Assembly (NCBI GenBank): GCA_019358835.1
Contig: JAHHIH010000022.1
Span: forward strand, 1-64,000
Source of the DNA: Tildeniella torsiva UHER 1998/13D
GTDB taxonomy: Bacteria; Cyanobacteriota; Cyanobacteriia; Phormidesmidales; Phormidesmidaceae
Direction of reading: 5' to 3'
DNA length: 64,000 nt
Made by a program: the position numbers and the translations under genes. Below are positions 1-64,000 of the stretch, piece by piece. The notes beneath the pieces were generated by a model. That model searched no databases. It was not told the origin of the DNA and worked only from the letters and a program-made list of their open reading frames with translations. Every line of letters begins with the position of its first letter. The first letter of the stretch is position 1.

Positions 1-126
1 TTGCCCTTAACCTGCTCACGCAGGAGTCCTCTGCAAAGGTCGGCAAGAAGGCGAAACGGCTTAAGGCTGGCTGGGACAACGACTACCTGCTTAGAGTTCT
101 CGCTTCCTGAGTATGCGTTTGCCCTG
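1..126 (+). mobile_element. Right end of an ISAs1-like insertion sequence, cut by the window edge
   Basis: The first 110 bases encode the C-terminus of a DDE transposase, followed directly by a terminal sequence ending ATGCGTTTGCCCTG at about 126. That end resembles the right inverted repeat of ISAs1-type elements as I remember them. The left end and most of the transposase lie outside the window, so the inverted-repeat pair and target duplication cannot be checked. Confidence 0.55.
3..110 (+). CDS. Transposase, C-terminal fragment (ISAs1 family)
   Basis: Only the last 35 codons are visible. The reading frame open from base 3 to the TGA at 108-110 contains the segments KKAKRLKAGWDNDYLLRVL and ALNLL, which I recognise as the typical tail of ISAs1-family DDE transposases. 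The product would catalyse cut-and-paste movement of its own element. It is partial because of the window boundary, so whether the full gene is intact is unknown. Confidence 0.6.
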   Translation, partial: ALNLLTQESSAKVGKKAKRLKAGWDNDYLLRVLAS

Positions 127-197
127 GCTGGCCTGGCGACAGAATGTAGCCTAGGCCGTTTGGTCTGATACAATGAAGCGCGTTATTCTCGCATTCG

Positions 198-722
198 GTG
201 CAGCCTTTGAGTCAGTCCATGGAAGCGTCGCTCGAATCCGCTAAAGTCGACACGTTTTTGCAGGAACTCGCGGCCATTCAGCAGTCGGGTTCTAAGCGGG
301 TGGCTATTCTGGGGTCGCGCCATGTGCCGATTACCCATCAACAGCTAATCGAGCTGATGGCCTATGCCCTGGCCCTGGGGGGTAACCGCATCATTACGTC
401 GGGGGCGACGGGCACTAACTTTGCTGCCATTAAGGGGGCCATGAAAGCCGACCCCAACCTGCTGACCGTCATTTTGCCCCAGAGTCTAGAGCGGCAGCCC
501 CAGGAGTCGAAAGACCAGCTGGAACAGGTGATGCACCTGGTAGAAAACCCAGCCAACGACAGCCTCTCTCTAGCAGAGGCCAGCTCTGTGTGTAACCAGG
601 AAATTATTTCTCGCTGTCAGCAGCTAATCTGCTTCGCCTTCCACGACAGCACCACCCTGCTGAAAACCTGCCAGGATGCAGAAGATCAGCGCAAGATTGT
701 GACGCTGTTTTACTTCGACTAG
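198..722 (+). CDS. DprA/SLOG-like Rossmann-fold protein
   Basis: The 174-residue protein has a nucleotide-binding Rossmann-like core starting with VAILGSRHVPI near residue 35, followed by a glycine-rich GGNRIITSGATGTN segment. This pattern is shared by DprA, lysine-decarboxylase-like LOG and other SLOG proteins. Cyanobacterial homologues are often labelled DNA recombination-mediator protein A, but the protein is much shorter than true DprA and lacks its extra domains, so a role in DNA uptake is unproven. A GTG start at 198 is used. A TTG at 210 or an ATG at 219 is equally possible, and no clear ribosome binding site decides between them. It is monocistronic, between the insertion-sequence end and a MAPEG gene. 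Confidence 0.75.
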   Translation: MQPLSQSMEASLESAKVDTFLQELAAIQQSGSKRVAILGSRHVPITHQQLIELMAYALALGGNRIITSGATGTNFAAIKGAMKADPNLLTVILPQSLERQPQESKDQLEQVMHLVENPANDSLSLAEASSVCNQEIISRCQQLICFAFHDSTTLLKTCQDAEDQRKIVTLFYFD

Positions 723-739
723 CGATTTTGGGAAGGCTG

Positions 740-800
740 GTAGGTTAAAAGGTCAGAAAGTTAGCAGGTTGAAAACTTTCTAACTTGCTAACCTGTCAAC
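740..800. repeat. Hairpin-forming short-word repeat
   Basis: The segment contains GTTAGCAGGTTG (760-771) followed by ACTTTCTAACTTGCTAACCT, so the left words pair with the right words in more than one register. The same words, GTTAGCAGGTTG and AACTTTCTAAC, recur at 22863-22901, and a partial match lies near 43070. It sits between two plus-strand genes. Confidence 0.5.
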
Positions 801-847
801 GTCTCCCATAGTCCCCTCAACAGAAAAATTAGCGAGGATAGCGATCG

Positions 848-1264
848 ATGGCATCTGTGCTTACTATGCCGGGGTTTTTGCTGGTCAGCATCGGGCTAGC
901 GGCACTGCTGGTTTATCTGCCGTTCTTGGCGGTGGGCTATGGGCGTTTTGCGGTGGGCTACGACCAGGCTGCGCCCCGAGCCATGCTGGCCAAACTGCCC
1001 CCCTATGCCCAGCGGGCCACCTGGGCCCACGAGAATGCCTTTGAATCTATCACTCTATACGCTCCGGCAGCGCTGATGGCCTATGTGACCCAGCAGCAGT
1101 CAGGGCTGGCGTTGGGGGCTGCGATCGCCTACCTGATCGCCCGTACTCTTTACCCAGTGGCCTACATTTTGAATGTGCCGATCGGGCGATCGCTGATGTT
1201 TGCCGTGGCCAACCTCAGTACCTTCACCCTCTATGTCTTGAGCTGTCGGTCGGCCTTGATGTAG
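848..1264 (+). CDS. MAPEG family membrane protein
   Basis: This 138-residue protein is mostly hydrophobic, with an N-terminal membrane helix (residues about 8-30) and two or three more in the second half. The central KLPPYAQRATWAHENAFES segment carries the Arg-x-x-x-x-His-Glu-Asn-x-x-Glu pattern of the MAPEG family (membrane-associated proteins in eicosanoid and glutathione metabolism). Family members are trimeric membrane enzymes that act with glutathione. The substrate in cyanobacteria is not known. The length is typical for the family. It is a stand-alone gene with a short gap before yajQ. Confidence 0.85.
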   Translation: MASVLTMPGFLLVSIGLAALLVYLPFLAVGYGRFAVGYDQAAPRAMLAKLPPYAQRATWAHENAFESITLYAPAALMAYVTQQQSGLALGAAIAYLIARTLYPVAYILNVPIGRSLMFAVANLSTFTLYVLSCRSALM

Positions 1265-1366
1265 TCTGTTGGTGCGTAAGTTCATCCCAGTCAAGTCCAG
1301 ACGTGGGGTTTTGCCACTGGCAAAACGACCGACATCACATAGGACTTGGCATATACAACGAGACCC

Positions 1367-1858
1367 ATGGCTTCTAGCTTTTCCTTTGATATCGTCAGCG
1401 ATTTTGATCGCCAGGAACTGGTCAACGCCCTCGACCAGACCCGGCGAGACGTGATCAGCCGCTACGACCTGAAGGACACTAAGACCACCATTGACCTGGC
1501 GGATAGCAGCATTACCATCGAAACCGCCAGCGATATGACCCTGGATGCAGTCAAAGACTTGTTGTATCAAAAAGCGGCCAAGCGCAATCTGTCCCTGAAA
1601 ATTTTTGAGTTCGGTGATGTGGAAGCCGCCAGCGGCACCCGCGTACGCCAGGTGATCACCCTCAAAAAGGGCATCGAGCAGGAGATGGGTAAACAGATTA
1701 CCAAGCTGATTCGTGACAACCTTAAGAAGGTGACCGCCGCCATCCAAGGGGATGCGGTGCGGGTGACGGGCAAGTCGAAGGATGACCTGCAACAGGCCAT
1801 GCAGCTGGTGAAGCAAGAAGAGTGGCCCGTGGCAGTGCAGTTTACCAACTATCGGTAG
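1367..1858 (+). CDS. yajQ: YajQ family nucleotide-binding protein
   Basis: The 163-residue product begins [21 protein letters not shown], the standard N-terminus of YajQ (UPF0234). For that reason I start at the ATG at 1367, although the frame is open further upstream from a TTG. The family folds as two tandem ferredoxin-like domains and binds nucleotides. In Xanthomonas a member binds cyclic di-GMP and acts as a transcriptional co-regulator. In this organism the ligand is unknown. The protein is full length and cytosolic, and a YraN gene follows after about 84 bases on the same strand. Confidence 0.92.
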
Positions 1859-1942
1859 GCACTTTCGGTAAGAACTTTTGGCAGGGCGATCGCCCCTCAT
1901 CCCCTGGGCACGCTAAAAGTTGCTGCCTGGAAGCCTTCTGCC

Positions 1943-2395
1943 ATGACCGCCGAACTGAGCAAAACCGAACTGGGCACCCTAGGGGAAACCCTGGTGGCCA
2001 ACTGGCTGACGACCCAGGGCTGGAGACAGTGCGATCGCCAGTGGCACTGCCGCTGGGGCGAGCTGGATCTGGTGATGGCCCAGGGAGCCGCCAACGCCAG
2101 CGGTCAGCTGGCCTTTGTGGAAGTCAAAACTCGCAGCCAGGGCAATTGGGATGCCTACGGCCTGATGGCCATTACCCGCAGCAAGCAGGCTAAACTGTGG
2201 AAAGCGGCCCAGCTCTACCTGCTCAAGCATCCCCAGTGGGCTGAGGCCACCTGCCGATTTGACGTAGCTCTGGTGGCCTGTCGAAGAGGTCGTCAACCAC
2301 CTACTAACCCCGCCAAGCACCTGTCTGTGGATGATGCTCGCTATTTAACGCTGCAAGACTACATCGAAAATGCCTTTGATGTACCCGGTCGCTAA
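1943..2395 (+). CDS. YraN family (UPF0102) endonuclease-like protein
   Basis: The 150-residue protein has the PD-(D/E)XK nuclease-like core of UPF0102: GELDLVM at about residues 34-40 supplies the acidic residues and FVEVKTRS at about 58-65 supplies the Glu-x-Lys pair. The opening GTLGETLVANWL helix is also typical. YraN proteins resemble Holliday-junction resolvases in fold, but no clear physiological role is established. It lies downstream of yajQ and is probably co-transcribed. A non-coding stretch of about 200 bases follows. Confidence 0.88.
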   Translation: MTAELSKTELGTLGETLVANWLTTQGWRQCDRQWHCRWGELDLVMAQGAANASGQLAFVEVKTRSQGNWDAYGLMAITRSKQAKLWKAAQLYLLKHPQWAEATCRFDVALVACRRGRQPPTNPAKHLSVDDARYLTLQDYIENAFDVPGR

Positions 2396-2596
2396 AGGCT
2401 GTAGAGTTGAGCAAAACCGGAATTCTTAAGTAAATAATAACGCCCCATTAACGGCATTCAGCCATTCATAGTCTAAGCTGCTATATAGAGGTATCGTCGT
2501 TGTCCTGCCTCTATCCCTAGCGTCTGCATCCAGCCAGTGGGCTAGAGCAGGCTGTCTACCGTACTTCCCAGTCCGCTGTTTCTCTGGGAATGCCCT

Positions 2597-3166
2597 ATGA
2601 CTAAATTTGCTATTTATGTTTGCCCGACTGGAAGCCTAGCCGAGCAAATCAAACGGTTCTTAGCCGAGCACAGAGAGACAGCCCCACCCCTGCAGCAAGG
2701 CCCAGACGCCTGCTGCTTGCTAATTGAAGGCTTTGAAGAACAGTCTGGTGCGGCCCCAATCTATACCCGCAGCCTCGATCGCGCCTACAACCGGGGTTTA
2801 AAAGCGCGCCCTACTCCGGTGGTAACCCTAGAGGGCCTAGTGGTTAAACCCGACTGGAGCGGTCTGGCAATTACGTCTCCCTGGCTGAAGCAGGTAATGG
2901 TGAATTTTGCCTGCACCGTGAAGTCGCCCACCCGAAAAATGCCCCTCCGCATTCAAGATGAGCTGGGTCTGCCCCTAGCCTATGGCCCCAACCGCAAAGA
3001 CAATAAGGCCATCGTCACCCAAGCCAAAGCCGCCATCGACTGGAAAACCCCTACCCAGTGGGAAATGCGGTTTTATCAGCAGTTGACCAATCAAAGCTGG
3101 AAATGCCATAGCAGCTGGGATTTAGGTGAAGGCCAGCCTGCGGTAATGGAGGCCTCGGTAAACTAG
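2597..3166 (+). CDS. Conserved cyanobacterial protein, possibly a degenerate 2H-phosphoesterase-like fold
   Basis: I do not assign a function to this 189-residue cytosolic protein. Its arrangement, with an N-terminal YVCPTGSLAEQI strand and helix, a middle CLLIEGFEE strand, a later LGLPLAYG strand and a closing WEMRFYQQLTNQSWKCHSSW segment, resembles cyanobacterial relatives that I associate with 2H phosphoesterases. The two catalytic His-x-Thr/Ser motifs expected of active members are absent here: the corresponding places read CCLLIEGF and LGLPLAYG. It is either an inactive relative or a different fold. The start is an ATG, and a RibD-type gene follows closely. Confidence 0.6.
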   Translation: MTKFAIYVCPTGSLAEQIKRFLAEHRETAPPLQQGPDACCLLIEGFEEQSGAAPIYTRSLDRAYNRGLKARPTPVVTLEGLVVKPDWSGLAITSPWLKQVMVNFACTVKSPTRKMPLRIQDELGLPLAYGPNRKDNKAIVTQAKAAIDWKTPTQWEMRFYQQLTNQSWKCHSSWDLGEGQPAVMEASVN

Positions 3167-3190
3167 GGATACGTTCTCTTGCCCTGACCC

Positions 3191-3979
3191 TTGGCGATCG
3201 CCCCCAACCCACCGATTCCCCACATCACTCTGGTGCTGGCCATGAGTCTGGACGGCAAAATTGCCGATGCCCAGCGCGGGGCTGCCCGCTTTTCCTCGGC
3301 GGCTGACCTAGCCCATCTGGAGGAAAAAGTGGCGGCGGCGGATGGAGTGCTGTTTGGCGGGGGCACCCTGCGGGCCTACGGCACGACCCTGAGTGTGCGC
3401 GACCCAGACCTGCTGGCCCAGCGACGGCAGCGGCAGCAGACCAACCAGCCCATGCAGATTGTCTGGTCGCCCTCGGGCAACCTCGACCCCAAGCTTCGGT
3501 ACTTTCAGCAGCCGATACCCAGAGGGTTAGTCACGACTGCTGCTGGAGCTCACCGCTGGGCAGAAACAGGGCAATTCGAGCACATTTGGCCAGTGCCCGC
3601 AGCCAAAACCCAGCCCTGGGATTGGCCCTGGATCTTAGCCCAGTTGAAAGCAGCGGGCATTCACCGTCTGGCTCTGCTGGGCGGAGGTAGGCTAACGGCA
3701 GAGCTGCTGAGTCGCCACTGCGTCCACGAGGTGTTTATGACGGTGTGCCCACTGATTTTGGGCGGGGCAACGGCCCCCACCCCGGTGGATGGCGCAGGTT
3801 TTTTGGTGGCGGTGGCTCCCCGATTGCAGTTGCTCTCCCATCGGGCGGTGGCAGGGGAGGTGTTTTTGCACTATCGGGTCAAGGGAATGTCTGCAGGAGA
3901 AACAGATTTCCCAGAGCCAAGCGATCGCTCCATAGCTGAGGGCATTCTTGTCCTGGAAGGGCAAAACTCCAAAACCTAA
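3191..3979 (+). CDS. RibD C-terminal-type reductase
   Basis: The 262-residue protein matches the RibD C-terminal/dihydrofolate-reductase-like superfamily. It has the opening strand ITLVLAMSLDGKIAD, a central GGGTLRAYGTTL, and LALLGGGRLTAELLS, which forms the NADPH-binding glycine-rich loop. In riboflavin synthesis such proteins reduce the ribosylaminopyrimidine intermediate with NADPH. There is no deaminase domain, so this is a stand-alone reductase or a paralogue with another substrate. The TTG at 3191 is chosen because later start codons would fall inside the first strand. It follows the preceding gene after 24 bases. Confidence 0.8.
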   Translation: MAIAPNPPIPHITLVLAMSLDGKIADAQRGAARFSSAADLAHLEEKVAAADGVLFGGGTLRAYGTTLSVRDPDLLAQRRQRQQTNQPMQIVWSPSGNLDPKLRYFQQPIPRGLVTTAAGAHRWAETGQFEHIWPVPAAKTQPWDWPWILAQLKAAGIHRLALLGGGRLTAELLSRHCVHEVFMTVCPLILGGATAPTPVDGAGFLVAVAPRLQLLSHRAVAGEVFLHYRVKGMSAGETDFPEPSDRSIAEGILVLEGQNSKT

Positions 3980-4057
3980 CCCAGGCTGCTCCTGCACCGC
4001 GCGATAAATTCCTTTACCCTGGAGAATAACCAACCTTCTCCTACTGACGCATCATCC

Positions 4058-5263
4058 ATGGGCTATCCCTCTGTGCCGTCGCTAACCGCTACCTGGCTGC
4101 ACTCCATTGATGAGGTTCCCGAGGCCGTGTGGGATGAACTGGCCCAGCCCCTAGCGACACCGTTTCTGGAGTGGAGCTGGCTGCACAACATGGAGCGATC
4201 GGGCAGCGTGGGGGCCAATGCGGGCTGGCTACCCTGCCACCTGGCTATATGGCAGGGCACCACCCTTGTGGGGGCCGCCCCCATGTACCTGAAGGGCCAC
4301 AGTCGAGGCGAGTTTGTCTTTGACCACCAGTGGGCCGATCTGGCTGAGCGGCTGGGGGTGGAATACTATCCCAAGCTGCTGGGCATGTCGCCGTTTACCC
4401 CGGCAGAGGGCTATCGGTTTCTGATTGCCCCCGACGCCGATGAAGCGATTATTACTCGGGCCATGGTGGAGGTGATTGATGGGTTTTGCGATCGCAACAA
4501 TATCTCCGGCTGCCACTTTCTCTACGTCGACCCCCAGTGGCGGTCCACCATGACCCAGCTGGGCTACTCAGAGTGGCTGCACCACAGCTACGTGTGGCAA
4601 AACCAAGGGTTCAAAGACTTTGACGACTACCTGGGCATGTTCAACGCCAACCAGCGGCGCAACATCAAGCGCGAGCGCAAGTCGATGGCGACGGCGGGCC
4701 TGCGCCTGGAGGCGATCGCTGGGGACGCCATCAGCAACTCCCTGTGCGACCAGATGTACGACTTTTACGCCGATACCTGCGACAAGTTTGGCTGGTGGGG
4801 CAGCAAATACCTGAGCCGCAAGTTCTTTCACCTGCTGCACCACGACTACCGCCACCGCATGGTGTTTTTTGCCGCCTACGGCGAAGACGACAGCGACCCG
4901 GTGGGCATGTCGTTTTGCCTGACCAAGGGCGATCGCCTCTACGGTCGCTACTGGGGCTCGGCGATGGAGATGGACAATCTGCACTTTAACGCCTGCTACT
5001 ACGCGCCGATCGAATGGGCGATCGCTAACGGCATTACCCTGTTTGACCCCGGAGCCGGGGGCCGCCACAAAAAACGGCGGGGCTTTCCGGCCCTGGGCAA
5101 CTACAGCCTGCACCGGTTCTATGCCCCGCGCATGAAAACGCTGCTGACCCGCTACATCAACGAGGTCAACGAGCTAGAGCAGCAGGAAATCGACGCCATC
5201 AACGCCGAACTGCCGCTCAAGCTGCTGCCGGGAGACAAGCCCTGCCCTGAAGCGCATAGCTAA
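4058..5263 (+). CDS. FemAB-like peptidoglycan acyltransferase (GNAT superfamily)
   Basis: The 401-residue protein matches the FemAB-like family (Pfam PF04339 type), annotated as GNAT acyltransferases or peptidoglycan biosynthesis/recognition proteins. Recognisable pieces are FLEWSWLHNMERSGS near residue 35, the basic NANQRRNIKRERKSM helix near 200, DKFGWWGSKYLSRKFF near 240 and the C-terminal GITLFDPGAGGRHKKRRGF. Related Fem enzymes add amino acids to cell-wall precursors using aminoacyl-tRNA; the donor and acceptor here are unknown. There is no signal peptide or membrane helix. A cyclase gene follows 78 bases downstream. Confidence 0.8.
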   Translation: MGYPSVPSLTATWLHSIDEVPEAVWDELAQPLATPFLEWSWLHNMERSGSVGANAGWLPCHLAIWQGTTLVGAAPMYLKGHSRGEFVFDHQWADLAERLGVEYYPKLLGMSPFTPAEGYRFLIAPDADEAIITRAMVEVIDGFCDRNNISGCHFLYVDPQWRSTMTQLGYSEWLHHSYVWQNQGFKDFDDYLGMFNANQRRNIKRERKSMATAGLRLEAIAGDAISNSLCDQMYDFYADTCDKFGWWGSKYLSRKFFHLLHHDYRHRMVFFAAYGEDDSDPVGMSFCLTKGDRLYGRYWGSAMEMDNLHFNACYYAPIEWAIANGITLFDPGAGGRHKKRRGFPALGNYSLHRFYAPRMKTLLTRYINEVNELEQQEIDAINAELPLKLLPGDKPCPEAHS

Positions 5264-5341
5264 ACCGATGGGGCCATAGCCACCGATTGGGCACCCTAGG
5301 GCAGAACAGACATTGAGTCGGATCAGCAATGGATAGGGGCA

Positions 5342-6889
5342 GTGGCAGAACTGGAGAGCATTGAGCGTAGCCTGCGAGACTTGGTGCCCGCCGACTTGTA
5401 CGCCGCCCTATGGGTTGATCCCTCGCCCAAGACTATGGTCAAGGTGTTTGACCACTTGCGCACCCTACAGCACATTTTGATCGACTACGTGCCACGAGAC
5501 GTGGCCCAGCAGCCACCCTTCAGCCCTCAGATCCGCCACCGCTGGCACCGGGGCACGCTGCTATTTACCGATTTAGCAGGGTTTACGCCGCTGTTTGCGG
5601 CCAACGCAGCCTCAGGCCGCGCCGGGGCCGAAACCCTGCTGGCGCTGATCAACGCCTACTTTGCTCAGATGGTAGAGCTGGTTAGCAAGGCCGGTGGCAA
5701 TCTGCTGGAGTTTACCGGCGATGCGATGCTGGTACAGTTTCGCCACGAGGCCTACCAGTCTGAGGGGGACCACGCCGAGATTATGCAGGCAATCTACGCA
5801 GGGCTGCGCATGCAGCGGGCCATGGAAAACTTTGCCGCCATCGAAACTGCCCAGGGTTGCCTGTCGCTGCGCATGCGGCTGGGCATTCATCCGGGCCAGT
5901 TTGTGGCCGCCGATATTGGCACTCCCCTGCGCCGCGCCCACGTGCTGCTGGGCCAGCCGGTGCTGGTGGCTAAGCGCACCGAGGGGGCCGGGGTGGTGGG
6001 CCGAGTATGTCTAAGCCAGGCCGGGCGCGATCGCCTTCAGCCCACAGCCCACCCCCTGCACCTCGAACCCAACGGAGATAGCTGGCTGGTGGTCGATGAC
6101 CTGAGCGCCGAGGCGCTGGGCGAGTACGACCTCACCCTGAGCCGCCGCCGCCCGGCTAGTTCCGTGCTATTTGACCGCAGCGTGCCGGGCCTGCTGAGTG
6201 AAATTCAAACCAGCCTCGCCACCCTTGAACCCCTGGCCAGCTACCTACCCCGACCGGTGCTTCAGCTGCTGGTGAACACCGCTGCCGCCCGCCGCATTCC
6301 CCCGGCATTTCCGACGGCGGCGGTGGCCTTTGTCAACTTGATTGGCCTGCCAGAGGCGGTGGATGCCGCCTACCCCGACGATACCGACGGCATTGTCGCC
6401 TGTTTTTCCCAGGCCTTTGCCCTGATCAACGGGGCGGTAGAGCGCCGTCGCGGCATTTTGCAGAAGGTCACTTATCACTCGGTGGGCTCAGAGCTACTGA
6501 TCCATTTTGGCGTGCTTGCCCCCGACCCCGAGGCTCCCCTGCGGGCTGTTGAGGCTCTGGTAGCCATTCGCACTCTGATTAACCAGCTGCGATCGCCCCT
6601 CAGCCAGGGCCAGCCCCTGGCCATCACCTGTCGCATGGGGTTGACCTACGGCCCGGTGTTTGCCGCCGAAATTGGCGAGCCCAGGGGCCGACGCGAGTTT
6701 AACGTGCTGGGCGACACGGTCAACACCGCCGCTCGGCTGATGGGTCGAGCCAGCCCCAACCAAATTCTGCTGGATGCCGCCACCCGGCAGGCTCTCGGCC
6801 CCAACCCCGACTACCGCTGTAATTTTTTTGGGGAACTCTGTCTCAAGGGGAAGGCTGCACCCCAGCCGATCTACAGCCTCGAAGCGTGA
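5342..6889 (+). CDS. Tandem class III adenylate/guanylate cyclase-domain protein
   Basis: The 515-residue soluble protein contains two class III cyclase homology domains. Domain 1 (about 70-225) keeps both metal-binding aspartates, in LLFTDLAGFT (D77) and FTGDAML (D127), but the transition-state Asn is replaced by Leu (L208), with R212 retained. Domain 2 (about 325-490) has lost both metal aspartates (N332 in AVAFVNLIG, S383 in VGSELL) but keeps the Asn-Arg pair in NTAAR (N461, R465). The split resembles the C1/C2 arrangement of animal adenylyl cyclases, suggesting one intramolecular active site. The start is a GTG. No sensor domain is visible, and the first 60 residues are not recognised. 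Confidence 0.85.
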   Translation: MAELESIERSLRDLVPADLYAALWVDPSPKTMVKVFDHLRTLQHILIDYVPRDVAQQPPFSPQIRHRWHRGTLLFTDLAGFTPLFAANAASGRAGAETLLALINAYFAQMVELVSKAGGNLLEFTGDAMLVQFRHEAYQSEGDHAEIMQAIYAGLRMQRAMENFAAIETAQGCLSLRMRLGIHPGQFVAADIGTPLRRAHVLLGQPVLVAKRTEGAGVVGRVCLSQAGRDRLQPTAHPLHLEPNGDSWLVVDDLSAEALGEYDLTLSRRRPASSVLFDRSVPGLLSEIQTSLATLEPLASYLPRPVLQLLVNTAAARRIPPAFPTAAVAFVNLIGLPEAVDAAYPDDTDGIVACFSQAFALINGAVERRRGILQKVTYHSVGSELLIHFGVLAPDPEAPLRAVEALVAIRTLINQLRSPLSQGQPLAITCRMGLTYGPVFAAEIGEPRGRREFNVLGDTVNTAARLMGRASPNQILLDAATRQALGPNPDYRCNFFGELCLKGKAAPQPIYSLEA

Positions 6890-6987
6890 TCTCACCCTTG
6901 AAGAGTTGAGCCGGCGGTTGCGCACGCTACCATAGAGAGTCGTAACCTTAGTCCTGTCAGGCTGCGATCGCTGTCGCCTAACCCGCA

Positions 6988-7395
6988 ATGACTCTACCCT
7001 CTAGCACCCAACCGATCGATCGAGCCCAGCGCTTGGCCCTCGATGACCAGCTCTCGAAACGCTACATTGAGCTAGACCCGGCGGGCTATTTCCTCATTTA
7101 TTTAGACGTGGAGCAGGGGCTAATTTGCGCCAAGCACTTTGCCAACATCATTAACGACAAAGGGCTGGCCTGCGACCCGACTACGGGCAAACCCTTACCC
7201 GTGCGTGGCCCCATAGAGCGCGTGCCCACCTGCACCTACAGCGGTCGCACCGCCAAAGAACTCTCGATCGCCATTTTTGAAGACCCGGCTCACCCCTGCC
7301 CTATCACCCACCTCGACCATGCGGCCTATTTGGGGCGCGAGTTTGTGCGAGCCGAAGCCGCTCTCAATGCTGGCGAACCCTACATTCAAGACTGA
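6988..7395 (+). CDS. DUF4346 domain protein
   Basis: The 135-residue protein matches DUF4346, a family widespread in cyanobacteria. Features are the IELDPAGYFLIYLD strand pair near residues 28-41, LACDPTTGKPLP, SGRTAKELSIAIFED and the C-terminal LDHAAYLGREFVRAEAAL. DUF4346 is related in sequence to the A subunit of tetrahydromethanopterin S-methyltransferase of methanogens, but there is no methanogenic pathway here and the function is unknown. It is cytosolic, with no membrane segment. It is the last gene of the opening plus-strand series and converges on a minus-strand gene. Confidence 0.82.
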   Translation: MTLPSSTQPIDRAQRLALDDQLSKRYIELDPAGYFLIYLDVEQGLICAKHFANIINDKGLACDPTTGKPLPVRGPIERVPTCTYSGRTAKELSIAIFEDPAHPCPITHLDHAAYLGREFVRAEAALNAGEPYIQD

Positions 7396-7473
7396 GTCAT
7401 CTACGCTCAGGCATCCGCTCAGCAGGGCACAGGCGCTATGCTCACCCGCCCCTGAGCCTGAATGCCGCTGAGA

Positions 7474-7845
7474 CTAATGGACGCGGGACGCTAACAACTG
7501 CTCTTCTAGCGCCGCAATGCGATTGTAGGCCGCCGTCAGCTGGGCCGTCAGCCGCTGAATTTGCACGTCCTGGGAAAAATTGGTCTCAGTACTTTGGCGG
7601 TCTAAGTCGAGATAGCTGCTGTCTAGCAGAATGTCTTTGTGCTCGCAAACGCTGTCTAGCATGCTGGGGCTGTGGCGGGGCGCGTTGCCGTAGGCAAAGC
7701 GGCTAATACCAGGCTCTTCGGGGTTCACCGAGCAGGCCTGGGTAGCGATAAGGGCCGCAACCTGATCGTTAACCTGATCAATCATCTGATGCAGGGCGTC
7801 AATCTTATTTGTCAAAAGAGTGACTTGGGTTTGCATAGAGTCCAT
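7474..7845 (-). CDS. Uncharacterised coiled-coil protein
   Basis: I do not recognise this 123-residue protein. The first 35 residues (TLLTNKIDALHQMIDQVNDQV) and the last 30 (QRLTAQLTAAYNRIAALEEQL) are heptad-patterned and predicted to form coiled coils, with a less ordered middle containing two cysteines. It is probably a small oligomeric or scaffolding protein. The reading frame is long and unbroken, and the only alternative start is three codons in. It has its own upstream region of about 340 bases. Confidence 0.6.
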   Translation of the reverse strand: MDSMQTQVTLLTNKIDALHQMIDQVNDQVAALIATQACSVNPEEPGISRFAYGNAPRHSPSMLDSVCEHKDILLDSSYLDLDRQSTETNFSQDVQIQRLTAQLTAAYNRIAALEEQLLASRVH

Positions 7846-8187
7846 GTGACGCCTGAATTTTAAATTTCCCTATCATCCTAGACTCAAGCTAATAGATCCC
7901 TAGGCGTCTCCTGAATCATTTAACCTTTATTCGCAAGGGTTGCTGTGGTGTTCGCAGTCACTCTAGGCAGCTTTGCCAATCTCAACAGCGGCTAAGAAAC
8001 ATCTAGCCATATAAACCTATTTGCTGGCTTTGTTACACCTCAGCCCCAGTCAATCTAGGGCATTAAATAATATTTCTACATTAGGGGAAACATGGATTTT
8101 CCTAAGCAAATTTCGTTGTTTTACGCGGCGATCGATCGCCGTTAGCCCCTAGATTGAAAGCGATCGGCTGGGTTGTCCCAGTTGGCA
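7846..8187. other. Intergenic region without a recognisable gene
   Basis: This AT-richer stretch lies upstream of the coiled-coil gene. I see no convincing coding frame or RNA gene. The only marked structure is the palindrome GGCGATCGATCGCC near 8127-8140, an extended HIP1-like site. Confidence 0.5.
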
Positions 8188-8589
8188 TTAAGGGACTAAG
8201 GGGCTAACTAAAATGCCGATAAAGGCGATCGCCCCCAGCCCTGTCAGAATATAGGCCACGACTAAAGCTGGAGACCGCCGCGATCGATAGACCAGATCGT
8301 TACGCTGAATGCGCTGGAGCTGATGGTTGTGGTCGAGGGCCGCGCCCATCAGCGCAAAGGTGCCCAGCGCCACGAAGGACAGCCCCAGAATGCGGGTCAG
8401 CCGCAGAGGCCTCACCGGATCTCCCAAGTTCTGGTGAATGGCCGCCACAATGCGCTCAATGCCAAAGCCAAAGCCAATCAGCGCAAGGGCGGTGCGAATC
8501 CAGGCCATCAGGGTGCGCTCTTCGGCGGCGCGATTACGCTCTTTGGCCAACTCTATCGCCGCCGAAGAGTCTGAGTTAGATGCAGTCAT
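8188..8589 (-). CDS. DUF202 family membrane protein (YidH-like)
   Basis: The 133-residue protein opens with the DUF202 signature ELAKERNRAAEERTLMAWIRT, which precedes three membrane helices (about 30-50, 70-95 and 108-130). DUF202 proteins are small inner-membrane proteins of unknown function, of which E. coli YidH is one. The lengths of the helices and loops are normal. It is divergent from a second DUF202 gene at 8968, and the whole space between them is occupied by a repeat element. Confidence 0.88.
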   Translation of the reverse strand: MTASNSDSSAAIELAKERNRAAEERTLMAWIRTALALIGFGFGIERIVAAIHQNLGDPVRPLRLTRILGLSFVALGTFALMGAALDHNHQLQRIQRNDLVYRSRRSPALVVAYILTGLGAIAFIGILVSPLVP

Positions 8590-8672
8590 GGCAGGGGCAA
8601 ATACACAGACGGCTCAGCGAAACTATCGTACTCTCAGATCAGCCAATACTTACACCCGAATGGGGATGTCTA

Positions 8673-8935
8673 GCTATAGCCAGTCTCAGTAGATCACAAA
8701 GTCCCCGCAGCCCTCTCCCCCAGCCCCTCTCCCAGGGAGGAGAGGGGAGACGGAACCAGGCTTCAAATCCCTCTCCCAGCTTGGGAGAGGGATTTAGGGA
8801 GAGGGCTGGATTATGGGAAAAAAGTGTGTTTGTAAGCTAACCGAGTCTGGTCAAGACGTTTCTCCCCTAAGCGTGGGAACGTTCCCACGTGGGAACGTTT
8901 TCTGGATGTCCTAACCAATTGACTGTGGCTATAGC
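8673..8935. repeat. MITE-like element, family 2, copy A
   Basis: The element runs from GCTATAGCCAGTCT (8673-8686) to its near-complement GACTGTGGCTATAGC (8921-8935). A second copy is at 16435-16527, and the 19 bases at 8898-8916 are identical to 16489-16507. The interior differs from copy B: it holds a long CCCTCTCCC/GGGAGAGGG foldback (about 8711-8813) and the perfect palindrome GTGGGAACGTTCCCAC (8873-8888). There is no coding capacity. It fills the gap between two divergent DUF202 genes. Confidence 0.7.
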
Positions 8936-8967
8936 AAGGCTGTGGTTCCTCCTCAATGCTCAGGCCT

Positions 8968-9369
8968 ATGAGTGATGCCTCCTCACCCACCGGGGTGAAC
9001 ACGACCAACGAACTCGCCCGAGAGCGCAACCGGGCCGCTGCCGAACGCACCCTCAACGCCTGGACTGGAATTTGCCTAAGCCTGATCGGGTTCGGGGTGG
9101 CTTTTGAGCAGATCACACGCAGCCTACAGCGCCAGGCGGCACCAACAGCCCATAGGGTCGTCCCAAACCCAGCGCTGGTGGGGCTGGGTTTTGTGGGCAT
9201 GGGGCTATTGCTGCTGGGGTTGGCGCTGGTTCAGCACCGGCTGACCCTAGCCGCCCTTGAGCAGCAAGACTATGTGCTGCGGTCAGTTAAGACGTTGAAC
9301 CGCTGGGCAGTGGTCACCATTGTGCTGGCGGGGCTAGCGGGGTTGGGCGTAACATTGCTCTTGCCCTAG
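8968..9369 (+). CDS. DUF202 family membrane protein
   Basis: This 133-residue DUF202 protein has the ELARERNRAAAERTLNAWTGI signature followed by three membrane helices (about 34-55, 75-100 and 112-132). I use the ATG at 8968, because the one at 8956 only adds four residues not seen in the neighbours. It is the second of three DUF202 genes within 1.6 kb and converges on the third with only 8 bases between the stop codons. Function unknown. The three differ enough that the duplication does not look recent. Confidence 0.85.
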   Translation: MSDASSPTGVNTTNELARERNRAAAERTLNAWTGICLSLIGFGVAFEQITRSLQRQAAPTAHRVVPNPALVGLGFVGMGLLLLGLALVQHRLTLAALEQQDYVLRSVKTLNRWAVVTIVLAGLAGLGVTLLLP

Positions 9370-9377
9370 ACAATCTC

Positions 9378-9764
9378 TTACCTCAGCAGATCGAACCCTA
9401 GCCAGCCGAAGGCGATCGCACCAGTGGCAAGGACCGCGAGCCCAATCGCTTTCCCTACCGACCGGCGGGGTCGGTATCGGTACTGAGGCGATCGCAGCTG
9501 CATGCTCTCGGCCAGGTAATCGGCGATCGCCAGCCCCAGACTCAGCACCCCCAGACCGACATACACCAAACTGAGGCCGTAGGCCCAACCATCGATATAG
9601 CGATCGCTGGGGGAGAGCGCCCTGAGAATTTGCTCAAGCCCCACACCAATGCTAATCAGCGTCAGGCTAATGCGCACAAAGGATAGCAGCGAGCGAGCGG
9701 CGGCGAGGCGATTGCGATCGCGCGCCAGATCGTCCGAGGTATGGGGCGGATAAAGGCTCGACAT
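9378..9764 (-). CDS. DUF202 family membrane protein
   Basis: The third DUF202 protein of the cluster is 128 residues if started at the ATG at 9764. An upstream start at 9815 would add 17 residues and overlap the LCP gene's stop codon. The DDLARDRNRLAAARSLLSFVRI signature precedes three membrane helices. It lies 50 bases downstream of the LCP gene on the same strand, so the two are probably co-transcribed, which hints at an envelope role. No function is established for the family. Confidence 0.82.
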   Translation of the reverse strand: MSSLYPPHTSDDLARDRNRLAAARSLLSFVRISLTLISIGVGLEQILRALSPSDRYIDGWAYGLSLVYVGLGVLSLGLAIADYLAESMQLRSPQYRYRPRRSVGKAIGLAVLATGAIAFGWLGFDLLR

Positions 9765-9814
9765 AGGGCTAAGCCGGGGCGCTAGAACTGTAGTCAAGCA
9801 ATACCTAGCCCACA

Positions 9815-11266
9815 CTAGGGTTGGGCCTCTGAGGACTGGGTAACCTGCTCAACCCAGTCTTGCCCGACCCGAATCGTAATGTCGGAATTGAGGTCGCCCG
9901 TGGACTCAGACAGGGCCAGCCCTACCCCCAGCAGCGACTCGACCATGCGGGCACTGTCAATATCACCTTGCTGGGCCACCACCTCGGTGCGGGCCATGGT
10001 GGTTGACAGGTCATCGATAACGTAGACATTTTTAAAGCCGTTCTCGCCCAGGTAGCGGGCTACCGAGGCCGCCTGCTCGGGCTGGCCAGAGGCATTTTGC
10101 ACCGCAATCGACAAATCGGCCACGTAGCTGGCCTGGGAATTGTCGGCGTAGATGCTCACCCCCTCCGCCTGGAAGAAGCTTTGCATAACGGTGGCCGAGT
10201 CTTCCCAGTTGGGCAGCCAGTAGCTGGCATTAAACTCGGCTGGAGTGCTAAAGCGACCGGGCAGCATCACCATTTGCAGCTGGTTAGACTCAATTTCGAG
10301 GCCGAAGTTAGCGATCGCCAGCATTTCCTCCAGGGTGAGGTTGGTGTCAACATAGCGCTGTAGCACCCGCAGCGCCTGGGGCAGCTTGGGAATCACGGTG
10401 GGGTTGGTCAAGCGCTCCCGCAGCGCCTTCAGCAGCATTTGCTGGCGCTGCACCCGGCCAATGTCGCCGCTGTCTTTGCGGTAGCGAGCAAACTGCTCGG
10501 CCTGGTCGCCGTTGAGGGTCTGCCAGCCGGGGTACAGGTCGATGTAGAGGCCCTGGGTGCGATCGGTGTACTCCATGCGGGTGGGTACGTTAACCTCAAT
10601 GCCCCCCACCAGGTCAACCATTTCCCGAAAGGCGCTGGTGTTGATGCGCACGTAACGATCAATTTGAATATTGCCCAGGTTGTAGGCCACGGTTTGAGCC
10701 ACCAGTTCCGGGCCACCCAACACGTTGGCCTGATTAATTTTGTCCATGCCAAAGCCCGGAATCTGCACGCGAGTGTCGCGGGGAATAGACATGACGTTGA
10801 GGGTGCCAGATTCCGCATCAACCCGCACCAGCAGCAGCGTATCGGTTCGCCCCGCAAAGGTGGCTTCGGAGTTGGGCTGGGCATTGGGTACCTCGTCAAT
10901 GCCCATCACCAAAATATTGACGGGCCGCGTCACCTGATAGCGAAAGCCCGCCTGCCACAGGTCGCCAAAGCTAGCGGCGCGGTTGGCATCGCCCCCCATA
11001 AAGTCGGGCAGGGGAACGGTGAGGGCGATCGCGGCCCCCACCAAGGCCGAAGCCGCTGCCGTACCCACAAATAGACTGCCCCACAGCAGCGAGTTAACCA
11101 CGCGCCGAACCGGCCCTGGTGACGCCCCCGGTGACGCAGACGCAGACGTAGGCGGCAGTTCCACAACAGCAGCAGGCTCCGGGGAGTGCTGATCTGAGGC
11201 GACAGCCTGATCAGAGTCGGTGGAGTGGCCTTCTTTGGGCTCGTCGTTCGGCAAAGGGGTTGTCAT
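9815..11266 (-). CDS. LytR-CpsA-Psr (LCP) family glycopolymer transferase
   Basis: The 483-residue protein has a disordered Pro/Ser-rich cytoplasmic N-terminus, one membrane anchor (about 58-84) and an external LCP domain (about 115-270). The domain includes NILVMGIDEVP, FAGRTDTLLLVRVD, MSIPRDTRVQIPG, KINQANVLGGP and RYRKDSGDIGRVQRQ, with the conserved Asp and Arg residues that hold the lipid pyrophosphate. A LytR_C domain follows (about 380-475). LCP proteins transfer glycopolymers from undecaprenyl-pyrophosphate carriers to the cell wall. It is divergent from manC, which makes a sugar-nucleotide precursor, consistent with surface polysaccharide assembly. Confidence 0.92.
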   Translation of the reverse strand: MTTPLPNDEPKEGHSTDSDQAVASDQHSPEPAAVVELPPTSASASPGASPGPVRRVVNSLLWGSLFVGTAAASALVGAAIALTVPLPDFMGGDANRAASFGDLWQAGFRYQVTRPVNILVMGIDEVPNAQPNSEATFAGRTDTLLLVRVDAESGTLNVMSIPRDTRVQIPGFGMDKINQANVLGGPELVAQTVAYNLGNIQIDRYVRINTSAFREMVDLVGGIEVNVPTRMEYTDRTQGLYIDLYPGWQTLNGDQAEQFARYRKDSGDIGRVQRQQMLLKALRERLTNPTVIPKLPQALRVLQRYVDTNLTLEEMLAIANFGLEIESNQLQMVMLPGRFSTPAEFNASYWLPNWEDSATVMQSFFQAEGVSIYADNSQASYVADLSIAVQNASGQPEQAASVARYLGENGFKNVYVIDDLSTTMARTEVVAQQGDIDSARMVESLLGVGLALSESTGDLNSDITIRVGQDWVEQVTQSSEAQP

Positions 11267-11547
11267 GGATACCTGCTTAACTTGCTGCGACGCCCTACCA
11301 CCATATCCCCTGTCACGACTGGCTGATGTAGCCTCAGCATGGGTTTTAGACCCAAATTTCTACGTTCAGAGGCAGCATCGGGAACACCGCCCGACACCCC
11401 ACGAAAACTTCGCAGCAGGTTGATGTGTTAATCAATATTAAGCGAATTTTGCCCTGATATCTCTTCCCGAAGGATAGGATTGAGCCACTTATAGAGGTGG
11501 CTGCTGGGCCGCCGTTATGACCTCATTGAAACCCAGGGGAAATTTTT

Positions 11548-12609
11548 ATGGCGGCGCTAATTCCTATTATTTTGGCGGGAGGCAAGGGTGAGCGGTTTTG
11601 GCCAGTGAGCCGCCTGGCCCGCCCCAAACAGTTTTTGTGCCTAGACGGCAGCGATCGCAGCCTGCTGCAGGCCACCGCCGATCGCCTGCTGCCCCTGGCT
11701 GAGGGCTGGGAGAATATGTGGGTAATTACCGCCGCCCACCTGGCGGACCGGGTGCGCGAACAGCTGCCCGAGCTGCCCGAAGCCAACCTGCTGGTGGAGC
11801 CGATGGGGCGCGATACCGCTCCGGCGGTGGCCTGGGGTACATTAGAAGTCGCCCAGCGCTACGGCGACGACGCTCTGGTGGGGTTTTTCCCCGCCGACCA
11901 CTGGATTGCCGACGAAGATGCGTTTTGCCAAACCCTCGTAGCGGCGGCTGAGCTGGCCGCGAGTCAGGGGGCGATCGCCACCCTGGGCATTACCCCCACC
12001 TACCCCGCCACCGGCTACGGCTACATCGAGCAGGGGGAAACCACCGGCACCTACGGCAGCCTCAGCGCCTACATCGTCAGCCGCTTCACCGAAAAGCCCG
12101 ACGCCCACACCGCCCAAACCTTCATCGACAGCGGTCGCTTCAGCTGGAACAGCGGCATGTTCATCTTCCCCGCTGGGGTAATGGTCAACGAACTCAAAAC
12201 CCATGCCCCCGACCTCATGCAGGCGCTGATCGCCCAGGGTGTTGCGGCCTACCCCAGCCTAGACAAGCTCAGCATTGACTACGCCGTGATGGAGCACACC
12301 GATCGCGCCCAGGTCATGCCCGTTGCCTTCGGTTGGGATGACCTGGGCGACTGGAATGCGGTCGAGCGGCTGCTCAAACAGCCCGGCGAGAAGAACGTCG
12401 ATCTGGCTACCCACGTCGCCCTCGATACCGAGGGCAGCATTGTCTACTCCGCCGACCCCGACGAGGTCGTCGTCACCATTGGCCTAGAGGACGTGGTGAT
12501 CGTGCGCGACGGCAACGCCACCCTAATAGTCCGCAAAGACCGCACCCAAGATATCAAGGCGGCGGTCAAGCAGCTCGGTGCCGAGGATCGCTTTCAGCAC
12601 CTGCTTTAG
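11548..12609 (+). CDS. manC: Mannose-1-phosphate guanylyltransferase
   Basis: The 353-residue enzyme makes GDP-mannose from GTP and mannose 1-phosphate for surface polysaccharides and glycosylation. It has the nucleotidyltransferase signature ILAGGKGERFWPVSR (about 8-22), PMGRDTAPA, FFPADHWI, FTEKPD, WNSGMFIF and the DWDDLG-like AFGWDDLGDWNA. The length fits the monofunctional enzyme, with no phosphomannose isomerase domain. The ATG follows an AGGGGAAATTTTT leader. Its stop codon lies within the end of a repeat element (12606-12700) whose hairpin seems to act as the terminator. Confidence 0.92.
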   Translation: MAALIPIILAGGKGERFWPVSRLARPKQFLCLDGSDRSLLQATADRLLPLAEGWENMWVITAAHLADRVREQLPELPEANLLVEPMGRDTAPAVAWGTLEVAQRYGDDALVGFFPADHWIADEDAFCQTLVAAAELAASQGAIATLGITPTYPATGYGYIEQGETTGTYGSLSAYIVSRFTEKPDAHTAQTFIDSGRFSWNSGMFIFPAGVMVNELKTHAPDLMQALIAQGVAAYPSLDKLSIDYAVMEHTDRAQVMPVAFGWDDLGDWNAVERLLKQPGEKNVDLATHVALDTEGSIVYSADPDEVVVTIGLEDVVIVRDGNATLIVRKDRTQDIKAAVKQLGAEDRFQHLL

Positions 12610-12700
12610 AATGTTTCAACTAAATGCTGATCCGCGACCGGCCCAGCGGGCCGAGTTCGCGTTTTTGAAAAGGAGATTTTCTTAATTGGGATAGGCTTAA
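12606..12700. repeat. MITE-like element, family 3, copy 1
   Basis: The left end TTAGAATGTTTCAACTAAAT (12606-12625) and the complement of the right end at 12681-12700 (TTAAGCCTATCCCAATTAAG) are imperfect inverted repeats. A second copy is at 47353-47456, sharing the core GCGACCGGCC-n-n-CGGGC-n-AGTTCG. The TAG stop codon of manC (12607-12609) is part of the left inverted repeat. Confidence 0.6.
12633..12666 (+). terminator. Probable manC terminator inside the repeat
   Basis: CGCGA and CGGCCC pair with GGGCCG and TCGCG around an AG turn, followed by TTTTT at 12662-12666. This has the form of an intrinsic terminator, starting 24 bases after the manC stop codon and lying wholly inside the repeat element. 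Confidence 0.6.
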
Positions 12701-12789
12701 CCTGGTTCCAAGGCTCCGCCAGCCCCCCGCAATCGGCCTTCCAGCTCCGCAGAACCGACCCACAGGATCCTGGGCATTTACTCAGAACG

Positions 12790-12817
12790 TTCCAGGTTGG
12801 ACAGCGGTTGATATAAT
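12790..12817 (+). promoter_or_regulatory. Candidate sigma-70-type promoter
   Basis: TTCCAG (12790-12795) and TATAAT (12812-12817) are separated by 16 bases, about 65 bases before the start of the gene at 12884. The -10 is a perfect consensus, but the -35 is weak. Confidence 0.35.
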
Positions 12818-12883
12818 TTCGGGATCAGCCGTTTCTACCTGCGCTATGCTGCGGAACTCCGTGGTGTGCGGCAGCCTTGAGCC

Positions 12884-13723
12884 ATGCATCCAACCATTGA
12901 CGATATTGACTTCCAGGCCCGCCAGGGGAGTGTAGCCGCCATCATTCAAATTTTGAATGAGCACTTTGCTGACGAAGGCATTCGCACCCGCGCCATCCAA
13001 GACAGTGGCATTTTGCAACTCCTCGTAGAAGCGCCCACCGCCGATGCTCTACCTCGGGAGACAGTGGTTAACCAGGTGCGCCACGTGCTGGAGGCGATTA
13101 GCCCCCGGGGGATCAACAAGGTCAATATCAACAGCCGCATTGTGCAGGAGCAGCAGCTGCTGTGGCTTGACGAGATCAAGCGCGGCACCAAAAATAGCCT
13201 GCTGTGGTCAGAGCCGATTGTGCTCAAGCAGCCCAACCCGGTAGCCCGGCTGTGGCGTGACCTGCGCGCCCCCCGTCAGCGCAATCCCTTCTTAGACGAC
13301 GTATACAAAAAAAAGCCGGCCTCGAGCCGCAGTGCCTTTTGGCGGGGGCTCATTGGCGGAGCCAGTTTGGCGCTGCTGCTGCTGCTGGTGGGCTGGGCAA
13401 CCAAAGATTGGCTGGGTGTTGAGCTGAGGTTGGGTTCCCAGGAAACCGCCACCAGTGAACCGCCTCCGGCCCCAACTCCAGCTGCCCCAACTGGTCAAGA
13501 TCCCTTTGTGCTGGCGGTGCGCATCGCCCAGCAGTCAGTAGAAGACGGTAAATCGGCTTCTACCGCCGCCGAATGGCTCGATTTGGCGGTGCGCTGGCAG
13601 CGAGCGACAGATCTTATGTCTGAGGTGCCGCCGGAGGATGAGCGCTACCCTGTGGCCCAAGATCGGGTGCAAACCTATGCCGCCAACAAGGCTATGGCCC
13701 TGGCGGAAGCCGAAAAATTCTAA
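12884..13723 (+). CDS. Uncharacterised single-pass membrane protein
   Basis: The 279-residue protein has a cytosolic N-terminal domain of about 130 residues (GSVAAIIQILNEHFADEGIR and the GINKVNINSRIVQ strand), a membrane helix near 157-178, a Pro/Ala-rich linker and a C-terminal helical domain (AVRIAQQSVEDGKSASTAAE and repeated W-x-x-A patterns). The N-terminal domain looks like one found in several cyanobacterial proteins of unknown role. No catalytic motif is visible. It stands alone behind a possible promoter with a TATAAT -10. Confidence 0.65.
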   Translation: MHPTIDDIDFQARQGSVAAIIQILNEHFADEGIRTRAIQDSGILQLLVEAPTADALPRETVVNQVRHVLEAISPRGINKVNINSRIVQEQQLLWLDEIKRGTKNSLLWSEPIVLKQPNPVARLWRDLRAPRQRNPFLDDVYKKKPASSRSAFWRGLIGGASLALLLLLVGWATKDWLGVELRLGSQETATSEPPPAPTPAAPTGQDPFVLAVRIAQQSVEDGKSASTAAEWLDLAVRWQRATDLMSEVPPEDERYPVAQDRVQTYAANKAMALAEAEKF

Positions 13724-13861
13724 GGGAATCAAGACAAACCGGGGGCGATCGCCGGGCGCTATGCAGGTCTTCGCCAGGTCGATGCAAGGGGCGCATAATG
13801 CCGTGGCTAACGCCCTGGTAAGTTTGCTATATCAGAGATATTAGATACTCTGTATAGCGCC

Positions 13862-14008
13862 ATGGCCTCCTTAAAAACATCGCAATCTGCTTCTACCCTC
13901 TCGTCTTCGGCTCGCAATGCTCTAGAGAACCGAGAAGACTTTAGCCTCTGGGCTGAAGCCGTCAAACAGCAGATGCTAGAGGCCTTACAAAAGCGTCAGC
14001 GCAGCTAA
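13862..14008 (+). CDS. Small conserved-looking protein (48 residues)
   Basis: An ATG at 13862 opens 48 codons ending at TAA 14006-14008. The product has a Ser/Ala-rich first half and an amphipathic second half containing ENREDFSLWAEAVKQQMLEA, ending in basic residues. The second half looks like a genuine protein segment that I associate with small cyanobacterial proteins, but I know of no function. A strong bidirectional terminator begins 122 bases downstream. Confidence 0.55.
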   Translation: MASLKTSQSASTLSSSARNALENREDFSLWAEAVKQQMLEALQKRQRS

Positions 14009-14129
14009 GGGGTTATTGCCTGCCCGATTGCTGAAGCCGCGATCGCCTAGGTTCGGCCAACAGCCTGGGTTAGCGATCGCGCCAGCGTCCGATCCGCCAA
14101 CCGCTTAGAAGCTAGCTGAATCCTATTAA

Positions 14130-14177
14130 AATCCCCTGGGGCTGCCTCTGAAAAGGCATTTCCCCAGGGGATTTTTT
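14130..14177. terminator. Bidirectional intrinsic terminator
   Basis: AATCCCCTGGGG (14130-14141) pairs exactly with CCCCAGGGGATT (14162-14173), with an inner TGCCT/AGGCA pairing. There is a T-run on the plus side, and upstream A-runs provide one on the minus side. It separates the small plus-strand gene from the EF-G paralogue on the minus strand. Confidence 0.85.
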
Positions 14178-14192
14178 AGGTGGAGCCTGGGT

Positions 14193-16247
14193 TTAGCGAT
14201 CGCTCCCCGCGCTCGCCAATATTCTTTCTGTGATCTTCTCGGGCACCGGGTCGAGGTGGTCATGGCTCCACTTAAAGAAGCCCACGCCCATGGTCAGCGA
14301 TCGCAGTTCCAAGATCATGGTCTGCATCTCGGCCTGGGGCAGGTGCCCCGTGACCACATCCCAACCGGGCCAGTCGGCCTTGCCTTCGTAGCCAAGAATC
14401 TGGCCACGCCGCCCGGTAATCAGCTTTAGCACGTTGGCGGTGTAGAGGCTGGGCACCGAGATTTCAACCTGGGCGATGGGTTCGAGCAGGGTGGGGGCAC
14501 AGGCGACCATGCCCTCCTGCATGGCAATGCGGGCCGCCTGCTTAAAGGCATTGTCGGAGCTATCGACGTTGTGGTACGAGCCATGGGTCAGCGTCACCGC
14601 CACATCCACCACCGGAAAGCCCAGGGGGCCGTGGTCGAGGTATTCGCGCACGCCGGTTTCGACGCTGGGGATGTACTGCTTGGGCACCACGCCGCCCACA
14701 ATGGTGTCGCTAAAGGCAAAGCCGTCGCCGCGCGGCAGCGGTTGAATAGAGAGATAGACATCACCAAACTGACCATGGCCACCGCTCTGGTGCTTGTAGC
14801 GCCCGTGGACGGCCTCCTTGGCCTGGCGAATGGTTTCTTTGTAGGGCACCTGGGGCAGGTGGGTGGCCATGGGCAGGTTGTACTTGCGGCTGAGGCGATC
14901 GATCGCCAGATTTAGATGCACATCTCCCTGACCCCAGAGAATTACCTCGTGGGTGTCGCCGTGCTGCTCCCAAAACAGCGACGGGTCTTCTTCAAGCAGT
15001 TTGGTGAGGGCGGCGCTGAGTTTAACCTCGTCGCTGCGCTTGACCGGGGTAATGGCCAGGGCATAAACCGGATCGATGACCGCAGCCTTGGGCAACAGAT
15101 CGGTGGGGTAGCCGCTGGTGGCGAGGGTGTCGCCAGTTTGAGCCCCGTCGAGCCGGGCCACCGCGACAATGCGTCCCGCTTCGGCTCGGCTGAGGCTGGA
15201 TTGCTGGGTGCCCATCAGGTCGTAGAGGCCGCCCATGCGATTCGCGAAGCGATCCGTTCCGGAATCGCCATTCAGGCTATCCCCATCCTTCAGCTCGCCG
15301 CACCAGACCCGCACCAGGGAAAGCTTGCCACCCTGGGGGGTGTAATAGGTTTTGAGCACCTGGGCTAGGGTTTCGGTCTCGCAGGCGATGCCCCGCTTTT
15401 CGCAGATGACCTCCGGGGCCGGGGCTTCCTTCACCAGGGCGTCGAGCAGGGGCCGCACGCCGTAGTCGTTCAGAGCCACGCCGATAAACACCGGCACGAT
15501 CAGGTCGGCCCCCAGCTCCATTTTTAGGTCGCGGACGATTTCCTCTTCAGGGGGCGCGATATCCTCTAGCAGTTCTTCTAATAGATGGTCGTCATAGTCA
15601 GCCAGGGTTTCCAGCATTTCAGCGCGGGCGGCCTGTTCCTCGGTTCGCAGCGCGGCGGGCAGCGGCACGGGGTCAGCAGCAGCGCCGGGATGGTAGTGGA
15701 AGGCTTGTTCTGTAACGAGATCAATAAAGCCTACTAAATCATGGTTTTGGCGAATCGGGTACTGCTGCGGAATCACCGGACGGGAGGAGATCTGGCGCAG
15801 GGCAGCGAGCACCTCAGCGAAGGTGCCGTTGGCGCGATCGAGCTTGTTAATCCAGATCAGGTGGGGAATTTCCCAGGCATCGAGAAATTGCAGCAGGGGG
15901 GAGAGGGTCAGCACTTTGTTGGGGTCGGCTTCGCAGACCACGATCGCCGCATCGACCCCCATCAGGGCATGGTTGGTCTCTTGCTGAAGTTCGACAGAGC
16001 CAGGGCAGTCAACAAATGTAAAACAAATGCCGCCGTACTGAGTACTGGCGGCATTGAGTTCTACGGTCATATGGCGGGTGCGGGCCTCCGGGGCGCTATC
16101 GCCGAGGGTATTGCCCTCATCGACGCTGCCCTTGCGGGTCGTGGCCCCAGTGACAGACAGAATGCTTTCTAACAGAGTCGTTTTGCCGCTGGAATAGGTG
16201 CCTACCAGCGCCACATTGCGTCGGCCTGAAAGGACGTTTTGAGTCAT
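14193..16247 (-). CDS. Elongation factor G paralogue (EF-G-like GTPase)
   Basis: The 684-residue protein has the EF-G architecture: GTPase domain with P-loop GTYSSGKTT (16-24), the switch I Thr in RHMTVELNAA, switch II DCPGSVEL (80-87) and NKLD, followed by domains II-V, including GHGQFGDVYLSI and HGSYHNVDSSDNAFKQAARIAMQEG of domain IV. The canonical EF-G switch II reads Asp-x-Pro-Gly-His; here the catalytic histidine is Ser84. It is therefore unlikely to be the main translocase and belongs to the stand-alone EF-G-like group of cyanobacteria. I choose the ATG at 16247 because AAGGAG lies 7 bases before it, rather than the ATG ten codons upstream. Confidence 0.88.
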   Translation of the reverse strand: MTQNVLSGRRNVALVGTYSSGKTTLLESILSVTGATTRKGSVDEGNTLGDSAPEARTRHMTVELNAASTQYGGICFTFVDCPGSVELQQETNHALMGVDAAIVVCEADPNKVLTLSPLLQFLDAWEIPHLIWINKLDRANGTFAEVLAALRQISSRPVIPQQYPIRQNHDLVGFIDLVTEQAFHYHPGAAADPVPLPAALRTEEQAARAEMLETLADYDDHLLEELLEDIAPPEEEIVRDLKMELGADLIVPVFIGVALNDYGVRPLLDALVKEAPAPEVICEKRGIACETETLAQVLKTYYTPQGGKLSLVRVWCGELKDGDSLNGDSGTDRFANRMGGLYDLMGTQQSSLSRAEAGRIVAVARLDGAQTGDTLATSGYPTDLLPKAAVIDPVYALAITPVKRSDEVKLSAALTKLLEEDPSLFWEQHGDTHEVILWGQGDVHLNLAIDRLSRKYNLPMATHLPQVPYKETIRQAKEAVHGRYKHQSGGHGQFGDVYLSIQPLPRGDGFAFSDTIVGGVVPKQYIPSVETGVREYLDHGPLGFPVVDVAVTLTHGSYHNVDSSDNAFKQAARIAMQEGMVACAPTLLEPIAQVEISVPSLYTANVLKLITGRRGQILGYEGKADWPGWDVVTGHLPQAEMQTMILELRSLTMGVGFFKWSHDHLDPVPEKITERILASAGSDR

Positions 16248-16434
16248 AGTAAACTCCTTGCCATGGTGCGATGGCATGTAGAGAAAAGCCTACAGATTGA
16301 AGGCTCGACGAGCTTGATGTGAAGCGACTCAGCTGTGTCTAACCTCAGGTTAACCCGACCCTAACCTCTGGCTTAACCAGGTTCTAGAAAATTCACCTGT
16401 TGAAGTTTTGTACCTGGGTTTGTCGGTGTGTGAA

Positions 16435-16527
16435 GCTATAGCCAGTCTGGGTGAGACATGTTCCAGATGGACGGTCAAGCGCTTCAGATTTTCTGGATGT
16501 CCTAACCCAGGTGACTATGGCTGTAAG
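16435..16527. repeat. MITE-like element, family 2, copy B
   Basis: This compact 93-base copy starts GCTATAGCCAGTCT and ends GACTATGGCTGTAAG. The inverted repeat extends imperfectly inward (CTGGGTGAGACATGTTCCAGA against the complement of TCTGGATGTCCTAACCCAG). It shares both ends with 8673-8935 but not the interior. It lies in the 316-base space between the EF-G paralogue's start and the stop codon of the hybrid kinase gene; I see no gene in the rest of that space. Confidence 0.7.
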
Positions 16528-16563
16528 ACAGCAGGCAAATAGCTGATTCTGAAACCTAAAGCC

Positions 16564-18624
16564 CTAAATCCTGAACCCTCTCCCATCCAATACCTGGCGA
16601 ACCTTTTGGGCCAGCGCCGCTGGGGTAAAGGGCTTTTGCAAGAAAGCCACGCCCGCCTCAGACACGCCGTGGTGAATCACAGCATCGTCGGTGTAGCCCG
16701 AGAGAAACAACACCTTGCAGTCGGGGCGTTTCAGGGCGATCTGTTCGGCCAGGTCGCGACCCCCCATGTGGGGCATAATCACATCGGAAACGAGGAGGTG
16801 AATTGGCCCAGACTCTTGCTCGACCAACAGTAGGGTGTCTTTGCCATTGGCGGCTTCTAGCACTCGGTAGCCGCACCGCTGCAAAATAGTTACTTCCAAG
16901 GCGCGCACAGCGTCTTCGTCTTCGACTACCAGAACGGTTTCGTTGCCCTGGGGTAGGGTGCGCGATCGCACGGGCGATCGCACCTCAGGCACCGACTCGG
17001 CCACCAGGGGCAGGTAGATCTGAAACGTCGTTCCCTGGTTCACAGCAGTCTCCACCGCAATGTGGCCCCCCGACTGCTTGACAATGCCGTGCACCGTGGC
17101 CAGGCCCAGGCCGGTACCCTTGCCTACGGCCTTAGTGGTAAAAAATGGCTCAAACATATTGGCCTGGGTGGCAGCATCCATGCCGCAGCCGGTATCCTGC
17201 ATCGTCAGCCGCACGTAGTCGCCAGGGGCCAGGTCGGCCACGGTACGACAGTAGGCTTCATCGAGAGCCACGGTCTCGGTTGCCAGGGTGAGGGTGCCAC
17301 CCTGGGGCATGGCGTCACGGGCGTTCACCGCCAGGTTCATCAACACCTGCTCGATCTGGCCGGGGTCGGCCTTAATCTGGCCCAGGGTGGGGCTGAGACT
17401 GGTGACCAAACTCACGTCTTCGCCAATCAGGCGACGCAGCATGGTCTCAGTATTGCTGACCACGGTGTTGAGGTTAAACACCTGGGGGGCTAGCACCTGC
17501 TGACGACTAAAGGCCAGCAGCTGGCGGGTCAGCGTTCCGGCCCGCTCGCCCGCTTTGTAAATTTCACCCAGCAGCTCACTGGCGGGGTCATCGGCAGCGA
17601 TGCGGCTCTGCAACAGCTCGCTGTAGCCCTTAATTACCGTGATCAGGTTGTTAAAGTCGTGGGCAATCCCCCCGGCCAGGCGACCGATCGCCTCCATTTT
17701 TTGGGCCTGACGAAACTGCTCTTCGAGCCGCTGCTGTTCGGTCACGTTGCGGGCCTGCACCAGGCAGGCGGGGCGATCTGCGAAGGTCAGCCCGTAGGCG
17801 GAGATTTCAACCTTGATGATCTCACCGTTTTTTTTCTGATGTCGCCAGAGGCCACGGCGCTCCAGCAAGGCCCCTGACTGAGCTAACCGCTCGATTAAAG
17901 CGGGCACATCCTCAGGAGGATGAATATCCCGCAGGGTCATGGTCGAAAACTCGTCGCGGCTGTGGCCATACTCAGCTACGGCAGCATCGTTGACGGCTAG
18001 GCAGGCCAGGGTTTCACAATCGTAGACCAAGACTGGGTCAGTAATGGCTTGAAACAGCTGGCGGTAGCGGGCTTCGCTGTCGCGCAGGGCCGCCTCGGTG
18101 CGCTTGCGTTCGGCAATTTCGGCCCCCAGCCGTCGATTGGTCTGCTGTAGACCCTCGATCTTTTTCTCTAGCTTGCGAAACAGGGTCTCGCTGTAGTCTT
18201 TGAGCTGGGCATTTTCTTCAATCTGCGGCAGGCGCACTGGAAATCTGGCCTGGTTTGAGGAGCCGACCAGGGTCGTGATGGAGGCCATCAACGCCTCTGG
18301 CTCACTGGGCTTCAGCAAAAAGGCATCGGCCCCCAGGTCAAGGGCCAGGCGCTCGTCCTTAACGTCGGTATAGGTGGCGGTGTAGACCATAAAGGGAATG
18401 GCCTTGAGCCGGTCATCGGCCTTCCACTGGCGCAGCAGGGTGTAGCCATCCATCACCGGCATCAGCAGGTCGGAGATGATGAGTACAGGGGCCTGCTGCC
18501 GAGCTTTGGTGAGGGCTTCGGCCCCATTGCGGGCTTCTTCTACGGTGTGGCCGTGGCCCTGGAGCAGCATGCGCAGCAGATAGAGATTTTCGAGGTTATC
18601 GTCAGCGATCAGCACCAGGCTCAT
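16564..18624 (-). CDS. Hybrid sensor histidine kinase (REC-PAS-HisKA-HATPase-REC)
   Basis: The 686-residue soluble protein has an N-terminal receiver (1-120, phospho-acceptor D52 in ISDLLMPVMDG), a coiled coil (about 140-180), a PAS domain (about 183-298), a dimerisation/phosphoacceptor domain with H322 in GGIAHDFNN, an ATPase domain (about 420-540, boxes NARDAM, DTGCGMD and GKGTGLGLA) and a C-terminal receiver (about 562-682, D614 in SDVIMPHMGG). The HDFNN phosphoacceptor box is typical of PAS-linked hybrid kinases. Its ATG overlaps the stop of the upstream receiver gene by four bases, so the two are translationally coupled. It is the last gene of a three-gene relay operon. Confidence 0.92.
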   Translation of the reverse strand: MSLVLIADDNLENLYLLRMLLQGHGHTVEEARNGAEALTKARQQAPVLIISDLLMPVMDGYTLLRQWKADDRLKAIPFMVYTATYTDVKDERLALDLGADAFLLKPSEPEALMASITTLVGSSNQARFPVRLPQIEENAQLKDYSETLFRKLEKKIEGLQQTNRRLGAEIAERKRTEAALRDSEARYRQLFQAITDPVLVYDCETLACLAVNDAAVAEYGHSRDEFSTMTLRDIHPPEDVPALIERLAQSGALLERRGLWRHQKKNGEIIKVEISAYGLTFADRPACLVQARNVTEQQRLEEQFRQAQKMEAIGRLAGGIAHDFNNLITVIKGYSELLQSRIAADDPASELLGEIYKAGERAGTLTRQLLAFSRQQVLAPQVFNLNTVVSNTETMLRRLIGEDVSLVTSLSPTLGQIKADPGQIEQVLMNLAVNARDAMPQGGTLTLATETVALDEAYCRTVADLAPGDYVRLTMQDTGCGMDAATQANMFEPFFTTKAVGKGTGLGLATVHGIVKQSGGHIAVETAVNQGTTFQIYLPLVAESVPEVRSPVRSRTLPQGNETVLVVEDEDAVRALEVTILQRCGYRVLEAANGKDTLLLVEQESGPIHLLVSDVIMPHMGGRDLAEQIALKRPDCKVLFLSGYTDDAVIHHGVSEAGVAFLQKPFTPAALAQKVRQVLDGRGFRI

Positions 18625-19010
18625 GGGGTGACATCTCCTTGGGCGACGCGCAAGAACCGCTCCACTTCGTCCCCAAACGACTCGGGGTCAATGGGTTTCT
18701 CGATGTAGCCTTCGGCCCCGGCGGCCAGACATTTTTCGCGATCGCCCACCATGGCATAGGACGTAACCGCCACAATAGGAATGGCTTTGAGCTGCGGATC
18801 GCTCTTGAGGGCGTAGGCGACGGCGTGACCATCCATGCCGGGCAGCTGAATGTCGAGCAAAATCAGGTCGGGGTGGTGGTTGGCAGCCAGCTTCAGCCCC
18901 TGGGGGCCGGTTTCTGCCTGAAGAATTTCATAGCCCCGCTGTTCGAGCAAAAACTGCACCAGATAGCGGTTTTGAGGATTGTCTTCAATCAGCAAGATGG
19001 TTTTTTTCAT
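18621..19010 (-). CDS. Single-domain response regulator (DivK-like)
   Basis: The 129-residue protein is a stand-alone receiver with acidic pocket ED (9-10), phospho-acceptor D53 in LLDIQLPGMDG, TS near 88 and the conserved Lys in YIEKPI near 106. It has no output domain, so it probably passes phosphate or signals by protein contact, as DivK does. It overlaps both neighbours by four bases (ATGA), which fixes equal expression with the multi-PAS kinase upstream and the hybrid kinase downstream. Confidence 0.93.
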   Translation of the reverse strand: MKKTILLIEDNPQNRYLVQFLLEQRGYEILQAETGPQGLKLAANHHPDLILLDIQLPGMDGHAVAYALKSDPQLKAIPIVAVTSYAMVGDREKCLAAGAEGYIEKPIDPESFGDEVERFLRVAQGDVTP

Positions 19011-21856
19011 GGTGTCTCCGGTGCTTGCAGTGGCAGCGTCACGGTAAAGGTGCTGCCCTTCCCCCAGGTGCTCTCGGCCTGAATGGTGCCCCCCATGAGG
19101 TCAACCAGGCGGCGGCAGATTGCCAGACCTAGCCCTGTACCGTCGTGGTTGCGCGCCAGCCCCGAGTCGATCTGCTGAAAGGGTTGAAACAGGGCGGGCA
19201 AATCCTCAGCCTGGATGCCCATGCCCGTGTCAGAAACCCGCAGGCGAACCGCCGCTGCCGCTGACTCTGCCCCAGGCACCCGGTAATCATCGACTAAGTC
19301 TGCAACTAGGGCGACTTCGCCATGGTCGGTAAATTTAATGGCGTTGCTCAGCAGGTTGAGCAAAATCTGCTCAAATCGGCGCTGGTCGGCTACCGCTTCG
19401 CCCAGGTTGGGGGCGACTTCGACGCGCAGATCTAGCGGTTTGGCGGCGGCTTGGGGCTGCACGATCGCCACCACCTTGGCAATTGACTGGTGCAGGTCGA
19501 AGGGCTCGCGGGCCACCTTTAGCTGCCCCGCCTCAATTTTAGAGATATCGAGCACATCGTTGACCAGGGCCAGCAGGTGCCGGGCGCTGGTGCGCACCAT
19601 GGCGAGCTGCTTGCTCTGCTCGGCGTTGAGCGGCCCGGCCAGCCCCTGCAAGATAATGCCCGTAAAGCCAATGATTGAGTTGAGCGGGGTGCGCAGCTCG
19701 TGGCTCATGGTGGCCAAAAAGGCCGACTTGATGCGATCGGCGGCTTCGGCCCGGTGACGCTTTTCTCGCTCGGCCTCGGCCTGCAGACGGGCCGTCATGT
19801 CGGTGCCAATGCTGAGAATTTCTACCACCCGTCCCTCATCGTCTAGCTCGATGCGATTGGTCCAGGCGACCCAGACATGCTGACCATCGCGGCGCACATT
19901 TTCGTTAGTGTTTTGCTCAAAGGCGCTGGGGTCAGCGCAAATGGCGTTCATCAGCTGTTGCAGGTCACGCCCGCTGCTTTCGACGGGCGGCACGATGGTT
20001 TCCATCACGTGGCGGCCAAGAATTTCGGCTTCGCTGTAGCCAAAGAAGCGCTGGCCATACTCGTTGAGAAAGGTAATGCGCCCCTCGGCATTCCACCGCA
20101 AAATGATGCTGTTGGCGTGCTCGACCAGTTCGCGGTACTTGCGCTCGCTTTCGGCCAGCAGCGCTTCGGCCCGCCGCCGGTCTGACAGATCAATACCGAC
20201 CCCCACCAGGCACCAGGTATTTTCAACCTGAACACGCTGCCCGGTAAAAAAATAGGGGGTCGTGGTGCCATCCTTAGAGACAAAGTCAGCCTCAATGGAA
20301 GACTCACCGTCGGTAAACACCTGCCCAATGCGCTGCTCTAATCTTGCTCTATCGTCGCCTGCAAAGAAGTTAAGGGGGTGCATGTGGGTGATCTCGTCGG
20401 CGGAGTAGCCAGACACTCGCTCAAAGTTTTGGTTCCAGCGCAGAAAATGCCCCTCGGTATCGTAGAAGTAGAGAATGCCGGGCATGCTCTCGATCATCAT
20501 GTCGGTAAAGCGCATTTCGTCGCGCAGGGACTGCTCGGCCTGGCGACGGGCCTCATCGCGGGCAAAGGCATTGAGGGCAAAGGAGAGATCGCCAGCGGCT
20601 TCATTGAGCAGGGCAACCTCTTTGTCGTAGAAGACATTGGGCTGTTCGGCATAGACGTTGAGCACCCCCACCACGGTCTCATCCAGCCGAATCGGAAAGT
20701 GGGCCGAGGCGCGAAACTTGCCGTGGGCGATCGCGCCACGCCAGGCGCTGGTGGCCGGGTCATTGAGGGCGTCGTTGCAGATATAGGGCTGGTGCGATCG
20801 CAGGGCGATAACCGCCAAGCTGACCGACAGGTCAGAGGTGGGGTATTGATAATCTTCGGCGACCATCAGGCTGGGCAGCAGACTGCCGTCGTCACCATAG
20901 ACGGCCACTGGTTTTAGTTCCTCAAAGTCGGAATGGTGCCAGCCAATCCAGGCCATGCAGAAGCCGCCGTCGTCTACCAGCGCCTGGCACACCTTTTGAA
21001 ACAGCTCGTCGCGGTCGGCAGTCCAGACAATGGCCTGGTTGATCTGGCTGAGGGCGGCGTAGAGTCGCGACATGCGGGCAATCTCGCGATCGCGCTCCTT
21101 CAGCGCCGTCACATCGCGCACAATGGCCGAGGTACCGAGAATGCTGCCCCGGCTGTCTTTCAGCGGCGACGCAGCAATGGAAACGTAGATCAGCTGCCCA
21201 TCTTTGCGGTGCCGCTGGGTCTCTAGCAGCTCAATGCGATCGCCCTGTCGAATTTTCTCCAAAATCAGGGTGGCTTCGTCCAGCCTATCCGCTGGATACA
21301 GCCGCGCCACGGGGGTACCGAGCATGTCGGCGGCGGTGTAGCCATAGATGGTCTCTGCCCCAGCATTCCAGCTTGAAACAATGCCGTTGAGGTCGGTGCT
21401 AATAATGGCATCGGAGGTCGATTCGACGATTGCCGCCATGCGATCGCAGTAGGTCTGGGCCGCGTTGCGATCGCTCAAGTCGCGAATCATCCCCAGCAGA
21501 GTACCGTCGGGCATGAGGGTGGCAATTACCTCCGCCGCAAACACCGTGCCGTCTTTGCGGCGAAACTGCCATTCTCGCCGGTGATCGATGCAATTGTGAA
21601 TTTCGCCCAGGGCCGAGTCGATTTGGGGTACCTCGGTCTGCACCACAATATCTGAGGCATGGAGCCCAATAAACTCGTCGCGGCTGTAGCCAAACATCTG
21701 GCAGGCGCTGGCGTTGGCATCGAGGTAGTAGCTCTCAGCATCGGCCAGCACAATGCCCAACTGAGCATTGTCAAACAGCGTGCGGTAGCGGGCTTCGCAG
21801 ACCTGTAGCTGCTGGGCGAGGGCGGCCATAGACGGCGAGGAAGGGGGCTGCGACAT
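19007..21856 (-). CDS. Multi-PAS/GAF sensor histidine kinase
   Basis: The 949-residue protein has no membrane helix. Domains in order are PAS (about 18-130), PAS (about 140-255), GAF (about 270-430), PAS (about 445-565), PAS (about 570-690), HisKA with H719 in ATMSHELRTPLNS, and HATPase (about 820-940, boxes LLNLLSNAIKF, DTGMGI and DGTGLGLA). It ends without a receiver, so phosphate must pass to the separate receiver encoded next (18621). The GAF domain lacks the CH-type bilin motif that I would expect of a phytochrome, so redox or small-molecule input is more likely. It is the first gene of the operon. Confidence 0.92.
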   Translation of the reverse strand: MSQPPSSPSMAALAQQLQVCEARYRTLFDNAQLGIVLADAESYYLDANASACQMFGYSRDEFIGLHASDIVVQTEVPQIDSALGEIHNCIDHRREWQFRRKDGTVFAAEVIATLMPDGTLLGMIRDLSDRNAAQTYCDRMAAIVESTSDAIISTDLNGIVSSWNAGAETIYGYTAADMLGTPVARLYPADRLDEATLILEKIRQGDRIELLETQRHRKDGQLIYVSIAASPLKDSRGSILGTSAIVRDVTALKERDREIARMSRLYAALSQINQAIVWTADRDELFQKVCQALVDDGGFCMAWIGWHHSDFEELKPVAVYGDDGSLLPSLMVAEDYQYPTSDLSVSLAVIALRSHQPYICNDALNDPATSAWRGAIAHGKFRASAHFPIRLDETVVGVLNVYAEQPNVFYDKEVALLNEAAGDLSFALNAFARDEARRQAEQSLRDEMRFTDMMIESMPGILYFYDTEGHFLRWNQNFERVSGYSADEITHMHPLNFFAGDDRARLEQRIGQVFTDGESSIEADFVSKDGTTTPYFFTGQRVQVENTWCLVGVGIDLSDRRRAEALLAESERKYRELVEHANSIILRWNAEGRITFLNEYGQRFFGYSEAEILGRHVMETIVPPVESSGRDLQQLMNAICADPSAFEQNTNENVRRDGQHVWVAWTNRIELDDEGRVVEILSIGTDMTARLQAEAEREKRHRAEAADRIKSAFLATMSHELRTPLNSIIGFTGIILQGLAGPLNAEQSKQLAMVRTSARHLLALVNDVLDISKIEAGQLKVAREPFDLHQSIAKVVAIVQPQAAAKPLDLRVEVAPNLGEAVADQRRFEQILLNLLSNAIKFTDHGEVALVADLVDDYRVPGAESAAAAVRLRVSDTGMGIQAEDLPALFQPFQQIDSGLARNHDGTGLGLAICRRLVDLMGGTIQAESTWGKGSTFTVTLPLQAPETP

Positions 21857-22015
21857 AGCGAGAATGCCCTGGGTAGTAAATGGTGTAAACCCGTTAAGGT
21901 CACCCTGTCTCGTCTCCGATCTTAGCCTTTAGAAAGATGCGGCACACCAGATCTATGCTAATTCTCTAGGTTGTAGGCCAGTTCGAGGCTCAGTTTGAGC
22001 CCATTGGGGCGGCGT

Positions 22016-22801
22016 TTACAGAGGCACCTCGGCAATATCTGCGATCGCCGGCAAGACCATGGCCCCCTCTAGACCAAAACGCTCAGACCACCGCTGGCAA
22101 CGCACCGCAAAGGGGCACTGAGCACAGTAGCCCTTTGCCGGGTCTACCTTAGGCAGATCGGTCTCGGTGGACAGCAGAGCGGTAAGGGTATCGGTCAGCC
22201 GTTGCAGGTCGGCCTCGGTGCGGCGGTGCTGGGCAGCGGTATAGGGGAAGGTAATGCTGCTGGGCGGCTCAGAAGCGGCCTGGGCCACCGGGGGGGCCAC
22301 AAACCAGTAGGTCATCGTCACCTGCGCGGGGGTCAGGTGGCTGGTCTCGACCAGTAGATAAAGGTACAGGCGAGTCTGCCACTCGCGGGCTAGCTGGGCC
22401 TGATGAGGCGGGTTTTGGTAGGTCTTCCAATCGACAATTTGGCCGCTGGTCGGCCCCATCACCAGCAGGTCGTAGATAGCGGTGAGGGTATAGCCATTAA
22501 AAGCCAGGGTGCGGCGGTGCTCGCTCTGGCGAAAGCCATCCCCCTGGGGCGTAAAGAGATCTGGCGCGGCGTCCAACAAGCCACGTACCGCCGCCTCTAG
22601 GGCCGCATCCTCTTTCAACAGGTCATCGACGGGCAGGCCCAGATCTCGCTGCTGCATCACCCGGTGAAACTCAGTGCCCCAGCGCTGCCGCTCTAGCACA
22701 GCGGGGTCGGTGGGCACCGTGTGGTGCTCTAGATAGGTGTACTGATAGCGCCGGGGGCAGATCTCCAGCAGGCGCAGATGGCCCTGGGTAAGCGAGAGCA
22801 T
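22016..22801 (-). CDS. PD-(D/E)XK nuclease with Fe-S cluster (Cas4/AddB-like)
   Basis: The 261-residue protein has the RecB-family nuclease motifs: GTEFH (H46), AIYD (D111), IVDWKTY (D124, K126) and Q142-x-x-x-Y146. Four cysteines match the iron-sulphur staple of Cas4 and AddB: C15 in ICPRRYQY and the C-terminal C226-x2-C229-x5-C235. It is therefore probably a 4Fe-4S DNA exonuclease. No CRISPR or cas gene is nearby, and its most plausible partner in this window is the unlinked helicase relative at 45157. The start is the ATG directly before the LSLTQGHLRLLEICPRRY segment that opens these proteins. Confidence 0.85.
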   Translation of the reverse strand: MLSLTQGHLRLLEICPRRYQYTYLEHHTVPTDPAVLERQRWGTEFHRVMQQRDLGLPVDDLLKEDAALEAAVRGLLDAAPDLFTPQGDGFRQSEHRRTLAFNGYTLTAIYDLLVMGPTSGQIVDWKTYQNPPHQAQLAREWQTRLYLYLLVETSHLTPAQVTMTYWFVAPPVAQAASEPPSSITFPYTAAQHRRTEADLQRLTDTLTALLSTETDLPKVDPAKGYCAQCPFAVRCQRWSERFGLEGAMVLPAIADIAEVPL

Positions 22802-22854
22802 AGAGTACTGGGCCTAAAGTTTGTACAGCCTAGCCCCTGATTTTGCTGGATGGG

Positions 22855-22935
22855 TTGAGGGTGTTAGCAGGTTGGCAAGTTCGCAAGCTCAACTTTCTAA
22901 CCTTCCAACCCTCTAACGTTCCAACGTTCCACCCC
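22855..22935. repeat. Short-word repeat stretch
   Basis: Words of about seven bases recur with small changes: GTTAGCAGGTTG (22863-22874), GCAAGTTCGCAAGCT, AACTTTCTAAC, CTTCCAAC, CTCTAACGTTCCAACGTTCCA. The first and third words are shared with 740-800. It fills the gap between the 3' end of hemE and the start of the nuclease gene. Confidence 0.45.
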
Positions 22936-22952
22936 CAATGCCCATGCCCCCT

Positions 22953-24014
22953 CTACACAGCCGCCAACAGCTTATCGACGTTTTTGGCAGTCTCAAAGAA
23001 GTAGGCGGCGTTTTCTTCGGGGGTGCCGGGCAAAATGCCGTGGCCCAGGTTCATGATGTGGCCGCGATTGCCCGCTTTTTGGATGGTGTCGAGAATGCGA
23101 TCGCGAATTAGCGCCTTCGAGCCAAACAAAATTGCCGGATCCACATTGCCCTGCACCCCAATGCTGGGGCCGAGGCGACGGCGGGCTTCCGCCATATCCA
23201 TCGTCCAGTCCACGCTGACGATATCGACGCCAGACTCGCCCATCAGGTCAAACACACCCGCGCTGCCGCTGATGTAGAGAATCAGGGGGGTATCGGGGTG
23301 GGTCTGCTTCACCTGCTGCACCACCCGCTGCTGGTAGGGCAGGGCAAAGGTGCGGTAGTCCATGGGGCTGAGCTGTCCGGCCCAGGAGTCAAACAGCTGC
23401 ACCACCTGGGCACCACAGTCGATCTGATAGCGCACGTAGGTGGCGATGTTGTCGGCCAGCTTACCCAGCAGGGTGTGCAGCATGGCCGGTTCACTGAACG
23501 CCATGCCCTTGATGTTGGTGTAGCTCTTGGAGGTTTTGCCCTCTACAGCATAGGCCGCCAGAGTCCAGGGAGAGCCCACAAAGCCCAGCACAGCAGCATC
23601 GTTGCCCACTTCGCTGCGCAGGGTTTGCAGAATGGTACGAATGTAGGGCAGCGCCGTCTCAGGATCTAGCTCGTGTACCGCGTCGATCTGGGCCTGGGTG
23701 CGGATGGGCGGATCGATGATCGGCCCCTTGCTCTCGATGATGTCAAAGGGAATGCCCATTCCCGGCAGCGGCGTCAAAATGTCGGAGAACATGATCACCC
23801 CATCGGGGCGGAAGGCGCGCCAGGGTTGCAGCGAGATTTCGATCGCCAGATCGGCATTTTCGGAGCGATCGCGAAAGGACGGATACTTGTCGCGCAGATC
23901 GCGGTACACCTGCATATAGCGCCCAGCCTGACGCATCATCCACACCGGGGGACGCTCTAGCACCTCGTGACGGGCGGCGCGGAGTAACAAAGGTACCTGG
24001 TTCACTGCGGTCAT
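22953..24014 (-). CDS. hemE: Uroporphyrinogen decarboxylase
   Basis: This 353-residue enzyme removes four carboxyl groups from uroporphyrinogen III to give coproporphyrinogen III, on the way to haem, chlorophyll and bilins. It has the N-terminal signature [17 protein letters not shown], the catalytic Asp in [27 protein letters not shown] and the C-terminal [10 protein letters not shown] and [12 protein letters not shown] place the start at the ATG at 24014 ([17 protein letters not shown]), since family members begin just before the PLLLRAAR segment; a GTG lies five codons upstream. It is monocistronic on the minus strand. Confidence 0.96.
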
Positions 24015-24172
24015 GGAAGGCGTCACCAATTTACAAGAACAGCGTTACAAAACAGTCTTCAGCGTAACCGTTAGCTTATCACTCTGTGATGCTTCTAAAT
24101 TCTTACGGGAAAAGGGGTTCAGCACTTTTCCTCTCGCAACATTTGTACACAAAATGTCTTCAGAATTTTTCC

Positions 24173-24517
24173 TCATCCGTACAAAAGCTGGTTGCGAACC
24201 TCCTCTACGGCCAGCGCATTGAGCAGAATGCTAACCCTTCTGGCAATCTCATAAGCATTGTTCTGAGGGGTAACGATAATGCCTCGATGCTCCCGACCGG
24301 CTTCTACATAGCTCAAATGCAGCCGTTCAAAATCAACGCGATTGTGGGTCAGAATACATCGGTTGACTGAGGCGGCATAGACCAACTGCTGCTCATCCGA
24401 CTGACCAGACATCTCAGCTTTGAAGGTGGTTAAAACATCAAAGCCTCGACTGCTCAGCAAAATGCTAACCAGATTAGCCACATCCTCATCGGTGTAAAGC
24501 GATGTAAAGACTGTCAT
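24173..24517 (-). CDS. DUF5615 PIN-like toxin
   Basis: The 114-residue protein matches DUF5615, a PIN-like nuclease fold: LYTDEDVANLVSILLSSRGFDVLTT carries the first acidic residues (Asp-Glu-Asp near 10-12), and NRCILTHNRVDFERLH carries a later Asn/Asp pair. A closing HRGIIVTPQN strand is typical. Such proteins are predicted RNases and toxins. The ATG overlaps the stop of the DUF433 gene upstream by four bases, the usual antitoxin-first, translationally coupled order. Confidence 0.82.
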   Translation of the reverse strand: MTVFTSLYTDEDVANLVSILLSSRGFDVLTTFKAEMSGQSDEQQLVYAASVNRCILTHNRVDFERLHLSYVEAGREHRGIIVTPQNNAYEIARRVSILLNALAVEEVRNQLLYG

Positions 24518-24804
24518 TCGAGGCTAAGAGCTTTGCGAATTGCAGGATGAAGCAACTCGTTAGGAATTTGGTTACGCTCTATGTAACCGTCAACCTCATC
24601 CCGGTTATCCAGGTAAAAACTTAGAGAGTCAAATACCTGGGCTAGGGTGAGTTGCGGGTACTGAGTCGGAATTTCTTCAGGCGGAATTCCCAAGCGCCAA
24701 AGTCCCACAATTGCCCTCACCGAGATGCGTGTTGCAGCGATCGTCGGTTCACCACTGAGAATACTCGGGTTGCGCGTTACATACCGGGTTACAGTAACCG
24801 CCAT
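24514..24804 (-). CDS. DUF433 antitoxin
   Basis: The 96-residue protein matches DUF433, a winged-helix-like family that pairs with PIN-like toxins. It has TRNPSILSGEPTIAATRISVRAIV near the N-terminus, LTLAQVFDSLSFYLDNRDEVD in the middle and an acidic/aliphatic tail. It should neutralise the DUF5615 protein and repress its own operon. I start at the ATG at 24804 (MAVTVTRYV), since the extension from 24816 adds only MGKS. An inverted repeat GTCTTACAAGAC lies 41 bases upstream and may be the operator. Confidence 0.82.
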   Translation of the reverse strand: MAVTVTRYVTRNPSILSGEPTIAATRISVRAIVGLWRLGIPPEEIPTQYPQLTLAQVFDSLSFYLDNRDEVDGYIERNQIPNELLHPAIRKALSLE

Positions 24805-24844
24805 GGATTTGCCCAACTTTTTTCAGATCAGCAAGCGCTTTAGT

Positions 24845-24856
24845 GTCTTACAAGAC
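24845..24856. promoter_or_regulatory. Candidate operator of the toxin-antitoxin operon
   Basis: GTCTTACAAGAC is a 5-base inverted repeat with a 2-base spacer, 41 bases before the antitoxin ATG. A related palindrome, GTCTCATGAGAC, lies at 24956-24967, and a half-site CTACAAGAC lies between them. The repeated GTCT...AGAC pattern suggests a bound regulator, but this is inference. Confidence 0.35.
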
Positions 24857-25108
24857 TGTCTCGGCTGTTCTACAAGACATTAGCGGTCAAACAAGCTATG
24901 AATCCTTAGTCAAAGGCTAGTTCAGAGCTATCCGCCCATTGTAGGACTAACCACTGTCTCATGAGACACCCACAGGACAGCTCAATGGGATATTAGATTG
25001 GGGACTGGCCAAGGCAGACTCCTTTCGGCAAGCATCTGGCCCAGAAAAAGGGGCGCTTCGCCGTAGAATTAAAGACTGTGACTATTTGTCGAAACGCAGA
25101 TTATCTCC

Positions 25109-25630
25109 ATGGAAATTGTGAACTTTTTTGAAACCCTGGCCGGCAAGTGGTTTTCGCAGCGCACCATTCACAACCTGGCCAGTCAGAGTTCCCAAGCGGG
25201 AGAATCTAATCTGCTCATCGAGTTTCTGCCCGCCACCGACAGCGACCTAGCCCAAGCCTGCGCCCCCCTCGGCCACGACCCGAGTCACATTGCCTGCGGC
25301 CTGCGAATTCACCAAGACAGCCAGCTCGACGGGGATAGCAAAAAGGTGCAGAGCACCTCCCTAATGGTGGTTATGACCCCCACCGACGCAGGGGCAGGGA
25401 CGCTGGTACAAGCCGCCTCGTCATCGCCAGCGCTCCAGGGCAGCTACCGGGTTGAAGACGACGTGCTGACTATCGTTACCTCCACCGATGCCGGACAGAT
25501 AGAAGAACGTCTGTGGTTTGCAAACCCCAACCTGCGCATGCGCACCAGCGTGCTCAAGACCGGGGACGCGGTGCAAATAGCCTCGTTTTGCTCAGAGATT
25601 CGCATGGGCGCAGCTAAGCCTGCCGCCTAG
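25109..25630 (+). CDS. cpcS: Phycobiliprotein lyase, CpcS/CpeS family
   Basis: The 173-residue protein starts MEIVNFFETLAGKWFSQRT, the hallmark of CpcS/CpeS lyases, which attach phycocyanobilin to the beta-84-type cysteine of phycobiliproteins. The rest forms the expected lipocalin-like barrel (LLIEFLP, GSYRVEDDVLTIVTS, EERLWFANPNLRMRTSVLK). Length is normal. Whether it is the CpcS, CpcU or another member cannot be decided from sequence alone, so the symbol is at family level. It is monocistronic, after a 290-base upstream region in which I see no gene. Confidence 0.87.
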   Translation: MEIVNFFETLAGKWFSQRTIHNLASQSSQAGESNLLIEFLPATDSDLAQACAPLGHDPSHIACGLRIHQDSQLDGDSKKVQSTSLMVVMTPTDAGAGTLVQAASSSPALQGSYRVEDDVLTIVTSTDAGQIEERLWFANPNLRMRTSVLKTGDAVQIASFCSEIRMGAAKPAA

Positions 25631-25650
25631 GTTTGGCCCCTACATCGCTC

Positions 25651-25680
25651 AAAAAAATCCCTCGACTACAGCCGAGGGAT
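25651..25680 (-). terminator. Intrinsic terminator for the DUF4278 gene
   Basis: ATCCCTCG and CGAGGGAT form an exact stem around a 14-base spacing, with a run of seven A on the plus strand, that is T on the minus strand after the stem. It therefore terminates the minus-strand gene ending at 25734, not cpcS. Confidence 0.8.
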
Positions 25681-25733
25681 GTGGGGTCACTAGGGTTGAG
25701 CGCCGTTAAAGCGAAAAGGAGAGTCTGCTGTAA

Positions 25734-25913
25734 TTAGCGGGTGTAGGGGCGTCCTAAGAACCGCAGTTGCTCGGTGGGCAAAGCCGCTGCCGCCGTGCGG
25801 TAATGCTTCCAGGCAAAGGGAGCACCGCGAAAGGTGCCTTGCTCAGGGGTTGTCATAGCTTCGACACTGGGGGCAGAGGTGCTGTAGCTGATGCCGCGAT
25901 ATTTGAGATCCAT
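25734..25913 (-). CDS. DUF4278 small protein
   Basis: The 59-residue protein begins MDLKYRGISYSTSAPSVE, matching DUF4278, a short cyanobacterial family defined by a Leu-x-Tyr-Arg-Gly-x-x-Tyr opening. The middle TFRGAPFAWKHY and the closing RFLGRPYTR are also typical. Function unknown; no membrane segment. GGAG lies 8 bases before the ATG, and a good intrinsic terminator follows the stop. Confidence 0.8.
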   Translation of the reverse strand: MDLKYRGISYSTSAPSVEAMTTPEQGTFRGAPFAWKHYRTAAAALPTEQLRFLGRPYTR

Positions 25914-26094
25914 GGTGGGGCTCCGAAATAAGAGGGGTGAATGGGGTACGTCTTTCTTCTGAAGACCCTCTAATCATCGCCCTCTGGCCCAAATCCGAGG
26001 GTGATGCGTATCTCCCAGGGCCGGTGATAGTTATACCCAACTTCGGTGACCCCAGCGGGGGCTTTCGGTAAGCTCAAGCGCTCCCAGGGGTGAT

Positions 26095-26436
26095 TTAGAT
26101 CAGGGGGTCTGGCAGGGCCTGGGGGATGGGCGGCTGAAGACTCGTTTGGCCCTCGGGCAGCTTTTGTACGATTAATTCATTGCCGTCGCGGCCCAGAACG
26201 ACTACTGTATCGCCGAGCGCCAGCGCTACTTCGGGGGAGGCTGCGATCGCAGTCCAGTAAACCCCTTCAAATTTGACCTGGCACTTGCGACCTTCTAGAA
26301 AGGCCTCAACTAGAGCTGTTTTATCGGTCCAAGCGCCCTCTGGAAAGGTGGGCTGATCGGCCGAGTCAGAGGCCCACTGAATGTCTTGGGGTGAATCGGC
26401 CTCGGGAAAGACATCTTCGATCATGTCTTCTGTCAT
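26095..26436 (-). CDS. NfeD-like OB-fold protein
   Basis: The 113-residue protein has an acidic N-terminus and a C-terminal small beta-barrel (about 55-100: CQVKFEGVYWTAIA, ALGDTVVVLGRDGNELIVQKL), the pattern of the NfeD C-terminal OB-fold. It lacks the membrane domain of full NfeD proteins, which partner stomatins. I start at 26436 because the extension upstream to 26556 is not protein-like and AAAGG lies just before this ATG. It is divergent from the gene at 26640. Confidence 0.65.
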   Translation of the reverse strand: MTEDMIEDVFPEADSPQDIQWASDSADQPTFPEGAWTDKTALVEAFLEGRKCQVKFEGVYWTAIAASPEVALALGDTVVVLGRDGNELIVQKLPEGQTSLQPPIPQALPDPLI

Positions 26437-26639
26437 GGCTCTAACCTTTTGTAGGATAAGGACTAGTCTCGACGGGTTTTTGGGTTTGGAACTCTGCCCT
26501 GGGATAGATAGCAGCCTGAAATAGATGGCCGCTTGAGATAGATAGAATGTCACCATTAGAGCATTGCTGAGCCAGGGTGGTTGGCAGGGGCACCGCTAAG
26601 TCGCTATGCTGCCCTGGAATGTGAGGACGAACAACGGCT

Positions 26640-28136
26640 ATGGCAGGGTCTCAGATCGAACAGTGGCACGAGCCAGAACTCCAGACCAACCCAGCGGTGG
26701 AGAGTGCGGCTACGGCAGCGGCCATCACCCTGGCTCCGCTGCCAGGGCCCCTACCGCGCCCCCGGTGGCAGCGCAGGCTGGCGATCGCCGCTGGGGTAGG
26801 TGCCCTGGGCGGTCTCGGCGGTCTACTGTGGTGGTTCTTTTGGCGCACGCTACCCCACCCCTACGTGATGGATATTTCGCCCTCCCAGAGTGAATATGCG
26901 ATCGCTCGGGGAGAAAGCCCCCTCCTGAGCTGGCAGGTGAGCAACCCTCGCCAGGTGCAGGCCATGCTGCTGCGCGGCTATGCACCAGACGGCACTCTGG
27001 TGTTTGGCCCTGAGACCTATGACCTCTCGGAAGGGCTGCCCGTCAACCTGCTGCCCTACTGCGACCAGACCAGACGGCTGCTCACCTGTCGCAACGTGCC
27101 CCTTGAACTACGGGAGCCGGGCCAGTACCGCTTTGAGCTGACTCTACTGCCCGATATGAATCTCAACCTGGCCCCCATCCAGGCCGAGAGCAGCCTGGTG
27201 ACCATAGCCGACCTGCCCCAGCCCACCGTGGTCGAACTCGCCCCCGACCAGGTGATTTACTCCGAAGCCGGTACCCAAGTTTCGGCCAGTACGCCAACCC
27301 TAGCCCCGCCCGTTACCGATGCTGGCATTCGCGTCAGCTGGATTGTGACTAACCCCGAGAGCCTGCAAGACCTGCTGCTAGTGGTCAAACGACCCGACGG
27401 CACTACCCTGGGGGGGCGACGGTTTAGCTTGCGCAAGCCAGATGGCCCAGCCCAGGTGTCTCTGCCCGAAGAGCTTCAGCCCTTTTGCAAACTTGAAGAT
27501 CGTCTGATTTGCCAAGGAGTGCCCAGCGGCATGCTGGAGGTGGGGCAGTACCAGTTTGAACTGACCCCGGTACCGGCCAACCTGGGCGATCGCGAGCTAC
27601 CAGCAGCCAAACAGAGCGAAGTGGTGAATATTCAGCCCCGCCCGGTGCGCATTGCCTCGTTCACCATCAACGGGCGCGAGGCCGAACCCAAGTACTTGGT
27701 GCCAGTGGAGCCTGGGCAGCGCATTCCAGGCTTCCAGGTGGCATGGCGGGTAGAGGGCGGCTCAACCGCCAAGGTTGAACTGCTGCCCTCACCGGGGACG
27801 GTGGGCCTCCAGGGGGCGCTGTCGATGCCCCTCAGCCCGTCGGGCACCACCACTGTGACCCTGCGTGTCACCGACGGCCAAAACCCGCCCCTGGTACGCG
27901 CCGTAACCTTTGAGACCTTCAACCCCCGGCCCAATCAGCCCGTTATTATCAACCAGGGCGGCGGTACCGCCAGCGGCAGTGGCCAAACAGCCCCAGCACC
28001 TCGTCCGACGCCCTCGCCCACCGCCCGACCCCGCGACCCCTTGGGCGAAAGCCTCCGCACCCCAGGGTCAACCCCTGGCAGCAATCTCCCCGACCTGCAA
28101 AACCGCCCACCAGAAGAGTTAGACCTCAACTTTTAG
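26640..28136 (+). CDS. Membrane-anchored protein with duplicated beta-sandwich domains
   Basis: The 498-residue protein has a short cytoplasmic part, one membrane helix (about 45-67) and a large external region. Two homologous domains lie at about 78-185 and 195-305. Each ends with a Cys pair and a GQY-x-FELT strand (LPYCDQTRRLLTCRNVP, then GQYRFELTLLP; LQPFCKLEDRLICQGVP, then GQYQFELTPVP). A third Ig-like domain (about 320-435) and a Pro/Thr-rich tail follow. The paired cysteines could form disulphides. I do not know a function; surface or periplasmic binding is a guess. A gene with an HTH domain follows 36 bases downstream. Confidence 0.7.
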   Translation: MAGSQIEQWHEPELQTNPAVESAATAAAITLAPLPGPLPRPRWQRRLAIAAGVGALGGLGGLLWWFFWRTLPHPYVMDISPSQSEYAIARGESPLLSWQVSNPRQVQAMLLRGYAPDGTLVFGPETYDLSEGLPVNLLPYCDQTRRLLTCRNVPLELREPGQYRFELTLLPDMNLNLAPIQAESSLVTIADLPQPTVVELAPDQVIYSEAGTQVSASTPTLAPPVTDAGIRVSWIVTNPESLQDLLLVVKRPDGTTLGGRRFSLRKPDGPAQVSLPEELQPFCKLEDRLICQGVPSGMLEVGQYQFELTPVPANLGDRELPAAKQSEVVNIQPRPVRIASFTINGREAEPKYLVPVEPGQRIPGFQVAWRVEGGSTAKVELLPSPGTVGLQGALSMPLSPSGTTTVTLRVTDGQNPPLVRAVTFETFNPRPNQPVIINQGGGTASGSGQTAPAPRPTPSPTARPRDPLGESLRTPGSTPGSNLPDLQNRPPEELDLNF

Positions 28137-28172
28137 TGCAACATCAATTGTTAGCGGGTGTAGCGGGGGACT

Positions 28173-28844
28173 ATGGCAAGGTCGAGTTCTAACCGGGTAG
28201 ATTACAGCCCAGCGCTGCGATCGCTGATGGCCCAGGCAAATATCGCCAGCTACCGTGCCCTCAGCCAGGCCAGCAACGTGCCTCGTTCCGCGATCGACAG
28301 TCTACGCCAGGGGCAGGTCGGGCGACTGCGGGTGGACGTGCTGCAACGCCTCGGCCAAACCCTAGGGTTGTCGCTAGAGGATCTAGTGAATAGGTTCAGC
28401 TCGCTCGATGGATCCCAGAGAGAAGGGGATTTTAGGACTGAGGCAGTAGAGCAAATCAAGGCTCTGCGGCAGGAGTGCGATCGCCTCCAGACCCAGCTCA
28501 CCACCCAGGCCGACACCGTGCGCCAGCAGGTGCAGCAGGAGGCGATCGCCCAGCTAGAGCCCTGGCTGGTGCAGTGGCCCACCGCCGCCCACGCCGCCCA
28601 GCAAAAAGCCGATCTTCCCGCCCAAAAACTGCTGCCCCTGGCGCGCCCCGTAGAAAACCTCGTACAGGGCTGGGGCCTTACCCCCATAGAAACGGTCGGG
28701 TCTGAAGTATCCTATGATCCGCAAATTCACCAGCCCAAGGCCGGGGTTTTGTCGCCGGGGCAGCCTGTGAGGGTGAGTCATGTGGGCTATCGGCAGGGCG
28801 ATCGCCTGCTGTACCGCGCCAAAGTTACGCCGATCCAAGCCTAG
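28173..28844 (+). CDS. HTH protein with coiled coil and GrpE-like C-terminal domain
   Basis: The 223-residue protein begins with an XRE-type helix-turn-helix (about 10-70: YRALSQASNVPRSAIDSLRQG, LQRLGQTLGLSLEDLV). A heptad coiled coil follows (about 90-130). The last 65 residues (PVENLVQGWGLTPIETVG, SYDPQIHQ, GYRQGDRLLYRAKVTP) closely follow the beta-domain of GrpE, where the pattern is FDP-x-x-HEA and GY-x-x-x-x-R-LRPA-V. It is not the cellular GrpE, since the dimer helices are short and an HTH is fused. It could couple DNA binding to DnaK. Probably in an operon with the gene upstream. Confidence 0.7.
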   Translation: MARSSSNRVDYSPALRSLMAQANIASYRALSQASNVPRSAIDSLRQGQVGRLRVDVLQRLGQTLGLSLEDLVNRFSSLDGSQREGDFRTEAVEQIKALRQECDRLQTQLTTQADTVRQQVQQEAIAQLEPWLVQWPTAAHAAQQKADLPAQKLLPLARPVENLVQGWGLTPIETVGSEVSYDPQIHQPKAGVLSPGQPVRVSHVGYRQGDRLLYRAKVTPIQA

Positions 28845-29052
28845 ATGCCGTTGCCCTCTACCTAGTGCCAGCCCCAGCAAAACTTTTACCCTGGCTATAA
28901 ATACTCAATGAAGTTGGAGGTTTTTTTGCAGTTCTTTACGGAATTTGGGCCTGAGCATGGGAATCTTATGCGTGGGTAGGTCATAACCGGGCAAACCCAT
29001 CTGCACCCTTACTATACAGAACCCCACTTTCTAGCTGAACTCCTTATATTTG

Positions 29053-29083
29053 AAAAGCTCCCGGCCTAGGTCGGGAGCTTTTC
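29053..29083. terminator. Bidirectional intrinsic terminator
   Basis: AAAAGCTCCCG and CGGGAGCTTTT form a near-perfect stem, with T-runs on both strands. It sits about 210 bases after the HTH/GrpE-like gene and 109 bases from the lysS stop. The 208 bases before it contain a TATAAAT box but no recognisable coding frame, so a short non-coding transcript ending here is possible but unsupported. Confidence 0.8.
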
Positions 29084-29191
29084 GTTAGGGCAAAGCGATT
29101 AGCGATTTTGGACTGGCGATTTTGGCTTTTGGATGTCCCTCCTCCCCACCCCTCTCACCTTCTCCATCCACCTGCCTACTCCCCTACCCGC

Positions 29192-30733
29192 CTACTCCTC
29201 CCGTTCCGGCTTCAGCAACGGGAAGGCAATCACATCGCGAATGCTGGGGCTATCGGTGAGGAGCATCACCAGGCGATCGATGCCGATACCCTCGCCACAG
29301 GTGGGCGGCATGCCATGCTCCAGAGCCGTGAGAAAATCCTCGTCTACGCCCGTAGCTTCTAGATCACCCGCCGCTTTACGTGCCGCCTGTAGCTCAAAGC
29401 GCTGCCGCTGGTCGATGGGGTCAGTCAACTCCGAAAAGCCGTTGGCGGTCTCGCGGCCCACCACAAATAGCTCAAATCGTTCCACCACTCCAGGTCGGCT
29501 GCGGTGGGGCTTCGACAGGGGCGAAATCTCCACCGGGTGGTCGATCAAAAACGTCGGCTGAATTAGGGTTTCTTCAATTTTTTGCTCAAAGACTTCGTTC
29601 AGCAGTTTGCCGATCGAGTCGCAGTCTTCGACACCGTGCAGCTTGAGATCCTTCACAGCAGCCTTGGCGTCTTCGAGGGTGGTGAACTGGCGAAAATCTA
29701 GCCCGGTGTGCTCCTGCACCAGGTCGTGCATCGTCACCCGCTTCCAGGGGGGCGTCAGGTCAATGTCTACGCCCTGGTAGGTGATCTTGAGCGTGCCCAG
29801 AATGTCTTTGGCGAGAGTCGCGATCAGGTCTTCCGTCAGATTCATCAGGTCGTGGTAGTCGGCGTAGGCCTGGTAAAATTCAACGCTGGTGAACTCGGGG
29901 TTGTGGCGGGTCGACACGCCCTCGTTGCGAAAGATGCGGCCAATCTCAAACACTCGCTCAAAGCCGCCCACCACTAGCCGCTTCAGGTGCAGCTCGGTGG
30001 CGATGCGCAGGTAGAGATCCATCTCTAGAGTGTTGTGGTAGGTGACGAAGGGGCGCGCCTCCGCTCCCCCGGCCTCGCTTTGCAGCACCGGGGTTTCGAT
30101 CTCTAAGAATCCCCGATCTTCCAAGTAGCGACGGATGCCGGAGGTGATCAGCGCCCGCTTGCGAAAGGTGTCGCGCACGGTGGGGTTGACGATGAGATCG
30201 ACGTAGCGCTGGCGGTAGCGCTTGGCCACATCCGTCAGGCCGTGCCACTTGTCGGGCAGGGGCAGCAGCGCCTTGGTGAGCATGGCATACTCCTGCACCT
30301 TGACCGAGAGTTCACCCTTTTCGGTGCGCTTGATGGTGCCGCGCACGCCCAAAATGTCGCCCACATCGGTGAGCTGCTTCAGGTGCTCAAAGGCCTGCTC
30401 ATCCGCTGCGCCCATGTGCTCTTGAATGGTGGCCTTCTCAAGGTAGAGCTGAATGATGCCGCTCTCATCTTGCAGGGTAAAGAAGGCCAGCTTGCCAAAT
30501 ACCCGCCGCGCCAAAATTCTGCCAGCGAGGGAAACGATCGCATCCACCTCGGCTCCGGCTTCTAAATCGGTGTATTTGGCCTGCAAGTCGGCGGTGTGGT
30601 GAGTGACATCCCACCGATAGGCGAAGGGGTTTTGGCCGAGCTGCTTGAGGTCTTCTACCTTTTGCAGGCGGGCGGCGCGAATTTCGTCAAGGCTAGAGGC
30701 GCTTTGGCCTGGGCGGTTAGAGTCAGACGACAT
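29192..30733 (-). CDS. lysS: Lysyl-tRNA synthetase, class II
   Basis: The 513-residue enzyme charges tRNA-Lys. It has the N-terminal OB-fold anticodon domain (about 60-170: [26 protein letters not shown]) and the class II catalytic core with motif 1 ([20 protein letters not shown]), motif 2 ([21 protein letters not shown]) and motif 3 ([13 protein letters not shown]). The length is typical. The ATG is preceded by a short spacer, and the gene appears monocistronic. Its 3' end adjoins a C-rich stretch of short imperfect words. Confidence 0.97.
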
Positions 30734-30899
30734 AGCTAGGGGGTGAATGGCAAAACGTCACAAGCCCCCATTATAGGGAACCCTGGCCCCCGCACCGCGA
30801 GGAGCGTCAATCCTCTAAAGCAGTTAAGCCTGGCCGCTAGCCCCTCTCCAAGTAGAAGAATCCAGCGGTCAGGCTTAGGTTAAATCTGGCAATAGCAGC

Positions 30900-31184
30900 C
30901 TAGAAGTAGGCGTAGGAGGATGCGGTGGCGGCGGCGATCGCAACCAATCCCTGCCGCAAAAACGACAGCAGCAAAAAGGCCAAAATCGGTGAGAGATCAA
31001 TGCCGCCCAGGGGAGGAATGATCGAGCGAAACAGGTTCAGATAGGGGTCGGTCAGCTGACTCAGCACCGAGAAAGGCGGGCTAAACCAATCCACATTGGG
31101 AAACCAGCTCAGAAGAATGCGCACGATCAGAAGGATCGTATAGATGGATAAAAACGTGGTGAGGGTTTGTACCAATATGTCCAT
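30900..31184 (-). CDS. YggT family membrane protein
   Basis: The 94-residue protein has two membrane helices (about 8-27 and 65-90) and the YggT signature RILLSWFPNVDWFSPPFSVLSQLTDPYLNLFRSIIPP split over the loop. YggT/Ycf19 proteins occur in cyanobacteria and plastids and are linked to membrane organisation and, in some species, nucleoid or osmotic functions; the exact role is not fixed. It is encoded on the same strand as the neighbouring genes, with separate spacing of over 100 bases. Confidence 0.88.
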   Translation of the reverse strand: MDILVQTLTTFLSIYTILLIVRILLSWFPNVDWFSPPFSVLSQLTDPYLNLFRSIIPPLGGIDLSPILAFLLLSFLRQGLVAIAAATASSYAYF

Positions 31185-31292
31185 TTGAGAACCTCGGCAG
31201 TAGTCGTTATCAACAATACACGGAGCGTCTAAGTCTGTCAGTTAGTGTAACGGTTTGCTTCGCCCAGCACGGGGCGAACCCGGTAGATTTGC

Positions 31293-31619
31293 TTAAGAGT
31301 CGATACGGGAGGGGCTTTCCCAAGGGCGCTCAGAGTGGCCGTTGATGCCGCCGAGCTGCTGCCGCACGTCATCGATCGCATCGTTGAGCTGGGCAATTTT
31401 GTCTTCTAGGCCGAGGCGGGCGGCTTCAATGCTCTCTTCGTCGGGGTCGTCAAATTCGCCAAAGGCCAGGCTGCCGCTGGTTTTGGGTAGCGCAGATTTG
31501 GTCTTGCCCCCCGACTGCTGCATGCGCGTGGCCGCCAGCGCACCCACCACGCCGCCCAGGGCGCCACCCACCAGGGTGCCGAGTAAAAATCCGCCGACGA
31601 AATTGTCTTGCTGACTCAT
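31293..31619 (-). CDS. Glycine-zipper membrane protein with coiled coil (YtxH-like)
   Basis: The 108-residue protein has an N-terminal glycine-rich hydrophobic helix, GGFLLGTLVGGALGGVVGAL (about 9-28), followed by a basic stretch and a C-terminal amphipathic helix with heptads (EDKIAQLNDAIDDVRQQL). Such proteins are usually grouped with YtxH-like proteins of unknown function. It is probably a small inner- or thylakoid-membrane protein with a cytoplasmic coiled coil. Confidence 0.75.
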   Translation of the reverse strand: MSQQDNFVGGFLLGTLVGGALGGVVGALAATRMQQSGGKTKSALPKTSGSLAFGEFDDPDEESIEAARLGLEDKIAQLNDAIDDVRQQLGGINGHSERPWESPSRIDS

Positions 31620-31788
31620 AGGTTTTGTCCACCTAACCCAAAGAAAGAAACCCGAAGAACCGTTGCCTAGGATACTCTATTGTGCCAAAGCGCAGGGTAG
31701 GACGCCATCGTGCCGCCTACCTGTTTACATTCTGACGGATTTTCGGGCGATCGCCGGGCCTGCTCCTGCTTTTATGTTCGTCACTCAT

Positions 31789-32442
31789 CTAGGTGCCAAA
31801 GGTGCGATCGCCCGCATCCCCCAGCCCCGGTACGATAAACCCGTGCTCATTTACCGTCTCGTCAATCATGGCGGTGTAGATAGTCACCGTAGGGTAAGCC
31901 GCCGCCAGCTTTTGCAGAGCCGGAGGTGCCGCCACAATCGAAATGATACGCACCACCGCCGGGTCAATGCCTCGCTGGGTCAGCTCAGCCATCATCGCCA
32001 TAATGGTGCCACCCGTGGCCAGCATCGGCTCGCTAATGATTACCCGCGTGGCGGGGTCGAGCTGGGCCGGGAGCTTGTTCAAATAGCAGCTCGCCTCCAG
32101 GGTTTCTTCGTTGCGCACAAAGCCCACGTGATACACCGAGGCCAGGGGCAGTAAGGCCTGAATGCCCGGCATTAGCGCCAGCCCCGCCCGCAAAATCGGC
32201 ACGATCATCGTCGGCACCTCAGGGTTAATAAAGGTGGCCGGGGCCGGGCCGAGGGGCGTATTCACCGTCGTATCCATTGTCGGCACCCACTCACGAATGG
32301 CCTCGTAGGTGAGCCAGCGGCCCAGTTCTTCCATCGCCGAGCGAAACAGCGGCCCCGGCGTATCGGCATCGCGGGCTACCCCCAACCAATGCTTGACCAG
32401 AGGATGCGGCGGCACATAAATCCGCAGTTGAAACGATGACAT
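31789..32442 (-). CDS. upp: Uracil phosphoribosyltransferase
   Basis: The 217-residue enzyme converts uracil and PRPP to UMP (pyrimidine salvage). It has PTMIVPILRAGLALMPGI, a flexible loop, the PRPP-binding MLATGGTIMAMMAELTQRG and the C-terminal GLGDAGDRTFGT, which contacts uracil. I start at the ATG at 32442 (MSSFQLRIYVPPHPLVKHWL) because family members begin there; the 33 extra upstream codons are not conserved-looking. Catalytic segments appear intact. Confidence 0.95.
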   Translation of the reverse strand: MSSFQLRIYVPPHPLVKHWLGVARDADTPGPLFRSAMEELGRWLTYEAIREWVPTMDTTVNTPLGPAPATFINPEVPTMIVPILRAGLALMPGIQALLPLASVYHVGFVRNEETLEASCYLNKLPAQLDPATRVIISEPMLATGGTIMAMMAELTQRGIDPAVVRIISIVAAPPALQKLAAAYPTVTIYTAMIDETVNEHGFIVPGLGDAGDRTFGT

Positions 32443-32709
32443 AGCCCAACTCCCACCAAAATCTGCCACATCATACCCCGGAGTCCCCCAGAGACGCGAT
32501 TTCTCCCCTATGTCCTGCCACTTCCCCACCCTGTAATTCAAAATTCAAAACTCTACCCCAACTCCCTCCCCCCCAACTCTCCTAATTCCACTACGGCTTT
32601 CGCCATACGGTCGATTCGGTGTAAAAACCCCGCTTTCTCATGGGTAAGCCACACCTGTGCTCAGCCGTTGGTTTTGTCAAGATAGTCATGTCGGCGAAAG
32701 GAGATAGCA

Positions 32710-33024
32710 ATGGCAAAACGATTCTTTGGCAAACCCTTTATGAACTGGTACCGTCAGTTACTCCGCAACTCGAAATATCGCTGGGTTGTGCTGTTTGGCA
32801 CCTTGGTTTATCTGGTAAGCCCCATTGATATTGCCCCCGACATGTTTCCCGTTTTGGGCTGGCTAGACGATGGCCTCATCGCCACGATCGCCATCACCGA
32901 AATCACCCAGATCTTGCTTGATCGCAAACGCAACTTCCGCCAGGTTGACGAGACTGTAGCCATGACAGAAGCGGTCAATACCAACGAAACCGTAATTGAC
33001 GTAGATTCTGTTGCCGTTATCTAA
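32710..33024 (+). CDS. DUF1232 (YkvA-like) membrane protein
   Basis: The 104-residue protein contains the DUF1232 core: YRQLLRNSKYRWVVLFGTLVYLVSPIDIAPD, here in two pieces at about 12-42, then FPVLGWLDDGLIATIAITEI. The SPIDLIPD-type turn between two hydrophobic stretches defines the family. Function unknown. An AGGAGATAGCA leader precedes the ATG, giving a good ribosome binding site. A long-tailed polar C-terminus follows. Confidence 0.85.
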   Translation: MAKRFFGKPFMNWYRQLLRNSKYRWVVLFGTLVYLVSPIDIAPDMFPVLGWLDDGLIATIAITEITQILLDRKRNFRQVDETVAMTEAVNTNETVIDVDSVAVI

Positions 33025-33139
33025 CCCTAGCTAAGTCTGGCTGTGGGGCACCACCTGAGGGTAACCCCGGCCCCGTTTGGACTAGCAAAAATCAGAAAAT
33101 TCAACCTTTCAACCCCATTTTTAATTAGGAGAAGCCCCC

Positions 33140-33748
33140 ATGACTCACCCCGTACAAGACCGCGTTAAGACCGAGTGGGAAAAAGCCCAAAAAGAAGGTG
33201 GCCAGCGCGCCAGCCGCATTCGCGAAATCGTCAAAGCTGCCGCCGCCGAAGCCCTGGCTGAACTCAGAGAAGGCTCTGGCGAAATCGAAACCCAGGGCCG
33301 CAAAACCCTGGCCGAAATGATTGCCCAACTTCGGGCCAACGAAGCTGCCGATGCCGCTGCCGCTGAGGCGGTTGCCGATGCAGTGGCCGAGGCCGTTCAG
33401 GCTGAATCCCTAGAGGCTGAAGCCGTCGTTGAAACCGATGCCTCTGCTCCCACCTGGGCACAAATCTTTGCCGACCTGCGCTACCTGGCCGACGATCGCA
33501 AAGTCGGTTGGGCCCAGCAGCTTCTCTCTGGCCTCCAGACCCAGATCGATCGCTTTGACACCAAAATGGCTACGGAACAGGGCGATCGCTACGATGTTGT
33601 GCGTCCCCTAGTGCGCGGCTTTCGCTCCCTGGTGGCGCTGGCCTATGGCAAACTGGGCCAGCCCGCTGAGCCCCCTGCGCCCACCCCTGTCCACATCGTT
33701 GTGCTAGACGATGTCGAAACCCCAGCGGATGACGCTACGAACGTTTAA
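33140..33748 (+). CDS. Uncharacterised Ala/Glu-rich helical protein
   Basis: I do not recognise this 202-residue protein. Almost the whole chain is alpha-helical and Ala/Glu/Arg-rich (RIREIVKAAAAEALAELREG, AAAEAVADAVAEAVQAESLEAE). A more ordered block, WAQIFADLRYLADDRKVGWAQQLLSGL, sits in the C-terminal half. There is no membrane segment or signal. AGGAG lies 9 bases before the ATG, supporting expression. An intrinsic terminator follows at 33786. Confidence 0.65.
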   Translation: MTHPVQDRVKTEWEKAQKEGGQRASRIREIVKAAAAEALAELREGSGEIETQGRKTLAEMIAQLRANEAADAAAAEAVADAVAEAVQAESLEAEAVVETDASAPTWAQIFADLRYLADDRKVGWAQQLLSGLQTQIDRFDTKMATEQGDRYDVVRPLVRGFRSLVALAYGKLGQPAEPPAPTPVHIVVLDDVETPADDATNV

Positions 33749-33785
33749 TTTCGGTTGGTTGTGTGTATTGAACCCTAGGTAAAGC

Positions 33786-33822
33786 AAAGCGCCCTCACGT
33801 AACATCGTCGGGGCGCTTTTTT
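33786..33822 (+). terminator. Intrinsic terminator
   Basis: AAAGCGCCC pairs exactly with GGGCGCTTT over a 16-base loop and is followed by T residues, 38 bases after the stop codon of the Ala/Glu-rich protein gene. Confidence 0.8.
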
Positions 33823-34043
33823 ATGCAGTTTTGATGCCAGGGGCACCAAAAACGGTAACAAAGTACGGCGGTTACATTGCGCTGTGCAAACCTGTGCAAC
33901 GTTTCCTGGCGGTGCGCGCCCCAGCGGCAAGTCAACTTGATAGAACAGTGAAACCACGGGTTTGGTGGCTAGATCTAGCTTTGTCCAGCCGACCTGTGCC
34001 CAGCAGCATTAGCAATACTCCTCATTTTGGCGAGTGTTTACCT

Positions 34044-34946
34044 ATGGTTAGCTCTCCTCTCGCCCAGCCTTTTCAACGCACCCAGCCGGGGAGTAGCCTG
34101 TCTGCCGCTGACCCACAGCTGGCTCTGGCCGTGGCCGACGATGGATTTTTGCGATCGCTGCTCACCGAGAGTCTGCCTGCGATCGCCCACCCCCACGAAA
34201 TTGGCTCCGTCACCGTCGAAGTCGGCGTTCCCCTGCCCCAGGGCCGCATGGATGCCGTGCTCACTTTTGAACATATCAACTGTGTGCTGGCCGGGTCGTA
34301 CCCCAATGCACCGCCGCTGCCCGATGTTCACAACCACCGCGAATACCAGGCCATTACCCCCTGCCACTCTGACCTCGCCACCCTGGCGCAGAATGTGTCG
34401 CTGACCGAAGCGGAGGGACTGCTGGCGCGATCGGGCTTTGACGACGACGAGGTGCAGCACATTCTCAACCTGCCCTCCCAGGGGTGGCACAAGTCGTGGT
34501 GGTACAGCCTCGCCCCCGATGGGTTTCTCACCGTGCCCTTTCAGCGCCACATTCGCAGCCGCTGCTACGCCGACGGCACCGTCACCCTGCAATTTAGAGA
34601 TCACTACGCCCAGCAGCGCCCCGAGGGCTTTCGCAGCCAGCCCCAAAAGCTGCCGGTGGTAGTGCATTCGCCCCAGGCCAGCTTTTGCGACAACCTGGCC
34701 CAAATCAACCTCAGCCGCCAGGCTCTAGGCATTCCCCAGGCGATTTTGATCGCCGATGATTTGTCAGAACTCGAAGTCGAGGGCTACATTCGCCAAAACG
34801 TGAGCCTCTACCGCCAGCGCAGTTTGGAATATTTGCTCAACGCCAACTGCCGTTCCTGTAGTCAGACCAAGTGCCCGCTTCAGGGGGTAGATTCGTCGCC
34901 CGTGCTGGCCTGTAGGTCGTTCCGCCCCGTAGAAGTGGGAACGTAA
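34044..34946 (+). CDS. Uncharacterised cyanobacterial protein with C-terminal Cys cluster
   Basis: I know no function for this 300-residue protein. The N-terminal half holds an alpha/beta domain (IGSVTVEVGVPLPQGRMDAVLTFE). A Trp-rich middle follows (GWHKSWWYSLAPDGFLTVPF), then a strand-helix segment (SRQALGIPQAILIADDLSELE). The C-terminus has four cysteines, NCRSCSQTKCPLQGVDSSPVLAC (in two overlapping pieces), spaced C-x2-C-x4-C-x12-C, which suggests a metal or Fe-S site. The start at 34044 is chosen because the 71 codons upstream run through the terminator region and are not protein-like. Confidence 0.6.
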   Translation: MVSSPLAQPFQRTQPGSSLSAADPQLALAVADDGFLRSLLTESLPAIAHPHEIGSVTVEVGVPLPQGRMDAVLTFEHINCVLAGSYPNAPPLPDVHNHREYQAITPCHSDLATLAQNVSLTEAEGLLARSGFDDDEVQHILNLPSQGWHKSWWYSLAPDGFLTVPFQRHIRSRCYADGTVTLQFRDHYAQQRPEGFRSQPQKLPVVVHSPQASFCDNLAQINLSRQALGIPQAILIADDLSELEVEGYIRQNVSLYRQRSLEYLLNANCRSCSQTKCPLQGVDSSPVLACRSFRPVEVGT

Positions 34947-35152
34947 ACCTGCCCCGGTGGGTTCAGCAGCACCGGCATTTTGCTAGAGGTAGCGTGGCGC
35001 TGAATTTGTCCCCAGCTCAGGGTGACAGCCCCGCCCGCCAGCAGCAGGCCAAACAATGCCAAAGAAACCTTGTCTTCTGTCGCTCCCATGAGGCCATCCA
35101 CAGCGCCTACGGTGAGCGCTGTAGCCAGCCACGGTTGTTTTCTAAAAAGCAC
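34880..35152 (-). CDS. Possible small membrane protein
   Basis: A 90-codon frame encodes two hydrophobic segments (LATALTVGAVDGLMGATEDK, then VSLALFGLLLAGGAVTLSWG) and a polar tail. Its last 67 bases overlap the 3' end of the convergent gene at 34044. The N-terminal part looks like a real two-helix membrane protein, but the tail in the overlap may not be under selection. Confidence 0.45.
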   Translation of the reverse strand: MLFRKQPWLATALTVGAVDGLMGATEDKVSLALFGLLLAGGAVTLSWGQIQRHATSSKMPVLLNPPGQVYVPTSTGRNDLQASTGDESTP

Positions 35153-35322
35153 CTTAATGGGTCGGTCTCCTAGATGTAACAGGTTTAATGACGGTGAAGT
35201 GGCTCTTGGGGATTCCCCTGCCCCCTCAAAAAGGAGGTACCAAGCGAAATCTTCACAGCAAGATCTGAATGGATTGGTTTCAGCTATAAAGTAGCGTTCC
35301 CAAAGATGGAGAAATTGCTTAT

Positions 35323-35493
35323 CTAGCGCAAGCCCAGCCAGGTGACGATCGCCTGTCCGGTGGCTAGCTCAAACAGCACCAGCGCCACAAAGCCCAGCAT
35401 GGCAGCCCGCCCATTCAGCCGCTCGGCGTAGTCGTTAAAGCCCGCCTTGGAGCGCTCGATGGTGGGGGTGACGGTGGGTTCGAGGTTGGCCAT
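35323..35493 (-). CDS. High-light-inducible protein (Hlip/SCP)
   Basis: The 56-residue protein has the single-helix chlorophyll-binding motif ERLNGRAAMLGFVALVLFEL (24-43) in the membrane segment, with Glu, Asn and Arg placed to ligate chlorophyll a as in LHC helices. Hlips protect photosystem II and chlorophyll synthesis under strong light. It is a complete one-helix protein with a polar N-terminus (MANLEPTVTPTIERSKAGFN). It is monocistronic. Confidence 0.9.
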   Translation of the reverse strand: MANLEPTVTPTIERSKAGFNDYAERLNGRAAMLGFVALVLFELATGQAIVTWLGLR

Positions 35494-35655
35494 GGGTTTA
35501 GGGTGTGTCGTTTGCTTTCCTAGCCTACCCTATGGGTTGCCGGTTGTGATATGGACGTGGACAGACGGGGCGATCGCCCCCTCACCCCCATCTCCGGCCA
35601 CCCCACCTCGATCTACCGTCTTCAGCCGACTGACCCAGCGCTGCATCAGGCGTTG

Positions 35656-36783
35656 CTATTCTGCACTCGGGGAAACTTGCCGGTCTAGACACAACGCCAG
35701 CCGTTCCATCAGTTTTGGAATATATCTATAGAAGTGTTCGTTACGGAGCTGCATGGCATCAACCGTGCAACTGCCACAATGCACTCCGGCGGGTGGCACC
35801 GCGATCGCCTGCACCACCTCATCCGACACGCCAGCCCAGGGCAAATGTCCCTCCGGAGCCTGCAACGAGTAGGTCAACTCCGACTCGTTCAACCAGTCAC
35901 TGCCGATGAAGTCAACCTCAGCGCGAGGAGCCGCCAGTTTCCAGCCGACGCGATCGCGAAAGGCATTGACCGCCGCTGCACCATCGCTGGGATGAGCGGC
36001 CAGCGCCTCCTGCCAAAGACGCCGCTGCACACTGAGCCCAAACCGCCCGTCGCTGGCCGTCAGCCACATTTGGTCAATGGCCTTGATCAGCTCTGGCCGC
36101 AACAATACTGGGTCAGAGGGTAGGGGATCAAACGGTGGCAGTGAGGTTGTCCCTGGGGCTAACAACCGTCGGGTTATGCGGTCGGCAGCGGCCCAGTCTT
36201 GAGCTTGAAGTCGTTCTTGTAACAGCGTCAACTGCTCGTCAATCGCCCCATCGAAGTTGGCATTTGCAGTCTGGCAGGTGCCCACCATTGAGTGCACGTA
36301 CTCACTAGGGCTTAAGTAGTGGACGGTCTGTATCTGCTGGGGCAGGCCGCTGGTGGGGCGCAGACTGACATAGAGGCCATGCACCGAATCTGACGTTCCA
36401 TAGAGACGGTCGGCACGGTTGGGCTGACCGCGAAAAGGGTCTTCAAAGGGCAGTTGAGCATAGTCAGCATCGGGAGCTAATTGCTCATAATCGATTAGGG
36501 CAGCGGCATTGAGCAGGGTTTGCACCCGACCCGTCTGAGTCTGCCACTGCACCGTTAGGGTCAAGGCTGGTGCGATCGGGTTTTGCAGATTGTCCGCCGC
36601 AGTAGTTTCCGGCAGGCTACCCGTTAGTAGATAGGTTAAAGTACCTCCCTGGCCCAGAGAAACCATCGTTTCACAGGCGATTCGGGAAGGGGTGCCCTGG
36701 GCATTAACAGAGAGCGGTGCAGTGGTTGCCAAAGCTACCGTCAAAACACAGCCTAACGGTTTCAGGATCAGTATCTCAGGCAT
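35656..36783 (-). CDS. Exported GUN4-domain protein
   Basis: The 375-residue protein begins with a Sec-type signal peptide (MPEILILKPLGCVLTVALAT, likely cut after a VNA site near 28). An N-terminal beta-rich domain (about 30-180) precedes a GUN4 core (about 185-335): LQERLQAQDWAAADRITRRLL, AIDQMWLTASDGRFGLSVQ, RVGWK and the distal TYSLQAPEGHLPWAG. These match the known GUN4 protein closely. GUN4 binds protoporphyrins and activates magnesium chelatase in the cytosol, so export is unusual. The chelatase-activating surface cannot be judged here. Start at 36783 because the signal peptide begins there. Confidence 0.8.
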   Translation of the reverse strand: MPEILILKPLGCVLTVALATTAPLSVNAQGTPSRIACETMVSLGQGGTLTYLLTGSLPETTAADNLQNPIAPALTLTVQWQTQTGRVQTLLNAAALIDYEQLAPDADYAQLPFEDPFRGQPNRADRLYGTSDSVHGLYVSLRPTSGLPQQIQTVHYLSPSEYVHSMVGTCQTANANFDGAIDEQLTLLQERLQAQDWAAADRITRRLLAPGTTSLPPFDPLPSDPVLLRPELIKAIDQMWLTASDGRFGLSVQRRLWQEALAAHPSDGAAAVNAFRDRVGWKLAAPRAEVDFIGSDWLNESELTYSLQAPEGHLPWAGVSDEVVQAIAVPPAGVHCGSCTVDAMQLRNEHFYRYIPKLMERLALCLDRQVSPSAE

Positions 36784-37016
36784 AGGCGTTACCCCCAACA
36801 GAATACGGACTGCGGCCAGTATCAATCATTTCAGACGAGCCTCTGCTCTGGTTGCGCAAATTGATACGCGATCGCGTTGTTTAGCATCCGTTTGAACAGT
36901 GGTTTCTTAGACGACTGTTCCCAACTACCGGTTCAGACGCGGGGCAGTGCAGGCCCCAACCTCGCCCCTTACAATAGGGCTCATCCCCCAGACTCACCGA
37001 TCTCGAGAACCCCACC

Positions 37017-39974
37017 GTGGCAGCAACCTCTTCCCAAGCCGACAAGCCCACCCTGATGTTGGTAGATGGCCATTCCCTGGCCTTTCGCTCGTACTTTGCC
37101 TTTGCAAAAAATGCCGACGGCGGTTTGCGCACCTCCACTGGCATTCCCACCAGCGTGTGCTACGGCTTCTTGAAGTCGCTGCTCGACATGATGGAAGTCG
37201 AAAAGCCCGAGTACGCCGCCGTCGCCTTTGACCTGGCCCAGCCCACCTTTCGCCACGAGGCCGACGCCACTTATAAAGATGGTCGCCCCGAAGCGCCAGA
37301 GGGGTTTACAGAAGATGTGGAAAACCTCAACGAGCTGCTGACCGACTTTGGGCTGAATATCTACGTGGCCCCTGGTTTTGAGGCCGACGACGTGATCGGT
37401 ACCCTGGCCACTAAGGCATTGGCCGAGGGGTTTTGCGTCAAAATTCTCAGCGGCGACCAGGATCTCTTTCAGCTAATCGACCCCGACGAGTGCATTACCG
37501 TGCTGCACCTGGGCAACGCCTTTGCCAAGGGGCCAAAGACGGGACTAGCTCAGGAATTCAAAATTGAAGACGTCAAGGCAAAGCTAGATATTTTTCCCCA
37601 CCAGGTGGTGGACTACAAAGCGCTGTGCGGCGACTCATCGGACAACATCCCTGGGGTGAAGGGCATTGGCGCGAAAACCGCCGCCAAGCTGCTGGCCGAG
37701 TATGGCGACCTCGATGCCATCTACGCCGATATCGACAACATCAAGGGCGCGACCCAAAAGAAGCTGATTGAGGGCAAAGAGTCGGCATACCACTCGCGCT
37801 ATATGGCCAAAATTATTACCGATATTCCCGATGAGGAGTTGCCCATCGACCTGGCCACCTGCAAGCTGGATGGCTTTGACCCCGATGTGGTAATTCCTGC
37901 GCTCAAAAAGCTGGAGTTTCAAAATTTTGTCAATCGTTTGGGCAAGCTGCAGATTGCCTTTGGCGGCCAGGCGGCTGAGGAAACAGCAGCGAAGGCCAGC
38001 CAAGCGCTGAGTGGGGGTTCTAGCCCAAGTCGTTCCAGCCGCTTTGAGGACACGGGCGGCGCGGATGTGGCCTTCTTTACGGCGGAGGAAACTGACAGTG
38101 CCCAGGGGGTGGATGAGGTGGCGATCGCCCCCCAGATCATCACCACCGAAGCCCAGCTCTACGAACTGCTCGACATTCTCTCGGAGCAAAAGAACCCCGC
38201 CACCCCTGTTTCCTGGGACACCGAGACGACATCGCTGGAGCCGAGGGATGCCGCACTGGTTGGGATCGGCTGCTGCTGGGGGCCGGGCCGGGCTGATATG
38301 GCCTACATTCCGGTGGGCCATAGCAATGGGGAAATGTTGCCGTTGGATAGGGTGCTAGACGCGCTGCGTTCCGTGCTCGAAAGCGACGAATTCCCCAAAG
38401 CGCTGCAAAATGCCAAGTACGATCGCCTGGTATTCCGCCACCAGGGGATTCAGCTGGCGGGCGTGGTCTTCGACACTATGCTGGCCAGCTACGTGCTCAA
38501 CCCTGAGACCAGCCACAACCTGACGGATCTGAGCCTGCGCTACCTCAACCTGGTGGCTCAGAGTTACGAGGAGTTGGTGCCCAAGGGCAAGACCATTGCC
38601 GATATGGCGATCGCCGCTGTGGCCAATTACTGCGGAGCCGACGTTCACACCACCTACCTCCTGGTACCCAAGCTCCAGGCTGAGCTAGACGAAGTCCCCG
38701 ATATTAAAACCCTGTTTGCCAAGGTCGAAATTCCCCTGGAGCCGGTGCTGGCGGAGATGGAATGTACGGGCATTCGCGTTGACCCCGACTATCTAGCCAC
38801 CTTCTCAAAGCAGCTCGAAATTGACCTGGCCCGCCTAGAAAAATCCGCCTACGAAGCTGCTGGGGAAACCTTTAACATGGGTTCTCCTAAGCAGTTGAGT
38901 ACGCTGTTTTTTGAAAAGCTGGGGCTCGACAAGCGCAAGTCGCGCAAAAACAAGTCGGGCGGCTACTCCACCGATGCCTCAACCCTCGAAAAGCTCCAGG
39001 GCGACCACGCCGTAGTCGATTTGGTGGTCGAGCACCGCACGTTATCCAAACTGAAATCGACCTACGTGGATGCCCTGCCCACCCTGATTCGCCCCGAAAC
39101 CCACCGGGTGCACACCGACTTTAACCAGGCGGTAACGGCCACCGGGCGGCTGTCATCGTCGAACCCGAACCTGCAAAACATCCCCATTCGCACCGCCTTT
39201 AGCCGCAAGATTCGGGCGGCGTTCATTCCTGAAAACGGCTGGCAGCTAGTGGCGGCAGACTACTCGCAGATTGAGCTGCGCATTCTGGCCCACCTCAGCG
39301 GTGAGCCGGTGCTGGTAGAGGCCTACAAAAATAACGACGACGTTCACGGCCTCACCGCCCGGCTGCTATTTGAGAAAGACGACATCACGGCTGAAGAGCG
39401 GCGGGCGGGCAAGGTAATCAACTTTGGCATTATCTACGGCATGGGGGCTTCTCGCTTTGCCCGCGAGGCGGGGGTCAGCCGCACCGATGCCAAGACCTTT
39501 ATCGATCGCTACTACGAGCGCTATCCCAAAGTCTTTGAGTATCTGCTGAAAATGCAGCGAGAGGCGATCGCCCAGGGCTACGTGCAGACCATCTGTGGGC
39601 GGCGGCGGTATTTTAATTTTACGGATGGGAAATTGCGATCGCTGCGCGGCACCGACCCCGCCAGCATCGATCTAGACTCCCTCCGCTCTAACGGCTACGA
39701 TGCCGGGTCCCTGAGGGCAGCAGCCAACGCCCCCATTCAGGGCAGCAGCGCCGACATCATCAAAATTGCCATGATTCACCTGCACGAACTGCTGAAGGAT
39801 TATCAAGCCAACCTGCTCCTCCAGGTTCACGACGAACTGGTGTTTGAGGTGCCCCCCGACGAGTGGGCAGAACTTCAGCCCAAAATTACCGCCGTGATGG
39901 AGTCTGCCGTGGAGCTGAAGGTGCCCCTCAAGGTCGAAGCCCACGCCGGACCAAACTGGATGGAAGCGAAGTAA
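37017..39974 (+). CDS. polA: DNA polymerase I
   Basis: The 985-residue enzyme fills gaps and removes RNA primers. It has a 5'-3' exonuclease domain (about 10-300: LMLVDGHSLAFRSYFA, SGDQDLFQL, DNIPGVKGIGAKTA), a 3'-5' proofreading domain (about 380-580) with its Asp-x-Glu in SWDTETTSLEP, and the polymerase domain with motif A (ADYSQIELRILAHLSGE), motif B (RRAGKVINFGIIYGM) and motif C (LLLQVHDELVFEV). Proofreading residues are present, unlike in many bacterial Pol I proteins. The start is the GTG at 37017. Confidence 0.97.
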   Translation: MAATSSQADKPTLMLVDGHSLAFRSYFAFAKNADGGLRTSTGIPTSVCYGFLKSLLDMMEVEKPEYAAVAFDLAQPTFRHEADATYKDGRPEAPEGFTEDVENLNELLTDFGLNIYVAPGFEADDVIGTLATKALAEGFCVKILSGDQDLFQLIDPDECITVLHLGNAFAKGPKTGLAQEFKIEDVKAKLDIFPHQVVDYKALCGDSSDNIPGVKGIGAKTAAKLLAEYGDLDAIYADIDNIKGATQKKLIEGKESAYHSRYMAKIITDIPDEELPIDLATCKLDGFDPDVVIPALKKLEFQNFVNRLGKLQIAFGGQAAEETAAKASQALSGGSSPSRSSRFEDTGGADVAFFTAEETDSAQGVDEVAIAPQIITTEAQLYELLDILSEQKNPATPVSWDTETTSLEPRDAALVGIGCCWGPGRADMAYIPVGHSNGEMLPLDRVLDALRSVLESDEFPKALQNAKYDRLVFRHQGIQLAGVVFDTMLASYVLNPETSHNLTDLSLRYLNLVAQSYEELVPKGKTIADMAIAAVANYCGADVHTTYLLVPKLQAELDEVPDIKTLFAKVEIPLEPVLAEMECTGIRVDPDYLATFSKQLEIDLARLEKSAYEAAGETFNMGSPKQLSTLFFEKLGLDKRKSRKNKSGGYSTDASTLEKLQGDHAVVDLVVEHRTLSKLKSTYVDALPTLIRPETHRVHTDFNQAVTATGRLSSSNPNLQNIPIRTAFSRKIRAAFIPENGWQLVAADYSQIELRILAHLSGEPVLVEAYKNNDDVHGLTARLLFEKDDITAEERRAGKVINFGIIYGMGASRFAREAGVSRTDAKTFIDRYYERYPKVFEYLLKMQREAIAQGYVQTICGRRRYFNFTDGKLRSLRGTDPASIDLDSLRSNGYDAGSLRAAANAPIQGSSADIIKIAMIHLHELLKDYQANLLLQVHDELVFEVPPDEWAELQPKITAVMESAVELKVPLKVEAHAGPNWMEAK

Positions 39975-40013
39975 CGACAGCGCAGTAAACCTATTTTTGG
40001 GAAAGCACACTCG

Positions 40014-40403
40014 ATGGATTCAACTCGGTACACCCGTGGGCAAGAGGCGTTGGCCAGAATTCATGGCCACATTGGTCAAGGAGTAATGGAGGCCCTAGGC
40101 GATTTTGCTCCCGATTTTGCGCGGTTCACCATTGAGTTTCCCTACGGCGATATTTGCTCCCGTGAGGGTTTGTTGCCCAAAGAAAGGCAAATTGCCACGA
40201 TCGCATCCCTGGTCACCCTTGGCAATGCACCTACCGTTTTAAAGGCCCATATTCAAGGCGCGTTAAATGTGGGCTGCACCCGAAATGAAGTTGTCGAAGT
40301 CATAATGCAAATGTCGGTTTATGCAGGCTTTCCCGCTGCGATCAATGCACTATTGATTGCCAAAGATGTATTTGCAGAGCTAGATGCCCAAACCCAGATT
40401 TAG
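40014..40403 (+). CDS. Carboxymuconolactone decarboxylase family protein
   Basis: The 129-residue protein has the CMD/AhpD-like fold: a C-x-E-x-LLPKERQIATIASLVTLGN segment and a C-terminal HIQGALNVGCTRNEVVEVIM. The paired Cys of AhpD (C-x2-C) is absent; the single CT motif fits CMD-type proteins, which include gamma-carboxymuconolactone decarboxylases and many redox proteins of unknown substrate. It directly follows polA by 39 bases, but the link is probably incidental. Confidence 0.85.
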   Translation: MDSTRYTRGQEALARIHGHIGQGVMEALGDFAPDFARFTIEFPYGDICSREGLLPKERQIATIASLVTLGNAPTVLKAHIQGALNVGCTRNEVVEVIMQMSVYAGFPAAINALLIAKDVFAELDAQTQI

Positions 40404-40648
40404 TCGGCATAGTCAATCTCGGTCGATTCAGGCTTGTTTATAAATAAACGAATTCTCTATTTGATTTGAGATCAACAGTTTACCTTCTGCCCCTCCTCAA
40501 CAAATAGCCAAAAATATGCTTTGCGATCGCATCTCGGCTTCCAACCTCTGTAGCCATGGGTAAAAATTAAGTTTTCAAAACGGCTTCATGGGCGTTCCAC
40601 CTTTGGCGATATAGTGCGGCCAATTGTGCATTTGGTGCATTGCCCGCT

Positions 40649-42226
40649 ATGGCAAAGTTTTCCGCCACCGCAGCTTTTTGGGGACTGTTGATCGGCTCTG
40701 GTGTAGTCTCGTCTGGGGTCATGGCTCAGGAAGTACCCCTAGCACAAACGTCGAGCCGTCAGGCGGAAACTGAGGTGGCCGACTGGTTTGAGGCCAATCG
40801 CGATCGCCCCAACCTACTGCGAGCCTTTGTACAGCGCATGCCCAAGGGTGGCGACATTCACAGCCATCTGAGCGGGGCCGTCTATGCCGAGCGCTACCTC
40901 CAGTGGGCAGCGGCAGACGGATACTGCATTGACCCAGCAGGGCCTGCCCTAGTTGAGCCCAGCGCCTGCAATCAAGACAGCAGCTACTTTCCGGCAGCTC
41001 AGCTCTACGGTCGCCCGGCCACCTACGACACGTTGGTCAATCTGTGGTCAACGCGCAATCTACCCTTTGCCAATCAGTCGGGCCACGACCAGTTTTTCGA
41101 GGCGTTTGGCGGCTTTGACGCCATATCCTCTTCCCTGACACGCCAAGATGACATGGTGGCTGAGGTCGCAAACCGCGCCGCCGCACAGCATATTTTTTAC
41201 CTGGAGCTGTTGATGACGGTCAAAGGTAGCGAGGCAAGGCAGCTAGGGCGAACCGTGGGCTGGAGCGGCGATTTTGCCCAAATGCGCCAGCGGCTGCTCG
41301 ACGCGGGTTTGATAGATTTAGTTGCCCAGGGCAGTCAGGATATGGCTGCCCTCGAACGCGAGGTGAACCAGACGTTAGGCTGTGAGACACCACGCCCCCA
41401 GCCCGGCTGCGAAGTAACGGTGCGATTTTTGCAGCAGACCACCCGCACCCGCCTGCCCGAAGAGGTATTTGCCCAGTTTGTCTACGCCTTTGAGCTGGCC
41501 AAAGCCGACTCCCGCGTGGTCGGCATTAACCTGGTGGCTCCCGAAGACAACCCTGTGGCCCTGCGCGACTACAGTCTGCACATGGAGATGATTGGGTTCC
41601 TCAAAACCCAGTTCCCCGAGGTCAACGTTTCGCTTCACGCTGGCGAGCTGACCCTGGGGCTGGTGCCGCCCGACGACCTGCGCTTTCACATTCGCCAGGC
41701 GGTGGAGGTAGCCCAGGCCAGCCGCATTGGCCATGGAGTCGCCATTCTCTACGAAAACGAGCCCTTTCAACTGCTGGAGGAAATGCGCCGCCGGGGCGTA
41801 CTGGTAGAAATTTGCCTCACCAGCAATGAGGTAATTCTCAATGTTGAGGGCGACGAGCATCCTTTTCTTGACTACCGGGCCGCTGGGGTACCGATGACTT
41901 TGGCCTCCGACGACGAGGGCATTGCCCGCATCGACCTGAGCAACGAGTATTGGCTGGTGGCCCAGCGCTACGACCTGGGCTACCGCGACCTTAAGCAGCT
42001 GGCCCGCAACAGCTTGGAATATAGCTTTCTCGCGGGCGACAGTCTCTGGGCCTCGCCTGCGTTTAGCCAGCTCTCAGCCCCCTGCGCCAGTGATACCCCT
42101 GGCTTGGGGACGACCTCGGAGGGCTGCGCCAGCTTTTTGGGGGGGAGCGATCGCGCCCGCACCCAGTGGCAGCTCGAAGCCGAATTTGCCGAATTTGAGT
42201 CGCTATCGTCGTTTCGGTCTCGCTGA
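40649..42226 (+). CDS. Secreted adenosine deaminase-family protein (ADGF-like)
   Basis: The 525-residue protein has a signal peptide (about 1-28, cleavage near MAQ). It keeps the metal-dependent deaminase residues: PKGGDIHSHLSG (His-x-His), HAGEL, the SRIGHGVAI segment, SNEVILN and SDDEGIAR. The architecture resembles adenosine-deaminase growth factors, extracellular enzymes that convert adenosine to inosine. The role here may be purine scavenging or signal removal. A TTG nine bases upstream is possible, but the ATG at 40649 is next to the signal peptide. Its TGA overlaps the next gene's ATG by one base. Confidence 0.85.
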   Translation: MAKFSATAAFWGLLIGSGVVSSGVMAQEVPLAQTSSRQAETEVADWFEANRDRPNLLRAFVQRMPKGGDIHSHLSGAVYAERYLQWAAADGYCIDPAGPALVEPSACNQDSSYFPAAQLYGRPATYDTLVNLWSTRNLPFANQSGHDQFFEAFGGFDAISSSLTRQDDMVAEVANRAAAQHIFYLELLMTVKGSEARQLGRTVGWSGDFAQMRQRLLDAGLIDLVAQGSQDMAALEREVNQTLGCETPRPQPGCEVTVRFLQQTTRTRLPEEVFAQFVYAFELAKADSRVVGINLVAPEDNPVALRDYSLHMEMIGFLKTQFPEVNVSLHAGELTLGLVPPDDLRFHIRQAVEVAQASRIGHGVAILYENEPFQLLEEMRRRGVLVEICLTSNEVILNVEGDEHPFLDYRAAGVPMTLASDDEGIARIDLSNEYWLVAQRYDLGYRDLKQLARNSLEYSFLAGDSLWASPAFSQLSAPCASDTPGLGTTSEGCASFLGGSDRARTQWQLEAEFAEFESLSSFRSR

Positions 42227-42972
42227 TGGCACAGGTTTTACTCGTTACTGGCGGCAGTCGAGGCATTGGCGCTGCTACGGCCCGTCTCGCTGCCGAGCGG
42301 GGGTATGCGGTCTGCGTCAACTATTTACACAATCAGGCGGCGGCTCTTGAGGTGGTTGACGCGATCGCCCAAGCGGACGGACAAGCCATTGCCGTCGCCG
42401 CCGATATTTCTCTAGAAGACGACGTTCTGCGCCTCTTTCAAACGGTGGATGAGCAGTTGGGTACGCTGACGGCCCTGGTGAACAACGCTGGAATTTTGGA
42501 GCAGCAGCGGCGGGTAGACGAACTCGATGCCGCCCGGCTCAACCGCGTCTTTGCCGCCAACGTCACCGGCAGCTTTCTCTGCGCGAAAGAAGCCGTGAAG
42601 CGCATGTCAACGAAGTATGGCGGGGTCGGCGGGGCGATCGTCAATGTGTCGTCAGTGGCGGCGCGGCTAGGGTCGCCGGGGGAATATGTGGACTACGCCG
42701 CCTCTAAGGGTGCGATCGACAGCCTCACTATTGGCCTGGCGAAAGAAGTAGCCGCGGAAGGCATTCGCGTCAACGCGGTGCGTCCCGGCTTTATCTATAC
42801 CGATATTCACGCCAGCGGCGGCGAGCCCGATCGCGTCGAGCGGGTAAAGTCGGCTGTGCCCATGCAGCGGGGCGGGCAGGCGGTGGAAGTGGCCCAGGCG
42901 ATTCTGTGGCTACTTTCTGCTGAGGCCTCCTATACCACCGGTTCATTTATCGATATAGCAGGCGGCAAGTGA
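42226..42972 (+). CDS. Short-chain dehydrogenase/reductase (SDR)
   Basis: The 248-residue protein is a classical SDR: TGGSRGIG nucleotide-binding motif (7-14), NNAG at about 86, catalytic Ser in VNVSSVA, YAASKG (Tyr-x-x-x-Lys), and the usual C-terminal SEASYTTGSFIDIAGG. It most resembles NADP-dependent 3-ketoacyl/glucose-type reductases; the substrate is not predictable. The ATG overlaps the TGA of the deaminase gene by one base, so the two are translationally coupled. Confidence 0.93.
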   Translation: MAQVLLVTGGSRGIGAATARLAAERGYAVCVNYLHNQAAALEVVDAIAQADGQAIAVAADISLEDDVLRLFQTVDEQLGTLTALVNNAGILEQQRRVDELDAARLNRVFAANVTGSFLCAKEAVKRMSTKYGGVGGAIVNVSSVAARLGSPGEYVDYAASKGAIDSLTIGLAKEVAAEGIRVNAVRPGFIYTDIHASGGEPDRVERVKSAVPMQRGGQAVEVAQAILWLLSAEASYTTGSFIDIAGGK

Positions 42973-43207
42973 GCCGGAAATTTTCCCAATCCCCGCCATG
43001 GGAACCTGAGTTGGACTAGACAATCGGGATGCTCAAATTTGTTGTTTGGATGAGCAAGCCCGGATGTTCGAACCTGCTAACCTTTCCACCTGTGACCCAA
43101 CAATTCAACCGACAAACTTGCCCTACCCCCTCGCACAAAAGTCGGATGGATAGGGTAAGTTTAGGCCTGTGGTTTGGCTTTCCTTGGTTGTGTTGTGGGT
43201 TTCGGTT

Positions 43208-44482
43208 ATGGGTTACAGACGTTTTTTCACCGGACTTTGCCTGGGCCTCGTGCTCAGCGTGTGTCTGTCTTGTTCCCAGCGGGCACTGCTCTCGGAACCC
43301 TCTGTTGCAGTGCCCCCAGATGCTGAAGCTGAAGCAATATCCCCCGCTGAGGCCCGCGAAGGGGCGGTGACAGATGTGGCTCCAGCTCCGCCAGAGCTGA
43401 CTGCCGAAGCCCAGGCGATCGTGGCCAGCGTCGCTGGGGGGCTGGCCAACCCACCCCGTAAGGATGTGCGCCTGGTAGCGATTAGCGACCTTAATAGCGC
43501 CTACGGCTCGACTGACTACGACCCTGAGGTGGATAAGGCGATCGCCCTATTACCCTTTTGGCAGCCCGACCTGGTCGTGTGCGGCGGCGACATGGTGGCG
43601 GGGCAAAGTCCATCCCTCACGGCACCTCAAATTCAGGCCATGTGGCAGGCGTTTGATGACCACGTGGCGGCCCCCCTGCGCCAACAATCGGTACCCTTTG
43701 GCTTCACCATCGGCAACCACGATGCCTCGGGGGCCAGGGGGCCAAACAACCAATTTCTGTTTCAGCAGGAACGCGATTTGGCCACGGCCTACTGGACGGC
43801 CCCCGAACATAGCCCTGGGGTCAACTTTATCGATCGCACCGATTTTCCTTTCTACTACACCTTTGAGCAGCAGGGGATTTTCTTCATGGCCTGGGATGGC
43901 TCGTCGAGCCGCCTGCCTGAAGAAAAGCTGGCCTGGGTCGAGCAAGCCCTGGCCAGCGACACCGCCCAGCAGGCCAAAGCCCGCATTTTGCTCAGCCACC
44001 TGCCTCTCTACGGCATCGCGGTAGGGCGCGACAAACCCGGCGAAGTGCTCGACAACGCCGATCAGCTGCGGGCCATGCTAGAGCGCTACAACGTGCACAC
44101 CTACATCAGCGGCCACCAGCACGCCTACTATCCGGGCCACCGGGGCAATCTTCAGCTGTTGCACACCGGCCTTTTGGGGTCTGGGCCACGGGCTCTAATC
44201 GACAGCAGTCTGCCGCCGGGGAAGGTGCTGACCGTCATTGATGTTGACTTTGCCGACCCAGAACTGACTACCTACACCAGCTACGACATGGCCACCCTGC
44301 GCACCATCGAGTACGCCGAACTGCCCCGCTTTCTGGCGGGCCACAACGGTATTGTGCTGCGGCGAGATGTTGACTACGACGAGCTGGCTCCCGACGAAAA
44401 ATCCTTTTGTGAGCAGCGGTTGGGCCAGGGGCTCTGCACTGGGCATTTGCCCTTTCCCAGGCCCAAAACTTACAGCGCCTAG
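43208..44482 (+). CDS. Metallophosphoesterase, probable lipoprotein
   Basis: The 424-residue protein starts with a lipoprotein-type signal (LCLGLVLSVCLSC; the lipobox is imperfect) and has calcineurin-like metallophosphoesterase motifs: RLVAISDLNSAYG (the usual Asp-x-His replaced by Asp-x-Asn), VVCGGDMVAG, IGNHDASG, LLSHLPLYG and YISGHQHAYY. The substrate is not known. The first 60 residues of the mature part are Pro/Ala/Glu-rich. The ATG at 43208 is chosen because the signal peptide starts there. A hairpin follows at the stop. Confidence 0.85.
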   Translation: MGYRRFFTGLCLGLVLSVCLSCSQRALLSEPSVAVPPDAEAEAISPAEAREGAVTDVAPAPPELTAEAQAIVASVAGGLANPPRKDVRLVAISDLNSAYGSTDYDPEVDKAIALLPFWQPDLVVCGGDMVAGQSPSLTAPQIQAMWQAFDDHVAAPLRQQSVPFGFTIGNHDASGARGPNNQFLFQQERDLATAYWTAPEHSPGVNFIDRTDFPFYYTFEQQGIFFMAWDGSSSRLPEEKLAWVEQALASDTAQQAKARILLSHLPLYGIAVGRDKPGEVLDNADQLRAMLERYNVHTYISGHQHAYYPGHRGNLQLLHTGLLGSGPRALIDSSLPPGKVLTVIDVDFADPELTTYTSYDMATLRTIEYAELPRFLAGHNGIVLRRDVDYDELAPDEKSFCEQRLGQGLCTGHLPFPRPKTYSA

Positions 44483-44514
44483 CCACCGTTTGAATCCCAT
44501 CAGGTGGGCTAGGC
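44477..44514. other. Hairpin at the 3' end of the phosphoesterase gene
   Basis: GCCTAGCCACC (44477-44487) pairs with GGTGGGCTAGGC (44503-44514). No T-run follows, so it may stabilise the transcript end or be a weak or attenuated terminator. Confidence 0.4.
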
Positions 44515-44731
44515 AGTGGCCTATTCTGTGCTAATCTAATAAGGATTACGGGCAACTATGCCCGAATTTTATTGTCTGTATTACTTCGTACTGACAGCTA
44601 GCCATGACGACTCTGCCTAGAGCAATGGGAGGTGGCTCGACCGCTCTAGGGCAATTTAGAACAGTCTGTAGGTTCAACAACCTGTTGTTTGATTCGTTAG
44701 TGCATGTCCAGGAGTATAGAAGCGATTTCGT

Positions 44732-44908
44732 ATGACTCAAGTCGTTGTAGGTGAAAACGAAGGCATTGAATCGGCCCTGCGCCGCTTTAAGCGGCAGGTC
44801 TCCAAGGCTGGGGTTTTTTCAGAAGTTAAGCGTCGTCGCCACTTCGAGACGCCCCAAGAAAAGCAAAAGCGCAAAGCCGTCGCGCGTCGCAAGAAGCGCT
44901 TCCGTTAA
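44732..44908 (+). CDS. rpsU: 30S ribosomal protein S21
   Basis: The 58-residue protein is a standard cyanobacterial S21, with a [20 protein letters not shown] opening, [13 protein letters not shown] and a highly basic tail ([12 protein letters not shown]). S21 helps mRNA-16S rRNA pairing at initiation. It stands alone between two large genes. A 250-base leader with an AGGAG 18 bases upstream is unusually far for a ribosome binding site. A clear terminator follows. Confidence 0.95.
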
Positions 44909-44948
44909 GCCCCAGCTCGTGTAAACCACTTGTAAGGCAACTGCTATG

Positions 44949-44983
44949 AAAGAGGGATGCTGCTAGCCAGCGTTCCTCTTTTG
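44949..44983 (+). terminator. Intrinsic terminator of rpsU
   Basis: AAAGAGGGATGCTG (with CTAG loop) pairs with CCAGCGTTCCTCTTT, followed by T residues, 41 bases after the rpsU stop. Confidence 0.8.
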
Positions 44984-45005
44984 TTGTGGACTGGGAAGAC
45001 GGGTT

Positions 45006-45157
45006 ATACCAAATCCGAATCACATAACCCCGATTCTCACAAGGCATAACCGTAGGGTGCATTCGCGGCTATAATCACGTCCGACAACGCCTCAATCGCT
45101 TTGATTAGCCGCAATGCACCTCTCGAGAACCGGGGGTAAACAAGCAGGATTTGGTAT
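45006..45157. repeat. MITE-like element, family 1, copy 1
   Basis: The ends ATACCAAATCC (45006-45016) and GGATTTGGTAT (45147-45157) are perfect complements. Inside, further pairs continue: ACCCCGATTCTC with GAGAACCGGGGGT, and GTAGGGTGCATT with AATGCACCTC. Copy 2 lies at 58240-58345. The last base of the right end is the first base of the TTA that encodes, on the minus strand, the TAA stop of the helicase-like gene. Confidence 0.75.
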
Positions 45158-47238
45158 TAGTCATCGGCGTTGGCGGTAACCAGGGTCAGCAGCGGGCCAA
45201 CCTGCTCTTGGCCGCTCACCGCCAATTCGCTGTGGCAGAGCACAACGCGATCGCTGACTCGGCCCAGCAGATCGCGCACAATGCGCTCGGGGCGATCGCA
45301 GTGCAGCATTTCAATATCCTCAGTCGTCCAGGGGCGGCCCCGGTAAGATCGTAGAAACAGCGGATAGCCAAACAGCAGATTGTCGGTACCGGCCAGCCAG
45401 CGAGGGGATCCGGCATCAATCCAAAAGTGCCAGCGGTGGCGCAGGCGTTGCAGGCGATACTGGTACACGGTGGCGATGGTAATTACCTGAGCTGACTCCA
45501 CCGGGTATGGGTTGGCGGTTACGGTGCCCTGGCGCAGCAGCAAAATAAACCGCTCCAGAGAGTTTTTGAGTGTCACAGTAGATTTTTGATCCAGCATCGG
45601 GGCCACCTGACGCAGGCGATCTTCTACCGCCCAGTAGTGCTGGGCGGTTTCCATCAGCTCCCGCAGGGCGGCCAGCTGGTCGGCGGGCAGATGGCTACCG
45701 CCCCAGTAAAAGGCCTGAATGGCGCGATCGAGCACGCTAATCACCCCCGGCGTCAAGCGCTGCTGACGCTGCTGGCGCTGCTGCTCGATCCATTGGCGCA
45801 GGCGACTGTAGGCTTCGGTGGCCTTGTAGCCCAGGCGATCCCAGCGATCGAAGCGCTCTACGGGCAGCAGTTCGGGCTGCTCTAGGCTGGGTTCAAAGCA
45901 GTGGTCAACCAGCAGCTCGGCCCGCACCGGGTCAATCTGTACGGCCTCAAACCAGGGGCCGACCTCCGGAGCCTGGGGAATCTGGCTCAGCACCACCAGC
46001 ATTTCAGCAACCTCCTCGGCGGTGGCCAGCCGCCCTAGGCCAGGATACACAAAGGTCAGCAGGGTGAGCAGCGATCGCACCAAAGGCGAGTGAATCACAG
46101 GCCGCTGGTCGCTAAGGGAGGCCACGGGTAGCCCGCGATCGCTGAGAATTTCGGCCAGGGTGTAGCGGGCGATCGCATCTAAACCCGGCCCAATAATCGC
46201 AATCTCCTGGGGAGCCACCTGCCCTTCCTTCACCACCTCGACCACGCGCTCCGCCGTCTGGCGCAGCAGTTCCCCCCGCGACACCGTTTGCAGGGTTTCA
46301 AAACAGGGCAAAGGTTCCGGCAGCGCTAAAGGATCCATTACCCACTCCACCACCTGATCGCCCCAGGAATAGGCCAGGGAGTCGGTCGCCGGGGTGGTCT
46401 GGTCGGTCACCTGGCACTGATCCCGCAGCGGTTCGAGGGCGTCAGGATCAGCCCCCAGCCCCATGCGCACCTTGCCGTGGCGGTTCCAGGTGAGGGCCAC
46501 AGGTCGCCCGGCATCGATAAACACCTGAATCCACTGGGCGGCGATCGCCGGATATTCATCTAAGTCATCGGCAAACAGTCCGCCGTAGCGGGTCAGCAGT
46601 TTCTCTTGGTAGAGGGGATGAGGCAGCAAATGACGCCAGTAAAGCTCGGTCATCACCCCGTAGGTGAGCAGTCCCCGCGCCAAACACCAGTCGCGCCAGT
46701 CCACCAGCGCTTGACCGATCGCCCGCCACACCGCTTCCGGGGCAAAGCCGGGAGGAATACCCTCCGGCAGCAGCACGGGCAAGTCTTCGGCGGGGATCCC
46801 TCCGGCGGCGGCTAGCTGCAAAAAATCGAGCGATCGCCGCACGATCTGAGCCTCCAGCCAGCCCTCCACCGCCATAGTGCCGTCTAGCATCTGCTGTCGC
46901 CAATGACTGGCAGCCAGCTCCTGCTCATTCTCAGGGCGCAGCCGCAGCGGAAACTGAGGGGATAGGCCCAGCTCGGCCACCAGCAGCGGCCAAAACAACG
47001 TCACTTCGTCTTGAATGAAGCCATTAGGTGTGGTCGTGACCACCGCTACGCCGGGGGCCACATCCCCAATTCGTGCCGCTAGCCGCAGGCGGTTGTCGCC
47101 GTTGGCCGCAAAAATCAGGTGGCTCTGGCCAAGGTCTAAAGGCTGGGCGATCGCGGCATTAGGGCGCAGCTGTTCGAGCAACCAGGTGGTCTTCCCGCTG
47201 CCGGTTACACCTTCCAGCCATTGGGGCGAGTTTGCCAT
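45157..47238 (-). CDS. AddB/UvrD-like helicase relative (recombinase-family protein)
   Basis: The 693-residue protein has a P-loop GVTGSGKT (10-17), a motif-II-like LFADDLDEYPAIA (about 215) and further SF1-like blocks, including LTWNRHGKVRMGLGADPD. The late region where UvrD-type motifs V and VI are expected (QVITIATVYQYRLQRLRHRW) lacks the usual Thr-x-His-x-x-Lys-Gly-Leu-Glu signature. The protein may be an ATP-binding loader rather than a true helicase, as AddB is. Such proteins occur in many cyanobacteria. A PD-(D/E)XK Fe-S nuclease fit to partner it is encoded at 22016. Confidence 0.7.
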   Translation of the reverse strand: MANSPQWLEGVTGSGKTTWLLEQLRPNAAIAQPLDLGQSHLIFAANGDNRLRLAARIGDVAPGVAVVTTTPNGFIQDEVTLFWPLLVAELGLSPQFPLRLRPENEQELAASHWRQQMLDGTMAVEGWLEAQIVRRSLDFLQLAAAGGIPAEDLPVLLPEGIPPGFAPEAVWRAIGQALVDWRDWCLARGLLTYGVMTELYWRHLLPHPLYQEKLLTRYGGLFADDLDEYPAIAAQWIQVFIDAGRPVALTWNRHGKVRMGLGADPDALEPLRDQCQVTDQTTPATDSLAYSWGDQVVEWVMDPLALPEPLPCFETLQTVSRGELLRQTAERVVEVVKEGQVAPQEIAIIGPGLDAIARYTLAEILSDRGLPVASLSDQRPVIHSPLVRSLLTLLTFVYPGLGRLATAEEVAEMLVVLSQIPQAPEVGPWFEAVQIDPVRAELLVDHCFEPSLEQPELLPVERFDRWDRLGYKATEAYSRLRQWIEQQRQQRQQRLTPGVISVLDRAIQAFYWGGSHLPADQLAALRELMETAQHYWAVEDRLRQVAPMLDQKSTVTLKNSLERFILLLRQGTVTANPYPVESAQVITIATVYQYRLQRLRHRWHFWIDAGSPRWLAGTDNLLFGYPLFLRSYRGRPWTTEDIEMLHCDRPERIVRDLLGRVSDRVVLCHSELAVSGQEQVGPLLTLVTANADD

Positions 47239-47352
47239 ACAACCTGAGAATAGATATCACTCTGCCTACTCTACCCTGGGGATTTTGGATACAGGACAGC
47301 CGAGGCAGTGACCTGCCTCGGCTGCGGTTGAGAGTCTTAGGCTCAATCAAAC

Positions 47353-47456
47353 TCAGAGTGTTCTAACTAAACGGATCCGGGATCTTTTTCAATGCGACCG
47401 GCCTAACGGGCAAGTTCGAGTCCCTAAGTGGATGCTGTTTAGTTGGGACACGCTAA
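47353..47456. repeat. MITE-like element, family 3, copy 2
   Basis: The left end TCAGAGTGTTCTAACTAAAC (47353-47372) matches the complement of the right end (47437-47456, TTAGCGTGTCCCAACTAAAC) in 16 of 20 positions. It shares the GCGACCGGCC...AGTTCG core with 12606-12700. The TAG stop codon of psb34 (complement of 47453-47455) lies inside the right inverted repeat. Confidence 0.75.
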
Positions 47457-47632
47457 GAAACCGAGGAGACCGAGACCGCTACCAGCAGTAGCCCACCCAC
47501 CAGAGCCAGGGCCAGCCCACCCAAAATCAAATAGTTGCGCTTTTGGGTAGAATTCGGGGGCTCAGCCTCGTACATTTTGGGCTCGTTGGCAAAATTGTTG
47601 AGGCGACCGCCGTCTTCGGTGGTGTAAGGCAT
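47453..47632 (-). CDS. psb34: Photosystem II assembly protein Psb34 (ssl1498 family)
   Basis: The 59-residue protein starts MPYTTEDGGRLNNFANEPK, the signature of ssl1498-family light-harvesting-like proteins, now known as Psb34. A single membrane helix follows (about 34-56). Psb34 binds photosystem II assembly intermediates near CP47 and takes part in Hlip exchange. The gene is complete and monocistronic, but its TAG stop lies within a repeat element, so its last residues may have been set by the insertion. Confidence 0.9.
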   Translation of the reverse strand: MPYTTEDGGRLNNFANEPKMYEAEPPNSTQKRNYLILGGLALALVGGLLLVAVSVSSVS

Positions 47633-47738
47633 AGCTGATAAATCCTTCTTAAAACTTGACTAACCTTAAGAGAAGGTTACCTGAATACCGCATCCCTGGA
47701 TACCCCCATTGCCGCTGGTGGGGATCGCTGAATCTTCG

Positions 47739-48542
47739 CTAAACCCCCGTTGTCAAAGGCTGGTGAGGTACGAGATTTAACGGCAGCGGTTGCCCCACCG
47801 TGGGGGTAAGCACGCGAGCAGAAAGCCCCTTGGCCGCGATCACCGCCTGGAACGATTCGGCATCACCCACCACCTTGAGCCAGTTGATCAGCAATCCGCT
47901 ATAGGTGACTTCGCCCGCATCAGCGGTGGGCAGCACCACCTGGGGCCGCAGCCAATCCACCAATTCTAGAGCCCCCTTCTGGCCACGAATGATCGGCCCA
48001 ACCACAGGCAGCGCCAGATCGACCACCGGGGTGATCACAACATCCACGGGCCCTTCCGCCTTCAGCTCAGGTCGGTGAAAGCCGTGGGGTTCGTAGAACA
48101 GCGATGCCCCAGCGTCGCGATCGCCGGAAATATCCCGCAGGATGTAGCCATTTTCAACGACTAGCGGCCCCAAAGGGGTGCCGGGGATCGCTTTGATGGT
48201 CACCTGTTGATTGAGGGTAAAGGTTTCGCCATGCCCGAGGGCGGTGACCTGGCTATAGCCCAAACCCTCGGCGACCTTCGCGGCGCTGGGCGAGCCCACT
48301 ACCGGAATGCCGCGATCGAGGGCCTCTAGGGTGGGGGGATGGGCGTGGTCTTCTAGCCCCTGGCTGAGCAAGATCAGGTCAATCGCCTCGGGCAGGGGTT
48401 GAGGTTGGGGATGCTCTCCCTTAAACATCCAGGACTGCTGGCCAAACACCAGCTCTCCCACCAGCCAGGGGTCAACCAAAATACGCTGTCCCCCCAGGGT
48501 AAGTAGCCAAGAGTTGCTGTCGAGCCAGGTGACTTCCATCAA
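47739..48542 (-). CDS. MBL-fold hydrolase-like protein with altered metal motif
   Basis: The 267-residue protein has the UlaG/MBL-like fold (VTWLDSNSWLLTLGGQRILVDPW at the N-terminus in two overlapping pieces). The His-x-His-x-Asp-His metal motif reads SQGLEDHAH, so the first two histidines are replaced by Ser and Gly, while Asp-His remains. A later Gly-Ser-Pro/His region (GSPSAAKVAEGLG) and PTADAGEVTYSG are family-like. It may bind one metal or be inactive. Two ATGs start the frame; the first is used. Confidence 0.8.
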   Translation of the reverse strand: MMEVTWLDSNSWLLTLGGQRILVDPWLVGELVFGQQSWMFKGEHPQPQPLPEAIDLILLSQGLEDHAHPPTLEALDRGIPVVGSPSAAKVAEGLGYSQVTALGHGETFTLNQQVTIKAIPGTPLGPLVVENGYILRDISGDRDAGASLFYEPHGFHRPELKAEGPVDVVITPVVDLALPVVGPIIRGQKGALELVDWLRPQVVLPTADAGEVTYSGLLINWLKVVGDAESFQAVIAAKGLSARVLTPTVGQPLPLNLVPHQPLTTGV

Positions 48543-48793
48543 ACAAATTCTCTCAGAGCACTATTACTTAGTGTAACGGATTCTTTACACAGCCATAGTC
48601 AGCGGCCCAGAGCGCCTCAAGCCACCTCCGAAAACGGCCAGATCAATCCCCCAATTCCAGAATTGCACCCTGGGGCCACGGCGGCGTTGGTCTGCAAACG
48701 ATCCGCGAAATTGTGCAAATGCTCTGATCCCCGTATAATCCATCTTGGTCTGATGGTTAACGTCTGCTACCACTTTTCCCTGCTAGTGTTGCT

Positions 48794-49684
48794 ATGCCCC
48801 GTCTTCAGCTCAAGCCCTACACCGTACTGATTACGGCAACCGGCAAATCTCCCATCACCTTGAGGCTGCGCCCGGTGCCGCTGCTGGTGGGCCTAGCCCT
48901 AGTGGTGGGGCTGCCCCTCACCTGGATTAGCCTGCTGCTCTATCAAAACGTGCATCTGGCCCAGCGCAACCAAAACTTGTCTGAAACTGCGAGCGAAGTG
49001 CTCACCGAGCTAGACGCGATTGGCAACGAAATTGAGGTGCTCAAGAACCGCGCTGGCCTGCCCGAGCAAAGTCTTGAGAATACCCGCGTCCCCAATTCTG
49101 AAGCGGAGATTCCCCCCAGAGGCGGCGTAGCTGAGGCGGCCCCCGCCGAGGTCATGTTTGACGAAGCCCGCCGCCAGTTACCTAATCTAGAAGTCATGCT
49201 TTCGCGGGCGGTGAAGCCAGCCCTAGAGCAAACTCTAGAATCTGAGGCCGAGCAGGCGGCGGCCTTTCCCAGCGGCAAACCAATCGCAGGCGACCCCTCA
49301 GTTTCCTCAGAGTTTGGGCTGCGGCCCAACCCCTTTGGCCAACGAGGCTACGAAATGCATGAGGGCGTAGACTTTGCCGGGCCGATGGGCAAGCCCATTT
49401 TGGCCACCGCCGAGGGTGTGGTGGTGCGGGCCGACTACAACGGCGGCTACGGCAACCATGTCAGAATCGACCACGGCTACAACTACGAGACCCTCTACGG
49501 CCACCTGTCAAAGCTAGAGGTCAACATTGGCGATCGCGTCAAACGGGGCGACATCGTGGGCTACCTGGGCAGCACCGGGCGCTCCTCTGGCCCACACCTG
49601 CACTACAGCGTCTACCGCAACGGTCAGGCGGTGAATCCTCGCTATTATTTGAAGCTGGCGGAAACGAATCAGGAAACTAAATAG
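48794..49684 (+). CDS. M23-family murein peptidase (LytM domain)
   Basis: The 296-residue protein has a membrane helix at about 25-48, a coiled coil (about 50-85), a linker and a C-terminal LytM domain (about 170-290). Zn ligands fit HEGVDFAG (His-x-x-x-Asp) and GPHLHYSVY (His-x-His), with the intervening LYGHLSKLEV. Active members cut peptidoglycan cross-links; some paralogues with coiled coils, such as EnvC, only activate amidases. The catalytic ligands here look complete. It is separated from aroC by 45 bases. Confidence 0.92.
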   Translation: MPRLQLKPYTVLITATGKSPITLRLRPVPLLVGLALVVGLPLTWISLLLYQNVHLAQRNQNLSETASEVLTELDAIGNEIEVLKNRAGLPEQSLENTRVPNSEAEIPPRGGVAEAAPAEVMFDEARRQLPNLEVMLSRAVKPALEQTLESEAEQAAAFPSGKPIAGDPSVSSEFGLRPNPFGQRGYEMHEGVDFAGPMGKPILATAEGVVVRADYNGGYGNHVRIDHGYNYETLYGHLSKLEVNIGDRVKRGDIVGYLGSTGRSSGPHLHYSVYRNGQAVNPRYYLKLAETNQETK

Positions 49685-49729
49685 TAGGATCGGGAAAACT
49701 ACCTGGGCCGACGCCGGCATTACCGATCT

Positions 49730-50818
49730 ATGGGCAACACCTTTGGGGATTTATTTCGCATCACCACCTTTGGTGAATCCCACGGCGGTGGGGTGGGGGT
49801 GGTTATCGACGGCTGCCCGCCCCGCCTAGAAATTTCCGCTGAGGAAATTCAGGCCGAGCTCGATCGCCGTCGCCCTGGCCAGAGCAAAATTACCACTCCG
49901 CGCAAAGAGAGCGATCGCTGCGAAATTCTCTCCGGCGTCTTTGAGGGCAAAACCCTGGGTACGCCCATCTCTATTCTGGTGCGCAACGAAAATACCCGCC
50001 CCCAAGACTACAGCGAGATGGTCACCGCCTATCGCCCCTCCCACGCCGATGCCACCTACGACGCCAAGTACGGCCTGCGCAACTACCAGGGGGGCGGACG
50101 CTCCTCAGCGAGGGAAACGATTGGCCGGGTGGCGGCAGGGGCGATCGCCAAAAAGATCCTCCGGCAGGTCACCGGCACCGAAATCATTGGCTACGTCAAG
50201 CGCATTCAAGACCTGGAGGGTAGCGTGGATCCCAACACCGTCACCCTAGAGCAAGTCGAGAGCAACATCGTCCGCTGCCCCGACCCGATCGCCGCCGAGC
50301 AGATGATCGACCGAGTCGAAGCCATCCGCGACCAGGGCGACTCCATTGGCGGCGTGGTGGAGTGCGTGGCACGCGGGGTCAAGGTCGGGCTGGGTTCCCC
50401 CGTATTCGACAAGCTCGAAGCCGATTTGGCCAAGGGCGTCATGTCGCTCCCCGCCAGCAAGGGCTTTGAAATTGGCTCTGGCTTTGCCGGTACCCTGCTC
50501 ACCGGCAGCGAGCACAACGACGAGTTCTACACCGATGAAGCGGGCACCTTGCGCACCCGCACCAACCGATCCGGCGGCACCCAGGGGGGTATCTCCAACG
50601 GCGAAAACATTATTATTCGCGTTGCCTTTAAGCCCACCGCCACCATTCGCAAAGCCCAAAACACCGTTACCAATACCGGCGAAGCCACTGTGCTAGAAGC
50701 CCGAGGTCGCCACGACCCCTGCGTGCTGCCCCGCGCTGTGCCCATGGTCGAAGCTATGGTGGCCCTGGTACTGTGCGACCACCTGCTGCGCCACCACGGC
50801 CAGTGCGAGCTGTTTTAG
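49730..50818 (+). CDS. aroC: Chorismate synthase
   Basis: The 362-residue enzyme makes chorismate from EPSP with reduced FMN, the last step of the shared aromatic pathway. It has [18 protein letters not shown] at the N-terminus, [14 protein letters not shown], the signature [16 protein letters not shown], and the C-terminal [18 protein letters not shown], as in canonical AroC. It is full length. Probably co-transcribed with the M23 gene upstream and the cupin downstream (33 bases). Confidence 0.97.
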
Positions 50819-50851
50819 TTGACGGTGGTTTTAAGGGGCTGATGCCAGACC

Positions 50852-51187
50852 ATGAAAATTACCGGCCTTGACCAGGTACCTGAAGAGTCGGTCTCTCACA
50901 ACCCGACGATTAAAAAGCGGGTGCTGCTGCATAGGGATGACTTACCCCATCTGACCAACTTTGCCCAGGCCCGCTTTGCCCCCGGCCAAATCGCCAACAG
51001 CCACAGCCACGCCGATATGGCCGAAGTGTTCTTCGTCGAATCGGGCGCTGGCACCATTACCGTTGAGGGTCAGGCCTATCCACTCACTCCCGGCGTCTGT
51101 GTTGCGATCGAGCCCGGCGAACACCACGAAGTCGCCAACACCGGCACCCAGGAACTCGTCCTCACCTACTTCGGCCTCCGTGTTTAG
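50852..51187 (+). CDS. Cupin-domain protein
   Basis: The 111-residue protein is a single cupin barrel. Motif 1 is SHSHADMAEVFFVESG (two His and a Glu for metal) and motif 2 is PGEHHEVANTG, following the usual 15-20-residue spacing. The small size fits a stand-alone cupin, which could be an isomerase, dioxygenase or ligand sensor. The metal-binding set appears intact. It follows aroC by 33 bases. Confidence 0.9.
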   Translation: MKITGLDQVPEESVSHNPTIKKRVLLHRDDLPHLTNFAQARFAPGQIANSHSHADMAEVFFVESGAGTITVEGQAYPLTPGVCVAIEPGEHHEVANTGTQELVLTYFGLRV

Positions 51188-51189
51188 CC

Positions 51190-51242
51190 ATTTGCCCATC
51201 CGCCCACTCACCTACCCATCCACTCACCTACCCACCCACCCC
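51190..51242. repeat. C-rich short-word repeat
   Basis: Words such as CCCATCC, CACTCACCTACCCATCCACT and CACCTACCCACCCACC alternate between two convergent stop codons. A similar C-rich stretch lies at about 29137-29200, at the 3' end of lysS. Confidence 0.4.
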
Positions 51243-52229
51243 TCACCGCTCTGCGGATCCCGCCGCAAACACCCGCCCAATCACCTCCTCCACGGGCGGA
51301 TCGCTGACGGTCAAATCCTGCACGTCCAGGTCTCCCAGAAGCTGGCTGACGGTTTGGGTCAAGGTGTCACGGTGCACAATTAGGCGGGCCGTACAGCCGT
51401 CTAGACTTTCGAGTTCGCCGTAGCGGCTCAGGGTGGCGGCATCGCAGCCCGTGGCCAGATCCACGGTGACCTCTCGGTAGGGAGCGAAGCGATCGAGCAG
51501 CCCCTCTAGGCTACCGTCATAGATCAACCGTCCCTGGTAGATCAGCAGCACCCGGCGGCACAGGGCAGTGATGTCGGCCATATAGTGGCTGGTGAGCAAA
51601 ATAGTGGCTTCGTAGCGCCGGTTGTAGTCGCGCAAAAATTCTCGCACCGCTACCTGGGCGTTGACGTCTAGCCCTAGGGTGGGCTCATCTAAGAATAGAA
51701 CGCGGGGACGATGCAGCAAGGCGGCCATCATTTCGGCCTTCATGCGCTCCCCGAGAGAAAGCTTACGCACTGGCTGGGTCAGCTTTCCCTGAAGGGCGAG
51801 CATCTCGGTCAGCTCATCGACCCGATAGTGAAATTCTTTGTCTGAGAGACCGTAGATAGCGCCGTTGATCCGCAGCGAATCGAGGGCGGGCAGATCCCAC
51901 AGCAGCTGCTGCTTTTGCCCCATCACCAGGGTGATGTCCTGCAAAAACTCGGCCCGCCGCTGAAAAGGTACCTGGTCACCGACCCGCACTGTCCCTTCTG
52001 AGGGATGAATGAGCCCAGTGAGCATCTTGAGGGTAGTAGTTTTACCGGCACCGTTGGGGCCTAAAAAACCCACCACCTCACCGGGCTCAATGTGGAACGA
52101 GACAGCCTGTACCGCCTCTACCAAACGGTACTGACGGCGAAAGAAATGCCGTAGCGTACCCCCTAGGCCTGATTCTTTGACCGCGACGGGGTAGCGCTTG
52201 CTGAGCTGATTGACCTCAATAGTAGTCAT
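51243..52229 (-). CDS. ABC-2 type transporter ATP-binding protein
   Basis: The 328-residue protein has Walker A GPNGAGKT, signature LSLGERMKAEMM, Walker B VLFLDEPTLGLD and an H-loop in LLTSHYMAD. The preceding FFRRQYR segment and a C-terminal extension (about 240-328) are typical of ABC-2 ATPases of the NatA/daunorubicin-resistance type, which work with separate permeases. No permease gene is nearby, so the partner is elsewhere. I start at the ATG at 52229, since the 38 upstream codons are not conserved-looking. Confidence 0.9.
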   Translation of the reverse strand: MTTIEVNQLSKRYPVAVKESGLGGTLRHFFRRQYRLVEAVQAVSFHIEPGEVVGFLGPNGAGKTTTLKMLTGLIHPSEGTVRVGDQVPFQRRAEFLQDITLVMGQKQQLLWDLPALDSLRINGAIYGLSDKEFHYRVDELTEMLALQGKLTQPVRKLSLGERMKAEMMAALLHRPRVLFLDEPTLGLDVNAQVAVREFLRDYNRRYEATILLTSHYMADITALCRRVLLIYQGRLIYDGSLEGLLDRFAPYREVTVDLATGCDAATLSRYGELESLDGCTARLIVHRDTLTQTVSQLLGDLDVQDLTVSDPPVEEVIGRVFAAGSAER

Positions 52230-52439
52230 AGCCAAACGGTAGATAGAGCAGTTAAGCCCTGTAATGGGGCCTATAGCCTTCACTTTACCGTCAACGTCCT
52301 CTCGTGCTGGCATACAGCAGTTGGGTGGGTAGTGCCGCATCAACGCCCACCCACCGTTTGGCTCAGCACCTTTCGGAGTAAGTACCTTTCGGAGAATATC
52401 ACCACAGGCTTTGAGCAGCGAGAGGCGACTTACGTTGCC

Positions 52440-52883
52440 TTAGTCCACGGCTTGGCGCAAAAAATGAAGCCGCTCGTTGAGGCCCATGGTGTTGATGCGG
52501 GCGATCAGCGCCTGGGTTGTAGCTGAACCATCTCGACAGGCCGTTAGGGGTAGACGACTGGCCGGGATAAGGCTAAACAGACGATGCCAGAAGGCCAGCT
52601 TCATATTCATGTTGAGGGCCTGGTAAGCCTGGGTAAAGCGGGTGTCAGCCCCAGCCAGAATGTCGCGCACAATAGCCAGCTGATCGTCGCGATCGACTTG
52701 CTGAACCTGGCTGAGCAACTGCTGAACGGCCTGAGAGAACAGGGCTACCGGGGCAATAGCGGCAAAGGCCTGGCCCAGAGTGTCGTAGATCTGCCAGAGC
52801 ACGGCGATTTTGCAATCTACATGTACCGATTCAAAGGATTGAACGGCTTGCTCAAACTGAAGGCGAACGTCTATAGCGGTCAT
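52440..52883 (-). CDS. Helical carotenoid protein (OCP N-terminal-domain family)
   Basis: The 147-residue all-helical protein matches the N-terminal domain of orange carotenoid protein: CKIAVLWQIYDTLGQAF, LAIVRDILAGADTRFTQAYQ and MNMKLAFWHRLFSLIP. There is no C-terminal domain, so it is a stand-alone helical carotenoid protein. Such proteins bind a keto-carotenoid and quench singlet oxygen or phycobilisomes, sometimes with a separate CTD homologue. No CTD gene is in the window. The ATG at 52883 follows ACAGGAAACC; an upstream extension exists. Confidence 0.85.
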   Translation of the reverse strand: MTAIDVRLQFEQAVQSFESVHVDCKIAVLWQIYDTLGQAFAAIAPVALFSQAVQQLLSQVQQVDRDDQLAIVRDILAGADTRFTQAYQALNMNMKLAFWHRLFSLIPASRLPLTACRDGSATTQALIARINTMGLNERLHFLRQAVD

Positions 52884-53352
52884 GGTAGGTTTCCTGTAAG
52901 GGCTTGTTATGGGGTGAGATAACAACGCGGCAGAATAGGGTGAGGGCTCTGTCGCACCGATCGCGATCGCTGAAGAAAAAGCCTTAGCGTCGGCGAGCCA
53001 GCGCTAAAACCATGTCTTTAAAGGGTCGAAGCAGAAAAATGGAAGAGGAGGCCGTGTGAATTTAAAGGGGTTTATCGTCTATTTATATTGATCCCCGCTG
53101 ATTTTGAATACAGGGTATTTCTTCCAAGTTTCTTTTGATTTAAAGCATAACGGTGGGCGATGGCACCGCCCACCCCCCGAAAGAGAGGGAAACTGCCGCC
53201 AACCAGCGGATTGTTGCCGGGCTGGAGCCATTGTCTTTTAATATTTAGTTACACAGCAAGGGTGCTGTTCTGGCTGCGGCAGCTTCTTTAGGCTAATCTC
53301 GCTCAGGCCATTACTTGGAGTGCTGTTCTCTGGAGTTATGAGGGCAATTTCG
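52884..53352. other. Divergent upstream region
   Basis: This region separates the divergent carotenoid-protein and bactofilin genes. I see no coding frame. The perfect 8-base stem GGTGGGCG/CGCCCACC at 53152-53174 has no T-run and could be a leader hairpin or a regulator site. AT-rich patches at about 53076-53100 and 53230-53250 may hold promoters. Confidence 0.45.
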
Positions 53353-53748
53353 ATGTTCAAACGTAAACCGACTCCGCCATTGACTTACCTGAGTCAAAAA
53401 ACTGAGTTTGAGGGGGTGCTTCACGCCGAGGGTATGCTGCGGGTAGATGGCGTCATCCATGGCACCGTAGACATCAAGGGTGACCTAGAGATCTCCTCCA
53501 CGGGGTTGATCGAAGGCCCCGAGGTCAGGGCTCAAAATATTGTGGTGCAGGGGGTACTCAAGGCTAGGGTCTTTGCCGAAGGCAAGCTCACCCTCAGCCG
53601 CACGGCGCGTCTGGAGGGAGACGTGGTGGCCGGTGCTCTCGAAATCGAGCCGGGGGCTTACTACACGGGCTATATCGAAACCCGAGATGCTAAGTCGCTG
53701 CCGCCAGCCCGAGAGGTACCGGAACTCTACGGCACCACTGAGCTTTAG
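53353..53748 (+). CDS. Bactofilin (polymer-forming cytoskeletal protein)
   Basis: The 131-residue protein is a single DUF583 beta-helix (about 20-115), with the repeated hydrophobic steps VDIKGDLEISSTGLIEGPEV, VQGVLKARVFAEGKLTLSR and ARLEGDVVAGALEIEPGAYY. A basic KRKPTPP N-terminus is typical of membrane-associating bactofilins, which polymerise without nucleotide and help shape cells. Start at 53353 (MFKRKPTPP) is the family-like choice. It is convergent with a small membrane protein gene. Confidence 0.9.
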   Translation: MFKRKPTPPLTYLSQKTEFEGVLHAEGMLRVDGVIHGTVDIKGDLEISSTGLIEGPEVRAQNIVVQGVLKARVFAEGKLTLSRTARLEGDVVAGALEIEPGAYYTGYIETRDAKSLPPAREVPELYGTTEL

Positions 53749-53765
53749 CCGGGCGAGCTTTAGCG

Positions 53766-53924
53766 CTACTCGTCACGCATAATCCAGGTGGTCAACACCA
53801 GGGCCACACCGCCTATCAGCCAGGGTGAAGGTGCGAATAGCTGGCTGAGGTGAGTCAGGCTGTTGACCAGAATGGCGATCGCCTGGGAGGCCGCCACGCA
53901 GATCATCAGTATCACAAGTTCCAT
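53766..53924 (-). CDS. Small membrane protein (52 residues)
   Basis: An ATG at 53924 opens 52 codons with two hydrophobic helices (about 2-22 and 32-48) and a short charged tail, MRDE. A strong AGGAGG lies 8 bases before the ATG, the best Shine-Dalgarno in the neighbourhood, which supports expression. It resembles no family that I know. It ends 18 bases from the bactofilin stop, in convergent orientation. Confidence 0.6.
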   Translation of the reverse strand: MELVILMICVAASQAIAILVNSLTHLSQLFAPSPWLIGGVALVLTTWIMRDE

Positions 53925-54075
53925 GGCTGAAGCCTCCTGGGGGTGCGGGCAGCGCTAGATAGGGTGCCAACGGCTGGTTGGTGTAACGGAAGACAGTTGC
54001 AGTATCTGTCTATTATGTCCACCGCTCACGACAATTACCTAGCACCATAGAACTGAACCGTAGGAGGCTGGGGCC

Positions 54076-54558
54076 ATGGCCATCAACTATCAACAACGTG
54101 GAGCACTGGCGCTAGCCGCAGGGCTGGCAACGGGTCTACTGGCAGTCCTCCCCTCCCTAGCCCAGCAGGCCAACTTCGAGTCTTTGACGCTGTCTGGGGC
54201 TACCCCCACCGCCAGCGTTAGCGGTTTCACCAACGGTATTTCTGCGCTGTCTAGCATTGCTGGGCGCGATCGCAACGGCACCATCTGCGCCGGGTTCGCC
54301 GATACCGCCCCCGATCACATCATGGTTTTACAGCAAGACTTCGCCACCCTAACGCTCCAGGTCAACAGCGGCGGCAACGATACCAGTCTTCTAGTTCAAG
54401 GGCCTGATGGCACCGTGCGCTGTGGCGACGACACCGACCGTCGTAATCCCGACGCCCGAGTCCAAGACCAAAACTGGCCAGCAGGTACCTACAGCGTCTG
54501 GGTTGGCTCCCACCAGCAGGGTCAGCGCTACAACTACTCCCTCAGCACAACTCCATAG
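54076..54558 (+). CDS. Secreted protein with PPC-like beta domain
   Basis: The 160-residue protein has a signal peptide (about 1-30, cleavage near SLAQQ). The mature part is a beta-sandwich with features of bacterial pre-peptidase C-terminal domains: HIMVLQQDFATLTLQVNSGG, DTSLLVQGPDGTVRCGDD and AGTYSVWVGSHQ. Such proteins are exported in cyanobacteria but have no known function. Two Cys could form a disulphide. The ATG follows GTAGGAGGCTGGGGCC. Confidence 0.75.
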   Translation: MAINYQQRGALALAAGLATGLLAVLPSLAQQANFESLTLSGATPTASVSGFTNGISALSSIAGRDRNGTICAGFADTAPDHIMVLQQDFATLTLQVNSGGNDTSLLVQGPDGTVRCGDDTDRRNPDARVQDQNWPAGTYSVWVGSHQQGQRYNYSLSTTP

Positions 54559-54682
54559 GGCCAAGACCTGTCTTTCGGTGCCGGGCTGTAATGTTTACGC
54601 TGGAGTAATCCACACCTGCTAAAGGTGTTGGTCAATGACAGGCCCACGTTAGGATGGTAGGGCTGCAGTTAACTCATTGCCT

Positions 54683-55420
54683 GTGCTCACCACCCTGCTT
54701 GTCGATTTTCGCATCGTCTTCGAGCGTGACCCAGCGGCCCGTAACTGGCTAGAGGTGCTGACCTGCTACCCTGGCCTGCATGCCTTAGCCCTACACCGCT
54801 TCAGCCACTGGCTGTGGGGCCTGGGCCTGCCCGTGCTGCCGCGCCTCATTTCCCACCTGGCGCGGTTCCTCACCGGCATTGAAATTCACCCAGGGGCGAC
54901 CATTGGCAAAGGGGTATTTATTGACCACGGTATGGGCGTGGTCATTGGGGAAACCGCCATCGTTGGCGACTACGCCTTGATCTACCAGGGCGTAACCCTG
55001 GGGGGTACCGGCAAAGAAATTGGCAAGCGCCACCCTACCCTAGGCGACAACGTGGTCGTGGGGGCGGGGGCTAAGGTACTGGGCAACATATACCTCGGGC
55101 ACAATGTGCGAATTGGGGCCGGTTCAGTGGTGCTGCGAGAAGTGCCCTCTGACTGCACGGTGGTAGGGGTGCCTGGTCGCATCGTTTACCGAGCCGGTGA
55201 GCGGGTCGAACCCCTAGAGCACGGTCGCCTACCCGACTCCGAGGCCCAAGTGATTCGCGCTCTGCTCGATCGCATTGAATCCCTAGAGAAAGAAGTGCAG
55301 GCCCTCGGTCAAGTAAGCCGTGAACCTGTTTTAGTCGGTGTAGCTCGCTCCCAAGACGGCGTTCACTGCCGCTTACAAGACCGCGTCATCGAAGAATTTC
55401 TAGACGGCAGCGGTATTTAA
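54683..55420 (+). CDS. cysE: Serine O-acetyltransferase
   Basis: The 245-residue enzyme makes O-acetylserine for cysteine synthesis. It has the N-terminal [19 protein letters not shown] helices, then a left-handed parallel beta-helix of hexapeptide repeats ([51 protein letters not shown]). GTG at 54683 starts the protein just before the DFR segment; a TTG two codons earlier is possible. C-terminal residues are more variable. It is monocistronic. Confidence 0.93.
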
Positions 55421-55484
55421 TGAGTACCCTCTAGCCGTTATTCAAAGCCAAAGCAGTTCTGCCAGATAGTCAGCCTTAAGAGAA

Positions 55485-55515
55485 GATCCGACTTGACAAT
55501 CCGCCAAGCCGGATC
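55485..55515 (+). terminator. Possible cysE terminator hairpin
   Basis: GATCCG-A-CTTG pairs with CAAG-C-CGGATC over a 9-base loop, 65 bases after the cysE stop. The trailing sequence is only partly T-rich, so termination is uncertain. Confidence 0.4.
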
Positions 55516-55866
55516 CGTTTCTTAGCACAAAAAAGAGTTCCGCAATAGTGCGTAGAAAATGCTGACCTACCAGCGCAAATGTAATGAATCGATTACAGAA
55601 TTTGGCGACTCAAATCGAAGATTCTTCTCGACCGTGATCGGCATTAGGGTCCCTATCCACACTTTAGGTACTCCCGAAAATTTACGTTGTTATTCTTTAT
55701 AAAGGGAGAAAATGCGGAGCAGGAAGATAGTTCATCTGTTCTAATAAGCCAATTTTTGCGCGATCGCGCTCAATTTTGAACTGCTCGTTTTGATTGCGGC
55801 TTAAGCATTTCAGCCCATTCAAGGGTTTTCCGCAAAGTTGGGGTGGTACATCACCTGGCATTGCAG

Positions 55867-55977
55867 TTAAAATTGAGGGGCCATGGCGGCGCTGATGTAT
55901 TTCTCTAGATAGAGGCGGCGGCGAGCCCGGGCTAACAGCACCAAGCCAGTGTCGTAAACGTCTAGGTGGCTAGGCAC
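55867..55977 (-). CDS. Very small possible protein (36 residues)
   Basis: A GTG at 55977 opens 36 codons whose product, VPSHLDVYDTGLVLLARARR then RLYLEKYISAAM, looks amphipathic and basic. I do not recognise it, and the start codon is weak. It lies in the leader region of rpoD on the opposite strand. Confidence 0.25.
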   Translation of the reverse strand: MPSHLDVYDTGLVLLARARRRLYLEKYISAAMAPQF

Positions 55978-56100
55978 TGATCACTGGGTTTCTAAAAAAT
56001 AGATCCGCACTTTTTCGGAACTGTGGGCATCTATCCAACGGAGCTGTTAATCTGATCACAGTCTTTGTCTTTCAATTTTAAGGAGCACGAGGATCGCGGC

Positions 56101-57240
56101 ATGACCCAAGCAAATCATCTGCTCGGCACCATCAACCCTGAAACTGAACTCGATCTACTGATCGACGGTAATGATAGTGACGAGAATTTTGTTGCCCAAG
56201 ATGACGAGGCCGGCGCCGATGACAAAGCGCCGAAGGGGAAAGTAACCCGCCGCCGAGCTCAAACTAAAAAGCGCCACTACACCGAAGACTCCATTCGTCT
56301 CTACCTGCAAGAGATTGGCCGTATTCGACTGCTGCGGGCCGAAGAAGAAATTGAGCTAGCCCGCAAAATCGCTGACCTGCTTAAGCTAGAGCGCATTCAA
56401 GACGAGCTGTTCGACTCCCTTGAACGGGAGCCGTCTGACATTGAGTGGGCTGCCGCCGTTGGCCAAGACGAAGGCAAAGACTACACCGTGGCCAGCTTCC
56501 GCCACCGTCTGCACATTGGTCGCCGCGCTAAAGACAAGATGGTGCAGTCAAACCTGCGTCTGGTTGTCTCGATCGCCAAGAAATACATGAACCGTGGTCT
56601 CTCCTTCCAGGATTTAATTCAGGAAGGGAGTTTGGGCCTAATCCGCGCCGCCGAGAAATTTGACCACGAGAAGGGCTACAAGTTCTCCACCTACGCCACC
56701 TGGTGGATTCGCCAGGCCATTACCCGGGCGATCGCCGATCAGTCGCGCACCATTCGCCTACCGGTTCACCTCTACGAGACCATTTCTCGCATTAAGAAAA
56801 CCACCAAGCTGCTCTCCCAAGAGCTAGGCCGCAAGCCAACCGAAGAAGAAATCGCCACTCGCATGGAAATGACCATCGAGAAGCTGCGGTTTATTGCCAA
56901 GTCGGCCCAGTTGCCCATCTCCCTCGAAACCCCCATCGGTAAAGAAGAAGACTCTCGCCTCGGCGACTTCATTGAGTCTGACGGCGAAACCCCCGAAGAC
57001 CAAGTGTCTAAGAGCCTGCTGCGGGAAGACCTAGAGAGTGTCTTGGGCACCCTCAGCCCCCGCGAGCGCGATGTGCTGCGTCTACGCTATGGTCTCGACG
57101 ATGGCCGGATGAAGACCCTGGAAGAAATTGGCCAGATCTTTAACGTCACCCGCGAGCGCATTCGTCAGATCGAAGCCAAGGCTCTACGCAAGCTGCGTCA
57201 CCCCAACCGCAACAGCATTCTAAAAGAGTACATTCGCTAA
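56101..57240 (+). CDS. rpoD: RNA polymerase principal sigma factor (SigA/RpoD)
   Basis: The 379-residue protein is the group 1 sigma factor of cyanobacteria. It has an acidic N-terminus, region 1.2 ([19 protein letters not shown]), regions 2.1-2.4 ([49 protein letters not shown]), region 3 and region 4 ([20 protein letters not shown], then the [23 protein letters not shown]). The start at 56101 ([11 protein letters not shown]) matches relatives; a TTG-started extension is rejected. A terminator follows. Confidence 0.96.
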
Positions 57241-57273
57241 AATTGTTCTAAGTTTTAGCCCTCCAGACTGAAC

Positions 57274-57301
57274 AAAAGGCTGCCCAAAGGCAGCCTTTTT
57301 A
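57274..57301 (+). terminator. Intrinsic terminator of rpoD
   Basis: AAAGGCTGCC pairs exactly with GGCAGCCTTT around CAAA, followed by a T-run, 34 bases after the rpoD stop. Confidence 0.9.
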
Positions 57302-57493
57302 GTTGTTAGATAACGGCTACTCCATTCTGTCAACCATCCCTATAGCCCCGGCACCCCAAACGGAAGGGAGAGGTGAAACTAGCCCCCTGATTTGAACTCG
57401 CCTTAGGGAAGCAAGGGTGCTAGCATCGGATTTGGTGTTAGTACTGACTTACCCAAAGGTTTGTTGCTAGGGTGGACAGATTGCCGCTCAGTT

Positions 57494-57507
57494 GGTACAC
57501 TTGTTCC
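57494..57507. promoter_or_regulatory. SOS box (LexA operator) upstream of lexA
   Basis: GGTACACTTGTTCC fits the cyanobacterial SOS consensus RGTACNNNDGTWCB at every position and lies 33 bases before the lexA ATG. It points to autoregulation of lexA. Confidence 0.7.
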
Positions 57508-57539
57508 ATGACATGACCCAACGCCGTGGCTAAATCCCT

Positions 57540-58154
57540 ATGGAATCCTTAACAACCGCCCAACAGGAGCTCTACGACTGGCTAGTTGAGTATATCCGGG
57601 CCAATCAGCACTCCCCCTCCATTCGCCAAATGATGCGGGCGATGAACCTACGCTCCCCCGCTCCCATTCAGAGTCGCCTAGAGCACCTCAAGAATAAGGG
57701 CTACATTGAGTGGAGCGAGGGCAAAGCGCGCACCATTCGCGTTCGGGATGACGTTCGGGGAGTGCCCATTCTTGGCACTATTGCCGCTGGTTTTGTCAAC
57801 GAAGCGTTTACCGACACCGTGGAGCGCCTTGACCTCAACGGGCTGCCTATTCAGTCTGGTGACTACGCCCTCAAGGTCACCGGAGACAGCATGATTGAGG
57901 CCATGATCCAAGATGGGGATGTGGTGATTATGCGGCCGGTAAAAGATCCCCAGGGCATTCGGGAAGGCACTATTGTGGCAGCTCGGGTGGAGAGCGGCAC
58001 CACCCTCAAGTCGTTCCACCGCCAGGGTAATCAGGTGCATCTCAAACCCGCTAACCCCAACTATCCAGTTATGGAGTTTCCAGCGGACTTGGTAGATGTA
58101 CAGGGACGATTAGTGGCGGTGTGGCGCGGTATCGATCCAGACTTTACCGTTTGA
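57540..58154 (+). CDS. lexA: LexA repressor
   Basis: The 204-residue protein has a winged HTH N-terminal domain (about 1-65: SPSIRQMMRAMNLRSPAPIQ) and a C-terminal S24 peptidase domain. The residues for RecA-stimulated self-cleavage are all present: the Ala83-Gly84 bond in GTIAAGF, catalytic Ser117 in TGDSMIEAM and Lys157 in GTTLKSF. Some cyanobacterial LexA proteins lack these, so this one should still control a classical SOS response. A matching operator lies upstream. Confidence 0.95.
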   Translation: MESLTTAQQELYDWLVEYIRANQHSPSIRQMMRAMNLRSPAPIQSRLEHLKNKGYIEWSEGKARTIRVRDDVRGVPILGTIAAGFVNEAFTDTVERLDLNGLPIQSGDYALKVTGDSMIEAMIQDGDVVIMRPVKDPQGIREGTIVAARVESGTTLKSFHRQGNQVHLKPANPNYPVMEFPADLVDVQGRLVAVWRGIDPDFTV

Positions 58155-58188
58155 CGTCTTCCAAATTTCAAGCGACTAGTGCTCCTGG

Positions 58189-58219
58189 CCGCTGTTGTTA
58201 ACCACAACAGCGGTTTTTT
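58189..58219 (+). terminator. Intrinsic terminator of lexA
   Basis: CCGCTGTTGT pairs with ACAACAGCGG around TAACC, followed by TTTTTT, 35 bases after the lexA stop. Confidence 0.88.
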
Positions 58220-58239
58220 GATTAACGGACGGTGGAGTT

Positions 58240-58345
58240 ATACCAAATCCGACTCACAAAACCCCGATTCGCAACCGATACCTGGTAGGGAGCATTGCAG
58301 TGCAATGCCCCTACGAATCGGGGGTATATAGACAGGATTTGGTAT
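58240..58345. repeat. MITE-like element, family 1, copy 2
   Basis: The ends ATACCAAATCC (58240-58250) and GGATTTGGTAT (58335-58345) are exact complements, as in copy 1. The interior also folds back: ACCCCGATTCG with CGAATCGGGGGT, and GTAGGG with CCCTAC around GCATTGCAGTGCAATGC. Both copies are preceded by GTTA and followed by TA. As in copy 1, the right end abuts the TAA stop of a minus-strand gene. Confidence 0.8.
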
Positions 58346-58881
58346 TATTCAGGCTTTATCCGCGAGAGGGCGGCTTCAGAGTCCGGTTCTAGTGCGGCCA
58401 CAGGTGGGTGGGTAAGGCAGTGGAGGCATTGCGCCAATGTCTCTCGCACCGACTCGTGGGTATATTCATCGTCGGGATGGGCGGGTTGACCGGGCTGCTG
58501 AAAATAGGGGCGGCTATCGTAGAGCTGACCCCAGGTGACATCGGTTTGGCGCACCAGTTCGTAAAAGGTGGCGGGCGATCGCAGCACCGTTGCCAACAAA
58601 TCTTTCACGGCTTCGACAGGCTGCCCTATATACCGACTGAGGCGACTCTCATCATCCACCAGCCACTGCTCCAGCACCCGATGCAGCGCGCCGGGGCCAT
58701 CCACCAAAGATTCTTTAAGCGCTTGCTGCGCTCCGTGCCTAGCCTGCACCAGGCGCGGAATAGGAGATTCTCCTTTCATGAAGTTGCCCGCTTCCTGTCC
58801 AATGGCGTCCGCTAGGGTAAACGGGCGGCTCAGGCGCAGCTCCTGCTGAATGTCGGGGGCGTCGTCTTGTGCAGGAGGCAT
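58345..58881 (-). CDS. Uncharacterised protein downstream of lpxD
   Basis: The 178-residue protein is mostly helical and acidic, with LSRPFTLADAIGQEAGNFMKGESPIPRLVQA split near the N-terminus and VLRSPATFYELVRQTDVTWGQLYDSRPYFQQPG later. It resembles uncharacterised cyanobacterial proteins often found near lpxD. No membrane segment or catalytic motif is visible. I use the ATG at 58881, since the upstream part of the frame overlaps lpxD. Its TAA stop abuts the family 1 repeat. Confidence 0.65.
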   Translation of the reverse strand: MPPAQDDAPDIQQELRLSRPFTLADAIGQEAGNFMKGESPIPRLVQARHGAQQALKESLVDGPGALHRVLEQWLVDDESRLSRYIGQPVEAVKDLLATVLRSPATFYELVRQTDVTWGQLYDSRPYFQQPGQPAHPDDEYTHESVRETLAQCLHCLTHPPVAALEPDSEAALSRIKPE

Positions 58882-58900
58882 GGGCTGGCAGTCCTGGGGG

Positions 58901-59938
58901 CTAGGGCAGATGCTTTTGTAGGCGTTGGATGGTCTTGTACATTTCGGGCAGGCGACGGTATACCGCCGAGGCCTTGAGAAAGACTTTGTGGGGTAGAGCT
59001 GGCATGCCGGTGACGATCTCGCCAGGGGCCACGTCGCCGTGGATACCGGCCTTAGCAGTGGCGATCGCGCCGTCACCAATAGTAGCCTGGTTGGCAATGC
59101 CTACCTGACCCGCCAAAATCACCCGGTTGCCGATGGTAACACCTCCGGCCATGCCCACCTGACCGGCCATGACGACGCCCTCACCAACCTGGCAGCCGTG
59201 GGCAATGTGCACTAGGTTGTCAAGCTTGGTGCCGCGCCCGACGCGAGTCGTGCCGACGGCAGGGCGATCGATCGTGGAGTTGCTGCCCACCCGCACGCCA
59301 TCTTCGATGGTGACAATACCTGACTGCTCCATCTTCTCCCAGCCCTGGGCGGTGGGCACAAAGCCAAAGCCTTCGGCCCCAATGACAGCGCCACTGTGGA
59401 TAGAACAGTCGGCGCCTATTTGGGTGCGCTCATGGATGACGCAGTTGGCGTGGAGGACGGTGCGATCGCCCACCCGTGCATTGGGGTAGATCACCACGTT
59501 GGGGTGAATGCAGGCCCCTACTCCCAAATAGACACCGGCCTGAATTACCGCGTTGGCCCCAATGGAGACATTTTCGCCACAGACGGCGGTGGGGTCAACC
59601 ACGGCGCTCGGGTGAATGCCAGGGGCGGGCTGGTAGGGGGTATAGAACAACCCAATGGCGCGGGCAAAGGCCAATCGCGGGTCGGGAGTGCTCAGCCAGG
59701 CAATGCCGCGCTTGGTGGCCTTAGCCTGCAGCATTGAGTTCTGAGGCAAAATTAGGGCCCCTGCCTCGGTGGTCTCGACAAAGGTGGCAAACTTGTCGCC
59801 TTCGATGTAGCTCAGCATGCCGGACGAGGCCTGGTCAACGGCAGCCACCCCAGTAATATCGGGATCATGGCCAGGATTCGCCGTCAGACTAGAGGCAGCG
59901 GTAATCTGAATTTTGTCGGCAATGGTGCTGAACTTCAT
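58901..59938 (-). CDS. lpxD: UDP-3-O-acylglucosamine N-acyltransferase
   Basis: The 345-residue enzyme adds the N-linked acyl chain in lipid A synthesis. It has an N-terminal uridine-binding domain and the left-handed beta-helix of hexapeptides (HPSAVVDPTAVCGENVSIGA, HPNVVIYPNARVGDRTVLHA), the catalytic His in IHSGAVIGAEGFGF and VHIAHGCQVGEG. The C-terminal helix extension is typical. It follows rlmD and precedes an uncharacterised gene by 19 bases, so the three form an operon. Confidence 0.93.
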   Translation of the reverse strand: MKFSTIADKIQITAASSLTANPGHDPDITGVAAVDQASSGMLSYIEGDKFATFVETTEAGALILPQNSMLQAKATKRGIAWLSTPDPRLAFARAIGLFYTPYQPAPGIHPSAVVDPTAVCGENVSIGANAVIQAGVYLGVGACIHPNVVIYPNARVGDRTVLHANCVIHERTQIGADCSIHSGAVIGAEGFGFVPTAQGWEKMEQSGIVTIEDGVRVGSNSTIDRPAVGTTRVGRGTKLDNLVHIAHGCQVGEGVVMAGQVGMAGGVTIGNRVILAGQVGIANQATIGDGAIATAKAGIHGDVAPGEIVTGMPALPHKVFLKASAVYRRLPEMYKTIQRLQKHLP

Positions 59939-59975
59939 AGGAGCGGAGAGAAACGCAGTAAAACCAATCTGGCTT

Positions 59976-61343
59976 TTACGCTACCAGAAATGCGACGCAT
60001 TCTACGTGGGGGGTCTGGGGAAAGAAGTCGGCGGGCTGGGCTTTGACCAGGGTATAGCCGCCCTCGTCCCGCAGAATCTTGAGATCGCGGGCCAGGGTAG
60101 CAGGGTCACAGCTCATATAGACGATGCGAGGGGGATGAAGTTCGAGCAGGGCGTCGAGCATGGGGCGATCGCAGCCCTTGCGAGGCGGATCCAGCACTAC
60201 AATATCTACCGGATCACTCAGGCTAGCGGCCGCCTCGCTCAACAGTACCCCCACGTCTCCAGCCCGAAACTCAACATTGTCGATGCCGTTGAGCCCCGCA
60301 TTAGCCAAGCCCTGGGCAACGGCCTCGGCCTGAACCTCTAGCCCCATCACCCGCTTGGCCTTTTGAGCGAGGGGCAACGTGAGGGTACCAACGCCGCAGT
60401 AGGCGTCGATGATAGTTTCGCTGCCGGTGAGCTGAAGCTCGTCTAGAATCACCTGCAAGACCCGCTCGGCCTGCTCGGTGTTGACCTGAAAGAACGTGGT
60501 GGCGTGAATGCAAAACCGCAGTCCGGCAAAGATTTCTTCGATGTAGGGGACGCCGTCAATCACCAGGGTTTCGGCCCCAAAGATAGCGTTGGTTTTGTCG
60601 GGGTTGAGGTTGACGCACACGCCGACGAGGTCAGGGTAACGCTCTCGCCACTCCTGGGCCTGGAGTTCCACATCCTTGAGGTTGGGCGCGGTGGAGACCA
60701 GCGTCAGCAGCTGCTGCCCGGTACGGCGCCCTACCCGCAGCGACAGGTGGCGCAGCCGTCCCTGGTGCTTGCTTTCGTTATAAATTGACCAGCCTCGGTC
60801 TTGAAGGTCGCGCTTAATCTCGGCCAGCATTGGGTTGAGCCGCTCATCCTGCACGGGGCACTGGTTGAGGTTGACCAGTTTGTGGCTGCCCTGGCGAAAG
60901 TAGCCCGCTTTGACCTGGCCTTCGGGCGATCGCCCCAACGGGTAGGTGGCCTTATTGCGGTAGCCCAGGGGTGCGTCAGAACCCAAAATTGGCAATACTA
61001 GAGGATTCTCGAAACCACCAATGCGAGTAAAGGCATCGAGCACCTGCTGCTGTTTAGCCACCAGCTGAGCCGAGTAGCTAATCGACTGCCACTGGCAGCC
61101 GCCGCACTTGTCGGCCACAATACAGGCGGCTCGGATGCGATCGGGGGAAGGCGTCAGTAGCTGTCGCACCTTGGCTCGACCAAAGGTTGGTTTAGCCTGC
61201 ACCAGCCGTGCCCGCACCGTGTCGCCAGGCACGGTGTCGGGCACAAACACCACCCGCTCCTGCCAGCGGCCAATACCGTCGCCGCTGCTGCTCAGGTCGG
61301 TAATTTCCAGATCAAGGGTTTCCCCCTGCTGCCATTGATCCAC
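59976..61343 (-). CDS. rlmD: 23S rRNA (uracil-1939-C5)-methyltransferase
   Basis: The 455-residue enzyme has a TRAM domain (about 5-65: LDLEITDLSSSGDGIGRWQE, VPGDTVRARLVQ), an Fe-S cluster motif (CIVADKCGGCQWQ plus NQCPVQ), a SAM-binding domain (DAYCGVGTLTLPLAQKAKRV) and the catalytic Cys in YMSCDPATLARDL, with DPPRKG before it. These features define RlmD/RumA, using SAM to methylate U1939. I start at GTG 61343, since earlier codons run into non-protein-like sequence; this start is uncertain. Confidence 0.92.
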   Translation of the reverse strand: MDQWQQGETLDLEITDLSSSGDGIGRWQERVVFVPDTVPGDTVRARLVQAKPTFGRAKVRQLLTPSPDRIRAACIVADKCGGCQWQSISYSAQLVAKQQQVLDAFTRIGGFENPLVLPILGSDAPLGYRNKATYPLGRSPEGQVKAGYFRQGSHKLVNLNQCPVQDERLNPMLAEIKRDLQDRGWSIYNESKHQGRLRHLSLRVGRRTGQQLLTLVSTAPNLKDVELQAQEWRERYPDLVGVCVNLNPDKTNAIFGAETLVIDGVPYIEEIFAGLRFCIHATTFFQVNTEQAERVLQVILDELQLTGSETIIDAYCGVGTLTLPLAQKAKRVMGLEVQAEAVAQGLANAGLNGIDNVEFRAGDVGVLLSEAAASLSDPVDIVVLDPPRKGCDRPMLDALLELHPPRIVYMSCDPATLARDLKILRDEGGYTLVKAQPADFFPQTPHVECVAFLVA

Positions 61344-61566
61344 GACGGTGCTCCTGCTGTGCTGTGTCTTAATCTGCCTATCGACTGTAGCAAGGGACGT
61401 GCAGGATGGGGGGCAGCCGTGACCTAACGCAACCCTAAACGGGCTTTGACGTTGGGTCTTCAACGCCAAATTCCATCATCCCAACGCGGATATAATCCCG
61501 TGCAGCGGCCTCAATCCAGGCGATTTGAGAGCACAGGATTGAGACTTGTTACCGAACAGGTGTGTG

Positions 61567-62187
61567 CTAATCCCCATCCATGTGCTGATACAGTACCTGG
61601 GCCGCCGAATTTAGGGTAGAGCCAAAGACGAGTACCCCCTCCTCATGTCCCGCCATGATCAACATGCGCTTTTGATTCAAATCGCCATGCTGCAACAGCT
61701 GCTGCATAGCATAGGCCATTGCCGGGGTACCGTAGGGAACAGTGACCGCCGTGGTGGGCAGCACCCCCTGGTAACGCTGCCACAGATCGCGGTTGTGGAC
61801 ATGGATAATCGCCTGAATTGCGTCGCTGTAGTCGTATAGCGCTGCATGGGTCAGAGATTCCGATGAGGCCTTGATGGGGCCAATGCAGTGCAGGGTGTTG
61901 CGATCGATGTCCCAGTCATGCACCAGGGTGTAGTGGTGATCGGTGGTCTGGGCCAAATGGCCAGTCTGGGTACCAGAGACGGCAAAGCTGTGGGCCGATA
62001 GCCTGAGGCTGATATTGCCGTAGCCGATGCCGTTGGGATAGAGCCCAATTTGCTTGGCCTGCCATAGGCGATCGCGCCACGCTATCAACTCAGCCAACTG
62101 GGATGCGGCCACCGGGGCACCCGGCGTCCACTGGCAGACATATTTAATGACGCCCTCATCCATGACGCCTTCACTGGAGGTGGTCAT
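61567..62187 (-). CDS. Class II aldolase-family protein, probable methionine-salvage dehydratase (MtnB-like)
   Basis: The 206-residue protein has the class II aldolase/adducin Zn motif, IIHVHNRDLW (His-x-His) and a later HEEGVLVFG. A SGTQTGHL loop and a DWDIDRN segment are typical. Its gene lies 10 bases downstream of mtnA on the same strand, which suggests methylthioribulose 1-phosphate dehydration in methionine salvage. Substrate assignment is inferred from context; other class II aldolases are possible. Confidence 0.8.
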   Translation of the reverse strand: MTTSSEGVMDEGVIKYVCQWTPGAPVAASQLAELIAWRDRLWQAKQIGLYPNGIGYGNISLRLSAHSFAVSGTQTGHLAQTTDHHYTLVHDWDIDRNTLHCIGPIKASSESLTHAALYDYSDAIQAIIHVHNRDLWQRYQGVLPTTAVTVPYGTPAMAYAMQQLLQHGDLNQKRMLIMAGHEEGVLVFGSTLNSAAQVLYQHMDGD

Positions 62188-62197
62188 GGTCTGGCCC

Positions 62198-63307
62198 TTA
62201 GGATGCCGCCTGTTCTGGAAACAGGCTGAGCAGACCGGTTTCCGAGGCCGGGCAGATGCCCCGTTCGGTAATCAGCCCGGTCATCAAACGGGCGGGGGTG
62301 ACATCAAAGCCGTAGTTGGCAGCGGGGGACGATTCTGGACAGATCAGCACTGAGGTGACACCGTGGGGGGAAAGACCGTCCATGTACTTGACTTCCTCCT
62401 GGCTGCGCTGCTCGATGGGGATTTCGCGCACGCCGTCCCGCAGAGTCCAGTCTAGGGTGGAGGAGGGCAGCGCCACGTAGAAGGGCACCCCGTTGTCGTA
62501 GGCGGCTAGAGCCTTGAGGTAGGTACCAATTTTGTTGGCGACATCGCCCTGGCGGGTGGTGCGATCGGTGCCCACAATCACCAAATCCACCAGGCCATGC
62601 TGCATCAGGTGGCCCCCCGCATTGTCGGGAATCACCGTGTGGGGCACCCCATGCTGGCCCAGTTCCCAGGCGGTGAGCTTGGCGCCCTGGTTGCGGGGGC
62701 GAGTTTCGTCTACCCAGATGTGGAGGGGAATGCCGCGATCGTGGGCTTGGTACATCGGTGAGGTGGCGGTGCCCCAGTCTACACAGGCCAACCAGCCCGC
62801 ATTGCAGTGGGTCAAAATATTTACGGTCTGCCCAGTACGGGCGTAGATTTCCTCGATCAGCGGCAAGCCGTGGAGCCCGATCTGGCGACACTGCTCTTCA
62901 TCGGCGTCGAGGATGGCGGCAGCGTTCTGCCGCAGCCGCTCTACGGCTTCGGACGCCGTTGCCGCCTGCTGAAGCACCTGGATCTGAGAGTTCAGCGCCC
63001 AGTGCAGATTGACGGCGGTGGGTCGGGTCTGGCCCAGGGTTTGGGCAGCCTGTTCTAAAAAACGGCGAAAGTCTTTCGCTGAAACCGCTTCCAGTGCCGC
63101 TAGGTACATGCCCATGGCGGCAGTTGCCCCAATCAGTGGGGCACCGCGCACCACCATATCCTTGATGGCGTAGGCGGCCTCATCCACAGAGGTCAGATCC
63201 ATCCAAATGAGGTGGTGGGGCAGCTGACGTTGGTCAATCACCTGCACAATGCCAGGGTTGTCGGGGTGAAGGCGAATGGTTCTAGTTGGCTTGCCGTTGA
63301 TCTTCAT
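62198..63307 (-). CDS. mtnA: S-methyl-5-thioribose-1-phosphate isomerase
   Basis: The 369-residue enzyme isomerises methylthioribose 1-phosphate to methylthioribulose 1-phosphate. It has DMVVRGAPLIGATAAMGMYL, the Cys of THCNAGWLACVDWGTA, DETRPRNQGAKLTAWEL and DRTTRQGDVANKIGTYLKA, all characteristic of MtnA, an eIF2B-alpha-like fold. Cysteine and aspartate catalytic residues are present. Together with the next gene it forms a short methionine-salvage operon. Confidence 0.95.
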   Translation of the reverse strand: MKINGKPTRTIRLHPDNPGIVQVIDQRQLPHHLIWMDLTSVDEAAYAIKDMVVRGAPLIGATAAMGMYLAALEAVSAKDFRRFLEQAAQTLGQTRPTAVNLHWALNSQIQVLQQAATASEAVERLRQNAAAILDADEEQCRQIGLHGLPLIEEIYARTGQTVNILTHCNAGWLACVDWGTATSPMYQAHDRGIPLHIWVDETRPRNQGAKLTAWELGQHGVPHTVIPDNAGGHLMQHGLVDLVIVGTDRTTRQGDVANKIGTYLKALAAYDNGVPFYVALPSSTLDWTLRDGVREIPIEQRSQEEVKYMDGLSPHGVTSVLICPESSPAANYGFDVTPARLMTGLITERGICPASETGLLSLFPEQAAS

Positions 63308-63344
63308 AGGCTCGTTTTAGCATTCAGAAGTGCATTATGGCAGG

Positions 63345-63530
63345 CTACTGCTGCGGGCTAATCTGCATATCTAGCAGGTCAATGGTTGCTTGACTGAGCA
63401 ATGGTTTAAGCTGGGCCTGCACGGCGTCGGGCTGGTTGTCCCAGAGCATTTTGCAAAAGGCCCCTTTGCCTTGCTCACTAGCCCGGTTAAACACCCCGGC
63501 CAGTTTTTTACAGTTGGTGGCATCGCCCAT
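63345..63530 (-). CDS. Small uncharacterised protein (61 residues)
   Basis: The 61-residue protein, starting MGDATNCKKLAGVFNRASEQ, has two Cys and an amphipathic second half (NQPDAVQAQLKPLLSQATID). I start at the ATG at 63530, since AGAGG lies just before it; the longer upstream frame is not protein-like. I do not recognise the family, although similar short proteins occur near clp genes in cyanobacteria. It lies 71 bases from the clpC terminator. Confidence 0.55.
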   Translation of the reverse strand: MGDATNCKKLAGVFNRASEQGKGAFCKMLWDNQPDAVQAQLKPLLSQATIDLLDMQISPQQ

Positions 63531-63601
63531 GGTGAAACCTCTCAAAGGGTGATGCCAGCATAGCGGCTCTAGGCCGCTACCGCATGACCCCATTAGGGTA
63601 A

Positions 63602-63635
63602 ACAATAAAATGCCGTCCTCGCAGGAGAACGGCAT
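63602..63635 (-). terminator. Intrinsic terminator of clpC
   Basis: On the minus strand ATGCCGTTCTC pairs with GAGGACGGCAT, followed by TTTTATT, 25 bases after the clpC stop. Confidence 0.8.
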
Positions 63636-63659
63636 AGTCAACAACTGATGATGCGGGCT

Positions 63660-64000
63660 CTAGCTCTCGGCAGAGATGAGTTCTCGGCGCTGTTCGGCTT
63701 GGATAGTGACCTTGCCGGTGTCATCAACATCGACGGTGGCGGTGTCGCCATCGCCCAAGCGACCCGAGAGAATCTCTTCTGCCAGGGTGTCTTCGAGCAG
63801 ACGCATAATCGCCCTACGCAGCGGCCGCGCCCCGTAGCTGGGGTTGTAGCCCTCTTCCACCAGGCGCTCCTTGAAGCGCTCGGTGACCTGGAGGTGAATG
63901 TTCTTCTCGGTGAGACGAGCGAATACTTCCTTGAGCAGGATGTCGGAGATCTCCTTGACCTCGTCCTTGGTGAGCTGGCGGAAGACGATGATTTCGTCGA
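63660..64000 (-). CDS. clpC: ATP-dependent Clp protease ATP-binding subunit ClpC, C-terminal part
   Basis: Only the last 113 codons are present; the gene continues beyond 64000. They encode the D2-small domain end: [37 protein letters not shown] and the conserved [20 protein letters not shown], ending in an acidic tail. ClpC unfolds substrates for ClpP and, in cyanobacteria, is essential. The P-loops and N-domain are outside the window. A terminator follows the stop. Confidence 0.9.

Follow-up and report, generated by a model that had tools for sequence, protein, structure and literature searches.

The window analyzed here, the whole 64,000-nucleotide stretch taken from a Tildeniella torsiva contig, carries on its forward strand a single uninterrupted reading frame that runs from a GTG at position 5342 to a TGA ending at 6889 and encodes a protein of 515 amino acids. 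The Pfam family Guanylate_cyc matches the product in two stretches (E = 5.5e-26), and the PF00211 score of 91.7 bits, against a cut-off of 21.9, identifies class III cyclase homology domains. No second Pfam family was detected in the 515-residue protein at 0.01, and the AAA ATPase/TPR tail is absent. Upstream of the GTG start lies the sequence GGATAGGG, which is likewise found at two other family loci (L015 and L016), and the N-terminal part of the protein contains a motif, HLRTLQ..L..Y.P, kept in most rows of the family alignment. Aligned to human soluble adenylyl cyclase (sAC/ADCY10), the gene divides as follows.

5342..6889, + strand: entire coding region for the tandem class III cyclase (515 aa), from its GTG to its TGA codon (reading frame, Pfam)
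5342..5536, + strand: N-terminal helical part, residues 1-65 (alignments; helices in the model)
5537..6061, + strand: domain 1, C1-like, residues ~66-240 (Pfam, alignment to human sAC), with the metal Asp residues D77 and D127, E123 (= human K95), R179 (= K144) and K211 (= R176)
6062..6298, + strand: linker, residues ~241-319, with low model confidence at 262-273
6299..6886, + strand: domain 2, C2-like, residues ~320-515 (alignment to human sAC), with N332 (in FVNL) and S383 at metal positions a and b, respectively, a longer loop, and K375 (= human K334), N454 (= T405), N461 (= N412) and R465 (= R416)

Reading frame, Pfam matches and alignment together confirm the original prediction of two class III cyclase domains with complementary catalytic residues, and the residue numbers it quoted (D77, D127, L208, N332, S383, N461 and R465) all agree with the sequence and the alignments. 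The pattern was followed in a family alignment of 36 rows with a mean column identity of 62% and in a smaller alignment of the window copy with five close relatives; the 36 rows are related to one another, and counts taken from them are not independent. Left out of the 36 were a frameshifted copy (L020), four entries from the same places as kept rows (L021, L051, L052 and L053), three likely copies of L015, L016 and L018 as judged by coordinates or by length and identity (L022, L023 and L031), and the partial copies L045-L047, L049 and L050. D77, D127, N332, N454 and N461 are present in every row, as are E123, R179, K211 and H379, and S383 is present in 35, the remaining row having Ala. The position of L208, where domain 1 would otherwise carry its transition-state Asn, is variable (L 13, Q 10, T 10, R 3) and is Asn in 0/36 rows; the window copy keeps an Arg, R212, at the domain 1 transition-state Arg position, in a column that is Arg in only 4/36 rows and otherwise Q 27, K 4 and N 1. 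The expectation that the losses are always paired thus holds for domain 1 in 36/36 rows, but in domain 2 R465 is retained in 33 rows (missing in 3/36) and K375 in 32 (missing in 4/36), the two occurring together in 32/36. Near-invariant residues set against the 62% mean column identity, together with a dN/dS of 0.07-0.20 for the window copy versus 10 relatives (simple Nei-Gojobori count), indicate that the complementary residue pattern is, judged from sequence, not a product of chance.

In class III cyclases, Lys is the adenylate-type residue of base recognition, and guanylate cyclases have Glu at one base position and Cys at the other. The base lysine of domain 2, which the original prediction did not mention, is K375, aligned with human K334. 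It stands 8 residues before S383, compared with 4 residues between E123 and D127 in domain 1; S383 aligns with the second metal position, and human sAC C2 shows an equal extra length (loop 338-341). K334 is given as recognizing the ATP base in human sAC in an excerpt of PMC12867704 (Table 1), and T405 as contacting adenine in an excerpt of PMC12250328. The T405 position is occupied by N454 in all 36 rows, which is unusual for a base reader in place of Thr or Asp, and K144, the pyrophosphate residue of human sAC, is likewise replaced throughout by R179. The Glu/Cys base pair of guanylate cyclases is not found at the active-site positions, which hold K375 and N454. We consider it quite unlikely that the protein is a cyclase of another base, that is, a guanylate or pyrimidine cyclase. 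Such a reading would account for the invariant N454, for a Glu in domain 1 as in guanylate cyclases, and for matches to eight PADLOC Pycsar PycC models (best 1e-15), although matches of this kind would be expected of any class III domain; against it, E123 belongs to the dead site in domain 1, the active site has the adenylate-type K375 at this position in 32/36 rows, and no Pycsar effector was found, 0/6 neighboring proteins matching PADLOC models at 0.01. A guanylate cyclase assignment on account of E123 was rejected because of that residue's location at the dead site, and a Pycsar defense cyclase, PycC, because no effector was found among the same six neighbors. ATP is the inferred substrate since K375 is kept as in sAC, although Asn replaces T405.

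The placement of the two domains was examined in an AlphaFold2 model computed on the 36-row alignment (pLDDT 86.9, pTM 0.88), in which segments of at least three residues fall below a pLDDT of 50 only at 137-140 and 262-273. A Foldseek search of the PDB with this model returned human sAC at ranks 1-24 without exception (TM by query 0.69-0.72), and VIA-align gave Z scores of 37.0-39.1 to sAC entries; the superposition on 4clk (Z 39.1) extends over 423 residues at 2.8 Å and covers model residues 36-515. Structure prediction, one of the checks proposed for the original prediction, accordingly placed both domains as in sAC C1/C2 by whole-chain superposition. By homology through the same superposition, D77 and D127 would lie in one cleft with K375, N454, N461 and R465, and on alignment to human sAC, D77, D127, K375, N461 and R465 can likewise all serve a single composite site. 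A predictor that has learned from cyclase structures may force their known arrangement on the model. The fold alone cannot separate sAC from the transmembrane cyclases, since AC9 (6r3q) is tied at Z 38.0.

In a single-sequence search, human sAC came first in a near tie (5.1e-14, with Cya2 at 6.1e-14 and CyaB at 1.5e-13), its match to domain 2 alone was weak (0.016), and AC9 reached 1e-8 versus 5e-14 for sAC. With a profile of the 36 rows, human sAC again came first at 4.6e-29, followed by CyaB at 8.4e-24, and the human match formed one stretch (profile 60-503, chain 31-462) spanning both domains. The protein has both hallmarks of a sAC-type C2 domain, an extended loop behind the base Lys and the FVNL motif, whose Asn occupies metal position a; the motif is FVNL in human C2 and FVNL or FINL in the family rows printed. 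The nearest relative appears to be human sAC, clearly so with the family profile. The features of sAC/ADCY10 proper are absent, the family having neither the Thr405 base reader, nor the K95/R176 pair, nor the AAA/TPR tail.

Comparators came from searching more widely with the profile of the family; this found long proteins matching both halves, in genomes that belong to the phylum but not to the window's class. Fourteen regions were fetched for their long frames, several because both halves matched, so that the two-domain state was selected for. Nine of the 14 encode tandem proteins (L089-L096 and L099), from five genomes and four of them from one genome; two regions (L098 and L101) have one cyclase domain, and the longest frame in the other three (L097, L100 and L102) had no cyclase match. 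Alignment with other tandem bacterial cyclases, another check proposed at the outset, found the complementary loss in 9/9 of these long proteins: domain 1 has both Asp residues and lacks the Asn, and domain 2 has lost the metal residues while keeping Lys, Asn and Arg. A domain tree was built with 54 entries, two each from 11 of the 36 family rows, the nine bacterial tandem proteins and human sAC, plus 12 other cyclase domains of the window genome. All 21 domain 1 rows fall on one side of a branch with support 99/95, all 21 domain 2 rows form a separate group with support 98/99.5, and both groups are separate from the genome's remaining 12 domains, in an unrooted tree whose human branches are very long (2.0 and 1.88), one with odd composition.

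The long tandem proteins therefore group with the family domain by domain, and the complementary-loss design is common to the human enzyme and the long bacterial tandem proteins, so that the paired loss is in itself nothing new. The original prediction had described a parallel to animal C1/C2 adenylyl cyclases within a single short soluble bacterial polypeptide. Its composite site in one short soluble chain is supported by the model superposed on human sAC C1/C2, but the likeness as a bacterial parallel is probably not independent, the tree and the FVNL motif pointing to a sAC-type lineage. Tandem duplications of cyclase domains arose more than once, and this recurrence, with the choice of the nine comparators partly for two matches and from only five genomes, leaves some room for an independent bacterial C1/C2 pseudo-heterodimer, made like the transmembrane cyclases by local domain duplication. 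We regard this as very improbable: domain 1 groups with sAC domain 1 and domain 2 with sAC domain 2, never domain 1 with domain 2; neither groups with the genome's 12 other cyclase domains; and FVNL and the longer loop are common to the family and human sAC. From the grouping in the tree and the FVNL motif in human C2, the paired loss most simply predates the split of the family from sAC and would then have been inherited.

Taken together, the alignments and the model are consistent with a catalytic core of sAC (ADCY10) type that stands alone and has one working composite site, a reading to which we assign a probability of roughly 0.68. The two domains of one chain would pack to form a single working site. 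Domain 1 would contribute D77 and D127, to bind two metal ions at the triphosphate, and domain 2 would contribute K375 and N454 for base recognition and N461 and R465 for stabilizing the transition state; R179 would hold the pyrophosphate, and the second, mirror site would be dead. On residues and model, the enzyme is most likely active as an adenylate cyclase forming cAMP. Candidate signal receivers exist in the window genome, as it has 18 matches to cNMP-binding domains; such domains occur in each of the 11 genomes searched, including two without the cyclase gene. In one genome (G116), two cNMP-binding frames (L112:354-2951), one of 366 aa with two domains and one of 184 aa, lie within about 6 kb of the divergent cyclase.

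The part of the site that departs most from human sAC is the bicarbonate switch, where K95 and R176 are replaced by E123 and K211 in 36/36 rows. An excerpt of PMC12250328 states that R176 of human sAC sequesters D99 for as long as no bicarbonate is bound. Excerpts of PMC12867704 report that the human enzyme becomes both less active and less sensitive to bicarbonate when K95 or R176 is replaced by a neutral residue, that non-mammalian sACs, bar a few, have K95, R176 or both changed, and that the two such enzymes tested, from sea urchin and salmon and without R176 or K95, are active and respond to pH instead; the residues listed there for these two positions across animals are K, R, N, M, V, S, Q and T, with no Glu among them. 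Because the two positive bicarbonate-binding residues are replaced by an acid/base pair, bicarbonate is predicted not to switch the cyclase on, and a human-type bicarbonate site appears unlikely when position 95 is acidic and position 176 is Lys. E123 and K211 may hold each other and so leave D127 free. Three points stand against bicarbonate blindness: domain 2 retains the longer loop length, as HSVG rather than FDKG; excerpts of PMC11006738 attribute the bicarbonate site to a small insertion in C2; and they report bicarbonate-activated bacterial relatives, from Chloroflexus. A more specific version, which we hold as doubtful though worth stating, is that the anion switch has been rewired, the E123/K211 pair taking the switch Arg's role off the metal Asp, so that a cyclase with a Lys and Asn base reader would be always on or otherwise gated, by pH or ATP level. 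If bicarbonate blindness is true, some cyanobacteria, which are concentrators of inorganic carbon, carry a bicarbonate-blind sAC relative, a small soluble bacterial sAC core that has no regulatory tail and whose bicarbonate-binding pair is in a charge-swapped state. With its charge-swapped pair, the family offers a direct way to test which residues govern the response of sAC to bicarbonate or pH.

The same substitution could mean a poor enzyme, as neutral changes at K95 or R176 lower human sAC activity (PMC12867704, excerpt), and it bears on whether the protein is instead a nucleotide-binding pseudo-cyclase, whose composite site would bind ATP or another nucleotide with little or no turnover and which would serve as a sensor or partner. 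A two-domain protein of P. aeruginosa (6yii) matches the model over both domains (Z 29.0, 377 residues, 12% identity), the T405 position is Asn throughout the family, and the gaps at K375 and R465 fall in particular rows: L048, L061 and L062 (~40% identical) have neither residue, and L059 lacks K375 alone. These four may be inactive or altered. We nonetheless judge a pseudo-cyclase rather unlikely for the window copy, which with 31 further rows (32/36) keeps both metal Asp residues, Lys, Asn and Arg; the dN/dS against 10 relatives is low, and the sea urchin and salmon enzymes without R176 or K95 are still active (PMC12867704, excerpt). The divergent subclade L048, L061 and L062 keeps the domain 1 metal Asp residues, and its members are candidate pseudo-enzymes.

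The putative sAC-type core is patchily distributed. At an E value of at most 1e-20 the family is present in 27/63 genomes of the order and in 12/26 of the window's genus, and in a phylum sample 12/386 genomes drawn match at 1e-60 (7/143 genera, four families); the six named relatives are Nodosilinea, a Leptolyngbya metagenome-assembled genome (MAG) and other filamentous cyanobacteria. A Nodosilinea MAG copy, WJT8-NPBG4 (L020:5001-6531), is frameshifted within domain 1, by decay or assembly error. The window genome has 12 other cyclase matches at 0.001, no two of them side by side. The FemAB-DUF4346 locus is a clean presence/absence site for the cyclase: in two genus mates (G045 and G032; loci L119 and L120) FemAB, 94-95% identical to the window's, leads directly to DUF4346 with no cyclase and ~140 bp between the alignment ends, where the window has 5263-6988. 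FemAB likewise adjoins DUF4346, and the cyclase is absent, in four members of the genus that are more distant (G027, G028, G035 and G038). A search of the flanks of 14 cyclase loci outside the genus with 14 window neighbors found none of them there, and an operon function read from the neighbors was rejected for that reason. The gene looks like an accessory signaling gene with no fixed operon. Plasmid carriage was also rejected, no match being found in the plasmid collection at 1e-10. At five of the 14 loci outside the genus (L103, L104, L105, L106 and L114), a gene of the HisI/HisE type (phosphoribosyl-AMP cyclohydrolase/phosphoribosyl-ATP pyrophosphohydrolase; Pfam run on three of the five) lies downstream on the same strand. 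Elsewhere in the window, at 8188-9815, three small DUF202-like genes stand in a row on alternating strands, the first assigned by Pfam and the others by eye.

Among known systems, CyaC of S. platensis (1wc1) and Cya2 (2w01) have class III domains in common with the family; they are single-domain homodimers with the full residue set in each chain. The mammalian transmembrane adenylyl cyclases have membrane spans and are under G protein control. They resemble the family as C1/C2 pseudo-heterodimers, with a fold match for AC5 (8sl4, Z 32.9) as well as for AC9, but AC9 is a poorer sequence match than sAC. P. aeruginosa 6yii has the same two-domain class III fold at 12% identity and is by its title a class III cyclase-like ATP-binding protein; nothing fitting on it appeared among the matches listed in the open-access literature, and no title among those matches described the short stand-alone cyanobacterial family. 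The nine long bacterial tandem proteins differ from the family in their open frames of 1,310-1,494 aa and in retaining T405, K95 and the DEKG loop (9/9 each). They have Arg at R176 in 0/9, and at metal position a five carry N, two L and two K; AAA_16 was above cut-off behind the cyclase part in 2/2 scanned, and TPR in 1/2. Human sAC (4clf, 4clk) has the same C1-C2 order in one soluble chain, with D47/D99 matching D77/D127, K334 matching K375 and N412/R416 matching N461/R465, and it has FVNL in C2, the longer loop after K334 and the same fold across both domains. It differs at ~21% identity in having T405 for N454, K95/R176 for E123/K211 and FDKG for HSVG, and in its AAA/TPR tail, which by length is absent from 36/36 family rows. 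What is new, at the level of sequence, is the stand-alone form, the E123/K211 pair and N454. The mammalian truncated isoform sACt, which comprises C1 and C2 according to an excerpt of PMC12867704, is similar in extent to the stand-alone cyanobacterial family.
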